This document shows, in pieces, positions 1-53,162 of a stretch of DNA of 53,162 nt. This DNA comes from Geobacteraceae bacterium (lineage in GTDB: Bacteria > Desulfobacterota > Desulfuromonadia > Desulfuromonadales > BM103). Location: the NCBI GenBank assembly GCA_024640545.1, contig JAHEEU010000001.1:1-53162 (forward strand). The letters run 5' to 3'. Position 1 is the first letter of the stretch, and every line of letters begins with the position of its first letter. The translations under genes were made by a program, and so were the position numbers. Below the pieces are notes generated by a model. It saw only the letters and a list, made by a program, of their open reading frames with translations, was not told the origin of the DNA and did not search any database.

Positions 1-74
1 CGGGCCACATCCTGCAACGTCAGGTTGCGGGCCTTGCGCAGTTCCTTGATTTTCGATCCGATATTGTATTCCAC
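1..74 (-). CDS. XRE-family HTH regulator, N-terminal fragment (cut by window edge)
   Basis: The reverse strand from a GTG at 74 reads IGSKIKELRKARNLTLQDVA, the first helices of an XRE/Cro-type helix-turn-helix. Only about 25 residues are inside the window. A GGGAAGG Shine-Dalgarno sequence lies six bases before the GTG, which fixes the start. The wording resembles HTH-cupin regulators, but the part that would hold a cupin lies outside, so that is only a guess. It has its own sigma-70 promoter at 122-150, and an upstream site shared with the acyl-CoA carboxylase operon, which suggests it may control that operon and itself. Confidence 0.8.
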   Translation of the reverse strand, partial: MEYNIGSKIKELRKARNLTLQDVA

Positions 75-121
75 GACAAACCTTCCCGACGAAAATAAAA
101 TGAGGTTTTAGAGCCTGTAGG

Positions 122-150
122 ATATAACCGATGCAAAGGACAAATGTCAA
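122..150 (-). promoter_or_regulatory. Sigma-70 promoter of the XRE regulator
   Basis: On the minus strand TTGACA (150-145) is followed after 17 bases by TTATAT (127-122), or after 18 by TATATC. Transcription would start near 115, about 40 bases before the GTG at 74. The hexamers and spacing are close to consensus. The carboxylase promoter at 5884-5912 has the same -35 and a TATATC -10. Confidence 0.7.
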
Positions 151-176
151 TAAATATTTAATCATGGTAAAAAGCA

Positions 177-192
177 TTTACCTATATTAAAC
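177..192 (-). promoter_or_regulatory. Upstream site shared with the carboxylase promoter (copy 1)
   Basis: The minus strand reads GTTTAATATAGGTAAA, an imperfect GTTTA-N7-TAAAY dyad. It ends 26 bp before the -35 hexamer of the XRE gene. A copy with one mismatch is at 5940-5955, 27 bp before the carboxylase -35. An activator or autoregulator site is inferred; the protein is unknown, but the XRE regulator is the obvious candidate. Confidence 0.5.
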
Positions 193-369
193 CTTTGCCT
201 GTTGTTCCGCAACAAATGCCCCCTGCACCCGGCCTTGACGCTTGCTTTTTGGCCACCACCGGCTAATCTTTAACATAATCTAATAATTGGCCCTTGAATC
301 AAGCCTTCGGATGTTGGAGACTCCCACGACCTGCCCTGCAACTGTTCGCAAGATGCAGCTGAATTGTGA
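193..369. other. Intergenic stretch upstream of the zinc-ribbon gene
   Basis: With the promoter region to its left this is the roughly 300-bp gap between the divergent XRE gene and the zinc-ribbon gene. It should contain the plus-strand promoter. Weak AT-rich candidates such as the TAATCT/ATAATC area near 265-285 are visible, but I cannot fix a promoter. No RNA gene or repeat was recognised. Confidence 0.3.
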
Positions 370-381
370 CGGAGGACAACC

Positions 382-588
382 ATGAAATGCCCTGTTTGCA
401 AAAACCACCAGACGCACACCGAAATCGAAGTGCACGCCAACGGCTTTGACGAAGATATCTTCCAATGCGAGACCTGTGGATCGACCTGGTCGGTCAACCA
501 CGGCCTGGTGGATGTGGTCAGAGACACCCAGCGGCGTTCTTTCCTGGAGGCCAACTCCGAATCGGTCGAAGGCGTCGACAACAGCTGA
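382..588 (+). CDS. Small zinc-ribbon protein
   Basis: A 68-residue protein with two CxxC knuckles (C3/C6 in CPVC and C29/C32 in CETC), the pattern of a one-zinc ribbon. No membrane segment or signal peptide is visible; the C-terminal third is acidic and probably disordered. A GGAGG Shine-Dalgarno sequence sits eight bases before the ATG, so this is a real gene despite its size. Ribbons of this type occur in nucleic-acid-binding or protein-binding adaptors, but nothing here fixes the role. It stands alone between the XRE gene and the convergent carboxylase operon. Confidence 0.75.
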   Translation: MKCPVCKNHQTHTEIEVHANGFDEDIFQCETCGSTWSVNHGLVDVVRDTQRRSFLEANSESVEGVDNS

Positions 589-1012
589 AACCTGCCGCAA
601 CACCCTAGGCCTCCAGTACCGACTGGCGAGACATGTTATCACCCGAGTCTCTCCCTGCGTGTTTCTTGAGCGAGCGGTGAGGGTTAGGGGTCAGGTCTAC
701 ACATTTCACAAAAACTGCAGTGCGAAGTGAGACAAGACAAAACTTAGTCAGGACCACAACCAAGGCAAGAGTCAAGACCGCCGGTTCAGCTCCTGCGGAG
801 GGCATGTCTTGCGCGAAGCAGCGTGGCTGCGATGAGCGTTGCAGCCCGAAAACTCAACGTGGCGACATCCTTGAGCGAAGCGGGGGCCTGGCGTTAGGCC
901 CCCGGGTGGTTCGCGAGTTGCGCGTGCAGGGACTGGCTCCGCAGGGGCCTGTCACTTTTGTGTCCCTTGAAGCTGCGACACCCGGGGACAGCCCCCGAAC
1001 AGCAGAAAAGAA
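589..1012. repeat. Gene-free region with REP-like fragments and hairpins
   Basis: No convincing gene in about 420 bp. It holds a segment starting GGGGTCAGGTCTACACATTT at 687, a wording I associate with REP/RAYT-type repeats. A perfect 9-bp stem with a 6-base loop lies at 881-904. A CCGGGGACAGCCCCC element lies near 981-996, and a similar element followed by ACAGAAAAG is found near 32614-32645. No transposase is present. The family assignment is from memory of similar intergenic repeats and was not searched. Confidence 0.4.
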
Positions 1013-1042
1013 CGAGCCCCGCCTGTATTCAGGCGGGGCTCG
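1013..1042 (-). terminator. Terminator of the carboxylase operon
   Basis: A perfect 12-bp GC-rich stem (1013-1024 with 1031-1042) with loop GTATTC. On the minus strand it is followed by TTCTTTTCTG. It lies about 30 bases after the stop codon of the biotin carboxylase gene. Confidence 0.85.
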
Positions 1043-1072
1043 CGGTTCTTCGGATGACCGTTACAGAGCTGG

Positions 1073-3946
1073 TCAGATAATCAGCTCGAGATAGGCCGTG
1101 GTCGTCGCGCGTTTCTCACGCTCGACTTCCTTCGGGTCGACTTCGACGAATTTCTCGTCCGGTGTGACCTTGAAGATCGGCTGACCCTTCTGCACGATCA
1201 CGCCGTCACCGCCTTCGATCAGAATCTTGTCAACCGTTCCGGAGAAAGGTGCCGGAATCTTGTTGAACATCTTCATGACCTCGAGGATGAAGAGCGGCTG
1301 GCCTTTATCGAAGTGTTCGCCCTCCTGGACGAATTTCGGCATGCCCGGGGCTTCCTGGGCGTAGAACATGCCGCCGCCCGGGGTGACGATTTCATCCGCC
1401 TTGGTTGCCGGTGGCGGCACGAGGATTTTCTTCATGGCCGCCTGCAGGTCCGGGTCATTGAGATGGTCGGGGATGGTGACTTCGAGATCGTCCTCGACCT
1501 TGAAATCGAAGAAGCTGGTTTTATCGGCGATCAGGAAGAGCATGCCGAACAGCTCGTTGCCGACCTCGAAGCCGAGGTGGGCCGCCTGGACCTTCTCCCA
1601 GGTTTCCTTGTCGAACCCGCCCTGGGGCTTGTCCTTGCCGAGGAGATCATTCAGCTTGGTATATTCATCCTTCTCCAGCCCGAACCTGCTGCGCAGATCG
1701 GCATAGAACGACAGGGCGTTCTGCAGCAGATCGCGATCGTGGGTCCAGATCACCTCGGCGGCCGGCGCCTCTTCGCGCCAGGTCATGTTCAGGTACTCGT
1801 AGGTCTCTTCGAGGATCACCAGGGGATTGCGCAGCCAGACCAGCTTGCCGCCCTTGTGCTGGAAATTCTTCCGGTTGAGGCTCAGCCAGCCGGACAGCAG
1901 GTGCGGGTCGGCCAGCAGCTTCTCCATCGGCCGGGTCAAAAGCGTGCCCTTGCGGTCGAGGGTTTCGGAGACCGCCCGCATGATTTCCGGGTTGTCGCCA
2001 TAGACCTTGCCGTAGTGCTTCTTCATGGCCAGGAAGGCAACCACCACGTCCAGCTTGCTCGACTCTTCCTTCAACTTGCCAACCAGCGTCAGGTAAGGCA
2101 CCACGAAACGGGTGGTCGGCTTGGCCATGACGTTCTGCCCGAGGAACCAGTTGACCAGGCCGTAGTGGAATTCGAGGTTGGTCGCCAGGTCGGTCCCACG
2201 CAGCACGGTGCTGCGCAGGACCTTGGCGAGGTGCCGGTAGCTGGCAAGGCGGTCTTCGCCCTTGGTCAGCAGCAGGGCAATATTGGAATCGTAGGCACCG
2301 GCAACCGTGTAGCGCATGAACAGACCGGTATCCGGGTTGACCATGCAGATCCCCTGGTCATCGCGGATTTCACCTTCGATCGGCTTCGACCAGTAGCGAA
2401 TCACGCCGCCGGCACTCGGCGACAGCGAGCAGTCGGTGGCGTTGAGGCGGGCTTCGGCGCCGGCGCCGAAGCGCCGCTGGCGCTCGGGACGGGGCAGGCT
2501 TTTTTTATGCATGGCCAACAGGGCCATCGCCTCGACCAGCGACTCGACGATGAAGAACTCCTGCTTGTTCTGCGGGTTGGTGAACTTGAGGTTGTAGACC
2601 AGTTCGGTGACCCGATGCTCGACCTGGATACGGGTGTTGACCTCCATGAAATAATGGCGGTCGCGGTCGACGATGCATTCGAAGGTCGAGGCCGAGTCGA
2701 GGCCGACGGCCAAACCGAAACGCTCCGACTCCTCCTCCATGCGCTTGAGGACCTTGAGATCGCTCTCCAGGGCGGCCGTCTGGGCCTTGAGCCCGGCCTT
2801 TTTGGCTTTCTTGATCTCTTCGGCCAAGGCTTCCTGGGTGACCGAGACCTCGAGCAGCTTCTGTTCGTGCATCTGCAGCGAGCAGTCACGGCCGCCGAGG
2901 GCGATACACCACTCACCGTTGCCGAGCAGCTGGATCTCGTTGTGGCGGGTCTGCTCGATGTTCAGCTCGATGAGGACGTTCTTGTTGTCGCCGACGCCGT
3001 TGGCCTTGACCTCGAGCAGAACCTCGCGAACCAGCTCCGGGGCCACGGACGCGGCCTTTTTGATGTCTTCCTCGGTGGTGTTCTTCTTGGTCAGCAGCGA
3101 GGCGCCGAGAATACGCTGTCCCTTGCCGCCGCCGCCGCCGATCGCCTTGAGGCGGATACGGGCCCCGGGGTAGCCTTTGAACATCTCGATGCACTGGGTC
3201 TCGACCTGGGCGCCAAGTTCATCCATGGTGAACAGGTCGAGGCCTTTCTCATAGGACGCCATGAGGATATGGTCGGCAAGGGTCGTCAGGTCGAGCTTCT
3301 TGTCATCGAGGACCTTCTTGGCGACCTTGAGAGCCTCGGCCTTGACCACGGCCAGCAGCGCTTCGCGGCTCGGGTGCTTGGCGACCAGGGTGCGGGCGGT
3401 GACATTGTCAATCCCCGGGGTGACCGAGACATTGACGCTCAGGGCGGTCCGCTTGGCCTCGTCCTTCTTGCCGGCGCCTCTCTGGGTGGCCGCACAGGGG
3501 CCGATGAACTTCAGGCCGGCATCCTCGATGGCGGCGACGAACTCGTCGTCTTCGGCCATGAAGCCGTAGCCGGCGAAGATCGAATCGTAGCCGTTGTCCT
3601 TGGCGATCTGGATGATCTGGCCAATCCGCTCGACGCGTTCCTCCTTGGAAGCGCCGGTGTAGTCGGGCACCCGGTGGACGCGGCTGTTGTCGGTCAGCAG
3701 GCGCAGCTCCGGCGACAGGGCGTTGGGATAGACGATCGAGTCCTTTTCCGAGAGCAGGATGCCGTAGTGAGCGATGCCCATCTCTTCGTAGACGGCCATC
3801 GCCTCCAGGCGGATCGGCCCGCGGCAGACGATCAGCGGCTTGAGATCTTCACATGAGAAGGAGCGGACCCATGCGGAGTCCGACTTGCTTAAACGGCGAT
3901 CACGGTGGATCAGTGGATTATTGGTGTAGTAATCGTGCTTTGCCAT
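1073..3946 (-). CDS. Biotin carboxylase fused to biotin carboxyl carrier domain (acyl-CoA/acetyl-CoA carboxylase alpha-type subunit)
   Basis: A 957-residue fused subunit that carboxylates biotin with ATP and bicarbonate and hands it to the partner carboxyltransferase. The ATP-grasp region shows the glycine-rich loop GGGGGKGQRI, RDCSLQMHEQKLLE and MEVNTRIQVEHRVTE, the last being a biotin carboxylase signature. The C-terminus has the biotinyl motif EVMKM with the modified lysine at about residue 892. A long middle segment separates the two domains, so the protein is much longer than AccC (about 450) and has no carboxyltransferase of its own. The ATG at 3946 is preferred over an upstream TTG because GGAG lies in front of it. 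It is the second gene of an operon, 57 bp after the carboxyltransferase gene. Substrate (acetyl-, propionyl- or another acyl-CoA) cannot be read from sequence. Confidence 0.88.
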   Translation of the reverse strand: MAKHDYYTNNPLIHRDRRLSKSDSAWVRSFSCEDLKPLIVCRGPIRLEAMAVYEEMGIAHYGILLSEKDSIVYPNALSPELRLLTDNSRVHRVPDYTGASKEERVERIGQIIQIAKDNGYDSIFAGYGFMAEDDEFVAAIEDAGLKFIGPCAATQRGAGKKDEAKRTALSVNVSVTPGIDNVTARTLVAKHPSREALLAVVKAEALKVAKKVLDDKKLDLTTLADHILMASYEKGLDLFTMDELGAQVETQCIEMFKGYPGARIRLKAIGGGGGKGQRILGASLLTKKNTTEEDIKKAASVAPELVREVLLEVKANGVGDNKNVLIELNIEQTRHNEIQLLGNGEWCIALGGRDCSLQMHEQKLLEVSVTQEALAEEIKKAKKAGLKAQTAALESDLKVLKRMEEESERFGLAVGLDSASTFECIVDRDRHYFMEVNTRIQVEHRVTELVYNLKFTNPQNKQEFFIVESLVEAMALLAMHKKSLPRPERQRRFGAGAEARLNATDCSLSPSAGGVIRYWSKPIEGEIRDDQGICMVNPDTGLFMRYTVAGAYDSNIALLLTKGEDRLASYRHLAKVLRSTVLRGTDLATNLEFHYGLVNWFLGQNVMAKPTTRFVVPYLTLVGKLKEESSKLDVVVAFLAMKKHYGKVYGDNPEIMRAVSETLDRKGTLLTRPMEKLLADPHLLSGWLSLNRKNFQHKGGKLVWLRNPLVILEETYEYLNMTWREEAPAAEVIWTHDRDLLQNALSFYADLRSRFGLEKDEYTKLNDLLGKDKPQGGFDKETWEKVQAAHLGFEVGNELFGMLFLIADKTSFFDFKVEDDLEVTIPDHLNDPDLQAAMKKILVPPPATKADEIVTPGGGMFYAQEAPGMPKFVQEGEHFDKGQPLFILEVMKMFNKIPAPFSGTVDKILIEGGDGVIVQKGQPIFKVTPDEKFVEVDPKEVEREKRATTTAYLELII

Positions 3947-4003
3947 TGGTTTTATCTCCAAACCGAAACCTTGATGCGCTTATATCAATGAAGTCCGTAG
4001 TGA

Positions 4004-5728
4004 TTAATGGAACTCGCGCTGAACATCCTGCCAGGATGACGGACGGTAATGCCGCATCATGAAGGCCAGGTTCTCGCCGAGGACCTGGCGCAGGTCGGTC
4101 GGCATGACCAGCGAGGAGATGGATCCCAGGGCGAGGCCCTCCTTCGGGTTCATCAGCTCTTTCTCATAGCGCAGGTTAAGGGCCGCTTCCTGGGCCTTGA
4201 GCCACTCGGCAACTTCGGCTTCGGCATCTTTCTTGGCCTCTCCGCCGTCCATGCCGGCCTTGATGCGCGCCTGGGTGCCTTCGGCGACCATCGGCTTGAT
4301 AGCGCCGCGGAGCTTGCGCAGTTCGCTCTTGTAGACGAACTCCTTGCCGGCGGGGCCCATAACGGCCAGGCGGGTGGTCGGCAGGGCCAGCACCAGGTCG
4401 GCCCCGGTCGGATAGTTGTTGTAGGAGGCATAGGCGCCGCCGTAGGCATTGCGCAGGATCAAGAGGATGCGCGGGGTGCGCACGTCGACGATCGAATCGA
4501 GCATCGAGCGCCCGGCCTGGACGATGCCGCGGGCTTCCTGTTCGCGCCCGGGGAGGAAACCGGTGGTGTCTTCCATGAAGATCAACGGGATATTGTAGAT
4601 GTTGCAGAAGCGCACGAAGCGGGCGATCTTGACGGCCGAATCGCAGTCGATCTGGCCGGAGGCCACGGCGCTGTTGTTGGCGACGAAGCCGACCACGTGG
4701 CCGCCGAGGCGACCGAATGCGGTCACCGCCTCGCGGGCGCGCTCCGGCTGGAGTTCGAAGTAATCGCCGTGGTCGCAGATCTGCTGGATAATGATCGAGA
4801 CGTCGAAGGGCGTATTGAAGCCGGTCGGCGAGTTGAACGCCTTCTTCAGCAGGGTGTTGATCTCCCAGGTCTTGCGGTCGATGGGATCGCTGGTCTCCTG
4901 GAAGGGCGCCGTGCTGTAGTTGTTGTCGGGAACGTAGCTGAGCAGGCGGACGGCGGTCCGCAGCGCGGCGGTCTCGTCGGCAACGGTCAGGTCGGCAACC
5001 CCGGAGGCACCATGAACTTTCGGTCCGCCGAGCTCTTCCGGCGTGATGTCCTCACCGAGCACCGACTTGACGACGCCGGGGCCGGTCAGGCCGAAGAAAG
5101 TGTCATTGGGCTGGATGACGAAGCTGCCCTGGCGCGGCAGGTAGGAGCCGCCGCCGGCATTGTAGCCGAACATGCACATGACGGTCGGCACCACGCCGCT
5201 GATCTTGCGCAGGGCGGTGAAGGCTTCGGCGTAGCCGTCGAGACCACCGACGCCGGCCGGGACGAAAGCGCCGGCCGAGTCGTTCATGCCGATCAGCGGC
5301 AGGCCCTTTTCGCCGCACATCTTGAACATGCGCGCCAGCTTACTGCCGTTGGTGGCGTCGATGGAACCGGCCCGGACCGTGAAATCGTGGCCGTAGACGC
5401 CGACATCGCGACCCTTGATGTTGAGTATCCCGGTGACCAGCGAGGCACCGTCCAGGTTCTTCCCCCAGTTCTGGAACAAGATATTGGGCGCGGACTGGGT
5501 CAGGACATTGATCCGCTCCCAGACGGTCATGCGCTTCTTGAAGTGCTGCTTCTCGATCTGCCCGACAGCGACCGATTTGATCGGGCGCTGGATCAGGTCG
5601 TAACCCTCCTGCATGACCTCTTCGTAGCCGCCGCGGACACCGGCAACTTCGCCAGGGATGGTGAACTCGACTTTTTCGGGTGGATCGAACGGGTTCTTCA
5701 GTGTCGGGGTAATCGCTTTTTTGGCCAT
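4004..5728 (-). CDS. Acyl-CoA carboxylase carboxyltransferase subunit
   Basis: A 574-residue carboxyltransferase of the AccD/PccB-like family, with the two crotonase-like halves in one chain as in propionyl- and methylcrotonyl-CoA carboxylase beta subunits. Visible features are [27 protein letters not shown] near the N-terminus, [18 protein letters not shown] (oxyanion-forming glycines), and [20 protein letters not shown] in the second half. The ATG at 5728 has AGAGGAA upstream; a longer reading to 5812 lacks support. It is transcribed before the biotin carboxylase gene and the two should form one enzyme. Anaerobic relatives use such enzymes in fatty acid synthesis or short-chain acyl-CoA metabolism; which applies here is open. 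Confidence 0.88.
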
Positions 5729-5883
5729 CGTTGGATTCCTCTGTTGGCTGGAGTTTTCAGTCCGCAGAACAGCTTCTCTGCCGGCCGACAATAGTTTAAA
5801 GTTAACCTGCAAACCTTGAATTAACCAGAGGTGAAAATGTCTACAAACGGTCCCCAGTAAAATAGGGTTTTATCCACCGCATG

Positions 5884-5912
5884 GATATAGCTTATGTGGT
5901 TCATGATGTCAA
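5884..5912 (-). promoter_or_regulatory. Sigma-70 promoter of the carboxylase operon
   Basis: Minus strand TTGACA (5912-5907), a 17-base spacer, then TATATC (5889-5884). The leader before the ATG at 5728 would be about 150 bases. The sequence from the upstream site through the -35 is closely similar to that of the XRE gene. Confidence 0.7.
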
Positions 5913-5939
5913 TTAAAAATTTATTTTAGATAAAACCCG

Positions 5940-5955
5940 TTTACTTATATTAAAC
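5940..5955 (-). promoter_or_regulatory. Upstream site shared with the XRE promoter (copy 2)
   Basis: Minus strand GTTTAATATAAGTAAA, a dyad GTTTA-N7-TAAAC, ending 27 bp before the -35. It differs at one position from 177-192. Nearby, a 10-bp inverted repeat GGGTTTTATC/GATAAAACCC (5865-5874 and 5929-5938) brackets the promoter and could be a second operator. Confidence 0.5.
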
Positions 5956-6155
5956 GCCCGTTTAGCGGCGAGATAAGGCTGCCCAGTAAAGCCCGTCTGC
6001 ACCCCGTGGAACAATCGATCCGCCGACGGGCACCGTGCAAGCTCACCAGCCGAACGCGTCGGCCCACTTACAGTTGACTTCACAAAGACGATTGCCGCAT
6101 CATAGGCATGTAACATAAGACGAAGCCGGCCCGATTCCGGCGAACGAGGTTGTGC
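5956..6155. other. Rest of the 427-bp divergent intergenic region
   Basis: Between the carboxylase promoter region and the plus-strand gene at 6156. I see no RNA gene. A plus-strand promoter is expected here but no pair of hexamers stands out. Confidence 0.3.
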
Positions 6156-7232
6156 TTGGCTAATATATTTGCAAATTTCCCGGTTGGTCTGCAGCTCTGG
6201 CCGCAAGCTCGGCGCCGTGCTCGCGGCCTCAAGGAAGGCTACAACTTTTCCCTGCTGGAGAACTCCAGCGACACCTATCACTTTTCCGTGCTGGCCAATG
6301 CGGCTCATGTCCGCAAGGCATTCCACGCCTTCGCTGCGAGCATGCCGGAAGAAGCTTTCTTCATCCTCGAATTCTACACCACGGAACCGAACACAAGCGA
6401 CCAGGAACCACCAACACCGACCATCCACTATTCACCGTACATGCCGGTTCCGGAAATCATCGCCGCTATCGAGCCTTACTGGGACCGTCTGATGCATGAC
6501 GGCTTCGTCGGCTTCGGCCTGGCCAACAATCGCTCCAGCCAGGAGATGTTCTACTCGGAGGAAAAGGTTCTGACCTTTTTCACCGACAACCACCTGCGGC
6601 TGACCAATCAGCTGTCCAGGGCGGACATCCCGCACCGTGCCGATCTGCTGCTGCATACGGAGCTGGGCCATGACCACCTTTCGCTGCTCTGCCTGGAGCG
6701 CGAAAACCTGCCGACCTGCCTGCAGAGTTTCAGCGACCGCGATCTCGACTATGCCTGCTTCTGTCGCGAGCTGGTCGATATCCTCGGCATGTACCCGGTC
6801 GAAGAGAGCCTCTCATTCTTCTTCTCCCGCAAGGAACAGAAGCAGATCGAGGAGATTCTCTGCCGCCACCAGGGGTACGAAGATTTTGCCGATGACGACT
6901 TCGGCGCCCTGCTGCTCGACTGGAATGATTTCGTTCAGGAATGCTGCGCCAGCTTCGAGGGCGACCTGTGGGAATACCGGATGGGGCTGCAGTTACGGGA
7001 CATGCTGCACCATGTGCTCTTGGCCTGCGAAGAACCGCTTAAAGGCAGAATCCTGGAAGTTCTCAAGGAGCCTGACGAAAAGTTCCGCCAGTCTTTGATC
7101 GACCACCGCAAGCGTCTCGACAATCCCGGCACGACCAGTTCCGAAGATCACTTCTGGTACAACGGTGTGATTCGCAATGCCGGCCATGAGCTGCGCCGCG
7201 ACCTGATCCGCCAAGGCTGGTACAAACCTTAA
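6156..7232 (+). CDS. Hypothetical protein (358 residues)
   Basis: I do not recognise this family. The protein is soluble-looking, acidic, rich in aromatic residues and Leu, with no signal peptide or membrane segment. No catalytic motif stands out. Histidine and cysteine residues are scattered (HTELGHDHLSLLCLERE, YACFC). The start is uncertain: a TTG at 6156 has GAGG six bases upstream and is chosen, while another TTG is at 6150. It is 82 bp before mqnB on the same strand and could share its transcript, but nothing links it to menaquinone. Codon use looks like that of its neighbours. Confidence 0.7.
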   Translation: MANIFANFPVGLQLWPQARRRARGLKEGYNFSLLENSSDTYHFSVLANAAHVRKAFHAFAASMPEEAFFILEFYTTEPNTSDQEPPTPTIHYSPYMPVPEIIAAIEPYWDRLMHDGFVGFGLANNRSSQEMFYSEEKVLTFFTDNHLRLTNQLSRADIPHRADLLLHTELGHDHLSLLCLERENLPTCLQSFSDRDLDYACFCRELVDILGMYPVEESLSFFFSRKEQKQIEEILCRHQGYEDFADDDFGALLLDWNDFVQECCASFEGDLWEYRMGLQLRDMLHHVLLACEEPLKGRILEVLKEPDEKFRQSLIDHRKRLDNPGTTSSEDHFWYNGVIRNAGHELRRDLIRQGWYKP

Positions 7233-7314
7233 AACCATCGAAGCGCAAGGCGCGAAAATTCACCAGCCTCATCTCGCTCCCCGCTTCGCGCTTCCCACTG
7301 CGCGCTTCCGAGCC

Positions 7315-8052
7315 ATGATCTGCCTACTTGCCGCCGTCGCTGAAGAAACCGACCTGATCAGAGAAGCCCTCGAGGAATGCATGCCGCGGTCCGTGAACGG
7401 CATCACCCTGTTGAACGGCAGACTCGCCGGCCATGACGTCTGCCTGGCGCACAGCGGCATCGGCAAGGCGGCGGCCGCGGCGACGACCGTCACTCTCTTG
7501 AGCAACTGCCAACCGCAGGCTCTCTGGCTATTCGGCTGCGGGGGTGCCTACCCGGGGTCCGGATTGTCGATTGGTGATCTGGCCCTTGCTGAGGAAGAGA
7601 TCTTCGGCGATGAGGGGGTTGCCACCAGCAAAGGCTTCCGCGACCTGTCGGCGTTGCGCCTCCCCATGCTTCCGGGCCATGGGGAGCGCTATAATCGCTG
7701 GCCGGTCGACCCGGCTCTGTATGCCTGGGCGCGGCCGCTTTTCAAGGAGCAGGCGCAGAACAGCGCAGCAAAGTTGGGCTGCGGCCCATTTGTGACGGTT
7801 TCCACCTGCACGGGGACAACCGCTGATGCCCTCGAGATCGGCAGGCGCACCGGCGGGATCTGCGAGAACATGGAAGGGGCGGCGGTCGCCATGGCCTGCC
7901 TGCAGATGGGCGTGCCACTGCTCGAGATTCGCGGCATTTCCAACCGGGTCGAGGATTACGACCCGACCCGCTGGGACCTTGCCGCCGGAATGACGGCGGC
8001 ACAAAATGCCGTACTGACCATTCTCCCGCTCTGGCCAGGGACAAGAGCATGA
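7315..8052 (+). CDS. mqnB: Futalosine hydrolase
   Basis: Cleaves futalosine to dehypoxanthinylfutalosine and hypoxanthine in the menaquinone pathway that replaces the Men route. The 245-residue protein belongs to the nucleoside phosphorylase (MTA/SAH nucleosidase-like) fold. Visible are an N-terminal ICLLAAVAEETDLI, HSGIGKAAAAATT (phosphate/ribose loop), GCGGAYPGSGLSIGDL, and a C-terminal GICENMEGAAVAMACLQMGVP with the ribose-binding Glu of the ENMEG motif, followed by EIRGISNRVEDYD. It overlaps mqnD by four bases (ATGA), so the two are translationally coupled. The Shine-Dalgarno is weak. Confidence 0.92.
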   Translation: MICLLAAVAEETDLIREALEECMPRSVNGITLLNGRLAGHDVCLAHSGIGKAAAAATTVTLLSNCQPQALWLFGCGGAYPGSGLSIGDLALAEEEIFGDEGVATSKGFRDLSALRLPMLPGHGERYNRWPVDPALYAWARPLFKEQAQNSAAKLGCGPFVTVSTCTGTTADALEIGRRTGGICENMEGAAVAMACLQMGVPLLEIRGISNRVEDYDPTRWDLAAGMTAAQNAVLTILPLWPGTRA

Positions 8053-8885
8053 TCAAACCCTTAACCCTCGGCTACTCACCCTGCCCGAACGACACCTTTA
8101 TCTTTTACGCGCTGACCCACGGGAAAGTCGCGATGCCCGGGTACCGGTTCACAGAGCGCCTGGAGGATGTGGAGACGCTCAACCAGTTGGCCCTTTCGGC
8201 TCAGCTCGATCTGACCAAGATCTCATACCATGCTCTCGGCCACCTGCGCGAGGAGTATGCCTTGCTGCGCAGCGGCGGCGCTCTCGGCCGCGGCTGCGGT
8301 CCCCTGGTCATTGCACCGACAGCAAGCGACATGCCGAGCCTGCGCGGCAAGCGCATTGCCGTCCCGGGTCGGTTGACCACCGCCAACCTGCTGCTGCAGC
8401 TTTACGGAACGGGCTACGACAACCTGCTGGTCATGCCGTTTGACCAGATCATGCCGGCCCTTAAAAGCGGCACGGCCAATGCCGGGGTCATCATCCACGA
8501 ATCGCGTTTCACCTACCGGCAGGCGGGTTTTCATGAAGTGCTCGACCTGGGGGCGTGGTGGGAAGCGGACAGCGGCCTGCCGATTCCCCTCGGCGGTATC
8601 CTTGCCCGGCGCGCACTTGGCACAGAGACGATACGCCTGGTCGACCGGGCCATCCGGCTCAGCCTGGAATATGCCCGGCAACACCCGCAGGAGCCACGCG
8701 CTTATATCAGGGGGCATGCGCAGGAGCTCGACGATCAGGTGACCGATGCGCACATCGCTCTCTACGTCAATGACTTCTCACTTGATCTCGGTGCCGAAGG
8801 GGTGACGGCTGTCGAAACGCTCCTGGCTCGCGCCGAAGCCCGTAGTCTGATCCCGAAGAGCAGAAAACCGCTGTTCCTCGATTGA
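8049..8885 (+). CDS. mqnD: 1,4-dihydroxy-6-naphthoate synthase
   Basis: Converts cyclic dehypoxanthinylfutalosine to 1,4-dihydroxy-6-naphthoate, the last ring-forming step of the futalosine pathway. The 278-residue protein starts LGYSPCPNDTFIFYALTHG, a clear MqnD signature, and has the periplasmic-binding-protein-like fold of the MqnA/MqnD family, with DLTKISYHALG and NAGVIIHESRFTY (conserved His) visible. Translation begins inside the mqnB stop codon. The remaining steps are encoded 32 kb away (mqnC, mqnE); mqnA is not in the window. Confidence 0.93.
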   Translation: MIKPLTLGYSPCPNDTFIFYALTHGKVAMPGYRFTERLEDVETLNQLALSAQLDLTKISYHALGHLREEYALLRSGGALGRGCGPLVIAPTASDMPSLRGKRIAVPGRLTTANLLLQLYGTGYDNLLVMPFDQIMPALKSGTANAGVIIHESRFTYRQAGFHEVLDLGAWWEADSGLPIPLGGILARRALGTETIRLVDRAIRLSLEYARQHPQEPRAYIRGHAQELDDQVTDAHIALYVNDFSLDLGAEGVTAVETLLARAEARSLIPKSRKPLFLD

Positions 8886-8926
8886 GGGACAACTCATAAC
8901 CCTAGAAGTTCATGGCGCATAAAACA

Positions 8927-8965
8927 ATGGGGGTGCGGTTCATCGAACCACACCCCCCATCTTGG
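8927..8965. terminator. Bidirectional terminator between mqnD and serA
   Basis: A hairpin at 8927-8960 with a GC-rich stem (ATGGGGGTG with the matching CCCCCCAT side, extended by GGTTC/GAACC). On the plus strand TTGGTTTTT follows; on the minus strand TTGTTTTATG follows. It can serve both convergent genes. Confidence 0.8.
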
Positions 8966-8993
8966 TTTTTGGTGCTGAGCCCCTTACTTCCGG

Positions 8994-10586
8994 CTAGGGC
9001 TTCAAATACACCGCCTTGACAAAGCGGGCGCCGACCGCCTCGCTCAGCCGGGCCAGGGTTTCCTCGTCAACCGGCGAGTCAATCGACAGCACCACCATGG
9101 CCTCGCCTCCCTTGCCACGGCGACCGAGATTCATGGCACCGATGTTGACCTCGGCCTCACCGAGGATGGTGCCGATCCTGCCGATCAAGCCCGGGCGGTC
9201 TTCGTAGGTTAGCACCAGCATGTGCTCCTCGGGGGTGAAATCAGTGTCGAAATCACGCATTTTGACGATCTTAGGTGTCCCTTCAAAGAGGGTGCCGGCG
9301 ATGGTGCGCTTGCCCTGGGGGGTCTCGAGGTTCAGCGTGATCAGGTTGGAAAAGAACTGCGATTCGGTCGAGCGGCTCTGTTCGACCACCAGTCCGCGGC
9401 GCTCCGCCACCAGGTTGGCGTTGACCATGTTGACTTCCTGGTCGGTGCAGCGGTTGAGCAGGGCCGCCAGCCCGGCCACCGTGATCGGCATGCAGTCGTG
9501 CGCGGCCAGCTTGCCGGTGTAGTTGAAGGAGACCTTGCCCGGGTTTTCCGGCGCCAGCTGCGAGATGAAGTCGCCCAGAACGGCGGCCAGTTCCATGAAG
9601 GGGCGCATCTGGGCCATGAGGTCCGGGTCGAAACGGGCAATATTGACCGCGTTCTCGACCGGCTTGTCGTCGAGCATGTTGAGGATCTCCCGGCTGACAT
9701 CAACCGCCACGTTGGTCTGCGCCTCGAAGGTGTTGGCCCCGAGGTGCGGCGTGACCACCATGCGCGGGTGGGCGATCAGCTGCTTGAGGATGTCGCTGGC
9801 GGGCGGCTCCTCGCTCCACACGTCGAAGGCAGCGCCAGCGACCTTGCCGCTCTCCAGGGCGTCCAGCATGGCCGCCTCGTTGATGATCCCGCCGCGGGCA
9901 CAATTGACGATCAGCACACCATCCTTCATCCCGGCGAAATGCTCCGCCTTGATCAGGCCAAGGGTTTCACCATTCAGCGGCGTGTGCACGGAAATGACGT
10001 CGGCCGTACCGACCAGCTGGTCGAGTGACACCAGGCGCGTGCCGAAGTCGCTCGCCCGCTTTTCACTGATATAGGGGTCGTAAACCACCACATCCATCTC
10101 GAAGGCCCTGGAACGCAGGGCGACGCGACCGCCGACCTTGCCGAGGCCGATGATGCCCATGGTCTTCTGTTTGAGCTCGTGGCCGGTAAAGGGCGCCCGC
10201 TGCCACTGACCGCCTTTCAGGCTGTCGTTGGCCGTCGGAACGTTGCGGCACAAGGCGAGCAGAACGGCCATGGTGTGTTCTGCCGCAGAATTGGTGTTGC
10301 CGAAGGGCGCATTGACAACGATAATCCCCCGCTCGCTGGCGGCGGGGACATCGACATTGTCGATCCCGACCCCGGCGCGGGCCACCATTTTCAACTTCTT
10401 GGCATGGCTGAGGAGTTCAGCGTCAACCTGGGTCCCGGAACGGGTTATGATCGCGTCATAGTCGCCGATCAGTTGATGCAGTTCGGCTTTTCTCAGACCA
10501 AGGCGCACGTCCAGCTGGACGCGCGGGTCCTTCTGCAGGAGTTCCAGCCCCTTCTCTGAGATCTCGTCGGTAACAATAACTTTCAT
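8994..10586 (-). CDS. serA: D-3-phosphoglycerate dehydrogenase, long form with ACT domain
   Basis: First enzyme of serine synthesis, oxidising 3-phosphoglycerate with NAD. At 530 residues it is the long type: catalytic and nucleotide domains (TMGIIGLGKVGGRVA dinucleotide loop, NCARGGIINEAAM with the substrate Arg, VTPHLGANTFEAQ with the catalytic His), an intervening substrate-binding domain at about 320-450, and a C-terminal ACT domain (MLVLTYEDRPGLIGRIGTIL) that usually binds serine for feedback control. The ATG at 10586 has AAGGA upstream; an earlier in-frame ATG is not supported. A second, shorter paralogue is at 12441-13610, and serC lies between them. Confidence 0.93.
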   Translation of the reverse strand: MKVIVTDEISEKGLELLQKDPRVQLDVRLGLRKAELHQLIGDYDAIITRSGTQVDAELLSHAKKLKMVARAGVGIDNVDVPAASERGIIVVNAPFGNTNSAAEHTMAVLLALCRNVPTANDSLKGGQWQRAPFTGHELKQKTMGIIGLGKVGGRVALRSRAFEMDVVVYDPYISEKRASDFGTRLVSLDQLVGTADVISVHTPLNGETLGLIKAEHFAGMKDGVLIVNCARGGIINEAAMLDALESGKVAGAAFDVWSEEPPASDILKQLIAHPRMVVTPHLGANTFEAQTNVAVDVSREILNMLDDKPVENAVNIARFDPDLMAQMRPFMELAAVLGDFISQLAPENPGKVSFNYTGKLAAHDCMPITVAGLAALLNRCTDQEVNMVNANLVAERRGLVVEQSRSTESQFFSNLITLNLETPQGKRTIAGTLFEGTPKIVKMRDFDTDFTPEEHMLVLTYEDRPGLIGRIGTILGEAEVNIGAMNLGRRGKGGEAMVVLSIDSPVDEETLARLSEAVGARFVKAVYLKP

Positions 10587-10659
10587 GGATCGACTATCCT
10601 TGTATGGCATGCATATGTAACTACTACTTGAAAATCAAATCAACGCAGAATCGCAACGG

Positions 10660-10695
10660 CCTTGAAAAAACGCAAAGAGCTGATTTTTTCAAAGG
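10660..10695 (-). terminator. Possible A/U-rich terminator after the thioesterase gene
   Basis: An inverted repeat CCTTGAAAAAA / TTTTTTCAAAGG with a 13-base loop overlaps the thioesterase stop codon. On the minus strand the descending arm is itself T-rich, as in weak intrinsic terminators. It may also shape the serA leader. Low confidence. Confidence 0.35.
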
Positions 10696-11174
10696 TTGTT
10701 TTTCCCGGCGGCCATCTGCGCCGGAGTTATCTCGATACACAGGGCTTCACCGGTGGCGTAGACCGCGCCGTCGAGGCTGCAGACCTCACCGTGAACCACG
10801 ATCTTGCGTCCCTGGGCTGAAATCAGGCGGGTATTGACCTGGACCACCGTCTGAATCGGCAGCAGCTGGCGAAAACTGACATTGAGGTTGCCAACCACGA
10901 TCGGATGGCCAGCCGCCCAGGCTGCCAGGCCGAGGACCTCGTCCAGCACCGCGGCAATACTGCCGCCATGGGCGTGCTCTGGCGGGCCTTCCGTCACCGG
11001 GCCGAACCAGACCCGCGCCACCAGGTTGCGTTCCTGGTCCCGAAAGTAATGCATGCGAAAGCGGTTGCCGGTCTGGTCGCCCGACACGAAGCGCAGCGTT
11101 TCGCCGACCAGGGCTGGAGCGTCAAAAACCTCCCAACCGGATTCGCCGTTAAGTTGTACCAGAGACTTGTCCAT
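10689..11174 (-). CDS. PaaI-family hotdog thioesterase
   Basis: A 161-residue single hotdog-fold protein, probably a tetrameric acyl-CoA thioesterase of the PaaI/YbgC-like group. The signature HAHGGSIAAVLDEVLGLAAW contains the HGG turn and the catalytic Asp/Glu region on the central helix. The start is taken as the ATG at 11174 with GGTGA five bases before it; a GTG at 11183 is an alternative with AAGGG upstream. It lies between serC and serA on the same strand, but there is no evident link to serine synthesis. Substrate is unknown. Confidence 0.8.
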   Translation of the reverse strand: MDKSLVQLNGESGWEVFDAPALVGETLRFVSGDQTGNRFRMHYFRDQERNLVARVWFGPVTEGPPEHAHGGSIAAVLDEVLGLAAWAAGHPIVVGNLNVSFRQLLPIQTVVQVNTRLISAQGRKIVVHGEVCSLDGAVYATGEALCIEITPAQMAAGKNNL

Positions 11175-11222
11175 GCTTTTCACCGTTTTGCCCTTGAAAT
11201 GTAAAGGGACACTCCCTGTTCA

Positions 11223-11255
11223 GGAAGTGCCCCGGGGAAGCAAAGGGGCACTTCC
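11223..11255 (-). repeat. 11-bp inverted repeat between serC and the thioesterase gene
   Basis: GGAAGTGCCCC (11223-11233) pairs with GGGGCACTTCC (11245-11255) around an 11-base loop. No T-run follows on the minus strand, so it is not a classic terminator; it may slow transcription or protect the RNA end. Another partly similar GGAAGCGCCCC lies at 11260-11271, giving a small cluster of related GC-rich units. Confidence 0.5.
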
Positions 11256-11279
11256 CTTTGGGAAGCGCCCCCGGAGAGA

Positions 11280-12371
11280 TCAACCATTCTTCCGTTGAAA
11301 TTCCTGCATGAATCCGGCCAGCGCTTCCACACCGGCCAGCGGCATGGCATTATAGATCGAGGCACGGATGCCGCCGACGCTGCGGTGTCCCTTGAGGGCA
11401 TAAAGGCCAGCCGCACCGGCCTCCTTGAGGAACTTCTCTTCCAACTCAGGCGTCGCCAGGTTGAAGCTCACGTTCATGGTCCCGCGGAACTCCGGAAGAA
11501 TCACGCCGCGGTAGAAATCACCGCTGTCGATCAGCTTGTAGAGGATCTGGGCCTTCTGCTCATTGACCTTCTCGATGGCGGCCACACCACCCTGCTCATG
11601 CAGCCACTCCAGGACCAGGCCGGTCACGTAGATGGCAAAGGTGTTGGCGGTGTTGGTCAGTGAGTTGTCGGCGGCGCAGACCTTGTAGTTGAGCAGCGTC
11701 GGCGTCTGCGGCGAAGCGTATTCGAGCAGATCTTCGCGGATCACCACGATGGCGGTCCCGGCCGGGCCGAGGTTCTTCTGCAGGCCGGCGTAGACGCAGC
11801 CGAACTTGCTGAAGTCAAGCACCCGCGAGAGCATCTCCGAGGTCTGGTCAACGATCAGCGGCACCGCACCAGTCTCCGGAAAGGTCTGCCAGCGCGAACC
11901 GTACAGGGTATTGTTGCCGGTCAGGTGCAGGTAGGCGGCATCCTGGTCGATCATCGACGGGTCGAGGACCGGGATACGATCGTAGTTGGTCGCGGCGCTG
12001 CTGGCAATCACCCGGATGTCGCCGAAGGGCTTGGCGTCCTTGTGGGCCAGCTTGGCGAAGTTGCCGGTTTCCACGTAGAGGCATTTTTTCGTCGCCGAGC
12101 GCCCGGCCAGGTTCAGCGGCAGAGCCGAAAACTGCATGCGCGCGCCGCCGTGCACGAAGAGGATCTTGTAGTTGTCCGGCAGGTTGGTCAGTTGACGGAA
12201 GCGCTCCTGGGCATCGACCAGGACCTTTTCGAACTGCTTGGCACGGTGGCTGATCTCGATGATCGAGATCCCCATCCCCTGGAAATCAAGAAACTCGTCG
12301 CGAATCCGCTCCATGACCGGGACCGGCAGCATCGCCGGACCGGCACCGAAATTGTAAACCTGCTTGGACAT
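11280..12371 (-). CDS. serC: Phosphoserine aminotransferase
   Basis: Converts 3-phosphohydroxypyruvate and glutamate to phosphoserine, the second step of serine synthesis; SerC enzymes often also act in pyridoxal phosphate synthesis. The 363-residue class V aminotransferase shows YNFGAGPAMLP at the N-terminus, IIEISHR, FVHGGARMQFSALPLNL, IVDQTSEMLSR with the PLP-ring Asp at 175, and YAGLQKNLGPAG with the Schiff-base lysine at 199. The Shine-Dalgarno AGGAG is seven bases before the ATG. It lies 69 bp after the short serA, likely on the same transcript. Confidence 0.95.
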   Translation of the reverse strand: MSKQVYNFGAGPAMLPVPVMERIRDEFLDFQGMGISIIEISHRAKQFEKVLVDAQERFRQLTNLPDNYKILFVHGGARMQFSALPLNLAGRSATKKCLYVETGNFAKLAHKDAKPFGDIRVIASSAATNYDRIPVLDPSMIDQDAAYLHLTGNNTLYGSRWQTFPETGAVPLIVDQTSEMLSRVLDFSKFGCVYAGLQKNLGPAGTAIVVIREDLLEYASPQTPTLLNYKVCAADNSLTNTANTFAIYVTGLVLEWLHEQGGVAAIEKVNEQKAQILYKLIDSGDFYRGVILPEFRGTMNVSFNLATPELEEKFLKEAGAAGLYALKGHRSVGGIRASIYNAMPLAGVEALAGFMQEFQRKNG

Positions 12372-12440
12372 GGCGTTCTCCTGTCGTACCGCTGTTGGTT
12401 ATAATTCTTACAGCTGACAGCTTGCGGCTGACAGCCTGTT

Positions 12441-13610
12441 TTATAGCGTCCGCACCTTGATAACCCCGTCGATATCTTCCAGGGCCTGGATCAGGTCGGC
12501 GGTCGGTTCGCTTTCAATGTCAATGATGTTGTAGGCCACGTTGTCACGGCTCTTGTTGATCATATCGATGACGTTGATTTCCCGTTCCGCCAGAACCGAG
12601 AGGACCTGGTTGAGCATCTTCGGTACATTGCGGTTGGAGAAGGCAATGCGGTAGCCGCCGTTGCGGTCGAGGGAGAGGTTGGGGAAGTTCACCGCATTCC
12701 TGATGTTGCCGTTTTCGAGAAAATCGACCAACTGGTCGGCCACCATGATTGCGCAGTTCTCCTCGGCCTCCTCGGTGCTGGCGCCGAGATGCGGGATCGG
12801 CACGACCTTGTCGTGCCCCATCAGCTCCGGCACCGGGAAATCGGTAATGTACCTGCCGATCCGACCATTTTCCAGACCGAGCAGGACGGCGGCCGTATCG
12901 ACCACCTTCTCACGCGACAGGTTGATCAGGGTCGCGCCCTTCTTGAAGCTTTCGACCAGCTCCTTGTTGATCAGGTTGCGGGTGGCTTCCAGAACCGGCA
13001 GGTGCAGGGTGACGATATCCGATTTGGAGAGCAGCGACTGCATGTTCTCCATGCGCTCGACGTCACGCGAGAGCCGCCAGGCCGCTTCGACGGAAAGGGC
13101 GGGATCGTAGCCGAGCACTTTCATGCCGAGCATCAGTCCGGTTTCAGCGACCAGCGAGCCGATGGCCCCGAGGCCGACCACGCCGAGCGTCTTGCCCTTG
13201 AGTTCGGTGCCACCGTAAGTCTTCTTGCCCCCCTCAACCAGCTTGTGCAACTCTTCAGTGTCCTTGCCTGGGCCTTCCCTGCGGACAAAGTCGATGGCAC
13301 CAATGATATCGCGGGTCGACAACAGCATCGCGGCGACGGCCAGTTCCTTGACGGCATTTGCGTTGGCGCCCGGGGCATTGAAGACCACGATGCCGCGCTC
13401 GGTACAGGCCTCGACCGGGATGTTGTTGACGCCGGCGCCGGCCCGGCCAACCGCCTTGACGGAGGGGTCGATGTCTTCAGGCTGCAGCACGTGACTGCGC
13501 AGCATGATCGCGTCGGGATTGCCGATTTCGCTGGCGATTTCGTACTTGTCGAGGGAAAACTTGGCCAGGCCCCTGACAGAGATCTTGTTATAGGTACGGA
13601 TCTTATTCAT
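12441..13610 (-). CDS. serA: D-3-phosphoglycerate dehydrogenase, short form
   Basis: A second, 389-residue phosphoglycerate dehydrogenase of the type common in anaerobes. The NAD loop LGVVGLGAIGSLVAE, the substrate Arg in INLSREKVVD and the catalytic His in IPHLGASTEEAEEN are all present. A C-terminal ACT domain (about 315-389, VLSVLAEREINVIDMINKSR) is attached directly, without the extra domain of the long paralogue at 8994-10586. AGGAG precedes the ATG. Its position next to serC and a DUF1015 gene fits a serine operon. Whether both dehydrogenases work in serine synthesis, or one prefers another hydroxyacid, cannot be told from sequence. Confidence 0.92.
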   Translation of the reverse strand: MNKIRTYNKISVRGLAKFSLDKYEIASEIGNPDAIMLRSHVLQPEDIDPSVKAVGRAGAGVNNIPVEACTERGIVVFNAPGANANAVKELAVAAMLLSTRDIIGAIDFVRREGPGKDTEELHKLVEGGKKTYGGTELKGKTLGVVGLGAIGSLVAETGLMLGMKVLGYDPALSVEAAWRLSRDVERMENMQSLLSKSDIVTLHLPVLEATRNLINKELVESFKKGATLINLSREKVVDTAAVLLGLENGRIGRYITDFPVPELMGHDKVVPIPHLGASTEEAEENCAIMVADQLVDFLENGNIRNAVNFPNLSLDRNGGYRIAFSNRNVPKMLNQVLSVLAEREINVIDMINKSRDNVAYNIIDIESEPTADLIQALEDIDGVIKVRTL

Positions 13611-13702
13611 TACGGGCTCCTAAGCAGATGCCAAGAAAAAACGCCGTACCGCCCTTGAAGGCATGTTTGTGCGACGATTTTTTCGCTCTCAGCAGGCGCG
13701 GC

Positions 13703-13751
13703 GACAACCTACCGGAAGGCCGTTTTTACAACTTTTCCGATAGGTTGTCAA
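13703..13751 (-). promoter_or_regulatory. Promoter of short serA overlapped by an inverted repeat
   Basis: Minus strand TTGACA (13751-13746), 17-base spacer, TAAAAA (13728-13723). An inverted repeat of 14 matches in 15 (13703-13717 with 13735-13749) covers the -35 and spacer on one side and the start region on the other. This layout suggests an operator, or a hairpin if read through from the DUF1015 gene. A further stem ATGCC..GGCAT lies in the leader at about 13630-13667. Confidence 0.55.
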
Positions 13752-13756
13752 TGGGC

Positions 13757-15097
13757 TCAACGGGTAATCCGGCGGGCCTCAAGGTAGAAGCGTTTTTCGT
13801 CGGCTTCCCCCATGGAGAAGGTCTTGCGCGGCAAGGCGCCGTCGCGGACAATCGTGCGGAAAAGGTCGTGCTTGGAAATCGACGGCAGGTAGAAACCGAT
13901 ATTGCCCTGCTGGCGACCGAGCCTGGTCACGGCGTCTTCGCCATGGATGTAATCGATGCGCGCCTGTGGCCGGCTTTTCAGGTACTCATCAAGGAAATTC
14001 TGCAGGGTGGCAACTTCCAGGGTCAGAGCCGGCTCATCGATCTGCAGCAGCCCGTAGCGTCCGGCGGCCGCGAAGGGCAAGGCATGGGCATCGCCGGCCG
14101 CGGCGGCTGCGGCATTCGCCGCCGCAAGGTCGTCGCACCAGACCACCCGGCAGGGAGTCCCCGCGCGGCGGTAATACTGGTCGGCCTGGGCCAGCAGGTC
14201 TTCGGCATCGGCGCCAAAGAGCACACGGTGAATCGCTTCGAACTCAAGCCCCGGGTCATGGAGGTTGACCAACTCGACCAGGGCATGACGGGCCGGATGG
14301 TCCATGACCTCGGCAGGGTCGGCGGCATCTGCCTTGAGTTGCTCCCAGATCGCCTTGGCGGTCGCAAAGCTGTGATTGCCGTCGCCCATGGCATAGAGCA
14401 TGACTTCGTCATCGGCGACTTCATAACGCTTCTGGAAGCGGTCCCGGTTCGCCAGGCTCTCCAGGGCGCGGCCCACCTGCTCGATCAGCTTCTGCTGCGC
14501 AACCTTCCAGCCGCGCAGTTGGCCGCCGTTCTGCATCAGTTCGAAGTCATAAACCGGCTCCAGCTCCTCCATGAGCAAGGGTTCGATAACCGTCTGCTCC
14601 GGATCATCGATCAGCACCATGATATGCGGCAATTCGACCGCCGCATTTTTCCTGACGCGAATGCGCGGCGGCAGACGATCGACGATCGTCCCTTCGGTGG
14701 CCCTGATCAAGGTTTTCGAGCCGGGGCGGTAATCGTACGCCTCGAGGTCGAGGGCAACCATCAGCCCCTTGCGCGACGGCGCATGGCTGGTCTGCCGATC
14801 AAGCAGGACAAAGCCCGGTTCCTGGGCGGTCAGAACCCCCGCAGCCAGGTATTGATTCATGCAGGCGTTGATAGCGGCGATGCGCGCATCACTGTCGACC
14901 TCTTCCAGGAAAACCTCCGGGAAGATCAGGCGCAGCGTGGAGGGCTGGGAGCCTACCAGTCGATCAACCGCCTGCCAGTATTCCGGCTCCGAGGTGTATT
15001 GGTCACAGGCAATAACCGCCCAACGCTGCAGGTCGACGCCTGTCCTGGGCAACAGGATGGTCGGCACTTCAAGGGCAAGCTTCGCGAGATTCATCAT
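13757..15097 (-). CDS. DUF1015 family protein
   Basis: A 446-residue member of the DUF1015 (COG4198) family. Visible conserved blocks include VIACDQYTSEPEYW near the N-terminus, AMGDGNHSFATAKAIWE in the middle, and IDYIHGEDAV late. The family has no membrane segment. It is often found next to serA and serC in anaerobes, as here, and a role in serine metabolism (possibly phosphorylation related) has been suggested from such context, but I cannot confirm a reaction. The ATG at 15097 has GAGGA seven bases upstream; a longer frame to 15361 is not real because it overlaps the Cys-rich gene. Confidence 0.85.
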   Translation of the reverse strand: MMNLAKLALEVPTILLPRTGVDLQRWAVIACDQYTSEPEYWQAVDRLVGSQPSTLRLIFPEVFLEEVDSDARIAAINACMNQYLAAGVLTAQEPGFVLLDRQTSHAPSRKGLMVALDLEAYDYRPGSKTLIRATEGTIVDRLPPRIRVRKNAAVELPHIMVLIDDPEQTVIEPLLMEELEPVYDFELMQNGGQLRGWKVAQQKLIEQVGRALESLANRDRFQKRYEVADDEVMLYAMGDGNHSFATAKAIWEQLKADAADPAEVMDHPARHALVELVNLHDPGLEFEAIHRVLFGADAEDLLAQADQYYRRAGTPCRVVWCDDLAAANAAAAAAGDAHALPFAAAGRYGLLQIDEPALTLEVATLQNFLDEYLKSRPQARIDYIHGEDAVTRLGRQQGNIGFYLPSISKHDLFRTIVRDGALPRKTFSMGEADEKRFYLEARRITR

Positions 15098-15128
15098 CGG
15101 TTCGTCCTCTGTTTGAATGTTCAGGTCT

Positions 15129-15395
15129 TTACTTGACAATCCGCAGGTGGCCGCCGGAGCCGCCACCGCCCGGCTTGTCCGGTGGCCCCGGGTCGGGATC
15201 TTCCTGGGTGCGGCCCATGCTGGGCAGGCTGTTGGTCGCGACCATCCGCTGGATGCCTTCGGCAAGGGCCAGGCACTGCTTGGTGCAGACCTTGCGCACC
15301 GGGCACATGGTGCAGTCGGCCTCTCCGCCGGCCGCGCGCAGGGCATGGATGACGAGATCAACGCTTTCGATCTGGTTCAAGGGTATCAGGAACAT
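15129..15395 (-). CDS. Small Cys-rich protein
   Basis: An 88-residue protein with four cysteines C28, C31, C37 and C41 (CxxCx5Cx3C), a pattern able to hold a metal or an Fe-S cluster. A proline/glycine-rich C-terminal tail follows. GGAGG six bases before the ATG supports it. It lies between aroF and the DUF1015 gene on the same strand, 31 bp before the latter. No family was recognised. Confidence 0.7.
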
Positions 15396-15460
15396 GGGTC
15401 CTCCAAAACATGCAAAGACAGTATCCAGTATTCAGAAAAGGATCAGACGTTTTTAGACGC

Positions 15461-15489
15461 TATTCTGTATTCTGCATTCTGTGTTCTGC
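15461..15489. repeat. Short tandem TATTCTG-like repeats
   Basis: Four degenerate copies of an ATTCTGT/ATTCTGC unit in about 29 bases directly after the aroF stop, with a partial inverted counterpart at about 15422-15436. Typical low-complexity intergenic filler; it could form a weak hairpin ending aroF transcription. Confidence 0.4.
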
Positions 15490-16509
15490 CTACAGCACCT
15501 TGCCGGCAACCTTGGCGAACTCCGCCAGCTTGCGCATCATCGCCTCGAACTCGGCGGGACGCAGCGACTGCGGGCCGTCGCTCGCAGCCGTCTCGGGGTG
15601 CGGGTGCACCTCGACGATCAGGCCGTCGCAACCGGCCGCCACCGAAGCATAGCACATACTCGGTACCAGCGCAGCATGACCGGTCGCATGCGAGGGGTCG
15701 ATGAGGATCGGCAGATGAGTCTGCTCGCGCAGGACCGGGATGGCCGAAATGTCCAGGGTGTTGCGGGTGGCCGTCTCAAAAGTGCGGATGCCGCGCTCGC
15801 AGAGGATCACCCGCCGGTTGCCTTCGGCCAGGATGTACTCCGCACTCATCAGGTATTCCTGGATGGTGGTCGCCATCCCCCGCTTCAGCAGGATCGGCTT
15901 GTCGAGTCTGCCGAGCATCTTGAGCAGGGCGAAGTTCTGCACATTGCGCGCACCGACCTGCATGATATCGGCGTACTTGGCGACCAGTTCAACGTCGCGA
16001 GGGTTGACCACTTCCGTGACGATCGGCAGACCGGTGGCCTCGCGGGCCAGGGCGAGCAGCTTGAGACCGTCCTCCTCCATCCCCTGGAAAGAATAGGGGC
16101 TGGTGCGCGGCTTGTATGCTCCACCCCGCAACACCGTGGCGCCGGCCGCTTTGACCGCGTTGGCGGTTTCAAGGATCTGCTCTTCACTCTCCACCGAGCA
16201 AGGGCCGGCCATCACCACCAGCCTGTCTCCGCCGACCACCAGTCCAGGCACGATTTCCACCGCGGTCGGTTCCGGCTTGACTTCCTTGCTCGCCAGCTTG
16301 TACGGCTTGAGAATCGGTACCACGTTTTCCACGCCCGGCATCGATTCCAGCGCCTGCAGCACGGTCTTGCCGCGCTCATCACCGACGGCGCCGACCACGT
16401 TGCGGGTCTCGCCGTGGATCACGTGCGGCTTGTAACCCAGCTCCCTGATGCGTTTCTTGACTTCGGCCAGTTCGTCCTTGCTGGCCCCTTTGCGCATAAC
16501 GATAATCAT
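15490..16509 (-). CDS. aroF: 3-deoxy-7-phosphoheptulonate (DAHP) synthase, type I-beta
   Basis: Joins phosphoenolpyruvate and erythrose 4-phosphate in the first step of the shikimate pathway, which feeds both aromatic amino acids and the chorismate-derived menaquinone pathway. The 339-residue protein has the N-terminal ferredoxin-like regulatory domain (residues 1-75) of the Thermotoga-type enzyme, then the barrel with [54 protein letters not shown] and [12 protein letters not shown]-like motifs (read here as [12 protein letters not shown]). The N-terminal domain is known in relatives to bind aromatic amino acids. AAGGAG precedes the ATG. An aromatic leader peptide and two terminators lie upstream, indicating attenuation. 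Confidence 0.95.
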
Positions 16510-16540
16510 TGCTTCGTCTCCTTGTGGGGAAGTTCCGGTT

Positions 16541-16579
16541 AAAAATCAAGGCCGGCAGGGCTTGCCCTGCGGCCTTGAT
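16541..16579 (-). terminator. aroF leader terminator 2
   Basis: Long hairpin 16545-16579: a 9-bp stem ATCAAGGCC/GGCCTTGAT stacked on a 7-bp stem GCAGGGC/GCCCTGC with one bulged base and a 2-base apex. The minus strand continues TTTTT (16545-16541). It lies 31 bases before the aroF ATG, so it must be overcome for expression. Confidence 0.75.
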
Positions 16580-16598
16580 CGTTTACTTCCCCGAAACG

Positions 16599-16639
16599 AA
16601 AAAAACCACAGGCGCCTCGCTTGAGCCCGCCCGTGGTTT
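16599..16639 (-). terminator. aroF leader terminator 1 (attenuator)
   Basis: A 12-bp stem (16628-16639 with 16603-16614, one G-U pair; minus strand AAACCACGGGCG and CGCCTGTGGTTT), 13-base loop, followed by seven T. It lies 25 bases after the leader-peptide stop codon, the layout of ribosome-controlled attenuators. Confidence 0.8.
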
Positions 16640-16664
16640 CTTGAGTTCTATCGACAGTTGCTCG

Positions 16665-16751
16665 TCAACAGACTTCACCCCGGCCAGGCAAGCCAAAAAA
16701 GCTGCCATACCAAAAGTAGAAATCTGCAAACAACCAACCTTGACAATTCAT
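16665..16751 (-). CDS. Aromatic leader peptide of aroF
   Basis: A 28-codon reading frame with nine aromatic residues: W6, F8, F11, Y12, F13, W14, Y15, F18, F19. Residues 11-15 are five aromatic codons in a row (F-Y-F-W-Y). The ATG at 16751 has AGGTGG seven bases before it. Stop is TGA at 16667-16665. It lies between the expected aroF promoter region and terminator 1. By analogy with trp, phe and his leaders, stalling of the ribosome at these codons when charged tRNA-Phe/Tyr/Trp is short would favour an antiterminator fold and aroF expression. I did not work out the antiterminator pairing. The five-in-a-row run is very unlikely by chance. Confidence 0.85.
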   Translation of the reverse strand: MNCQGWLFADFYFWYGSFFGLPGRGEVC

Positions 16752-16843
16752 CCCGACACCACCTTAGGAAGATGTTTCGTGGTGATACTTGGTAGCAAAA
16801 ACCCCCACGGAAAGCAAGCAAAGAATCTGCCACTGCTTTTTTC

Positions 16844-16872
16844 TTGACATCAACCGTGCTTTTCGTTACAAA
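16844..16872 (+). promoter_or_regulatory. Promoter of tRNA-Phe
   Basis: TTGACA (16844-16849), 17-base spacer, TACAAA (16867-16872). The start would be only a few bases before the tRNA at 16884. The aroF leader transcript starts in the same 130-bp divergent region. Confidence 0.75.
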
Positions 16873-16883
16873 ACGTTCTCCCT

Positions 16884-16959
<76 letters not shown>

Positions 16960-16969
16960 CCGGAAATAA

Positions 16970-17003
16970 AGCCCCCACGATACCGACCGTGGGGGCTTTT
17001 TCT
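16970..17003 (+). terminator. Terminator of tRNA-Phe
   Basis: 10-bp stem AGCCCCCACG/CGTGGGGGCT (16970-16979, 16988-16997) with an 8-base loop, followed by TTTTCTTT. A near-identical hairpin without the full T-run is at 20311-20338. Confidence 0.9.
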
Positions 17004-17022
17004 TTCGGACCTATAACCAAAC

Positions 17023-17096
17023 AAAGGTTAACCGCCAAGATCTGAATACCACGATCCAAAACACATTTTTTAACGCAAAGACGCTAAGAGGTCATT
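17023..17096 (+). repeat. 74-bp dispersed repeat, copy 1
   Basis: Matches the reverse complement of 32379-32452 at about 71 of 74 positions. It contains AACGCAAAGACGCTAAGAGG; the motif GCGTCTTTGC reappears inverted at about 17158-17169, so a larger hairpin can form. The CGCAAAGACGC wording is common in intergenic repeats of related genomes (from memory). No coding capacity. Confidence 0.75.
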
Positions 17097-17302
17097 CAAG
17101 ACGTAAAAAAAGTGTTCTTTATCTGAAGATTAAATCTTTGCGGCTTTCTTTGTACTTGGCGTCTTTGCATTGAACAAGCCTTTTGTCTTCACCTTCTTTT
17201 CGGTTGTAAATCCGTTTTCTTTACACTAAACAGCTCGTCAACCGAGACAAAGGCGGCCATGTCGACCTGGGCAGGATTGACGTAACGGCTGGCGCCGCCC
17301 AA

Positions 17303-17331
17303 GCAAAAAAAAGCCCGGCAAAAAGCCGGGC
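17303..17331 (-). terminator. Terminator of the acidic microprotein gene
   Basis: Perfect 7-bp stem GCCCGGC/GCCGGGC (17313-17319, 17325-17331) with a 5-base loop; on the minus strand eight T follow. It is 35 bases after the stop codon at 17366 and shows that the small gene is a transcription unit of its own. Confidence 0.9.
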
Positions 17332-17365
17332 CTGAAATTGTATGATCGTTCTATCGAATCGATGA

Positions 17366-17503
17366 TCAATCGGCGCCATAGAGCCAGTCTTGGTCAGTTT
17401 CCCCAAGTGCAATCAGGTTGATATCTTCGTATCCGACGGTGTCCTGGACTTCAACTTCATTGAGACATCCGTCGATCCACAACTGCAGTGCTGCTTCACC
17501 CAT
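17366..17503 (-). CDS. Acidic 45-residue microprotein, putative LytTR target
   Basis: A 45-codon gene too short for usual ORF cut-offs. It begins MGEAALQLWIDG and ends DQDWLYGAD. It has 11 Asp/Glu, no Lys, Arg or His at all, one Cys (C13), two Trp (W9, W40) and two Tyr. No signal peptide or membrane segment. GGAGG lies eight bases before the ATG and a perfect terminator follows the stop, so it is well supported as a gene. No family was recognised. Its promoter region carries three 9-bp direct repeats at 20-bp period next to the lytR stop codon, so control by the neighbouring LytS/LytTR system is inferred. Possible roles include an inhibitor, an anti-factor or a precursor peptide; none can be shown. 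Confidence 0.75.
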   Translation of the reverse strand: MGEAALQLWIDGCLNEVEVQDTVGYEDINLIALGETDQDWLYGAD

Positions 17504-17565
17504 GTCTTGTTTCCTCCGCTCTTTTAGAGTTTTAACGCGTCCGTTGCTGACTCGTTGACGCTACC

Positions 17566-17571
17566 CTAATA
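17566..17571 (-). promoter_or_regulatory. -10 hexamer of the acidic microprotein gene
   Basis: Minus strand TATTAG. At the expected -35 position (17594-17589) stands CTGTTG, a poor match, as expected for an activator-dependent promoter. A GCCCAAAGGGC palindrome lies between (17577-17587). Confidence 0.45.
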
Positions 17572-17603
17572 GACACGCCCAAAGGGCACAACAGAATGTG
17601 CGC

Positions 17604-17652
17604 CGAGCGGTCAGATAAACTGCTAAGCGGTTGAATGGGGTGTTGAGCGGTT
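17604..17652 (-). promoter_or_regulatory. Triple direct repeat, putative LytTR-binding sites
   Basis: Minus strand AACCGCTCA (17652-17644), AACCGCTTA (17632-17624) and GACCGCTCG (17612-17604), spaced exactly 20 bp, so on one face of the helix. LytTR regulators are known to bind imperfect 9-bp direct repeats about two turns apart, with an ACxGTT-like core. The nearest copy ends about nine bases before the -35 position of the microprotein gene. The block begins right after the lytR stop codon. Confidence 0.6.
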
Positions 17653-17660
17653 CTCAGAGA

Positions 17661-18371
17661 TCAGAAACTGAGCAGGTCCTTAAGCCGCTTCAGATATCGG
17701 CGACTGACCGGCAAACGCCGACCGCTGCGGGTGCGGATCTCCGCCAGACCATGTTCGAGCAGCGTGATCTCATCAATCTGGTCTGGGTTGACCAGGTATT
17801 GCCGGTGGCAACGGGTCAATGAAGACCTTGCTTCCAGGATTTTCAGGGTCAGTTCCGTGTAGCTTTCTGTCCCGCCCCCGACCACGTGCACGCCGCTCAG
17901 GTCGGAGTGAACGTACTCGATCTGGTTCAGATCGACCAGACGAACCCGGTTGGCCGTGACACAGGGGATTCGGGTCAGCGGGTGCGTCTCAAAGCTCTGT
18001 TGGCTGCCACCTTCCAGAGCCCCCTTGATCTTGCGGACCGCCATTTCCAGGCGATCGGGCTCGACCGGCTTGAGGAGGTAGTCGAGGGTCTTTTCCTCAA
18101 AAGCTTTCAGGGCGTATTCGTCATACGCGGTCACGAAGATGACATATGGCATCCGCTCCTGATCGATCATGCCGAGCAGGTCGAAGCCACTCAGGACCGG
18201 CATGTTCACATCGAGGAAGATGACCTCAGGGTGATCACGGTTGATGGCCTTGATTGCCTCCATGGCGTTGGCGCAGGTGCCAAGCAGTTCGAACTCGCCG
18301 GTGTCGGCCAAGAGTGCGGCCATCTCGTCGCGTGCGTGCTGCTCATCATCGATAATCAGGGTCCTGATCAT
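17661..18371 (-). CDS. LytTR-family response regulator
   Basis: A 236-residue response regulator. The receiver domain (1-120) has D8/D9, the phosphoacceptor D54 in FLDVNMPVLSG and the switch lysine in DYLLKPVEP. The C-terminal LytTR DNA-binding domain (about 130-236) shows VRLVDLNQIEYVHSDLSGVHV, RCHRQYLVNPDQIDEI and the terminal RLPVSRRYLKRLKDLL. The ATG at 18371 overlaps the kinase stop codon (ATGA), so both are made together. It belongs to the LytR/AlgR/YehT group. A 45-residue gene with triple direct repeats in its promoter lies directly downstream and is the likely target. Confidence 0.92.
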   Translation of the reverse strand: MIRTLIIDDEQHARDEMAALLADTGEFELLGTCANAMEAIKAINRDHPEVIFLDVNMPVLSGFDLLGMIDQERMPYVIFVTAYDEYALKAFEEKTLDYLLKPVEPDRLEMAVRKIKGALEGGSQQSFETHPLTRIPCVTANRVRLVDLNQIEYVHSDLSGVHVVGGGTESYTELTLKILEARSSLTRCHRQYLVNPDQIDEITLLEHGLAEIRTRSGRRLPVSRRYLKRLKDLLSF

Positions 18372-20056
18372 GATCTTCCTCCCGATGGTGCGGGCAACCG
18401 GATGCTGACGCGCGTCCATTCACCCGGAGAGAACTCGATGTTGACTCCGTAAGTATCTCCGTACTGGTTTTTGAGCCGCTTATCGACGATACCCATGCCA
18501 AGGCCGCTGTCGTCGCTCGGCGCCTGGTAGGTTCCGGCGTCGTCCTCGACCTCGATGACCGCCAGGCCATTCTCCCTGCGCGCCCTGATGTAAATCGTCC
18601 CGGCACCGATGATCTCGGCAAGGCCATGCTTGATGGCGTTTTCGATGACCGGCTGCAGGGTGAAGGTCGGCATTACCAGCCCCAGTAGAGATTCGTCGAT
18701 TTCGAAATCGACGTTCAGACGATCGCCGAAACGGGCTTCCTCAATTTCAAGATAGGAGCGGACATGATCCAGTTCCTCGCCCAAAGTGGCCAGGTCACCT
18801 GAGCGCTTGAGGTTCTTGCGGAAGAAGTTCGAGAGGTGGCGCAGCAACTCCCGGGCCTTGTCCGGGTCGGTGCGGATCACGGCGATGATCGTGTTGAGGG
18901 TATTGAACAGGAAATGCGGATTGACCTGGGCCTGGATCAGTTTCAGCTCGGCCTGGACCAGCAGGTTCTTTTGTTCGTCGTAACTGGACCGCAGCAGCTG
19001 ATGGGAGAGCAGCGCGGCGAGGCCTTCGCCGAGGGAGCGATTCAGGTTGAGGAAGAGCTGGTAGCGCGGCTCGTAAAGCTTGATGACGCCGATCACTTCC
19101 TGGTCGCGTCGCAGAGGTACGGCCAGGGCCGAGCCGAGCGGGCAGTTGTCGGAGAGGGCGCACTGGTAGGGATCTTTCTTGCCGTCTGCGTAGATCACCC
19201 GGTTCTCCCGGATTGCCGCTTTGGTCTGCTCTGCTGCAATCGGAATCCCGGCCCGGTGGTGATCGTTGCCGATCCCCGAAAACGCCAGGATCTTCTCACG
19301 GTCGGTGATGCCGACAGCCCCGACCTTGGTCTCCCGTCGGATGATTTCCGCCATCTGCTGCGCGGTCTCCTGATTGAACCCCTTGCTGAGCAGGGCCAGC
19401 AACTGGTCGGCAATACTCAGGGCCTGGGCGGTGAACTTGGCCCCGACCTTGTCACGGCTCCCTTTCAGATCACGCAGAAGGCTCAGGAAAAGGGCACTGC
19501 CGGCGCCGTTGGCGAGGATCATCGGCAAGGCAATTTTCTTGACCAGGAGCAGGGCCTCGTCAAAAGGTCGCGAAAGGGCAAGGATGACCAGCATCTGCAA
19601 GACCTCGGCTGCCATGGTGGTAAAGAGGGCGACACCCGGGTTGAGAACCTTTCCCGCCTGCCCCCGCCTAACGAGGTGCAAGTGGACCAAGCCGCCCAGC
19701 AGCCCTTCCATTGGCGTGGAAATGCCGCTGGCGAACGCGGTCAATCCTCCCAAAGTATAACTGTGCAGGCCCGAGGTGAGGCCGACCGCCGTACCGAGGA
19801 AGGGGCCGCCGATCAGTCCGGCAAGAACGGCGCCGATGGCCCTGGTGTTGGCCTCGCCCCCCTCCAAGGAAAGGCCAAAGTAGGTGCCGGCGATGGAGAT
19901 TGAGGCAAAGATAAAATAGAGGAACAGCTTCTGGCGCTGGCCGAGGGGATCCTCCGCCAGGCGCACCATTGGCCTGAAGGCCGGCGACTTGCTGAACAGA
20001 TAGGCGACGACCAGGAAGAAAGCGAGATGTTGTAAAAGAATAAATGCCAGTTTCAT
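18368..20056 (-). CDS. LytS-type sensor histidine kinase
   Basis: A 562-residue membrane kinase. The N-terminal part (1-195) has about six hydrophobic segments of the 5TM-LYT sensor type (GLSLEGGEANTRAIGAVLAG, FLGTAVGLTSGLHSYTLGG). A GAF-like region follows (about 205-350, with CALSDNCPLGSALAVPL). The kinase core has QAQVNPHFLFNTLNTI with phosphoacceptor H381, an N box IENAIKHGLAE and a G box GLGMGIVDKRL. LytS/BtsS-type kinases sense small molecules or membrane state; the ligand here is unknown. The ATG at 20056 matches the family start, although no Shine-Dalgarno is seen. Paired with the LytTR regulator by a four-base overlap. Confidence 0.92.
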   Translation of the reverse strand: MKLAFILLQHLAFFLVVAYLFSKSPAFRPMVRLAEDPLGQRQKLFLYFIFASISIAGTYFGLSLEGGEANTRAIGAVLAGLIGGPFLGTAVGLTSGLHSYTLGGLTAFASGISTPMEGLLGGLVHLHLVRRGQAGKVLNPGVALFTTMAAEVLQMLVILALSRPFDEALLLVKKIALPMILANGAGSALFLSLLRDLKGSRDKVGAKFTAQALSIADQLLALLSKGFNQETAQQMAEIIRRETKVGAVGITDREKILAFSGIGNDHHRAGIPIAAEQTKAAIRENRVIYADGKKDPYQCALSDNCPLGSALAVPLRRDQEVIGVIKLYEPRYQLFLNLNRSLGEGLAALLSHQLLRSSYDEQKNLLVQAELKLIQAQVNPHFLFNTLNTIIAVIRTDPDKARELLRHLSNFFRKNLKRSGDLATLGEELDHVRSYLEIEEARFGDRLNVDFEIDESLLGLVMPTFTLQPVIENAIKHGLAEIIGAGTIYIRARRENGLAVIEVEDDAGTYQAPSDDSGLGMGIVDKRLKNQYGDTYGVNIEFSPGEWTRVSIRLPAPSGGRS

Positions 20057-20228
20057 AGTGGTTTGTTTTGTCAGTTTACCATCGGGAGGGTTGCCCTGGA
20101 ACGCCTTTCTTCTTTCGTGGCACAGAAGAGTGGTGGGCCATCGCAAGGAGTGCCGGGCCCGACACAAACTCTGGACGGGACGTTTGCAAGCAGGCACAGG
20201 TCGGGGGCGATGGGAACACCTGAATCAC

Positions 20229-20300
20229 GCCAGGGAATGTACGTTCCAACCAACCCTGAAGATCCTTCTGCCGGCAGTTCGATTCTCATCCTGGGCGCCA
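20229..20300 (+). pseudogene. Decayed tRNA-Phe copy
   Basis: The 3' half of tRNA-Phe and its downstream sequence are repeated here: 62 of 68 positions match between 16931-16998 and 20272-20339, including CCTGGGC, CCA context and the terminator. The anticodon region CTGAAGATCC is still recognisable. The T-stem (GGCAG against CTCAT) and anticodon stem no longer pair, and the D-arm is lost, so it cannot work as a tRNA. It marks the other end of the LytS/LytTR block. Confidence 0.75.
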
Positions 20301-20310
20301 CTGGAAATAA

Positions 20311-20338
20311 AGCCCCCACGATAACGACCGTGGGGGCT
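20311..20338 (+). terminator. Copied tRNA-Phe terminator hairpin
   Basis: 10-bp stem AGCCCCCACG/CGTGGGGGCT identical to that at 16970-16997, loop ATAACGAC. Only TTATGCTTTT follows, so termination would be weaker. On the minus strand it lies downstream of the glycerate kinase gene. Confidence 0.6.
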
Positions 20339-20420
20339 TATGCTTTTCACGTCAAAGGACATACAAGGCACAAATCTGACTGGCTAAAACTCACTGCCAG
20401 CGGCAGCGGGCCATGGCCGG

Positions 20421-21596
20421 TCAGCCCTGGTCCTGGTTCTCGATTGGAGAGCGGACGAGACCTTTTGCCAGCTTTATGGTCGCCGCGACATTGCGTGCGG
20501 TCATGCGCAGGTTCTGAGCTGCATCGCTGAACGCTTCATCCAGACTGCAGGGCCGGTTGACCACGCTGAAGATGGCATCCAGCCCGTGCTCGTGGACAAC
20601 CTGCGCATCCGCCGTCAAACTCCCGGCAAAACCAATGACCGGGAGCCCTCGCTGCTTGGCGAGCCGGGCCACGCCGGCAGGGGCCTTGCCATAAATGGTC
20701 TGCCCGTCGATCCGGCCCTCCCCGGTAATCACCAGGTCGGCACCCTCGAGAGCGCTGCTCAGGCCAACAGCCTCGATAACGATCTCGACTCCGGGCCGCA
20801 GTTCGGCATGCAGAAAGGCCAGCAAGGCCGCCCCCATTCCTCCTGCCGCGCCGGCTCCGGGGACCGAAGCAACTTCCGTATGCATATCCCGATTAATCAG
20901 GCGGGCAAAATGAGCCAGGTTCTCATCGAGCCTGGCCACCATGTCCGGGGAGGCGCCCTTTTGCGGGCCGAAGACCGCTGATGCGCCCCTGGGGCCGGTC
21001 AACGGGTTGTCGACATCACAGGCGACCAGGACCTGGCATTCCCGTAGGCGCGGGTCCATACCGCCTGGATCGATCGACGCCAGCAACTCCAGGGCTCCGC
21101 CACCGAAGCCGATCTCTTGCCGGCCATCCTGTTCGAGGAACTTGACTCCGAGGGCCTGAAGCATACCGGCCCCGCCGTCATTGGTGGCGCTGCCGCCGAT
21201 GCCGATGATGAAGCGCCGCAAGCCGTTGTCCAGCGCGTGCCTGATCAGCTGGCCGGTCCCAAAGCTGGTGGTCTTCAGCGGATTGCGCAGCGCCGGTGAC
21301 ACCAAGGCGAGGCCGCTGGCGGCAGCCATCTCGATGACCGCGGTGTCAGCGTCGCCGGTCACGCCATAAAAGGCCTGGACTGGCGTGCCAAGCGGGCCGG
21401 TCACCTGCACAGGGACCCTTCTGCCGCCGGTGGCGGCAACCATCGCCTCAACCGTACCTTCGCCGCCATCGGCTATGGGCAGCATTGCATAGTGAGCTTC
21501 TGGAAAGATGGCCTTGAAACCGGCCTCGATCTGCTCGGCCACTTCCCGGGCAGACAGGCTCTCCTTGAATGAATCGGGGGCAATGACAATTTTCAT
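20421..21596 (-). CDS. Glycerate kinase (GarK/GlxK family)
   Basis: Phosphorylates D-glycerate with ATP, giving 2-phosphoglycerate in the GarK/GlxK family. The 391-residue protein starts KIVIAPDSFKESLSA, the clear family signature, then PIADGGEGTVEAM, IIGIGGSATNDGGAGML, CDVDNPLTGPRGASAVFGPQKG and VITGEGRIDGQT. Length fits the family. The Shine-Dalgarno is weak. It stands alone on the minus strand after the pseudo-tRNA; no glyoxylate or glycerate catabolic partners are adjacent, though it could connect with serine metabolism. Confidence 0.92.
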   Translation of the reverse strand: MKIVIAPDSFKESLSAREVAEQIEAGFKAIFPEAHYAMLPIADGGEGTVEAMVAATGGRRVPVQVTGPLGTPVQAFYGVTGDADTAVIEMAAASGLALVSPALRNPLKTTSFGTGQLIRHALDNGLRRFIIGIGGSATNDGGAGMLQALGVKFLEQDGRQEIGFGGGALELLASIDPGGMDPRLRECQVLVACDVDNPLTGPRGASAVFGPQKGASPDMVARLDENLAHFARLINRDMHTEVASVPGAGAAGGMGAALLAFLHAELRPGVEIVIEAVGLSSALEGADLVITGEGRIDGQTIYGKAPAGVARLAKQRGLPVIGFAGSLTADAQVVHEHGLDAIFSVVNRPCSLDEAFSDAAQNLRMTARNVAATIKLAKGLVRSPIENQDQG

Positions 21597-21970
21597 CTCG
21601 GCAGCTCACTTGGCTTTTCAGCAGACCGGGGGACAATAACGTCGGCGATCTGTCGATAACGTCTCTTTCATCCCCGAAAACACTCAGGGCGGCACCGTCC
21701 AACCGGATGGCGAAATGCGGCTGCGCCGGGGCCGGCAGAAAAATTCACAGCGGCAGAGCCGTTCCCAGGTTCCGATGCGGGAATGATAGCTTATATCTAC
21801 ACCGAAGCCAACCAGTCCCTGGTGCCACCAGGAACAGGGCCTCGCAATCGTTAGATTGCGAGGCCTTGTTGTGCACTAATTCCTGGAAAATTAAGTTAGG
21901 ACTTTTATGCGTTTTCCCCGTCCAACACACCAGAGATGCTTGCCGGGTCCTTTGTGCGTCTTTCCAGCCA
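21597..21970. other. Gene-free region after the SGNH hydrolase gene
   Basis: 374 bp without a supported gene. It contains the strong hairpin at 21833-21870, annotated separately, and a perfect 15-base palindrome CCTGGTGCCACCAGG at 21817-21831. The glycerate kinase promoter should lie near its left end; no clear hexamers were seen. Confidence 0.4.
21833..21870 (-). terminator. Strong hairpin after the SGNH hydrolase gene
   Basis: A 17-bp stem with one mismatch (21833-21849 with 21854-21870) and loop GTTA. No long T-run on either side, though TTGTTGTG borders it on the plus strand. It may be a terminator or an RNA-stabilising element, 100 bases after the stop codon. Confidence 0.55.
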
Positions 21971-22957
21971 CTAGTTGCCGGAGCACAAATTACGCCAGTA
22001 CGCAGGTGGGGCTCCAATTGGCTTGCCCCTCAGACCAGGCTTGTCCAAGCCTGCTCCACAATAAGCTGTACGGAGTTCTGCACGGAACTCTTCAGCGAAG
22101 ATTGCATGGCCCGCGGTGGTCGGATGGACCGAATCCCAGAACAGGTACTGGCCAGGATTGAAACAGACACCTGTGGATGTGAGACAGGCATCGGTGGCAT
22201 TCTCCAACTCATATAAACCCGGGTTGTCAGTGATCGCTTGCATAATCTGGTAAGTATCCAGGATGACCATCGTCTCGGTCTCGCATCCTGGAGGAAGGTG
22301 GGTAAGAGTGTCCTCCAATGCGGCATTGAAATACTCAATAATAAAGGTGAGTTGTGTTTGCAAGTATTCGGGCAGAGCTTGACCTTCAGGTGTCGAAACA
22401 ATATCGGGCATGTTGCCAACGGCAAAGTGTCTTGCCCCGGCGGCACTTAACTTACAGACCGAACCTGCGATATTAGGAATCGTTTCGCCGAAAAGTATGT
22501 CGTCGAGCTTGTCCGGATAATACTCGAGTGCCAGGAAGAAATCGTTGGCGCCAGCCCAGATCATGTAGAGCGCACGGGGGTTTAATCGCCCGGGGAAATC
22601 CTTGATTAACCCATCGACCTCCTCGGCAACTCCGGGGAGGGGCATTCCAAAAAAATCGTACTGGACGTTGTTGAAATTGGAGACATCGCCATAATCTTCC
22701 CCAAGTTGAAAAACACCGGAGAGCGCTCCGCCATAGGCGCGGCTGTCGACCGGGACATCCAGGTCGGTCGAAAAATACTCGGTCCACACCGGGCCGTTGC
22801 TGTAGCGTTGAGCGTACGGGGTAGGGGGCCAAAATACCGTCAGGTCAAAAAGATTCCCCGGATCCGAGAGGCTGTCGCCGATCACGAATACTTCCGCTTC
22901 GGGTTTTCTTGCCAAACCTGTTCCGCTGGCCAGCAAAACCATCAACCCCGCTGCCAC
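21971..22957 (-). CDS. Secreted SGNH/GDSL hydrolase, possible 5' frameshift
   Basis: A serine esterase/lipase of the plant-type GDSL family. Block I FVIGDSLSDPGN holds the nucleophile Ser, block III IWAGANDFF the oxyanion Asn, and block V FWDSVHPTTAGH the Asp and His. A hydrophobic stretch (VVAAGLMVLLASGTGLA) looks like a signal peptide, so export is expected. The start is problematic. The best Shine-Dalgarno (GGGAGG) and ATG at 22992 are out of frame: that frame encodes MKNMHGK then hits a stop, while the hydrolase frame continues with a matching signal sequence. Restoring one frame step would give a normal lipidated or cleaved precursor. As it stands, translation could begin at the GTG at 22957. 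A recent mutation or sequence error is possible. Confidence 0.75.
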   Translation of the reverse strand: MAAGLMVLLASGTGLARKPEAEVFVIGDSLSDPGNLFDLTVFWPPTPYAQRYSNGPVWTEYFSTDLDVPVDSRAYGGALSGVFQLGEDYGDVSNFNNVQYDFFGMPLPGVAEEVDGLIKDFPGRLNPRALYMIWAGANDFFLALEYYPDKLDDILFGETIPNIAGSVCKLSAAGARHFAVGNMPDIVSTPEGQALPEYLQTQLTFIIEYFNAALEDTLTHLPPGCETETMVILDTYQIMQAITDNPGLYELENATDACLTSTGVCFNPGQYLFWDSVHPTTAGHAIFAEEFRAELRTAYCGAGLDKPGLRGKPIGAPPAYWRNLCSGN

Positions 22958-23162
22958 GACGCCGCTCCCAACTTTCCATGCATGTTTTTCATAGCATCCT
23001 CCCTTTTGTCCTCGTTGTTGATGACCGATCACTGCAAACGTATATTCCAGGGCCTGCGCTGGCTTCGACATTTGCAAGGGCATATCTTCAAGGACGAAAG
23101 AGCCAGGGTCATGCGCGAGGCCTCAAGCTTCTCCCGGACGACCCATTTCTACTTCAGCATGT

Positions 23163-24767
23163 TCAGTGCAAAACACGCATGTGCGTGCGCATGTGGCCGA
23201 GCAGCTGCTGGAGGTTCTTCCTCCTGACACTGCTCATCAGGCAGATCTGCACCCGGTTCTTTGCCACCAGGTAGCCGCTCTGGTAACTCAGCAGGCAGCC
23301 GTTTTCAGCCAGGTCGTCACCGAACTTCTCGGAATTGATCCCCGGCGGCAGGGCGATGGTGACGACCGCCGGCGAGGTGCTCTCCTGTGGGGACACGATC
23401 TCGCAACCCATCTTCGTCAGTTCGCTGCGCAGCCACACGGCCCGGCTTTTAAGCTGATCGAAATCCCCCGCGCCCGGGTAGTTTGCCAGGGCTTCGTCCA
23501 GGGCCTCCACCAGGTTCGACGAGTGGGTGAAGGGCACCCCTTCGTTCTCGGCATACAGAGAGAGGTCGAGGTAGCGCGGGATACCGTAGCGCGCCGTCTG
23601 GAGCGGGTGAGAGTAGAAGACCATTGCCAGCCCGGGGTAGCCGCCGACCGCCTTGCCGCTGACCGCAGAAGCAAAGTAGATGTCCCGCAGATCGACGGGC
23701 ATGATGCCGAAGGTGCTGATGGCATCGACGCAGAGCTTGACGCCGGCATCGTTGCATAGCGACCTGAGCATGGAGAGATCAACCATCGCACCAGTCGAAG
23801 TCTCGCAGTGAACGGTCCAGAGCCAGCGGGCCTGGGGGTGCTGGGCAAGGAGGCTTCCGAAAAAAGCGCCCTGGGAGCCGGCACCGGGATCCATGGGCAC
23901 GACCCGGATCTCGAGGCCCGCTCGCCGGGCATGATCAACCAGCCGGTCACCGAATTCACCTCCGGTCAGAACCAGCCCCGGCTCACCCAGCTGCTTGAGT
24001 TGCCAGGCGATGGCATCGTTGGCCAGCGTCCCGGAGCCAAGCAGAATCTCGGCGGATTTTGCTCCGGTCAGTTCATAAAGGCGCTGCTTGATCTTTCTGA
24101 TCCGGTTCTTGAAGCCGCTCGACCGGTGGGATACGGGCGGCGCGACGAAAGCATGCTGGACCCTTGGCTTGATGCTGACCGGCCCAGGGAGGAAGTTGAG
24201 CGGCAGCCCCCCCTGGTTGGCTTGTTCCTGGGCAACGGGCATTTCACGAAGGCGAGCGAGAAACGTGTCCCTGGTCAGATACATTGGCTGGAAAATTGCC
24301 TCACCCTGGCCGACCAGGGGCCCGAAAGGCTCGAAACCCAGGTTACGGTAGAGCTTCAACTGGCGAACGGTCCCCGAAATGATCGCCAGGTCATAAGCCT
24401 GTTCATCGGCATACTTGAGCACTTCGTACATCAGCCCCTTGAACACCGCACCGTTGCGGTGGGCCGGTTCGACGGAGAGCAGCCTGAGCTCACAGAGATT
24501 CCGGTGCGGGGGCAGGTAGCTGTCGAGGTTGTCCAGTTTACGATCCAGGGAGAATGGCCGGTTGCTGCGCACCGCGACCATGCCGATCAGGTTTTGCTCC
24601 TTCAGTGCGATCATGTAGGTATTTTCGTGATCGAACGGATCGACCAGGACCTGCCCGGAATTGGGGGTATGCTGCGGAATTTCTTCGACGAAGGTTCGGT
24701 AATTGAGCCTGTAGACGGCCTGCTTCTCTTCGGCCGTGCTGGCCCTTTTGAAGATGTAATCCGACAT
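23163..24767 (-). CDS. GNAT acyltransferase-class V aminotransferase fusion
   Basis: A 534-residue two-domain protein. Residues 1-175 resemble a GNAT or N-acyl amino acid synthase fold (LNYRTFVEEIPQH, ELRLLSVEPAHRNGAVFKGL, LKLYRNLGFEPFG). Residues 190-534 are a class V PLP-dependent aminotransferase of the alanine-glyoxylate type (FLPGPVSI, LLGSGTLANDA, D348 in VDAIS, Schiff-base K372 in SGKAVGGYPGL). AAGGAG lies seven bases before the ATG. It follows plsY by 49 bp, and a sigma-54 activator gene precedes both. The product may be an N-acylated amino compound made from an amine generated by the aminotransferase half, but this is inference; acyl donor and substrate are unknown. Confidence 0.82.
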   Translation of the reverse strand: MSDYIFKRASTAEEKQAVYRLNYRTFVEEIPQHTPNSGQVLVDPFDHENTYMIALKEQNLIGMVAVRSNRPFSLDRKLDNLDSYLPPHRNLCELRLLSVEPAHRNGAVFKGLMYEVLKYADEQAYDLAIISGTVRQLKLYRNLGFEPFGPLVGQGEAIFQPMYLTRDTFLARLREMPVAQEQANQGGLPLNFLPGPVSIKPRVQHAFVAPPVSHRSSGFKNRIRKIKQRLYELTGAKSAEILLGSGTLANDAIAWQLKQLGEPGLVLTGGEFGDRLVDHARRAGLEIRVVPMDPGAGSQGAFFGSLLAQHPQARWLWTVHCETSTGAMVDLSMLRSLCNDAGVKLCVDAISTFGIMPVDLRDIYFASAVSGKAVGGYPGLAMVFYSHPLQTARYGIPRYLDLSLYAENEGVPFTHSSNLVEALDEALANYPGAGDFDQLKSRAVWLRSELTKMGCEIVSPQESTSPAVVTIALPPGINSEKFGDDLAENGCLLSYQSGYLVAKNRVQICLMSSVRRKNLQQLLGHMRTHMRVLH

Positions 24768-24816
24768 TGGAGACTCCTTTCTCTAAAATCCCATGAGGTT
24801 GCCGGCATGCGGTCGT

Positions 24817-25410
24817 TCAACGTCCCCCTGTCCCACCTCCCCGGCAGAGTGCTGCGAGGTTGTCCCGGTGAGTCCAGAGCAGCAGAAGCGCCAGGGCAAA
24901 ACATGAAGCAATGGTGGCAAAAGGTCTGCCGAGCAGCAGGGCGGCCACGGGCACAAGCGGAAAAACGACGATGCCGCTGAGGTCGCGGTCCTTTGAAACC
25001 AGATAGATCGGCAGGCAGGCTGCCACTATGATCAGTGTCAGCACCGGATCGTAGACAATCAGGCCGCCGAGCGCGGTTGCAACGCCCTTGCCGCCCTTGA
25101 ACCTGAGCTGCGCCGGCCAGATATGTCCGCTAACCACGGCAAGCAGCACCAGGGCGAGCCCGGCTTCACGGCAGCCCCCCCATTCAGCCAGCAGCAGCGC
25201 CAAAGCCCCCTTGGCAAGGTCCCCGGCAAAGGTGAGCAGGAACCCTTTCCTGCCGAGACGACGGCCGACATTGGTCGCCCCGACACTCCTGCTGCCGCTG
25301 GCACGCACATCGTCACCCAGGAGAAATCTGACCAGGTAGTACCCTGTGGTCAGGCACCCCAGCGCATATCCCGTGACGATATACAATGTGTCTGCTGGCA
25401 GAAAGGACAT
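24817..25410 (-). CDS. plsY: PlsY-family glycerol-3-phosphate acyltransferase
   Basis: A 197-residue inner-membrane enzyme of the PlsY family, which transfers an acyl group from acyl-phosphate to glycerol 3-phosphate at the start of phospholipid synthesis. The three motifs are visible: SGSRSVGATNVGR (motif 1), GHIWP with FKGGKGVATALG (motif 2), and a late motif around LLLWTHRDN. Several hydrophobic segments fill the rest. The ATG at 25410 starts MSFLPADTLYIV; a longer frame to 25506 lacks support. It is placed in an apparently sigma-54-controlled unit with the GNAT-aminotransferase gene, unusual for a housekeeping plsY, so it may be a second, specialised copy. Confidence 0.88.
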   Translation of the reverse strand: MSFLPADTLYIVTGYALGCLTTGYYLVRFLLGDDVRASGSRSVGATNVGRRLGRKGFLLTFAGDLAKGALALLLAEWGGCREAGLALVLLAVVSGHIWPAQLRFKGGKGVATALGGLIVYDPVLTLIIVAACLPIYLVSKDRDLSGIVVFPLVPVAALLLGRPFATIASCFALALLLLWTHRDNLAALCRGGGTGGR

Positions 25411-25528
25411 GACCCTTAAACCCTTCTCAGTAAAGAAGCCCCCTTCCCTCATCACCCCGACAAAAGCCTTGGCGCCGGCAAACGGTGTCGCCCTTACGGT
25501 GGCCATCGTCAGTTTAATTTTTTTAATA

Positions 25529-25542
25529 GCAGGCTTTATGCC
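25529..25542 (-). promoter_or_regulatory. Candidate sigma-54 promoter of plsY
   Basis: Minus strand GGCATAAAGCCTGC has the GG-N10-GC arrangement of -24/-12 promoters (CGGCAT..CCTGCT). An A/T-rich tract follows. It is 119 bp before the plsY ATG and downstream of the gene for a sigma-54 activator. Match to the full consensus is moderate. Confidence 0.4.
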
Positions 25543-25630
25543 GATTTTGAGAAGGGGGAAAACAAGGCCGTTATTTCAAGCAGATAGGGAGGCTCGATGA
25601 TGGGTGGCGAAGGGGGTGATTGGCTCGCGG

Positions 25631-25668
25631 CCTGGCATTCCATGCTCATGCCCTGCAGAAAATGCCAG
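25631..25668 (-). promoter_or_regulatory. Candidate upstream activator site of the plsY unit
   Basis: An inverted repeat CCTGGCATT (25631-25639) / AATGCCAGG (25660-25668). It includes CTGCAGAAAATGCC, which repeats the CTGCAGAAAATGTC found upstream of the activator gene at 27269-27282. It lies about 90-125 bp upstream of the candidate sigma-54 promoter, a usual enhancer distance. Confidence 0.4.
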
Positions 25669-25750
25669 GCCGGACCCCTGGCTGACCCGGAAACCTTCCC
25701 CCGCAGAGGAGGGGGTGCTTTTACAGGTGAGCCGCAAGCCAGCCGGAGGG

Positions 25751-27250
25751 TTATTCACTCTCCTGAGGATAACCGGAGGACTGCAGGTATTTTTTGACCG
25801 TGCGCCGGTCCAGTTGGGTCCGGCGGGCAACTTCTTCGAGGTTTTGATGTTGCTTGTAGAGAAGTTCGCAGTAGGTTGACAGCAGCTGCTTCGCGGTGAG
25901 GCTGCCGGTATTGATAGCGTTCTGCAACTGTCCTTGCAGATTATCCGCTGCCGGCGAGGCGTAGAGATGCCCACTGTACTCGCGGGACAAGAGGATGCGC
26001 CGCACCGCCTGTTCCATCTCGCGGACATTTCCCGGCCAGGGGTAATGTTCGCCGAGATCCCGATGGAGGATCTCCCGGATAAGCGCCACCCACTCGGCAG
26101 AAGGTTCTCCGAGAGTGCGCGTAACGAGCAGCCCCAGCAAGGCGTCCATCTCCGCAGAATCTTCACCGAGCCTTTGGCGCAGCGGGGGGACCGTTATGAC
26201 GTCGGAACAGAGCCGGTAGTAAAAATCCTCCCTGAACGTTCCACGCTGCAGCAGCGTATCGAGCGGCTTGTTGGTTGCCGCAATCACGCGCCCGTTGAAT
26301 CGGCAGCTGGTGCGCTCCCCCAGAGGGGAGAAGGTCCTGTCCTGGAGCACCTGCAGCAGCTTGATCTGCACGGGGATCGAGGCATCACCGATCTCGTCGA
26401 GGAAGATCGCGCCATGTGGCGTACAGAGGGCGAAAACCCCGGGCTGGTCATCAATCGCCCCGGTAAAAGCGCCTTTCCTGTGGCCGAACAGCTCTGACTC
26501 GATCAGGGATTCAGGGAACTGCGACAGGTTGATGCCAATGAAGTTCCTGGTGAAGCTCTCGACAAAAGCGCCTTTTCTGAGGTCGAAAGGGATGAACCCA
26601 GAACGCCCGATTGCGGCAGCCGCGGCGCCCTTGCCGGACCCGGTTTCGCCGAGCAGCAGCGTCGAGAAATCCTCCATTCTGTTCCAGAGGCTTTTGTCGT
26701 AATCGCGGATATCGAAGGTGAAGACATTGTTCCACAGGTCACAACGCAGTTTCTCCATGCAGGGGCTCTGGCCGACCAGGTTGTAATGAATAAAGTAGAA
26801 GGCCCGTCGCAGCTGATAGAAGATCGCCAGGAAGCGGGTCGACTCGTCCTCGGTAAAACCCCGGCTGCAGAGCAGGCCGAGCACGTCTTTGGCGAAGTGA
26901 ACCGGACAGGGGCTGTCGCCGGTCTCGATCTGCTTGAGGATCAGGCGATCAAAGGCTTCCGTGAAGCGATAGTAGACATCGAACAGCAGGACCCCGTATA
27001 TCAACTGGCCATCTTCTTCAACGTACCTCCGCCAGTCGGCCTTACCGGACTTCTCCAGCTCCTTGATTCTCCTCAAGACCTTGAGGATAACCAGGTCGAT
27101 CGAGTGGCCGCCACTGGCATCGAGTTGACTGGCCGTCACGCGGCGTTCCATCTCCACACGCTTGGCGCTGAACGGGTTGGTGGCGCCGACTTCATTGATC
27201 AGGCGGAAGAAATCTCGATCAGAGGCATTTAAGCGCATGGGCTTGTTCAT
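25751..27250 (-). CDS. Sigma-54-dependent transcriptional activator
   Basis: A 499-residue enhancer-binding protein. The N-terminal 190 residues are an unrecognised, possibly sensory domain; no receiver domain with a phosphoacceptor Asp is seen. The AAA+ core has Walker A GETGSGKG (201-208), the sigma-54 contact motif GAFTGA (260-265) and Walker B AIFLDEIG (281-288). The C-terminus has a short Fis-like helix-turn-helix (LEEVARRTQLDRRTVKKYLQSSG). No Shine-Dalgarno is visible at either ATG (27250 or 27238), so the start is uncertain. It lies upstream of plsY and the GNAT-aminotransferase gene on the same strand and probably controls them. Confidence 0.9.
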   Translation of the reverse strand: MNKPMRLNASDRDFFRLINEVGATNPFSAKRVEMERRVTASQLDASGGHSIDLVILKVLRRIKELEKSGKADWRRYVEEDGQLIYGVLLFDVYYRFTEAFDRLILKQIETGDSPCPVHFAKDVLGLLCSRGFTEDESTRFLAIFYQLRRAFYFIHYNLVGQSPCMEKLRCDLWNNVFTFDIRDYDKSLWNRMEDFSTLLLGETGSGKGAAAAAIGRSGFIPFDLRKGAFVESFTRNFIGINLSQFPESLIESELFGHRKGAFTGAIDDQPGVFALCTPHGAIFLDEIGDASIPVQIKLLQVLQDRTFSPLGERTSCRFNGRVIAATNKPLDTLLQRGTFREDFYYRLCSDVITVPPLRQRLGEDSAEMDALLGLLVTRTLGEPSAEWVALIREILHRDLGEHYPWPGNVREMEQAVRRILLSREYSGHLYASPAADNLQGQLQNAINTGSLTAKQLLSTYCELLYKQHQNLEEVARRTQLDRRTVKKYLQSSGYPQESE

Positions 27251-27251
27251 A

Positions 27252-27281
27252 CAGAAAATGTATAGGGTCTGCAGAAAATGT
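27252..27281 (-). promoter_or_regulatory. Direct repeats in front of the sigma-54 activator gene
   Basis: CAGAAAATGT occurs at 27252-27261 and 27272-27281, exactly 20 bp apart. The second copy extends to CTGCAGAAAATGTC, matching 25653-25666. The position next to the ATG suggests autorepression by the activator. Confidence 0.45.
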
Positions 27282-27424
27282 CAAAAATTTTTGGCTAAGA
27301 GAGCCCGGAGGCGATTGCCGCTGAGCAAACGGCCTAAAAAATTCATTCGTCGCCCAATACCGGAGCCGACAGGGAAAACGTGATCACACGCCGCAAACTG
27401 CGGACCAAGGCTCCCCTGTGAGCG

Positions 27425-29158
27425 CTAACCGGTCAGCTTGCGCAGCATGGCCCGACCGACGAAGCGCACCTTGTCACCGAGCGGAAAACGCTTGAGCACG
27501 GTTTTGACCACGCCCCGGGTGAAACGGGTGCGCTTGGAGTAGTCGATGCGCACGTCGACGATCACCGGCTGCTTGCCGGCCGCCGCCGCGAGCGCAGCGG
27601 CGATGACCGCGTCGATCTGCCCGTTGTCGTCAAGCTTCAGGTAGGCCGCCCCCGTGGCCAGGGCCACGCCGTCGAGGCCGATTCTGCCGAGCACGGTGCA
27701 GGTCTTGCGGTTGTAGGGGATCTCCTGCCCCTGGGCGATCTGTGACAGCTCCCCGTCGTGGAAGACGAAGTAGACGACGCCAAGGTTCTCGGTGGCCGCG
27801 GTGAGAATTTCCATGCAGGTCATCAGGAAGCCGCCGTCGCCGACGATCCCGACCACCTGGTTGTGCGGGTTGGCCAGCTTGGCGCCGATCGCCGCGGGGA
27901 CCGCGTAGCCCATGCAGTTGAAGTCCGTCGGGCAGATCAGGTGCCGGGACCTGAGCACCGGAAACAGCTCGGCCGCCAGGTAGGTGTGGTTGCCGTCGTC
28001 GACCACGGTAATCGCATCGTCATCGAGCTGGCTGCGCAGCGCGGCAAAGAACAGCGCCGGGTTGACGCGCTCGTTGAGGTGCTCGCGCCACTCCTGCTGG
28101 TAGCCGGCCTTGTCCGCGGCAATCTGCTGCCGCAGGGGACCGACCTCGCTGTTCGGCCGGAGCCCGTCGCTCTCGAGGGCCGCGACCAGAGCGCTCAGGG
28201 CGCTGCCGGCATCCGCGGCGATGGCGACCGCGGCCGGGTAGTTCTGGTCGAACACCTCCGGGTTGATGTCGATATGGACCAGGTCGGCGGGGACCTCGAC
28301 ACCATAGCTGCCGGTGGGAATTTCGCTGAAACGGGTGCCGACCGCGAGCAGGCAGTCGCAACCGGCAAAGGCGTTTTCCGCCGCCGGCACCGAGTGCCGA
28401 CCGAACCCCATCCCCGTATGCAGCGGGTGATCGGCCGGGAAGACGCTCAAGCCCTGCAGGGTCGTGGCCACCGGGGCCTCGAGCAGTTCGGCCAGGCGCG
28501 TGGCGAGGCCGGTGCAGTCCCTGGCCCCCCAGCCGAGAAAGAGCCCCGGCCGCTGCGCCCGGCGCAGCATTTCGACCGCCTGACGGACCAGGCCGGGATC
28601 GGCCTGCGGCACCTGGCCGTCGTCGCTAAAGGTTGGCAGCTCTGCGACCTCGCCACGGAAGATCTGCACTTCGTAGGGGATCTCGACAAAGACCGGTCCC
28701 GGCTCACCGGCGACGGCAAGCCGGTAGGCCTCGAAGAGGGTCGGCACCACCTCCCGGTGGCTTGTCACCAGAAAGGAGCGCTTGGTCACGTTCTCCATCA
28801 GGCGTTGCTGGTCCCATTGGTGCAGCTGGTAGGCTCTGCCACTGCTGCGGTTCACCCCGCCGGCAATGATCAGCATCGGGATGCCGTCGAGGAACGCCTC
28901 GCCGATGCCGCTCAAGGCGTGGGTCACGCCAGCGGCCGGAACGATCACCAGGGTGCCGATCCCTGCCGAAGTCCGGCTCACGGCATCGGCCATGAACGCC
29001 GCGCCGCATTCGTGGGTGACCAGGATCGGGCTGATCTTATGCGACTTGTGCAGTTCATCGTAAAGCTCGGTGACGTGCACGCCGGGGATGCCGAAGGTGT
29101 GGGTGACCGGCAGCTGCTCAAGAGCATGGACCGCCAGCTGCGCACCGGTTTTCATCAT
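27425..29158 (-). CDS. Thiamine diphosphate-dependent enzyme (acetolactate synthase-like)
   Basis: A 577-residue enzyme of the pyruvate oxidase/acetolactate synthase superfamily. Catalytic Glu50 is in LVTHECGAAFMADA; the TPP motif GDGGFLMTCMEILTAATENL is near residue 440. The N-terminal PYR, middle and C-terminal PP domains are all present. The C-terminal tail is rich in basic residues. Substrate could be a 2-oxoacid or an acyl-CoA, as in oxalyl-CoA decarboxylase-like or benzoylformate decarboxylase-like enzymes; I cannot choose. GGAGG lies six bases before the ATG at 29158, which overlaps the stop codon of the upstream flavoprotein gene (ATGA). A coupled reaction with the flavoprotein is likely. 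Confidence 0.85.
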   Translation of the reverse strand: MMKTGAQLAVHALEQLPVTHTFGIPGVHVTELYDELHKSHKISPILVTHECGAAFMADAVSRTSAGIGTLVIVPAAGVTHALSGIGEAFLDGIPMLIIAGGVNRSSGRAYQLHQWDQQRLMENVTKRSFLVTSHREVVPTLFEAYRLAVAGEPGPVFVEIPYEVQIFRGEVAELPTFSDDGQVPQADPGLVRQAVEMLRRAQRPGLFLGWGARDCTGLATRLAELLEAPVATTLQGLSVFPADHPLHTGMGFGRHSVPAAENAFAGCDCLLAVGTRFSEIPTGSYGVEVPADLVHIDINPEVFDQNYPAAVAIAADAGSALSALVAALESDGLRPNSEVGPLRQQIAADKAGYQQEWREHLNERVNPALFFAALRSQLDDDAITVVDDGNHTYLAAELFPVLRSRHLICPTDFNCMGYAVPAAIGAKLANPHNQVVGIVGDGGFLMTCMEILTAATENLGVVYFVFHDGELSQIAQGQEIPYNRKTCTVLGRIGLDGVALATGAAYLKLDDNGQIDAVIAAALAAAAGKQPVIVDVRIDYSKRTRFTRGVVKTVLKRFPLGDKVRFVGRAMLRKLTG

Positions 29159-30771
29159 AAGGAGCCTCCATGAATGGCCCGGCCGGCGATGCGGCCGGTC
29201 AATATGCAGCCGCCGAGGAAGGTCCCCTCGAGGGCGCCGCGTCCGTGCATGCCGCCGCCGCCGAAACCGGCGGTCTCCCCCGCCGCGAACAGGCCGGGGA
29301 TCGGTTCGCCGGACTGGTCGAGGACCCGGCAGGCGAGGTCGGTCTGCAGACCGCCGAGGCTTTTGCGGCTGAGGATGTGCTCGCGGATGGCAATCAGCGG
29401 TCCGGCCTTGGGGTCATTGATCTTCTGGAACTTGCAGGTGCGCATGCGGTCACCGCGGTAGGTACGGAAATTGGCTATGCGGCGCAGCTGGTCATCGGTG
29501 AAAAACCGTTCGCCACGCTCAATCTGGGCATCGTAGGCCCGCACCTCCGCCTGGAGCAGGTCGGCATCGACCTGAAATTCGCTGTCCAGCCCGTTCATCG
29601 CCTCGACCAGAAGGGGCAGGTCAGCGGCGGTCACCACGTCCTGCGCGTCACGGATCAGGGTGCGAACCAGTTCGCGATTACCGAACAGCAGATCGAGGAC
29701 CAGGCGCAGCCTGTTGCGGTCACGAAAAGCCGTCATGTAGTCACAGCCGGAAACGGCCAGCTCGCGGATGGCAATCTTCCAGTTCATGACCTGCCAGGAA
29801 TACTGGCCAGGCTGCCGGCAGATCTGTTCGACCAGGTAGCGCGTGTCGGTATAGCCGACCAGCGGCGGCGGACCGATCCTGCGGCCGTGGGCATTGAGCC
29901 ACAGGGCGGAACGCGGCGGCACCAGGCTCAAACCTTTGGTCTCCTCCGCGGGATGCCGGATACCGGCGGCATAGTGCCATTGCTTGTCAAGATGGGTGAG
30001 CTGCCCGCCGAGCTGAGCCGCGGCCTGGTGCAGCAGCCCATCGGCATAGCGGTGGGAGCCGTTGAGAAGGGTCTTCGGCGGCGCCCCCCAGGGCTGGTAC
30101 CAGTGCCTGCGCACCAGGCTCAGGTCGCCGCCGCAGATTCCTCCGGAGGTGAGCAGTACGGCATTGGCGCGGGCGGAGAATGCGGTGTCACTGGCTTCGA
30201 GCTGTCCGCTGCAGCCACACAGCTTGCCGCCATTCTGCAGGAGGTTCTCGACCCGGTGACCGAAGAGGATTTGCAGCCTGGCCCGGTTCGGGTGGGCATC
30301 GAGATGCTGCAGCAGGGCTTCCATGAGCCCCTTGCCCGTGCCCCAGGCGATGTGCCAGCGCGGCACCGAGTTGCCTGGTTCGAACATGCCCCGTTCCGGC
30401 CAGTTCACCACCGGCAGGAAGGTGACGGAACGTGCCGAGAGCCACTCGTAGATCATTTCGATGGAGCGGCCGGCATACTGTTCCGCCCAGCGTTTCGGCC
30501 ACAGGTCCTGTTCCCCGAAGTGAGCAACCCGCAGCCAGTCGGCCAGAGCCAGTTCCGGGCTGTCGGCAATCTTCGCGCGGCGCTGCAGAGGGGTATCGAC
30601 CAGCATCACCCCGCCGAAGGATTCACGGGCCAGCCCCCCCAGTTTCTGCGCTTCGTCGCGCTCGAGCAGCAGGACGCGAAGGTTGCGGTCGAGCAGTTCG
30701 AAGGCGGCGGCAATTCCGGCCAGGCCGCCGCCGACGATCACCACATCACTCTGGTAGGTCAGGTCTGGCAC
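29155..30771 (-). CDS. FAD-binding dehydrogenase (3-ketosteroid dehydrogenase/fumarate reductase-like flavoprotein)
   Basis: A 538-residue flavoprotein. The N-terminal Rossmann motif VVIVGGGLAGIAAAFELL binds FAD, followed by ERDEAQKLGGLARESFGG. The C-terminus has AGETAGFGGGGMHGRGALEGTFLGGC, the closing signature of the COG3573-type FAD-binding dehydrogenases. It lacks a signal peptide. The start is taken as the GTG at 30771 with GGGAG five bases before it; upstream ATGs at 30792 and 30786 are possible. The stop overlaps the TPP-enzyme start. It is divergent from the aldehyde dehydrogenase gene, with a 137-bp shared intergenic region. The electron acceptor and substrate are unknown. Confidence 0.85.
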   Translation of the reverse strand: MPDLTYQSDVVIVGGGLAGIAAAFELLDRNLRVLLLERDEAQKLGGLARESFGGVMLVDTPLQRRAKIADSPELALADWLRVAHFGEQDLWPKRWAEQYAGRSIEMIYEWLSARSVTFLPVVNWPERGMFEPGNSVPRWHIAWGTGKGLMEALLQHLDAHPNRARLQILFGHRVENLLQNGGKLCGCSGQLEASDTAFSARANAVLLTSGGICGGDLSLVRRHWYQPWGAPPKTLLNGSHRYADGLLHQAAAQLGGQLTHLDKQWHYAAGIRHPAEETKGLSLVPPRSALWLNAHGRRIGPPPLVGYTDTRYLVEQICRQPGQYSWQVMNWKIAIRELAVSGCDYMTAFRDRNRLRLVLDLLFGNRELVRTLIRDAQDVVTAADLPLLVEAMNGLDSEFQVDADLLQAEVRAYDAQIERGERFFTDDQLRRIANFRTYRGDRMRTCKFQKINDPKAGPLIAIREHILSRKSLGGLQTDLACRVLDQSGEPIPGLFAAGETAGFGGGGMHGRGALEGTFLGGCILTGRIAGRAIHGGSL

Positions 30772-30908
30772 ACCGACTCCCTGCATGAACATACGGATTT
30801 CATTTGGAAAAACCGTGAAAAAGTCTATCATATCCTTAATTGGGCAAAAACCGAAATCGCTGACCTCCGGCTCTGGAAGGCCGTCACGGGAGGACTGGAG
30901 CACCGAAC

Positions 30909-32285
30909 ATGCATGACATTGCGGCGCAGATAACACGACAGCGGGTTTTCTTCTGGTCTGGCAAAACCCATAAAGTCACGTTCAGAATCGATGCGCTGCA
31001 GAAACTCAAGCGGGCGATCGTCGCCAACGAGCAGAAGATCTGCGCCGCACTGGCCGAAGATCTCGGCAAACCGGAGCTGGAAGCCTTCGTCTCCGAAATC
31101 GCCCTGGTGACCAGGGAGATCGATTTCATCTGCCGCAATCTGCGCCGCTGGGCCAAGCCTCAGCGGGTCAGGACTTCACTGCTCAACGCCCCCGCCAGGG
31201 GTTCGGTGCGTTGCGAGCCCTTGGGGGTCGCCCTGATCATCGGCCCCTGGAACTACCCCTTCCAGCTGCTGATCAGTCCCCTGGCAGGCGCTCTGGCCGC
31301 CGGCAACTGTGCCCTGCTCAAACCCTCCGAGCTGACCGTGCACACCGCCGCAGTTGTCAGCCGGATCATTGCCGAGACCTTTGTCCCCGAACATGTCTGC
31401 GTGATGCAGGGCGGTCCCGAGCTGGGGCAGGCTCTGCTCAATGAGCAGTTCGACATCGTCTTCTTCACCGGCAGCACCAGGGTAGGCAAGCTGGTGATGC
31501 AGGCGGCGGCGCGGCACCTGACTCCAGTCATCCTGGAGCTGGGCGGCAAGAGCCCGGCGATCGTCGATGCCGATGCCGACCTGGACATGGCCGCGCGGCG
31601 CATCGTTTGGGGAAAGTTTTTCAACGCCGGGCAAACCTGCGTTGCCCCCGATTACCTGCTGGTGCACGACAAGGTCAAACAGGCGCTGCTCGATCGGATG
31701 ACGGCCCGCATCAGCGAATGCTACGGGCCTGACCCGCAGCAGAGCCCGGACTATGCCCGGATTATCAACACGGCGCATTTCGATCGACTGGCGGGATACC
31801 TGGCCGACGGGACGATCGTTGCCGGCGGCGGCATGGACCGTGACGCCCGCTATCTGGCACCGACCATACTCGACGGGGTGTCCTGGGAGTCGTCGCTCAT
31901 GCAGGAGGAGATCTTTGGGCCGATTCTCCCGGTTCTCGGCTTTAACGACCATGACGATGTCCTGGAGCTGACCAGTCGACGCCCCACCCCGCTGGCGCTG
32001 TACTACTTCTCCCAGGACGCCGAAAAGCAGCGCCGGGTCATGAACGCGGGTGCTTTCGGCGGCGGTTGTGTCAACGACACCGTCATCCACTTGACCGAGC
32101 ATCACCTGCCTTTCGGCGGGGTCGGCTCGAGCGGGCAGGGCCGCTATCATGGCCGGGCCAGTTTCGAGGCGTTCTCCCATTGCAAGAGCGTACTCAAGCG
32201 CGGGACCTGGCTGGACCTGCCGTTGCGCTACCCGCCTTACGCCGGCAAGCTGAACTGGCTCAAGGCGCTCTTCCGATGGCTTTAA
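30909..32285 (+). CDS. Aldehyde dehydrogenase, class 3-like
   Basis: A 458-residue NAD(P)-dependent aldehyde dehydrogenase of the short class 3 / fatty aldehyde type, lacking the N-terminal extension of the 500-residue enzymes. Key residues are N114 in IGPWNYPFQL, K138 in LLKPSE, E210 in LELGGKSP and the nucleophile C244 in GQTCVAPDY. The C-terminus is hydrophobic and basic (LPLRYPPYAGKLNWLKALFRWL-like), as in membrane-associated fatty aldehyde dehydrogenases. A GGGAGG is 18 bases before the ATG and GGAG is closer. Divergent from the flavoprotein/TPP-enzyme operon, it may act on an aldehyde from that pathway. Confidence 0.9.
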   Translation: MHDIAAQITRQRVFFWSGKTHKVTFRIDALQKLKRAIVANEQKICAALAEDLGKPELEAFVSEIALVTREIDFICRNLRRWAKPQRVRTSLLNAPARGSVRCEPLGVALIIGPWNYPFQLLISPLAGALAAGNCALLKPSELTVHTAAVVSRIIAETFVPEHVCVMQGGPELGQALLNEQFDIVFFTGSTRVGKLVMQAAARHLTPVILELGGKSPAIVDADADLDMAARRIVWGKFFNAGQTCVAPDYLLVHDKVKQALLDRMTARISECYGPDPQQSPDYARIINTAHFDRLAGYLADGTIVAGGGMDRDARYLAPTILDGVSWESSLMQEEIFGPILPVLGFNDHDDVLELTSRRPTPLALYYFSQDAEKQRRVMNAGAFGGGCVNDTVIHLTEHHLPFGGVGSSGQGRYHGRASFEAFSHCKSVLKRGTWLDLPLRYPPYAGKLNWLKALFRWL

Positions 32286-32705
32286 CAACTGGAGAGTGAG
32301 AAGGCCGGGATGTGAGCATACAAAAACATATTCACAAGTTATAAATATTTTTTTGGCTTTGACTTTCGGATTGTCTTTAATGACCTCTTAGCGTCTTTGC
32401 GTTAAAAAATGTGTTTTTGATCTTGGTATTCACATCTTGGCGGTTAACCTTTCTTTATGGTTACTTTTCTTTCGTCGAGACGTAGAAAAGTAACCCGCCC
32501 GCCGGGCGGAACCGGCCTTTCGTCTGTTCGGTCTTGATATTCCAGGGGCTATCCTTGCCAACTGAATTTCTCTTGGGAGAACTTCAAGTTCAGCACCCAG
32601 TGCCGTGTCAGACCGGGGACAGTCCCCTAAAATGACAGAAAAGGGGCTGCCAACGCTTTGTCCATTAAAGCTGACACTTCAACGGGCACTCTAGGGGAGG
32701 AGAAC
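32286..32705. other. Gene-free region with dispersed repeats
   Basis: 420 bp without a gene. It holds the inverted copy of the 74-bp repeat at 32379-32452 and a REP-like element CCGGGGACAGTCCCC with neighbouring ACAGAAAAG at about 32614-32645, related to the element near 981. Beyond these I see only A/T-rich filler; the promoter of the Ldh2-family gene is not evident. Confidence 0.4.
32379..32452 (-). repeat. 74-bp dispersed repeat, copy 2 (inverted)
   Basis: Reverse complement of 17023-17096 with about three mismatches. The two copies are 15.3 kb apart in opposite orientation, so recombination between them could invert the interval. Confidence 0.75.
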
Positions 32706-33776
32706 ATGCGCATTTCCGAGCAAGCACTGCACACCGTCGTTTCAGCGATCCTCACCGCCTGCGGCAGCTCATCCGCAGAAACCCGCATCGTCGCCGATCA
32801 CCTGGTCATGGCCAACCTCACCGGGCATGACAGCCACGGCGCCGGCATGCTGCCGACCTACGTCAAGTCGATCCAGGCCGGCCTGCTGAAACCGAATACG
32901 CCGTCGGAGCTGGTCAAGGACGCCGGATCGATCATGGTCTTCGACGGCCAGCGCGGCTTCGGTCAGCGGGTGGCAAGGGAAGCCATGGACCTGGCGATCG
33001 CACGCTGTCACGAAACCGGGCTGGTGCTGATGGCCTTGCGCAACGCTCACCACATCGGCCGGGTCGGCAGCTACGGCGAGCAGAGCATCGCCGCCGGGCT
33101 GATCTCGCTGCATTTCGTCAATGTCACCGATCACCCACCGCTGGTGACGCCCTATAACGGCGCCAGGGCCCGTCTGCTCACCAATCCGGTCTGCTTCGCC
33201 ATGCCGGCCACCGGACAACATCCCGCCGCCCTGCTCGACATGGCGACCAGCAAGATCGCCCTCGGCAAAGCGCGGGTTGCCCTGCTGGCGGGCAAACCGG
33301 TCGACGAGGGCTGCCTGGTCGATGCTCAGGGGCAACCCGCCACCGACCCGCGCCTGCTGCTTGCCGAACCGCGTGGGGCGCTGACCCCGTTCGGCGACTA
33401 CAAGGGCTTCGGCATCGCCTTCTTCTGCGAAATGCTCGCAGGCGCCCTGACCGGGGGGGGCACCATCCAGCCCGGCAACAAGGCCCACGGCAGCATCGTC
33501 AACAACATGCTCACCTTCATCGTCGATCCGGCCCGCCTGGTCGACGTCGACTGGATGAAGCGGGAGATCGATGCCCTGACCGATTACATCCTCGGCTCAC
33601 CGGCCGTCGATGAGTCCCGGGGGCCCGTCATGATCGCCGGCACCCCGGAACGACAGGCTATGGCGGAACGCCAAGGTGCCGGCATCCCCATCGACGCCAA
33701 CACCTGGCAGGAATTACAGGAGGCCGCCCGGGCCGTCGGCCTCGACCCACAGCAGCTGCCAGGGCCCGCCTCGTGA
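32706..33776 (+). CDS. Malate/L-lactate dehydrogenase family (Ldh2) oxidoreductase
   Basis: A 356-residue NAD(P)-dependent 2-hydroxyacid dehydrogenase of the Ldh2/YlbC family, unrelated to the Rossmann-type enzymes. Visible are GHDSHGAGMLPTYV (conserved Asp/His near the N-terminus), LRNAHHIGRVGSYGEQ (catalytic His), DMATSKIALGKARVA and GDYKGFGIAFFCEML. The ATG at 32706 has GGGGAGGAG upstream. Members act on malate, lactate, sulfolactate, ureidoglycolate or similar acids; the substrate is not clear. It is monocistronic. Confidence 0.88.
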   Translation: MRISEQALHTVVSAILTACGSSSAETRIVADHLVMANLTGHDSHGAGMLPTYVKSIQAGLLKPNTPSELVKDAGSIMVFDGQRGFGQRVAREAMDLAIARCHETGLVLMALRNAHHIGRVGSYGEQSIAAGLISLHFVNVTDHPPLVTPYNGARARLLTNPVCFAMPATGQHPAALLDMATSKIALGKARVALLAGKPVDEGCLVDAQGQPATDPRLLLAEPRGALTPFGDYKGFGIAFFCEMLAGALTGGGTIQPGNKAHGSIVNNMLTFIVDPARLVDVDWMKREIDALTDYILGSPAVDESRGPVMIAGTPERQAMAERQGAGIPIDANTWQELQEAARAVGLDPQQLPGPAS

Positions 33777-34144
33777 CGACTCAAACACCGGGCATTGCGT
33801 TAGTCCGCCATTACCCTATGTGGTAATTAATGTATAAGTGTTTGATAATTAAAGCTTTTTATGTTGTCGGCGGATTTTTTTCTGTTATAGGGTTAATAGC
33901 ACATTCAGATCCAACTGGGCCATGATCAGCGGAGCCGGTCACCAACAAGCCAACCTGACTCGCCCGCCAGCCTGCCATTATTTTCGACCGTGCGCATTGC
34001 ACCCGCTGCGGTCTTGTTGATCGGTAACACCATTTGAGAAGCAATCTGCCCTGCCGAAAGAATTCCATCGGCTGGCAGGGCCATATTATCGGGTTTCACT
34101 GCTGTCGCTGCCTGACCAGGCAGGGGACAGCGAACTGGGTTCTC
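33777..34144. other. Intergenic region, no supported gene
   Basis: About 370 bp. A weak stem ATTACC/GGTAAT (33810-33815, 33822-33827) and an A/T-rich tract follow the dehydrogenase gene. A 52-codon minus-strand frame ending at 33926 starts at an ATG without Shine-Dalgarno; it is not annotated. The promoter of the membrane zinc-ribbon gene should be near the right end. Confidence 0.3.
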
Positions 34145-34161
34145 AACGGGAGGAGGCAACA

Positions 34162-34431
34162 ATGGCACTGGTACTTTGTCCTGAATGTGGCGAGGAAACC
34201 GTGGATCAACTGGTCAACTGTCCGCTTTGCGACGAGCCACTCGCTACCGGCCAGAAGAGTGAACCGGCGAAGAACGCCCGACTGTTCTTCTTCGGTCTGG
34301 CTTTCATCGGCGGGCTGGGGGCGGCAACCCTGTGCAACATGCTCGGCTACACCGGCTGGGCGATGGGCCTGGGAATGGTCGGACTGGCCAGCATGGCGGT
34401 CCTGATTCTCAACCTGTTCTCCGCCAGATAA
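34162..34431 (+). CDS. Small membrane protein with zinc ribbon
   Basis: An 89-residue protein with CPEC (C6, C9) and CPLC (C20, C23) knuckles forming one zinc ribbon, then two hydrophobic segments (about 43-60 and 65-85) that should span the membrane, leaving the ribbon in the cytoplasm. GGGAGGAGG lies before the ATG, so the gene is well supported. The function is unknown. It is monocistronic. Confidence 0.75.
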   Translation: MALVLCPECGEETVDQLVNCPLCDEPLATGQKSEPAKNARLFFFGLAFIGGLGAATLCNMLGYTGWAMGLGMVGLASMAVLILNLFSAR

Positions 34432-34439
34432 ACGCGGGA

Positions 34440-34690
34440 CTTCACCTCAGGGCCCTGAGTAAAGAGCTTTTGTCGACAGTGCGCTCCGTGCTTTTCAGGT
34501 GAGAGCGGATGCCGACCTTGGCCTTGCCGGCTTGTGATTGATTCGTCAGGCGGGCGTTATCCCGCCCTCGCCGATCACAACCCCGGCGCGGCGATGTCTG
34601 CTGAGGGCAAGCCTTGGTCCGGGCAAGTCGGGTTGGGTATCGACCCACCATGAGGACACCCTGGGCTGTAAGGGGTCTCGCCCCAAGGCC
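34440..34690. other. Possible structured non-coding RNA region
   Basis: Nested complementary segments: CTTGCC (34523-34528) with GGCAAG (34606-34611), TTGTGAT (34532-34538) with ATCACAA (34574-34580), and GGCGGG (34549-34554) with CCCGCC (34561-34566). To the right are small stems TGGGT/ACCCA and GGGG/CCCC. No convincing ORF. It resembles a folded RNA but matches none I recognise (not tmRNA, SRP or RNase P by eye). Strand unknown. Confidence 0.35.
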
Positions 34691-34699
34691 ACCAATAAA

Positions 34700-34728
34700 A
34701 CCGGCTCCGCCTGATAGACGGAGCCGGT
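34700..34728 (-). terminator. Terminator after lemA
   Basis: 10-bp stem ACCGGCTCCG/CGGAGCCGGT (34700-34709, 34719-34728), 9-base loop; minus strand then reads TTTTATTGG. It ends the transcript of lemA and upstream genes. Confidence 0.85.
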
Positions 34729-34770
34729 AATTCGTTTCAGGAGCGGGCTCTCACCCTGGAGAGCGTCCGC

Positions 34771-35343
34771 CTAAACGTGTTGGAACTCGACCTTGACATC
34801 CTGGCGATGTTCCGGATCGATCTGCCACAAGGTCCGCTTGGCAAAGTTGAACATGCGGGCGATGATGACATCGGGGAACTGCTCGATGCGGATATTGTAG
34901 ATATTGACCGACTCGTTGAGGAACTCGCGACGGTCGGCGATCTGGTCCTCGAGTTCGGAGATCCGGTAGCCAAGCTGCTGGAACGACTTGTCGGCCTTGA
35001 GGTCCGGGTAGCGCTCGACCACCATGAACAGGGATTTCAAGGTGTCGGTCAACATATTCTGCGCCTGAACTTTCTGTTCATCGTTGCGCGCCTGGTTGAC
35101 CATCGAGCGGGCCTTGATGACTGCTTCAAGGGTCTTCTGCTCGTGCTGCATATAGCCTTCGCAGACCTTGATCAGTTTGGGCAGTTCGTCATAACGCTGC
35201 TTGAGCAGGACATCGATATTGCTCCAGTTGCGCTCGATGCTGTTCTTCAACTCCACGAAGCCATTGTAGATGGTGATCACGTAGACCGCCAGGGCCAAGG
35301 CGATAAACGCAACAATCCCGAGAACAATCCAGCCCACACTCAT
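34771..35343 (-). CDS. lemA: LemA family protein
   Basis: A 190-residue protein with one N-terminal membrane helix (WIVLGIVAFIALALAVYVI), then a long helical domain exposed outside the cytoplasmic membrane. The family signature YNGFVELKNSIERNWSNIDV is clear, as is FNFAKRTLWQIDPEHR near the end. GGGAGG precedes the ATG. LemA proteins are widespread; their function is not settled, though they are often found with GIDE-domain or HtpX-like genes, as here with the gene at 35459-37501. Confidence 0.92.
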   Translation of the reverse strand: MSVGWIVLGIVAFIALALAVYVITIYNGFVELKNSIERNWSNIDVLLKQRYDELPKLIKVCEGYMQHEQKTLEAVIKARSMVNQARNDEQKVQAQNMLTDTLKSLFMVVERYPDLKADKSFQQLGYRISELEDQIADRREFLNESVNIYNIRIEQFPDVIIARMFNFAKRTLWQIDPEHRQDVKVEFQHV

Positions 35344-35458
35344 GGCAAACCTCCCTCGTTAAAGGTTAAATCTTCGTCAGCATCAGCGAGTTCCCGGCCG
35401 CGCAGAACGCAAGGTCTTGGGACGGGCCGCGGCCTGGTGCCGACGGCCGGCAACCCGC

Positions 35459-37501
35459 TCACTGAATCAGTCCGAGATACTGCAAAAACTTGTAAAGCGC
35501 CAGGCACAACGAGCCGAGGCCGGCAATCACCAGGCAGAGGCTGAAGAGGCCATACTTGCGGACCAGTTCAGACTCGGAAATCGTTTCGGTGATAATGAAT
35601 GGCAGGCTGCGCTGCGGACCTTTGCCAATCACGACATGCTCTTCCTGGCGTCTACGGGGCCGGCCCTCTGCCAGATGCTCCGCAAGCGCCTCCTGTTCGG
35701 CATCATTACGGGCGGCCTGCCATTCGCCCTCGTCGATCAGGCCGTCACTGTTGGTATCGTAGCGGTGCATCGCCTGGGGGTCAAGCTTGAGCTGACGCAG
35801 CTTGACCGTGATCCGATCGCGCAGGCCAAACCGCTCCTCGCGTCCCGGCCGGGCATAGCCGAGCACATAGATGGAGGTCCCTTCATAGATGAGGTCCTCG
35901 GTCCACTTTTCATCCTCAACGGAGCCGCGGCCGAACGCAGTGAAGGTGAGCGGCGACTGGCCGGGATATCCGGACTGCTGGACCTTGGCCTTGACGGCCG
36001 CTCCTGTCGGGTCAACGGTCACCCTCCCCGTGCCGTCATCGAGCTGGAACGGCACATGATCACTGTTGATCTCCTTGACCAGCTTCCAGTTGTTCTTGCT
36101 GTCTCTTCGGTACTTGCGCAGCCGGTACCAGACACAGGCCGACTGGGTCATCGGCGCCACCAGGGCATAGAGGCGCTGGGCACGGCCATGTACCTCGACC
36201 AGGCCCATGGCCACCGAGCGCACTTTGCTGGTCGGCGTGTTTTCGATACGCCGCTTGAGTTGCAGGTAGTACAGCCCGCCCCAGATCAGCGGCACGGCGG
36301 CAAACGCCGGGAGGGCTCCGGCCGCCAGCCCGTACCTGGAGGCCAGGTGCAGCAGCGTGCCGTTGTCGCCACCGGCTGCGAACAAGAACCCTGCGACAGC
36401 CGCACCGACCATGATGAGCGGCTTGCCCCAATGGGGTTTGACAATTGGCCGCTCCGGCGGTGCCGGCAGGTCCCCGCGCCCGGCCTGACTGCCGGTGGAG
36501 GCGCGCCCTGCTGGCCGCCCGACGCCATCTTCGGAGGCCTCGTTGACCTCGCGGACCACGTCGGCCAGCCCTGGGGTCGCCGCTAAATTGCCCGCCGCAC
36601 CGGCCGCCGTGGCGAGCTCCGGTTGTGGGCTCACGGCGACAGCGGCGGCGACACCGGCAGCGGACAAACCGAATCCACCAGCGCCCTGATCCCTGGCAGG
36701 ACGACCATCACCATGCAACCGGGCGACCAGCCAGCCGTAACGGCTCAGGCTGGCGAGGTTTTCCAGGGCGGCTGACGGGCTCTCGGCAGCCTTCTTGACA
36801 TCACATCCCGGCAATTGACTCAAGCCGAAATCACAGTACATGCGAAAGGTGCCGGCATATTCCTCGACCAGCTTGATGAGCGCCTGCAGGTTCTGCCTGG
36901 AGCTCACCGCGGCCCTTGACCCCAGGCCATCGACACTGAAACGGCCCGGCATGACCTGCACGGCCTGCGCGACATGACCCTGCATGTCGAGCAGGTAAAA
37001 GTCAAAAACCGGTTGCCCCTGAAGCGCGCTGTGAATCATTTCCTCGCGGCTGAGAACTTCCAGGGCATGACTGCCGCGATAGGCATTCTGGGCCAGGAGC
37101 CGTTTGACATGCTTGTCGACCACCCCCCCCGAGAGATCGGCAAGCACTCCGACCACCGAGGCCCCCCGCTCGAGACGCACCAATCCTTTCTGGCAGGTCA
37201 AGATGACCGCGTCGTTCTTTATCTCCAGGCTGCGCAGCAAGTCCGGTGCGAAAGCAGGCTTCTGCGGTTCAACCAGCCAACAGGCAAACCCGTACTGTTG
37301 CAGCAGCGCCGCTATCTTTTCGGATTTTTTGGCAGGCCCCTTGCCGAGCTGGGCCAGCCCGGGACCGATCAGGCGCTGGCGGGCCGTGTAACTGTCGACC
37401 CCGAAACCGCGCTGCAGCTCCTCCAGCAGGGACTCCAGCTCCGGGTGAGCCGCAGGCCGCTGACAGACGATCAGCTGATAGGTTTTAGCATCTTCGGGCA
37501 T
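35459..37501 (-). CDS. GIDE-domain membrane protein with EF-hand loop
   Basis: A 680-residue protein. Residues 1-270 are an unrecognised N-terminal region; an alanine/proline-rich linker follows (about 270-360). Two hydrophobic segments come next (PLIMVGAAVAGFLFAAGG, ALPAFAAVPLIWGGLYYL). After them is a GIDE-like domain (VRSVAMGLVEVHGRAQ, CVWYRLRKYRRD, RVTVDPTGA), as in the bacterial relatives of E3 ligase MUL1, but no RING is present. A canonical EF-hand calcium loop DTNSDGLIDEGEW is inserted, and a last membrane helix lies at the C-terminus. The ATG at 37501 has no clear Shine-Dalgarno; a TTG is at 37507. It lies 115 bp upstream of lemA, a known pairing. Confidence 0.75.
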   Translation of the reverse strand: MPEDAKTYQLIVCQRPAAHPELESLLEELQRGFGVDSYTARQRLIGPGLAQLGKGPAKKSEKIAALLQQYGFACWLVEPQKPAFAPDLLRSLEIKNDAVILTCQKGLVRLERGASVVGVLADLSGGVVDKHVKRLLAQNAYRGSHALEVLSREEMIHSALQGQPVFDFYLLDMQGHVAQAVQVMPGRFSVDGLGSRAAVSSRQNLQALIKLVEEYAGTFRMYCDFGLSQLPGCDVKKAAESPSAALENLASLSRYGWLVARLHGDGRPARDQGAGGFGLSAAGVAAAVAVSPQPELATAAGAAGNLAATPGLADVVREVNEASEDGVGRPAGRASTGSQAGRGDLPAPPERPIVKPHWGKPLIMVGAAVAGFLFAAGGDNGTLLHLASRYGLAAGALPAFAAVPLIWGGLYYLQLKRRIENTPTSKVRSVAMGLVEVHGRAQRLYALVAPMTQSACVWYRLRKYRRDSKNNWKLVKEINSDHVPFQLDDGTGRVTVDPTGAAVKAKVQQSGYPGQSPLTFTAFGRGSVEDEKWTEDLIYEGTSIYVLGYARPGREERFGLRDRITVKLRQLKLDPQAMHRYDTNSDGLIDEGEWQAARNDAEQEALAEHLAEGRPRRRQEEHVVIGKGPQRSLPFIITETISESELVRKYGLFSLCLVIAGLGSLCLALYKFLQYLGLIQ

Positions 37502-37571
37502 AGGCAAAGTGGCGCGAGGCGCTTTATGTGGGGCGTGAAAGATTCATGAAATCATGCTTTGCCGGCAACCG

Positions 37572-38642
37572 TCAACCGCCCCCGGCAAGCTTGCTGCAGA
37601 CCTTGCGATGCGCTCCGTGCAGCGGCAGGCGCTCGAGCTCATCGCCACTGCACCAGCGATACGTCCCTCCTTCGGCAACCCTGCCGACATCAGCGACGGC
37701 AACCCTGAACACGGCCAGCTCCAGCTTGAAGTGACTGTAGGCGTGGCGAACTTCGCTGTGCTCTTCGAGGATGCCATGCAAGCCAAGATCATCGCGCAGA
37801 CGGCCAGCCGCCTGTGCGGCCGCCAACCCGTCAGGCAGGTCAGCCGCGGGGAATTCCCAGAGACCGCCGAGGAAGCCTTCAGCGGGCCGTTGCCGAAGCA
37901 GAAGGCCCTCCGCGGCGGAGATGACCAGGGCAACCTGCTTGCGGACCGGCACCTTCTGCTGCTTGCGTGAGACCGGCAAGGCCTTGGCCAGCCCCTGTCC
38001 GTGGGCCAGGCAGAGGCCCTGCAGGGGGCAGCGGCCGCAGGCCGGCTCACGTGGCGTGCAGATGGTCGCCCCCAGGTCCATGACTGCCTGGGCATAATCG
38101 TGCGGACGATCCACGCTCGTCAGGGCTTCGGCCCAAGCCCAGAGCTGTTTCTCGGCCCGGCTGCCACGGGGATCATCCAGCCAGGCAAACAGTCGCACCA
38201 GCACGCGACGGACATTGCCATCGAGAATCGGTGCCGGTTTGTCGAATGCAATGGAGAGGATCGCCCCGGCCGTGGAGCGGCCGACACCGGGCAAAGCGGT
38301 CAAGGCGTCCAGGGTGTCGGGAAAGAGGCCGCCCTGCCCCTCGACCACCTGCCGGGCGGCCTGGTGCAGGTTGCGCGCCCGCGAGTAGTAGCCGAGCCCG
38401 GCCCACAGGGCAATGACCTCGTCAAGGGACGCCGCGGCCAGGGAGGCAACTGTCTGGAAACGTTCCAGAAAACGCTCGTAATAGGGGATTACCGCTGCCA
38501 CGGTGGTCTGCTGCAGCATGATTTCGGACAGCCAGATGCGGTAGGGGTCGCGGGTATGCCGCCACGGGAGGTCACGGCCTTCAAGGCCATACCAGGCGAG
38601 CAGGCGATCGGCGACTTCTGCGGCAGCGAAAGGGAGGTTCAT
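37572..38642 (-). CDS. mutY: A/G-specific adenine glycosylase
   Basis: Removes adenine opposite 8-oxoguanine. The 356-residue protein has the catalytic E40 in WLSEIMLQQT, a helix-hairpin-helix LPGVGRSTA (117-125), catalytic D141 in ILDGNVRR, a 4Fe-4S loop with C195, C202, C205 and C211 (Cx6Cx2Cx5C), and a C-terminal NUDIX-like domain for 8-oxoG recognition. All key residues are intact. It lies 61 bp after hisC on the same strand. Confidence 0.95.
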   Translation of the reverse strand: MNLPFAAAEVADRLLAWYGLEGRDLPWRHTRDPYRIWLSEIMLQQTTVAAVIPYYERFLERFQTVASLAAASLDEVIALWAGLGYYSRARNLHQAARQVVEGQGGLFPDTLDALTALPGVGRSTAGAILSIAFDKPAPILDGNVRRVLVRLFAWLDDPRGSRAEKQLWAWAEALTSVDRPHDYAQAVMDLGATICTPREPACGRCPLQGLCLAHGQGLAKALPVSRKQQKVPVRKQVALVISAAEGLLLRQRPAEGFLGGLWEFPAADLPDGLAAAQAAGRLRDDLGLHGILEEHSEVRHAYSHFKLELAVFRVAVADVGRVAEGGTYRWCSGDELERLPLHGAHRKVCSKLAGGG

Positions 38643-38703
38643 GCCGAACCTTCGATACCCGGGCCTGCAACGCCTGGCAATTCAGCTTTCGCGCCTCTCT
38701 GTT

Positions 38704-39747
38704 TCACCCTATCTCCTCCAGGGCCGCCAGCGTCTGTTCCATCTCCTCGCTGGTGCCGATGGAGATGCGCAGGCCGTGAGCCAGCACCGGGTCGCTGAAG
38801 TATCGAACCAGGATCTTGCGTGCATAAAGGGCATCGTAGACCCGCTTGCCGTCGCGATCCGGCGGGCTGACGAACAGGTAGTTGGCGCTCGACGGGATGA
38901 CCTGGTAGCCAAGCTTGCGCAAGGCGTTGCTCAACCAGTCGCGCGTCGCACAGATCCGCGCCACGCAGTCCCGAAAATAGTCCTGGTCGACCAGGGCGGC
39001 GGTAAGCGCTGCCTGCGCAAGCCGGTCGAGGTTATAGTGGTCACGAATCTTGTCCAGGGCGGCGACCACCTCCGGTCGGGCGATGGCCAGGCCGAGCCGC
39101 ATCCCGGCCAGGGAGTAGCTTTTCGAAAGCGTGCGGGTCACGACCACGTTCGGCTTCTGACGGACCAGCTCGAGGCAGTTGCCCTCGGCAAAATCAGCAT
39201 AGGCCTCGTCAACCACCAGCAACCCGGCGCAGCGGTCGGCCAGCTCCGCAACCCGTTCGACTCCCCAGCGCAAGCCGAACGGTGCATTGGGGTTGGTCAG
39301 GAAGAACAGTCGGCCGGTATAGCGGGCGGGGAAATCCCTGATCTCGCCGCTCTCGGTGAGGGGAAAGGTTTTCACCCGGGCGCCTTGCACCTCGGCCAGG
39401 GTGGCGTAATAGGAATAGGATGGCTGCAGGTAGGCGATTTCCTCCCCCTCGCCGGCACAGGCCCGGATCAGGTTGTTGAGCAGCTCGTCCGAACCGTTGG
39501 CCATGATCAGCCAATCTGCCGGGTAACCGTAAAGTTCGGCGGCCGCCTCGCGGCCAGCGCGGCTGACGGCATCCGGGTACTTGCGCAGGCTCTCTCCCGT
39601 TGCCTCCCGAATCGCCCTGATCACCTGAGGTGACGGCGGGTAAGGGTTCTCGTTGGTATTGAGCTTGATCCAGCTCTCTGCATCAGGCGGTTGAAAGCCT
39701 GGAACGTATCCGGCCATAACGGCAATATTCGGGCGCAAGTAACTCAT
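38704..39747 (-). CDS. hisC: Histidinol-phosphate aminotransferase
   Basis: A 347-residue class I/II aminotransferase that makes histidinol phosphate; HisC-like enzymes may also transaminate aromatic acids. Visible are [23 protein letters not shown] with the PLP Asn, VVDEAYADF and [16 protein letters not shown] with the Schiff-base lysine K209. The ATG at 39747 has GGGAGG six bases before it. No other his genes are nearby, so a role with phenylalanine or tyrosine is also possible. It is 34 bp after the secreted-protein gene. Confidence 0.88.
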
Positions 39748-39781
39748 GCTGCCTCCCAGGGCTTTGAAAAAAGGAATCCGC

Positions 39782-40360
39782 TCACAAACCGAGCATGCGA
39801 TCGCGTTCCCGGTTGAGAAATTCGTTGATGGTGCGGTGCTCGTCCCTGGACAGGAAGGGGGGCTGCAATTGCAGGAGGTCCTCAAGTTCCGGGACGATCA
39901 CGAAGCGGAATTCACGCTGCCAGGCTCTGGCTTCGGTCAGCGGCTTGACCTTCAGGGTAATCGTCGGGACGCTCACTTCGAGACCGGAGCCGTCTATCTG
40001 CCGGGCCGGCAAATCTTTCCACAACAACTTTTGGGTCAAAAGGGCATATCCGGAAGCGACAACCCGCACTTCCGCACCGGGGATCTTTTCACTGACCCGG
40101 TACTCGGCCAGGCCGGTCACCGCACCTTTGACGACTTCGTAGAAGAATACCGGCTCAGCGCTCCCCTCCGCGCGCTTTTCGGTCTTGATGATCAATAGCG
40201 CCTGCGACAGCGGCCCTTCGCTTTCGACATCGACAACCTTGAATTGGACGGGTCTCTCCCAGCTGGTCGTCAGGTTGACATCGGCGGACGCCGCTGGGGA
40301 CCAGAGAGCAAGCAAACAAATTACCGCCATCAGAGCAAAGAACCCGCGCAAAGAACTCAT
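39782..40360 (-). CDS. Secreted hypothetical protein
   Basis: A 192-residue protein with a signal peptide (basic N-terminus, hydrophobic [14 protein letters not shown], cleavage likely after SPAASA). No lipobox Cys and no further membrane segment are seen; a periplasmic location is expected. No motif or family was recognised. GGAGAGGG lies in front of the ATG. It sits between mqnC and hisC on the same strand. Confidence 0.8.
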
Positions 40361-40422
40361 AACCCTCTCCTTGGTCAGCAGCCTGGCTCAGCGAGCTGAT
40401 TGCCGTCATGGAACTCACTGAT

Positions 40423-41490
40423 TCAGGTGTATTCCTCGAGGATGTCGTAGGTTGTCGTGCGTCTTACCGGCCGGAACCCCGCCCCCCTCGCCAGGTCGAC
40501 AATCTCCTCCCGGCTCAGGCGGAAATCGACCCCGGCGGCGGCAACGACATTCTCCTCGAGCATGGTGCCACCCAGATCGTTGGCGCCGAAAAAGAGCGCT
40601 ATCTGAGCCATGCGCGCCCCCTGAGTCACCCAACTGGCCTGAATGTTCGGCACGTTGTCGAGGATCACCCGCGAGAGCGCCAAGACCTTCAGGTATTCGA
40701 CCCCGCTGGCCTGCTCCCCCCCCAGGGCGGTGTTGCCGGGCTGATAGCTCCAGGGAATGAACGCCGTGAACCCTCGCCGTTCGGCCTGCAGCTCGCGCAC
40801 CCGGAAGAGATGTTCGACGATATCCTCGGCCCGCTCACCAGCGCCGAACATCATGGTCGCGGTGGTCGGCATGCCCAGCCCGTGGGCTTCACGCATCACG
40901 CCGGCCCAATCCTGCCAACCGATCTTGTCGGGCGAGATTTCCTGGCGAACCTCATCGACCAGGATCTCGGCCCCGCCGCCCGGCAGCGACTGCAGGCCGG
41001 CGCGCTGCAGGCGCTTGAGACCTTCGGCCATCGGCAGGCCCGAGAGCCTGGCGATATGTGTGATCTCGGCAGGCGAGAGGGAATGAATCTGCACCGTCGG
41101 GTAGCGCTGCCGCAGTTGGCGGAAAAGGTCCTCGAACCAGTCGATTTTCAGATCGGGATGCAGCCCCCCCTGCATGAGCAGCTGCGTTCCGCCATGATCG
41201 ACCAGCTCCTGGACCTTGCTGAAGATCTGTGCATAGCTCAGCACATAGGCGTCGGGATGGGCCTGGTCACGGTAGAACGCACAGAACCTGCACTTGGTGG
41301 TGCAGATATTGGTGTAGTTGACATTACGGTCGACGACGAACGACACACGGCGGTCCGGGTGCATGCGCCGGCGCACGGCATCGGCGAGTTGGCCCAGGTT
41401 CAGCAGGTCCGCCCGGGTCAACAGCCAGAGGGCGTCGGCCCTGTCGAGCGGGTGGGCCTGGTCAAGTTTCTGTTTGATTCGATCGAACAT
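40423..41490 (-). CDS. mqnC: Cyclic dehypoxanthinylfutalosine synthase (radical SAM)
   Basis: Cyclises dehypoxanthinylfutalosine by a radical SAM reaction, the step before MqnD. The 355-residue protein has NYTNICTTKCRFCAFYRD with cluster cysteines C63, C67 and C70 (Cx3Cx2C), QGGLHPDLKIDWFEDL, and SLPGGGAEIL, all typical of MqnC. The ATG at 41490 is chosen; no strong Shine-Dalgarno is seen and a TTG is three codons upstream. It lies 57 bp after mqnE. Confidence 0.92.
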   Translation of the reverse strand: MFDRIKQKLDQAHPLDRADALWLLTRADLLNLGQLADAVRRRMHPDRRVSFVVDRNVNYTNICTTKCRFCAFYRDQAHPDAYVLSYAQIFSKVQELVDHGGTQLLMQGGLHPDLKIDWFEDLFRQLRQRYPTVQIHSLSPAEITHIARLSGLPMAEGLKRLQRAGLQSLPGGGAEILVDEVRQEISPDKIGWQDWAGVMREAHGLGMPTTATMMFGAGERAEDIVEHLFRVRELQAERRGFTAFIPWSYQPGNTALGGEQASGVEYLKVLALSRVILDNVPNIQASWVTQGARMAQIALFFGANDLGGTMLEENVVAAAGVDFRLSREEIVDLARGAGFRPVRRTTTYDILEEYT

Positions 41491-41546
41491 AAGCACCAAA
41501 GTATGCTGCAGGCGATTTCACGAGATGAGGATTGCGCGTCGCACCT

Positions 41547-42632
41547 CTAATACTGCCTGATTTCGTTATACAGCGTATCCCGCTCCACCGGCAGTTTACC
41601 CGCCTTGCGGATCAGGCCGACCAGCTGGTCCTTGTTCAACTGCTGGGGGGAATCTGCTCCGGCATCATGGCCGATCTGCTCCTCGACCACGGTACCGTCG
41701 ATATCGTTGACGCCAAAGGCCAGCGCAACCTGGGCGATTTTCAACCCGAGCATGACCCAGTAGGCCTTGATGTGGCGGAAGTTGTCGAGGTAGATCCGGC
41801 TGATGGCGAGGGTCTTGAGAGCATCGACACCACCGACGCCTTTGGCTCCCGGCACCCGGGTATTGTCCGGCTGGAAAGCCAGCGGAATAAAGGCCTGGAA
41901 ATTACCGGTACGATCCTGCAGGCGCCGCAGCCTGGCGAGGTGGTCGATCCGGTCGGCAGAATTCTCGACATGGCCGAAGAGCATGGTCGCGTTGGTTTTC
42001 AAGCCGGCCTGGTGCACCTGCTCGATCACCTCCAGCCAGCGCTCGCCGGAAATCTTTTCCGGGCAGATCTGCCGGCGCACTTCAGCAGCAAAGATCTCCG
42101 CACCGCCGCCCGGCATGGACTCCAGGCCGGCGGCTTTCAGTTCGCTGACCACAGCGACAACCGATTGCCCGGTCAGCCTGGCAAAGTAGTCGATCTCCAC
42201 GGCGGTGAACGCCTTGATGTGCAGGGCCGGGTTGTCAGCTTTGATGGCCGCCAGGGCTTCCAGGTAGAAGTCGAAGGGCAGGTCGGGGTGCAGGCCGCCG
42301 ACCATGTGGATCTCCGTAGCACCGTCCGCACGGGCCTCTGCGGCACGTTTGAGTATATCGTTGAGCGCCAGGGTATAGCCGCCCTCGGCCTCCGCATCTT
42401 CGCGACTGAAGGCACAGAAGGTGCAGCGGTTGACACAGATATTGGTGTAATTGATATGGCGGTTGACGTTGAAGTAGACCTTGTCGCCATTGCTGCGCGC
42501 ATTGGCCAGCGCGGCCAGTTCGCCGACCGCCAGCAGATCGTCAGAGGCAAACAGGGCCAGCGCCTCCTCGTCGGAAATCCGGGCCCCGGCCACTATTTTT
42601 GCACGGATCGTGTCAAACAGTTTACTCATCAT
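41547..42632 (-). CDS. mqnE: Aminofutalosine synthase (radical SAM)
   Basis: Joins the chorismate-derived 3-(1-carboxyvinyloxy)benzoate to SAM-derived adenosine, giving aminofutalosine. The 361-residue protein has NICVNRCTFCAFSRE with C66, C70 and C73 (Cx3Cx2C), MVGGLHPDLPFDFY and ESMPGGGAEIF. It is a clear paralogue of mqnC next door; the two are told apart by these motifs. An AGGTGA is 11 bases before the ATG. Because mqnB in the window expects futalosine, a deaminase or a broad-specificity MqnB must link the steps. Confidence 0.92.
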   Translation of the reverse strand: MMSKLFDTIRAKIVAGARISDEEALALFASDDLLAVGELAALANARSNGDKVYFNVNRHINYTNICVNRCTFCAFSREDAEAEGGYTLALNDILKRAAEARADGATEIHMVGGLHPDLPFDFYLEALAAIKADNPALHIKAFTAVEIDYFARLTGQSVVAVVSELKAAGLESMPGGGAEIFAAEVRRQICPEKISGERWLEVIEQVHQAGLKTNATMLFGHVENSADRIDHLARLRRLQDRTGNFQAFIPLAFQPDNTRVPGAKGVGGVDALKTLAISRIYLDNFRHIKAYWVMLGLKIAQVALAFGVNDIDGTVVEEQIGHDAGADSPQQLNKDQLVGLIRKAGKLPVERDTLYNEIRQY

Positions 42633-42707
42633 AACGTATGAATCACCTGGGCCACTTGGTTAAGGGCTGAGGGAGACGGGACTCCTGGCCGGACATGCCT
42701 GCCGCAC

Positions 42708-43331
42708 CTAATTCCGTGCGCCCCCCCATCTAGCAAAGAGTGAGTGCTCGACAGCCAGCTGGTCAAGCACCTTGCCGACGACGAAATCGACCAGGTCGTC
42801 CATGGTCTGTGGGCCGTGATAGAAGCCGGGCATCGCCGGCAGGACAACCGCACCGGCCCGGGAGAGGCGCAGCAGGTTCTCGAGGTGAATGGTATTGAAG
42901 GGCGTTTCACGCGGCACCAGGACCAGCGGACGGCGCTCCTTGAGCATGACATCAGCGGCCCGCTCCAGCAGGTTGCCGCTCAAGCCGGCGGCAATCCTGC
43001 CGGCCGTCCCCATGGAACAGGGGATGACAACCATGGCGTCGGCCGCCGCCGAACCGCTCGCCGCACCAGCCCAGAAATCGTCGGCAGCCAGGCAATCGAC
43101 AGCAATACTGGCAAAGTGTTCCTGGACCTGACGGCGCTGCTCCCTGATATCCACAGGCCATTCGAGCCCGGCTTCATGGTTGAGGACCTGGCGCCCCGCG
43201 TCTGAGAGGATCAGGCTGATCCGTTCACCGGCCTGCAGCAGTTCGCTGACCAGTTTCAGTCCATAGACTGAACCTGAGGCGCCGGTTATGGCAACGACAA
43301 AATGCCTGGTGTGTTTTTTATCCTGTGACAT
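42708..43331 (-). CDS. ubiX: UbiX-family flavin prenyltransferase
   Basis: Makes prenylated FMN, the cofactor of UbiD decarboxylases. The 207-residue protein has the FMN loop ITGASGSVYGLKLV, PCSMGTAGRIAAGLSGNLLERAADV with the phosphate-binding region, and RRPLVLVPRETPFNTIHLENLL plus PAMPGFYHGPQT, a complete UbiX pattern. GGGAG lies five bases before the ATG at 43331. It is 13 bp after the ubiA-like gene and 75 bp before mqnE, so it is in the menaquinone operon with its client ubiD close by. Confidence 0.92.
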   Translation of the reverse strand: MSQDKKHTRHFVVAITGASGSVYGLKLVSELLQAGERISLILSDAGRQVLNHEAGLEWPVDIREQRRQVQEHFASIAVDCLAADDFWAGAASGSAAADAMVVIPCSMGTAGRIAAGLSGNLLERAADVMLKERRPLVLVPRETPFNTIHLENLLRLSRAGAVVLPAMPGFYHGPQTMDDLVDFVVGKVLDQLAVEHSLFARWGGARN

Positions 43332-43344
43332 AATTGCTCCCGGG

Positions 43345-44217
43345 TCAGAGCAGTGCGTCTGCAAGGGTAAAGAGAAAAATCGTGACGCTGATGTAACCGT
43401 TCATGTTGAAAAACGCCGCATCGAGTCGCGAGAGGTCATAGGGACGCACCAGCATGTGTTCGTAAATCAGCAGCCCCGCCACGACCAGCACGCCGCACAG
43501 GTATACGACCCCCAGCCCCTTGCTGAAGAAGAGCAGAACGAGCAGGACCACCATCGCCAGGTGAAAGAGCCGCGCAACGAGAAACGCCCGCTCGATGCCG
43601 AACCGGGAGGGGATCGAGAAGAGCCCGTGCTGCCGATCGAACTCGTAGTCCTGCAAGGCATAGAAGATGTCGAAACCGGCGACCCAGAACAGCACCGCCA
43701 GGCCGAGGACGATGACCGGCCAGCCGAGATCGCCGCGCAGTGCGATCCAGGCTCCAAGCGGTGCGGCCGCCAGGCAGATGCCCAGCACGACATGGGCCAT
43801 GGCAGTGAAGCGCTTGCAGTAGCTGTAGAGGGCCAGGAAGAAGATTGCCACCGGCGCCAGTTTCAAGCAGAGCGGGTTGAGCCTCCATGCGGCCAGCAGA
43901 AGCAGGGCAAAGGCGCCGATCACCAGAAGCCAGGCTTCGCCGGCAGCGACCTTGCCTGAAGGCAGGTGCCGGTCGGCGGTGCGGGGGTTGTCTGCGTCTA
44001 TGCGGGCATCGATGATGCGGTTCAGGCCCATGGCGCCCGTGCGGGCGCCGGCCATGGCCAGGCAGATCCAGAACACCTGGGCAAAGGTCGGCGCGGCGCC
44101 GCTGGCCAGGGAGGCCAGTACCACCCCCATCAGGGCGAAGGGAAAGGCAAAAACCGTGTGCGAGAACTTGATCATCTCCAGCAGGGTTGTCAGTTTGCCG
44201 AGGGCGCTATTAGTCAT
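43345..44217 (-). CDS. UbiA-family prenyltransferase (MqnP-type)
   Basis: An integral membrane prenyltransferase of about 290 residues. The first polyprenyl-diphosphate motif is N66RIIDARID74 (NxxxDxxxD), the second DYEFD (190-194); about eight hydrophobic segments are visible. In futalosine organisms a UbiA homologue is thought to prenylate 1,4-dihydroxy-6-naphthoate; the operon with mqnE, mqnC and ubiX supports this here. The ATG at 44217 (MTNSALGKL) is preferred; an ATG at 44229 is in frame. A promoter is visible at 44247-44275. Confidence 0.88.
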   Translation of the reverse strand: MTNSALGKLTTLLEMIKFSHTVFAFPFALMGVVLASLASGAAPTFAQVFWICLAMAGARTGAMGLNRIIDARIDADNPRTADRHLPSGKVAAGEAWLLVIGAFALLLLAAWRLNPLCLKLAPVAIFFLALYSYCKRFTAMAHVVLGICLAAAPLGAWIALRGDLGWPVIVLGLAVLFWVAGFDIFYALQDYEFDRQHGLFSIPSRFGIERAFLVARLFHLAMVVLLVLLFFSKGLGVVYLCGVLVVAGLLIYEHMLVRPYDLSRLDAAFFNMNGYISVTIFLFTLADALL

Positions 44218-44246
44218 CGATCGATCCATGAGCGTGCAAATGTGTC

Positions 44247-44275
44247 AGTGTACAACGACCTTGCCGCAGGTTCAA
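44247..44275 (-). promoter_or_regulatory. Promoter of the ubiA-ubiX-mqnE-mqnC unit
   Basis: Minus strand TTGAAC (44275-44270), 17-base spacer, TACACT (44252-44247). The start would fall close to 44240, giving a very short leader before the ATG at 44217. Confidence 0.5.
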
Positions 44276-44361
44276 GCAAAGCTGTCGCTGCAGAGCGAGG
44301 CGGCCAGGGCTCATCTCCAGGCAGCGTGCTGCGGGCAGCCGGCCCGCCTTCGGGGCCGAGA

Positions 44362-45180
44362 TCAAACCAGATCAAACTCGGTCCAGACCGAAGCATGGTC
44401 GGAAGGTTTCTCCATGGCTCGGATATCGTAGTCGATCCCGGCGCCGGTGCAGCGCCGGGCGAGAGCCGCGCTGGCCAGGATCAGGTCGATGCGCAGACCG
44501 CGCTGCGGGTTCGCGTCAAAACCCCGGCTGCGGTAATCGAACCAGCTGAACAGATCGCTTCGCTCGGGGTGGCAGAGACGGAAGGTGTCCACCAGGCCCC
44601 AGTCGCACATTCGGCGCAGCCATTCACGCTCCTCCGGCAGAAAGCTGCACTTTCCGGTCCGCAGCCAGCGCCTGGCATTATCCTCACCGATACCGATATC
44701 TGCGTCCGCCGGGGCGATATTCATATCACCGGCCACCAGCAGCAGGTCATCGGGATGCTCGCGTCCCTGCAGGTGTGCATGCAGGTCCTCATAAAAGCGG
44801 GCCTTGCCCGGGAACTTGACCGGATGGTCGCGGCTTTCACCCTGCGGGAAATAACCGTTGATCACACGCAGCTTTTGACCGTTGGCCAGGGGATAACTGG
44901 CCGCCAGAAGACGCCGCTGGGCCGTGGGCTCGGCGTTGCTGAAGCCGTATTGAATCTCACTCGGTTCGCTGCGACTCAGGAGTGCGACCCCGTAATGGGT
45001 CTTCTGGCCGAACCAGAGCGCACGATAGCCCAGGGACCTGATATCGTCTTGCGGAAAATCCTCATCCTGCACCTTGGTCTCCTGCAGGGCGATGATTTCC
45101 GGCTGGTGCTTGTCGATGACTGCGGCCAACTGGTGCAGACGGCTGCGGATGCTGTTGACGTTGAAGGAGATGACTTTCAT
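44362..45180 (-). CDS. xthA: Exodeoxyribonuclease III
   Basis: A 272-residue AP endonuclease/3' exonuclease of the XthA family. Visible are VISFNVNSIRSR, ALQETKVQDEDFP (metal Glu), INGYFPQGESRDH, VAGDMNIAPADADIG (active-site Asp/Asn), RIDLILAS and PSDHASVWTEF (catalytic Asp-His). The ATG at 45180 has AGGA upstream. It lies between ubiD and the menaquinone operon with no functional link to them. Confidence 0.94.
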   Translation of the reverse strand: MKVISFNVNSIRSRLHQLAAVIDKHQPEIIALQETKVQDEDFPQDDIRSLGYRALWFGQKTHYGVALLSRSEPSEIQYGFSNAEPTAQRRLLAASYPLANGQKLRVINGYFPQGESRDHPVKFPGKARFYEDLHAHLQGREHPDDLLLVAGDMNIAPADADIGIGEDNARRWLRTGKCSFLPEEREWLRRMCDWGLVDTFRLCHPERSDLFSWFDYRSRGFDANPQRGLRIDLILASAALARRCTGAGIDYDIRAMEKPSDHASVWTEFDLV

Positions 45181-45253
45181 GCTGTCCTGTTTTCCGTTCT
45201 GAAGGTGGCAATCGGTCCGCCGGTCAGAGATCAACAAGGTCCCTTTGGCGGGC

Positions 45254-46657
45254 CTAAAGCATATCGTTCAGCCCGTATTCCGGCCAGCGCCTGTGGATTT
45301 TTTTTTCAATTTCCGCTGCCGGCTCCACGCGCCGGGATCCTGCCGGAGATCTCGCATCGAGGACGGCCTTATGGCCGTCGATCCGCTGCGGCAACGGCCA
45401 TTCACCGCTGTTGATCACCCTCCAGTAAACCTGGTTTTGATCGCTCAGCGGCACGTCCCTGTCAAGCAGCACCAGCAGCCTGGCATTTTTCAGGAGCGGG
45501 GTCGCCCAGAGTGTCTGGCTGATTTCCTCCAGGCTCAGGCAGCAATCCCCGGCCACGGCGATCATGGCCGCGCGATGGAAGATGCTCTCCGGGGGCATGT
45601 ACAAATCGTTGATCCACGGATGGTCAAATTGCAGCAGCGGCAGCAGGATGCTCTCCGTCAGTTGGGCCAGGTGGATATTTTCCATCGGCGGCGGGCCGAC
45701 CAGCGTGCAGGGGTAGATGGCCGCTTCTCGCATGCTGACACTGTCTACCCTGATGACAGGCGCCGGGGAGGCGGGCGCGTAATGGCCGGTATGATTGCCA
45801 AATGGGCCCTCGAGGTGCTCCTCGCCGGGGAAGATCCGACCTTCGATGACGATCTCGGCAGTGGCCGGGACCGCCAGCCGAGAGTTCTGGCAGCGCCCCA
45901 TCGGCAAGCGGCAGCCGCTCAGGTAGCCGGCAAAGGAGCTCTCGGTCACCCCGCCAGGCAGGGCCATTCCAGCCAGCCAGGTCATAATCGGCGGGCCTCC
46001 CAGGGCGACCGCAACGGGCATGGCTTCATTGCGGGCGTGCCAGGCGGCCAGGTGCTCTGCACCGCCAGAACCTGGGTGGCAGCGCAGCAAGGCCCGGTCC
46101 CTGCTGAGCAGCTGGACCCGGTACATGCCGCAGTTGTCGAGTAGGGTATCAGGGTGACAAGTGAAAACCTGCCCGAGCGTGAGATAGCGCCCGCCGTCGC
46201 CGGGCCAGGATTTAAGTGCTGGCAGTGCGTCGAGTCCACAAGCGCTCACATCCCGGGCAAAACAGGGCGCATTGTCGATATACACGGCCTCATGCTGCGC
46301 GCTGTTGACGAGACTTTCTAGTGCCAGTGCGGCATCTTTTGCCCCGGTCGCGGTGATCCCGACGGCAATTTTTTCCGCCAGGACCGAAAGCTCGCCGACC
46401 CCGAGGGCCATGGCCAGCCGCGCCCGCGAACCGAACAGGTTGGCGGCCAGCGGGATCCGGGACCCAATGACCCTTTCGAACAACAGGGCCTGCCCTCTGC
46501 TCCCGCCTTTGCATATGGCATTGATAATCGCGGCAACCTCGAGCTCGGGATCGACCGGACAGCGAACCCGGGACAGCTCCCCGGCCGCTTCGAGCACGGC
46601 AATGAATGTCTGCAGATCATCAGGTCGCAAACTCGCACCTCTGCTGGAATTGTCCAT
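45254..46657 (-). CDS. ubiD: UbiD-family prenyl-FMN-dependent decarboxylase
   Basis: A decarboxylase of about 467 residues that uses prenylated FMN from UbiX. Family motifs are AALNSAQHEAVY-like (read LVNSAQHEAVYID), EIVIEGRIFPGEEHLEGPFGNHTGHY with the catalytic Glu region, and NDLYMPPESIFHRAAMIAV. In this setting it should remove the carboxylate of prenylated dihydroxynaphthoate to give demethylmenaquinone. The start is uncertain: the ATG at 46657 is used, no Shine-Dalgarno is seen and an upstream in-frame start is at 46675. First gene of the minus-strand block after the nuo terminator. Confidence 0.88.
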   Translation of the reverse strand: MDNSSRGASLRPDDLQTFIAVLEAAGELSRVRCPVDPELEVAAIINAICKGGSRGQALLFERVIGSRIPLAANLFGSRARLAMALGVGELSVLAEKIAVGITATGAKDAALALESLVNSAQHEAVYIDNAPCFARDVSACGLDALPALKSWPGDGGRYLTLGQVFTCHPDTLLDNCGMYRVQLLSRDRALLRCHPGSGGAEHLAAWHARNEAMPVAVALGGPPIMTWLAGMALPGGVTESSFAGYLSGCRLPMGRCQNSRLAVPATAEIVIEGRIFPGEEHLEGPFGNHTGHYAPASPAPVIRVDSVSMREAAIYPCTLVGPPPMENIHLAQLTESILLPLLQFDHPWINDLYMPPESIFHRAAMIAVAGDCCLSLEEISQTLWATPLLKNARLLVLLDRDVPLSDQNQVYWRVINSGEWPLPQRIDGHKAVLDARSPAGSRRVEPAAEIEKKIHRRWPEYGLNDML

Positions 46658-46715
46658 CACAGGATAATACAACAAAAACCGCCGCCTGGTACAATCCGTG
46701 GCCCCGAACGAGTAA

Positions 46716-46737
46716 AGCCCCGGCCGAAACCGGGGCT
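46716..46737 (-). terminator. Terminator of the nuo operon
   Basis: 8-bp stem AGCCCCGG/CCGGGGCT (46716-46723, 46730-46737) with a 6-base loop; minus strand continues TTTACTCG. It follows nuoN by about 30 bases. Confidence 0.8.
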
Positions 46738-46765
46738 AGTCTAGTTCATGGCCGAATCAGACGGC

Positions 46766-48226
46766 TTAGAAAACTGCGAGCTTCGCCAGGTCCATGACCT
46801 TGCCCGGGACGATCCCCAGGTAGAAAACACCGATGATGGCAATCACGATGGAGATCATCACGGTCACCGGCATGGTCACCCAGGCATAGTCTTCCTCGGG
46901 GTCGCGGAAGTACATGTAGACCATGATGCGCAGGTAATAGTAGAGCGAGACCGCAGAGTTGAGCACACCGATGACCGCCAGCCAGATGTACCCGGCCTTG
47001 ATCGCTCCGGCGAAGATGTAGAATTTACCTGCAAAACCGGCCGTCGGCGGCAGGCCCATCAGCGAGAAAAGGAAAATGGTCATGGCCACGCCCAGGAACG
47101 GACGCTTGAAACCGAACCCGGAGAAGCCCTCAAGAGTCAGGTTGTCCTCGCCTTTTTTGCCCGCCAGAACCAGGACCGCAAAGGCGCCGATGTTCATGAA
47201 GGTGTAGGCCAGCATGTAGAAGAGGAGCCCCGAGTAGCCGATCTCGTTGGCCGCGACCATGCCGACCATGGCATAACCGGCATGTGCGATCGAGGAATAG
47301 GCCAGCATCCGCTTGATGTTGGTCTGGCTGATGGCAATCACGTTGCCGACGATCATGGTCAGGACGGCCAGCACCCACAGCATCGCAGTCCATTCCGGCT
47401 TGAGGCTGAAGAAGCAGTATTCCATGATGCGCAGGAAAGCAGCAAAGGCGGCCGCCTTCGGCCCGGCGCTCATGAAGGCGGTAATCGGCGTCGGCGCACC
47501 TTCGTAGACATCAGGGGTCCACATGTGAAAAGGGGCTGCGGCAATCTTGAAGAGGAAGCCAATCGAGAGCAGGACCAAACCGGCCAGGGTCATCGGGTTT
47601 TCCAGCAGCGAGCCATGGGCGTTGAGGTAGATGCCGATCTCGGTCAGCTTGGTGGAGCCCGTGACGCCGTAGATCAACGCAATGCCGTAAAGGAGGAAGC
47701 CGGTAGAGAAGGCACCCAGCAGGAAGTACTTGAGGCCGGCTTCGTTGGAGCGCACCTGGCCGCGAAAGAAACCGGCCAGCACGTAAAGGCTGATCGACAG
47801 GACCTCCAGGCCAAGGAAGATCGTCATCATGTCCGTGCCGGAAGCCATCCACATGGCACCTGCCGTGGTGAAGAGAATCAGCGGGTAATACTCGCTGACC
47901 GGATATCCTTCACGGGTCAGGTATTCGTCCGACATCAGGATCGTCAGGCCGGCGGCGAACAGAAAGGTGATGCTGAAGAACGCGGCATAGTTGTCCATGG
48001 CCACAGCATCGTTGAAACCATATTGCGGGTTCCCCCATCCGGTAAAGACAAAGAATCCCGTCACCACAAGACCGATCAGGCTGATCCAGACGGCAGGCCG
48101 CGTGGTGCCACGTGGCAGGAAGACATTGATCAGCAGCAGTCCCATGCCGAAGCAGGTCAGAATCAGTGACGGCAGGATAGCCGCTACATTGACGTTCTGC
48201 AGGGCGATTTGCACCAGGTTTTCCAT
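46766..48226 (-). CDS. nuoN: NADH-quinone oxidoreductase subunit N
   Basis: A 486-residue membrane subunit of complex I, one of three antiporter-like proton channels, with about 14 hydrophobic segments. FFRGQVRSNEAGLKYFLLGAFSTGFLLYG, ISQTNIKRMLAYSSIAHAGYAMVG and FAGKFYIFAGAI are typical. Last gene of the nuo cluster, 28 bp after nuoM, with AGGAG before the ATG and a terminator downstream. Confidence 0.95.
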   Translation of the reverse strand: MENLVQIALQNVNVAAILPSLILTCFGMGLLLINVFLPRGTTRPAVWISLIGLVVTGFFVFTGWGNPQYGFNDAVAMDNYAAFFSITFLFAAGLTILMSDEYLTREGYPVSEYYPLILFTTAGAMWMASGTDMMTIFLGLEVLSISLYVLAGFFRGQVRSNEAGLKYFLLGAFSTGFLLYGIALIYGVTGSTKLTEIGIYLNAHGSLLENPMTLAGLVLLSIGFLFKIAAAPFHMWTPDVYEGAPTPITAFMSAGPKAAAFAAFLRIMEYCFFSLKPEWTAMLWVLAVLTMIVGNVIAISQTNIKRMLAYSSIAHAGYAMVGMVAANEIGYSGLLFYMLAYTFMNIGAFAVLVLAGKKGEDNLTLEGFSGFGFKRPFLGVAMTIFLFSLMGLPPTAGFAGKFYIFAGAIKAGYIWLAVIGVLNSAVSLYYYLRIMVYMYFRDPEEDYAWVTMPVTVMISIVIAIIGVFYLGIVPGKVMDLAKLAVF

Positions 48227-48254
48227 TGAATGGCTCCTCAGACGCTATAGAAAT

Positions 48255-49829
48255 CTATCTTAAATCGTTAACCGAAATTTGCGTAACGGTTGGTTTCATT
48301 TCCTCGGCCATCATGGCGATGTGCTGCTTGTCCTTGACCTGGTTGATCAGATTCTCCAGGGAAGGGTTCATCTTTTCGAAGAACACGTTCGGGTAGAATC
48401 CGATCCAGAAGATGAACAGAACCAGCGGCAGCATGATCACCACCTCGCGGGCGGACAGGTCTTTCAATTCCGCGTTCTTCGGGTTGGTTACCTTGCCCAT
48501 CATGACACGCTGGAACATCCAGAGCATGTAGACGGCGGCCAGGATGACGCCGATCGTGGCAAAGACCGTGAAGATACGCAGGTCGCTCTCGAAAGCGCCG
48601 ACCAGGATCAGGAACTCGCCGACGAAACCGTTGGTCCCGGGCAGCCCGACCGACGAGAAGGTCACGATCATGAAAATCGTGGCGAACACCGGCATGACCT
48701 TGCTCAGGCCGCCGAAATCGACGATCAGTCGCGTATGGCGCCGCTCGTAGATGAAGCCGACGATAAGGAAGAGCGCGCCGGTCGAGATGCCGTGGTTGAT
48801 CATCTGCAGCATGCCGCCGGAGAGTCCCTGCAGGTTCATGGCAAAGATTCCGAGCATGACGAAGCCGAGGTGAGACACCGACGAGTAGGCAACCAGTTTC
48901 TTGACATCGTCCTGCATCATGGCGACCAGCGCGCCGTAGATGATGCCGATCACGGCCAGGAGCGCCAGAAACGGCGTGAACTTCATGGTCGCCACCGGGA
49001 AGAGCGGGATGGCAAACCGGACGTAGCCGTAGGTTCCCATCTTCAGCAGGATGGCGGCCAGGATGACCGAGCCTGCGGTCGGGGCTTCGGTATGCGCATC
49101 AGGCAACCAGGTGTGCACCGGGAACATCGGCACCTTGATGGCGAAGCTGAACGCGAATGCGACGAACAGCCAGGTCTGCAGGTGAGCCGGGATGTCCAGC
49201 TGGTAGAAATGGGCGATGCTGAAACCGTTTTCGAAAGGAACGCCGGCCTGGAGCGCGTAGTAGTAGACGTAGATGATCGCCACCAGCATGAGCAGGGAGC
49301 CGACCGCGGTAAAGATGAAGAACTTGACCGCTGCGTAGATGCGGTTCTTACCGCCCCAGATACCGATCATGAAATACATCGGCACCAGCATCAATTCCCA
49401 GAAGACATAGAAAAGGAACAGGTCGAGCGAGATGAAGGCACCGAGCATTCCGGTTTCAAGGAGCAGCGCCAGGGCCATGAATCCCTTGGTGTTCTTGTCA
49501 ACCGCGTGCCAGGTGGAAAGAATCGCAATCGGCATGATGAAGGTGGTCAGCAGGACCAGCCAGAGGCTGATGCCGTCGATGCCGACATAATAGTTCATCT
49601 GGAAGTACTGGCCGATGCTGATCCAGTTGGCAAACTCAGTGTACTGCATCGCCGACGAATTGATGAAGACGTCGTCGAAGGCCAACGGCAGACTGATCAG
49701 GAAAACGATGATCGTCACGATCAGCGTCACCGTCTTGATCAGGCGGTCCGCTTCCCGAGGCAGGAAGAGGACGATCAGCATCCCCACCAGCGGGAAAAAG
49801 GTCATCAGGCTAAGTAGATGGTCAGTCAT
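48255..49829 (-). CDS. nuoM: NADH-quinone oxidoreductase subunit M
   Basis: A 524-residue antiporter-like subunit of complex I. The conserved Glu of the fifth helix is E145 in FYVFWELMLVPMYFMIG; PDAHTEAPTAGSVILA and VAYSSVSHLGFVMLG are typical. AAGGAG precedes the ATG. It follows nuoL by 40 bp. Confidence 0.95.
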   Translation of the reverse strand: MTDHLLSLMTFFPLVGMLIVLFLPREADRLIKTVTLIVTIIVFLISLPLAFDDVFINSSAMQYTEFANWISIGQYFQMNYYVGIDGISLWLVLLTTFIMPIAILSTWHAVDKNTKGFMALALLLETGMLGAFISLDLFLFYVFWELMLVPMYFMIGIWGGKNRIYAAVKFFIFTAVGSLLMLVAIIYVYYYALQAGVPFENGFSIAHFYQLDIPAHLQTWLFVAFAFSFAIKVPMFPVHTWLPDAHTEAPTAGSVILAAILLKMGTYGYVRFAIPLFPVATMKFTPFLALLAVIGIIYGALVAMMQDDVKKLVAYSSVSHLGFVMLGIFAMNLQGLSGGMLQMINHGISTGALFLIVGFIYERRHTRLIVDFGGLSKVMPVFATIFMIVTFSSVGLPGTNGFVGEFLILVGAFESDLRIFTVFATIGVILAAVYMLWMFQRVMMGKVTNPKNAELKDLSAREVVIMLPLVLFIFWIGFYPNVFFEKMNPSLENLINQVKDKQHIAMMAEEMKPTVTQISVNDLR

Positions 49830-49869
49830 GGGTCCTTGCTCCTTATATCAACGCTTGAACGTTCTACCC

Positions 49870-51867
49870 TTAGTTGAGGATAAAAATGGCCACCATGACC
49901 ACCGTGCCGAAAACCATAGTCAGCGCATAGTTCTGGAAGAGGCCGGTTTGCGTATGGCGCAGTACTGCGGACAAGGCACCGACAACCTTAGCGGTGCCAT
50001 TGACGATGCCGTCGATCACCTTGACATCAAAACCCTTCCAACAGAAGGTGCCGAGCTTCTTGGTGCTGTTGACGAACAGTACGTCGTATGCTTCGTCGAC
50101 GAACCACTTGTTGTAGACCCAGCGGTGCAGTTGCGAAAACTTCCTGGTGAACTTGCCAGGGAGTTCCGGGTTTTTCATGTACATGACGGTAGCAACGCCG
50201 ATCCCGGCCAGGGCGATGAGCACCGACATGACCATCAGGCTGACTTCCGTAGCTGCCGTACCATGCGCCTCAATCTCGTAGAGGCGTTGGGAATGCTCAA
50301 AGACCGGCGCCAGGAAATGCTCCAGTTTGTTGGGGATATGGCCAAGCATGTTGCCGAGAACGTGGGGGATGCCGATCAGGCCGCCGACGGTGGCCAGGAA
50401 GGCCAGCACGACCAGGGGCAGGGTGATCACCCAGGGGGACTCGTGAACGTGATCCTTGGCCTTGGCGTTGGTGCGCTGTTCGCCGTGGAAGGTCATGTAC
50501 AGGGCCCGGAACATGTAAAATGCCGTCATGAAGGCCGCGATAACCGCGATCGCCCAAACCAGCTTGCTGCCACGGGTTGACGCGAAAGCCCACCAGAGGA
50601 TCTCGTCTTTGGAGAAGAAGCCGGAGAAGAACGGCAGGCCGGAGATTGCCAGGCAGGAGATGCCGAAGGTCGCCCAGGTAACCGGCATCTTCTTGCGCAG
50701 ACCGCCCATGTTGCGCATATCCTGCGGATCATCATTCAGGTGTGCGTGGTGCAGGGCATGGTGCATGGCGTGAATGACCGAACCGGAACCGAGGAACAGG
50801 CAGGCCTTGAAGAAAGCGTGAGTCATCAGGTGGAAAATACCCGCGGTGAATGCGCCGACGCCCATGGCGATGAACATGAAGCCGAGCTGGGAGACGGTCG
50901 AGTAGGCAAGGACCCGCTTGATGTCGTTCTGGGCGAAACCGATGCTGGCAGCGAAGATTGCCGTCAGGGCGCCGACCAGGGCGACCACGGCCATGGTGGT
51001 CGGGCTCATGGCGAACAGCACATTCATGCGGCCGATCATGTAGACGCCGGCGGTGACCATGGTTGCGGCATGGATCAGGGCGGAGACGGGGGTCGGGCCC
51101 TCCATGGCGTCGGGCAGCCAGGTGTAGAGCGGCAGCTGGGCCGACTTGCCGGTCGCCCCGAGGAAGAAGCAGAGGGTGGCCACGGTCGTCACGCCCAGGC
51201 CCAGCATCATGTCGCCGGACAGCAGGTGGGCATTTTCACTGATTTCCATGAAATTGACCGTCCAGACATCATGCTTGCTGCCCAGCGTCCAGAAGATAAT
51301 GAAAAGGCCGAGCAGGAAACCGAAGTCGCCGACCCGGTTCATGACGAAAGCCTTCTTCGCGGCATCCCCGGCGCTCTGCTTCTCGAAGTAGTAGCCGATC
51401 AGCAGGTACGAGCAGAGTCCGACGCCCTCCCAGCCGACGAACATGACCAGGGCGTTGTTGCCGAGGACCAGCATCAGCATCGAGAAAGCGAACAGGTTCA
51501 TATAACAGAAGAAGCGATAGAAACCCTCTTCGCCATGCATGTAACCGATGGAGTAGAGATGAATCAGGGAGCCGACTCCGCAGACCACCATGAGCATCAG
51601 GGCTGAAAGCGGATCGAGCAGGAAACCCCAGTCCACCTGCAGGATGCCAACCGACATCCACGAGGCGACAACGACCTCATGGCTTTTGACGGAGTCGCCG
51701 AGCAGCTGGATGAGGTACTTGCAGGAGACCAGGAAAGAAAGGAATATCGCACCGGTAGCAATGGCGCCGATCACCTTTTCATTCTTGATGAACCGCTTGC
51801 CAAGCAACCCGTTGATGATGCAACCGAGCAACGGGAAGAATGGTATGAGCCACAGTTTATCGTACAT
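49870..51867 (-). CDS. nuoL: NADH-quinone oxidoreductase subunit L
   Basis: A 665-residue antiporter-like subunit with the long C-terminal lateral helix. E147 in FVGWEGVGLCSYLLIGYYF matches the essential Glu of the E. coli protein; PLYTWLPDAMEGPTPVSALIHAATMVTAGVYM-type sequence and RVLAYSTVSQLGFMFIAMG are present. GGAGGAG precedes the ATG. It follows nuoK by 57 bp. Confidence 0.95.
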   Translation of the reverse strand: MYDKLWLIPFFPLLGCIINGLLGKRFIKNEKVIGAIATGAIFLSFLVSCKYLIQLLGDSVKSHEVVVASWMSVGILQVDWGFLLDPLSALMLMVVCGVGSLIHLYSIGYMHGEEGFYRFFCYMNLFAFSMLMLVLGNNALVMFVGWEGVGLCSYLLIGYYFEKQSAGDAAKKAFVMNRVGDFGFLLGLFIIFWTLGSKHDVWTVNFMEISENAHLLSGDMMLGLGVTTVATLCFFLGATGKSAQLPLYTWLPDAMEGPTPVSALIHAATMVTAGVYMIGRMNVLFAMSPTTMAVVALVGALTAIFAASIGFAQNDIKRVLAYSTVSQLGFMFIAMGVGAFTAGIFHLMTHAFFKACLFLGSGSVIHAMHHALHHAHLNDDPQDMRNMGGLRKKMPVTWATFGISCLAISGLPFFSGFFSKDEILWWAFASTRGSKLVWAIAVIAAFMTAFYMFRALYMTFHGEQRTNAKAKDHVHESPWVITLPLVVLAFLATVGGLIGIPHVLGNMLGHIPNKLEHFLAPVFEHSQRLYEIEAHGTAATEVSLMVMSVLIALAGIGVATVMYMKNPELPGKFTRKFSQLHRWVYNKWFVDEAYDVLFVNSTKKLGTFCWKGFDVKVIDGIVNGTAKVVGALSAVLRHTQTGLFQNYALTMVFGTVVMVAIFILN

Positions 51868-51924
51868 CTATCTCTCCTCCGAACGAAGTAAGCTTCTTAT
51901 GGTGATGCGGGCGGTTTGAGCCCC

Positions 51925-52227
51925 TCACAATTTCATCAAGTTGATATTGTCGACGTCGATCGATTCCCGGTTGCGGTAGAAGGCAATCATCAGGGCCAGC
52001 CCGACCGCTGCCTCGGCGGCGGCCACCGTCATGACGAAGAAGACGAAGATCTGACCGTCCATACTTTGCAGGTGGTTCGACAGGGCGATAAAGGTCAGAT
52101 TGACCGAGTTCAGCATCAGTTCGATGCACATGAAGATGACAATCGCATTCCGCCGGGTCAGGACACCATAAGTCCCCATGGCAAAGAGGATCGCTGAAAC
52201 GGTCATGTAGTGGTAAACGCTAATCAT
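51925..52227 (-). CDS. nuoK: NADH-quinone oxidoreductase subunit K
   Basis: A 100-residue, three-helix subunit of complex I. The two membrane glutamates E36 and E72 of the proton path are in place ([28 protein letters not shown]). GGGAG precedes the ATG; length equals that of the usual protein. Confidence 0.95.
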
Positions 52228-52255
52228 TTGAATGTCTCCCGTAGTCCGCTACGCT

Positions 52256-52759
52256 TTAAACTTCTTTTTTGGCGAGTACCACCGCACCGACAATAGCCAC
52301 CAGCAGGAGGATGGAGGCGATTTCAAATGGCAGCAGGAACTCGGTGAACATCGTCTTGCCGATCAGCTCGACATGGCCGACGCTCTGCACGGTGAAATCG
52401 GTAATGTCACCCTCGGCACCGGTGACGCGGCCACGCTTGATGAAGTAGATGACATTACAGAGCACCAGCAGGCTGGCAATGGCTGACCAGACAATCCCAT
52501 GCGTGTAGCTCTTGCGCGCCTCAGTGCCGAGGTTGAGCAGCATGATGACGAACAGGATCAGCACCATGATGGCCCCGGCATAAACCATGATCTGGATCGC
52601 GGCCATGAAGGGCGCGTGCAGCATGACGTAGAAGATCGCCAGGCAGAAGAAGGTATTGACCAGGCCGAGCGCGCTGTTGACAGGGCTTTGGCAACGGATC
52701 ACCAGGAATCCGGAGACCACGGCAACCAACGCAACCAGATAGAAAAAGATAATCTCCAT
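52256..52759 (-). CDS. nuoJ: NADH-quinone oxidoreductase subunit J
   Basis: A 167-residue membrane subunit of complex I with five helices; MVYAGAIMVLILFVIMLLNL is the family signature. It follows nuoI by 21 bp and precedes nuoK by 28 bp on the same strand, the usual order. Confidence 0.94.
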   Translation of the reverse strand: MEIIFFYLVALVAVVSGFLVIRCQSPVNSALGLVNTFFCLAIFYVMLHAPFMAAIQIMVYAGAIMVLILFVIMLLNLGTEARKSYTHGIVWSAIASLLVLCNVIYFIKRGRVTGAEGDITDFTVQSVGHVELIGKTMFTEFLLPFEIASILLLVAIVGAVVLAKKEV

Positions 52760-52780
52760 GAGTTGTACGCTCCTCTTGGC

Positions 52781-53162
52781 TTACTTCAGCAGCCGCTGCT
52801 TGGTGAACTGAAAATCTTCGCGCTCGTAATTGGCCAGCTCGTAGGCTCCGGTCATCTCGATCGCCTCTACCGGGCAGGCTTCCACGCAATAACCGCAGAA
52901 GATGCAGCGCAGCAGGTCGATCGTATAGACTTTCGGATACTTCTCGCCCTTGTCGTTCTCGGCCGATTCAACCGTGATGCACTTGGCCGGGCAGACCGTT
53001 GGGCACAGGTAGCAGGCCACGCACTTCTCCCGGTCCTGGGCGGGGACCAGGCGATGCAGCCCGCGGAACCGGTCGGACGGCTTGAGCTTGACAGTGGGAT
53101 ACTGCACGGTCGTCGAATGACCCGGCAACATGTGTTTGAAGGTTATGCTCAGACCTTTGGCA
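52781..53162 (-). CDS. nuoI: NADH-quinone oxidoreductase subunit I (5' end outside window)
   Basis: The peripheral-arm ferredoxin subunit carrying clusters N6a and N6b. Two 4Fe-4S motifs are seen: CVACYLCPTVCP and CIFCGYCVEACP. The reading frame runs to the window edge as AKGLSITFKHMLPGHSTT, matching the N-terminal helix of NuoI, so the ATG at 53131 is internal and the true start is beyond the window. About 127 residues are present. Confidence 0.94.
   Translation of the reverse strand, partial: AKGLSITFKHMLPGHSTTVQYPTVKLKPSDRFRGLHRLVPAQDREKCVACYLCPTVCPAKCITVESAENDKGEKYPKVYTIDLLRCIFCGYCVEACPVEAIEMTGAYELANYEREDFQFTKQRLLK

Follow-up and report, generated by a model that had tools for sequence, protein, structure and literature searches.

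A relative of the BtsS/BtsR two-component system, encoded in the 53,162-nucleotide stretch of a Geobacteraceae genome that we analysed (the window), appears from sequence comparison to have a 45-residue acidic microprotein as its only output in the genus (g1). The microprotein belongs to a family that, as judged from database and literature searches, is undescribed and is conserved in the order. We think it probable that the pair forms a one-output module in which the acidic peptide modulates some conserved enzyme or complex of the cytoplasm that serves carboxylate or central carbon metabolism.

All elements of the module lie on the minus strand. The gene for the kinase (18368 to 20056, with its start at 20056) is followed by that for a response regulator with receiver and LytTR domains (17661 to 18371), and beyond it come three direct repeats (17603 to 17652; ACCGCTCA starting at 17651, ACCGCTTA at 17631 and ACCGCTCG at 17611), a probable −10 element, TATTAG (17566 to 17571), a Shine-Dalgarno sequence, GGAGGA (17510 to 17517), the microprotein gene of 45 codons (MGEAALQLWIDGCLNEVEVQDTVGYEDINLIALGETDQDWLYGAD; 17366 to 17503, with the ATG at 17503 and the stop codon ending at 17366) and an intrinsic terminator with a T-run (17311 to 17333). 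Most of this arrangement had been read in the initial annotation, and it was borne out. The three 9-bp repeats past the regulator gene keep an exact 20-bp period; a triple pattern of this kind with up to three mismatches is expected 0.02 times by chance in the window, where the match with zero mismatches is unique. No good −35 element was seen in the microprotein promoter, as had been noted, and the −10 element would place the predicted transcription start near 17559. The strong Shine-Dalgarno sequence and the terminator of the microprotein gene are both kept in the sister species (G001), in which the stretch TGTCTATTAGGGTAGCG of the −10 region is identical. The repeats are also conserved between the two species, with 20 of 21 positions identical in the repeat cores versus 14 of 27 in the spacers (P = 0.001). 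In several other members of the microprotein family, TATTCT or TAATCT lies ~35 nt past the last repeat.

LytS/LytTR systems serve in the control of transporters, in murein control and in peptide signalling. The pair in the window had been taken for an anonymous member of this class, but it can be named. The regulator scored 321.5 bits against the NCBIfam equivalog model for BtsR (NF008677), for which the cut-off is 246, and 107 bits against the LytR model; the kinase is BtsS-like, with 5TM-5TMR_LYT, GAF and His_kinase domains (Pfam), 49% identity to Escherichia coli BtsS and a conserved phospho-accepting His382. On these profile matches, the pair is a BtsS/BtsR relative, the regulator falling within the membership model. 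BtsR recognition motifs are of the ACC[G/A]CT[C/T]A type, and direct repeats of this type stand two turns apart before the microprotein gene. The E. coli btsT promoter, which we compared directly, carries TGCCGCTCA, GACCGCTTA and AACCACTCA at a 20/21-bp period, in the same layout.

BtsR was the single LytTR protein found in each of the two genomes of the genus (G000, which holds the window, and G001). The initial annotation had proposed that the usual transporter target is missing, and a PF02554 search agreed, finding no CstA/BtsT-type protein in either genome; because the window's own genome is 87.6% complete, the sister, at 99%, carries most of the weight for this absence. We scanned the genome for BtsR sites at a period of 20 and read the context of the 20 best-matching loci. 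Among these, the peptide promoter was the only intergenic site, all of the others lying inside open reading frames. At up to two mismatches, the two-repeat pattern did no better than its reversed control; a short degenerate repeat pattern, which gave only noise over the genome, was rejected.

Profile searches of Pfam, NCBIfam, PHROGs and the PDB returned no match for the microprotein, and its AlphaFold model was of low confidence (pLDDT 69, pTM 0.26), too weak for a fold search. A profile of the family, run against 136 genomes of the order, matched 23 copies, spread over 22 of them. No member occurred outside the order in a 395-genome sample of the phylum, and among 277 genomes of the class the sole matches were two weak, partial ones (G592 and G618), which lack the tail and were left uncounted. 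Pcar_3424 of Pelobacter carbinolicus, considered as a member, was set apart by its description as resembling the C termini of butanediol dehydrogenases (PMC3543383). In the literature, we found no paper describing the family and none joining BtsS with Geobacter.

Two findings that the initial annotation would have counted against its proposal did not turn up: the repeats are conserved, and homologues do lie beside LytTR genes elsewhere, with btsR immediately preceding the peptide gene in seven genomes spanning three families (G000, G001, G101, G102, G111, G114 and G116). BtsR is present in 17 of the 22 genomes that have the peptide versus 14 of the 114 others (P = 2e-9 for genomes that are not independent; P = 3e-5 per genus, where relatives are likewise not independent samples). 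Ten peptide genes have BtsR-type repeats 136 to 158 nt upstream, two or three in each of the nine besides that of the window, with the set in G102 degenerate and the weakest, and all 10 of these copies are in genomes with BtsR. The repeats precede the peptide gene even though btsR is 2.8 kb away (G028) or 15 kb away (G040, where one peptide gene has them). The order in G028 is btsS-btsR-site-cstA-hydroxyacid dehydrogenase-site-peptide, such that sites for a single BtsSR precede cstA as well as the peptide gene; the order in G116 is btsR-site-peptide-site-cstA. In both G028 and G074, a D-2-hydroxyacid dehydrogenase-like gene separates the peptide gene from BtsSR or cstA (at 7244 to 8236 in locus L070; in L082, it is the gene after btsR).

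The other 13 of the 23 copies have a −24/−12 sigma-54 promoter 76 to 119 nt upstream, with a GTATAC palindrome farther upstream in 10 of the 13, and the five peptide genomes without BtsR are all of this type. The proposal that the kinase and regulator exist mainly to switch on an orphan microprotein thus did not hold: the family is wider, and its sigma-54 promoters and BtsR-less genomes imply that the peptide does not serve BtsSR only and that its promoter has been rewired. In L083 and L124 to L130, the palindrome lies 56 to 80 nt upstream of the peptide's sigma-54 promoter, once per genome. A search with the combined GTATAC and sigma-54 pattern gave one match in each of seven genomes, at the peptide gene; as the pattern was drawn from peptide genes, this result shows the specificity of the pattern and not an activator with one target. 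Used as a regulon finder, the pattern pointed to no activator and to no regulon member besides the peptide gene.

The adjacency to BtsR and the co-occurrence with it could be read to mean that the module is self-contained, with the peptide acting back on BtsS or BtsR as their feedback partner, either an anti-kinase or a co-regulator; its acidity might favour contact with a DNA-binding protein. We consider this unlikely, because the peptide and its conserved tail are kept in the five BtsR-less genomes, including G053 and G039, which are estimated to be 100% complete, and because many BtsSR systems of the order lack the peptide (14 of the 31 genomes with BtsR). Since the peptide persists without BtsSR under sigma-54 control, its partner is probably something other than the switch.

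The microprotein is 82% identical between the window and the sister species, with a dN of 0.11 and a dS of 1.18, which supports the reading of the 45-codon frame as coding; by this measure, the peptide is real and under purifying selection (dN/dS, ~0.1). Family members are 39 to 49 residues long and follow the pattern MGEAAxxxW ... GxxDDxWKFGSD-stop. All 23 could be aligned over their full length; their C terminus is G-[SAT]-D-stop, the tail Trp is invariant, and their N termini are MGEAA or MGEPA in most members and MENA in a Geobacter-like group. The window protein has 11 acidic residues and no Lys, Arg or His, just as the initial annotation had counted; the sister protein carries one His and distant members have 0 to 5 Lys or Arg residues, and the absence of basic residues is therefore not a family trait. 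A short predicted transcript with its own strong terminator, under strong and specific regulation, might also be a small regulatory RNA in which the reading frame is incidental or secondary. Against this stand the dN/dS ratio, the conservation of the protein down to 24 to 45% identity with an exact C-terminal end, the Shine-Dalgarno sequences that precede the starts in inspected family members, and an Rfam search of the window in which the sole match was a tRNA, and we rate this reading as still less probable than a feedback partner.

E. coli BtsS binds pyruvate through R72, R99, C110 and S113 (PMC10653868). In the window kinase, R99 and C110 are both Ser, giving a pocket of R-S-S-S in which two of the four pyruvate contacts are lost, such that the signal may not be pyruvate. 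Among 33 kinases with a readable pocket, 26 keep all four residues and mostly stand before cstA or a TRAP-type transporter. Of the seven with a changed pocket, five directly precede a peptide gene and two (R-R-A-A) precede NfnAB-like genes; the association of pocket change with a downstream peptide gene (P = 9e-5) is only suggestive, because the BtsR tree, on which G101, G102, G111, G114 and G116 form one group and the window pair has its own branch, allows one or two origins. The changed-pocket kinases beside peptide genes have lost two to four of the E. coli residues, and the pockets of G114, G101, G102 and G111 are more diverged than that of the window. For G111 and its neighbours, two alignments assign one pocket position differently, but both show that the arginines are lost. 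As far as these residues tell, the window sensor may have changed its ligand, and the kinase is a BtsSR homologue that is a candidate pyruvate receptor at most.

Several further arrangements of BtsSR were seen in the order. L068 and L140 (G040 and G132) carry a third type, with pocket R-R-A-A followed by the NfnAB-like (ferredoxin:NADP oxidoreductase) genes. In many genomes of the order (L147 to L149, L152, L153 and similar loci), a BtsSR with an intact pyruvate pocket stands before an apparent TRAP-type solute-binding protein and not CstA, and BtsR repeats frequently lie in the interval. Around the module itself, the neighbours vary. Named by reading their sequences, they encode citrate lyase and a Na+-pumping oxaloacetate decarboxylase in the case of G111 and G114 and tricarboxylate transport and glycerate functions in that of G001.

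AgrCA/AgrD and ComDE/ComC are Gram-positive peptide systems with LytTR regulators. The window resembles them in having such a regulator beside a small gene, and the diverged ligand pocket of the kinase might likewise suggest that the peptide is an exported pheromone sensed by the adjoining kinase, as in AgrD/AgrC/AgrA or ComC/ComD/ComE. This is very improbable: the peptide has no leader, hydrophobic core or double glycine, no exporter or protease lies beside its gene in the window, the kinase belongs with BtsS in the 5TM-5TMR_LYT type and not with AgrC, and the peptide also occurs without any BtsSR. We give as little credence to a RiPP precursor with the conserved W-[KL]-[FY]-G-[SAT]-D tail as its modified core, since the conserved ends, variable middle and invariant tail Trp that recall such precursors come with no obvious maturase, protease or exporter adjoining the gene in the contexts inspected by eye and with neighbouring genes that vary between families.

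The module may have arrived as a unit. On the plus strand, a tRNA-Phe gene with its terminator (16884 to 17005; Rfam tRNA, 16884 to 16956) stands on one side and a partial copy of its 3′ half and terminator (20256 to 20346) on the other, so that a 91-nt direct repeat (16915 to 17005 and 20256 to 20346; 87% identity) brackets the kinase, regulator and microprotein genes. As flanks, the two copies resemble the termini of an inserted element; no integrase was seen at the module. In the sister species, 11 kb of other genes separate this tRNA-Phe from the module, and the other searched members of the bacterial family are without both BtsR and the peptide. This distribution fits joint acquisition of BtsSR and the peptide at a tRNA site.

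For the one-output module that we favour, we propose the following scheme. The membrane-bound BtsS-like kinase would sense an extracellular small carboxylate, which could be pyruvate or, since the pocket differs from that of E. coli, a related acid, and would phosphorylate BtsR. BtsR would then bind the three ACCGCTYA repeats beside the weak −35 region and recruit RNA polymerase, and the output would be a short, separately terminated mRNA for a soluble 45-residue acidic protein, whose MGEAAxxxW helix and GxxDDxWKFGSD-type tail most likely bind a conserved cytoplasmic partner. Because different lineages have set the same peptide under two unrelated kinds of specific control, we suspect that it matters when the peptide is made and that its partner is one that the order has in common. 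A bolder version, which we hold to be possible but somewhat short of an even chance, is that BtsS/BtsR has come to answer to a new acid outside the cell and has given up transporter control, making a mobile module with one microprotein, a metabolic modulator that is under sigma-54 control in relatives. If this is true, central carbon metabolism would have in the peptide a control factor that is new and specific to the order. A family of such small proteins gives a way into the carbon regulation of Geobacter-like and Desulfuromonas-like bacteria, among which is the cultured bacterium Malonomonas rubra, and the natural BtsS pockets, some of which have the pyruvate residues and some of which lack them, form a comparison set for ligand change in this receptor.

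Among known systems, the closest is BtsS/BtsR-btsT (YehU/YehT) of E. coli, which shares with the window the BtsR equivalog, the kinase domains, the phospho-accepting His and the triple ACCGCTYA-type repeats (PMC5552118, PMC10653868); its target is the pyruvate transporter BtsT, whereas the candidate target in the window is a 45-residue soluble peptide. LytS/LytR with LrgAB has the same LytS/LytTR architecture, but the window regulator fits the BtsR model far better than the LytR model (321 versus 107 bits) and there is no lrgAB downstream. AgrCA/AgrD and ComDE/ComC differ in their signal or leader, exporter and kinase type, and the peptide of the window is also found without the switch. YbdD/YjiX (PF04328), small proteins encoded beside CstA/BtsT, likewise give a small-protein gene beside a BtsR target, yjiX following btsT in E. 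coli, whereas the window family has no PF04328 match and the window gene is monocistronic.
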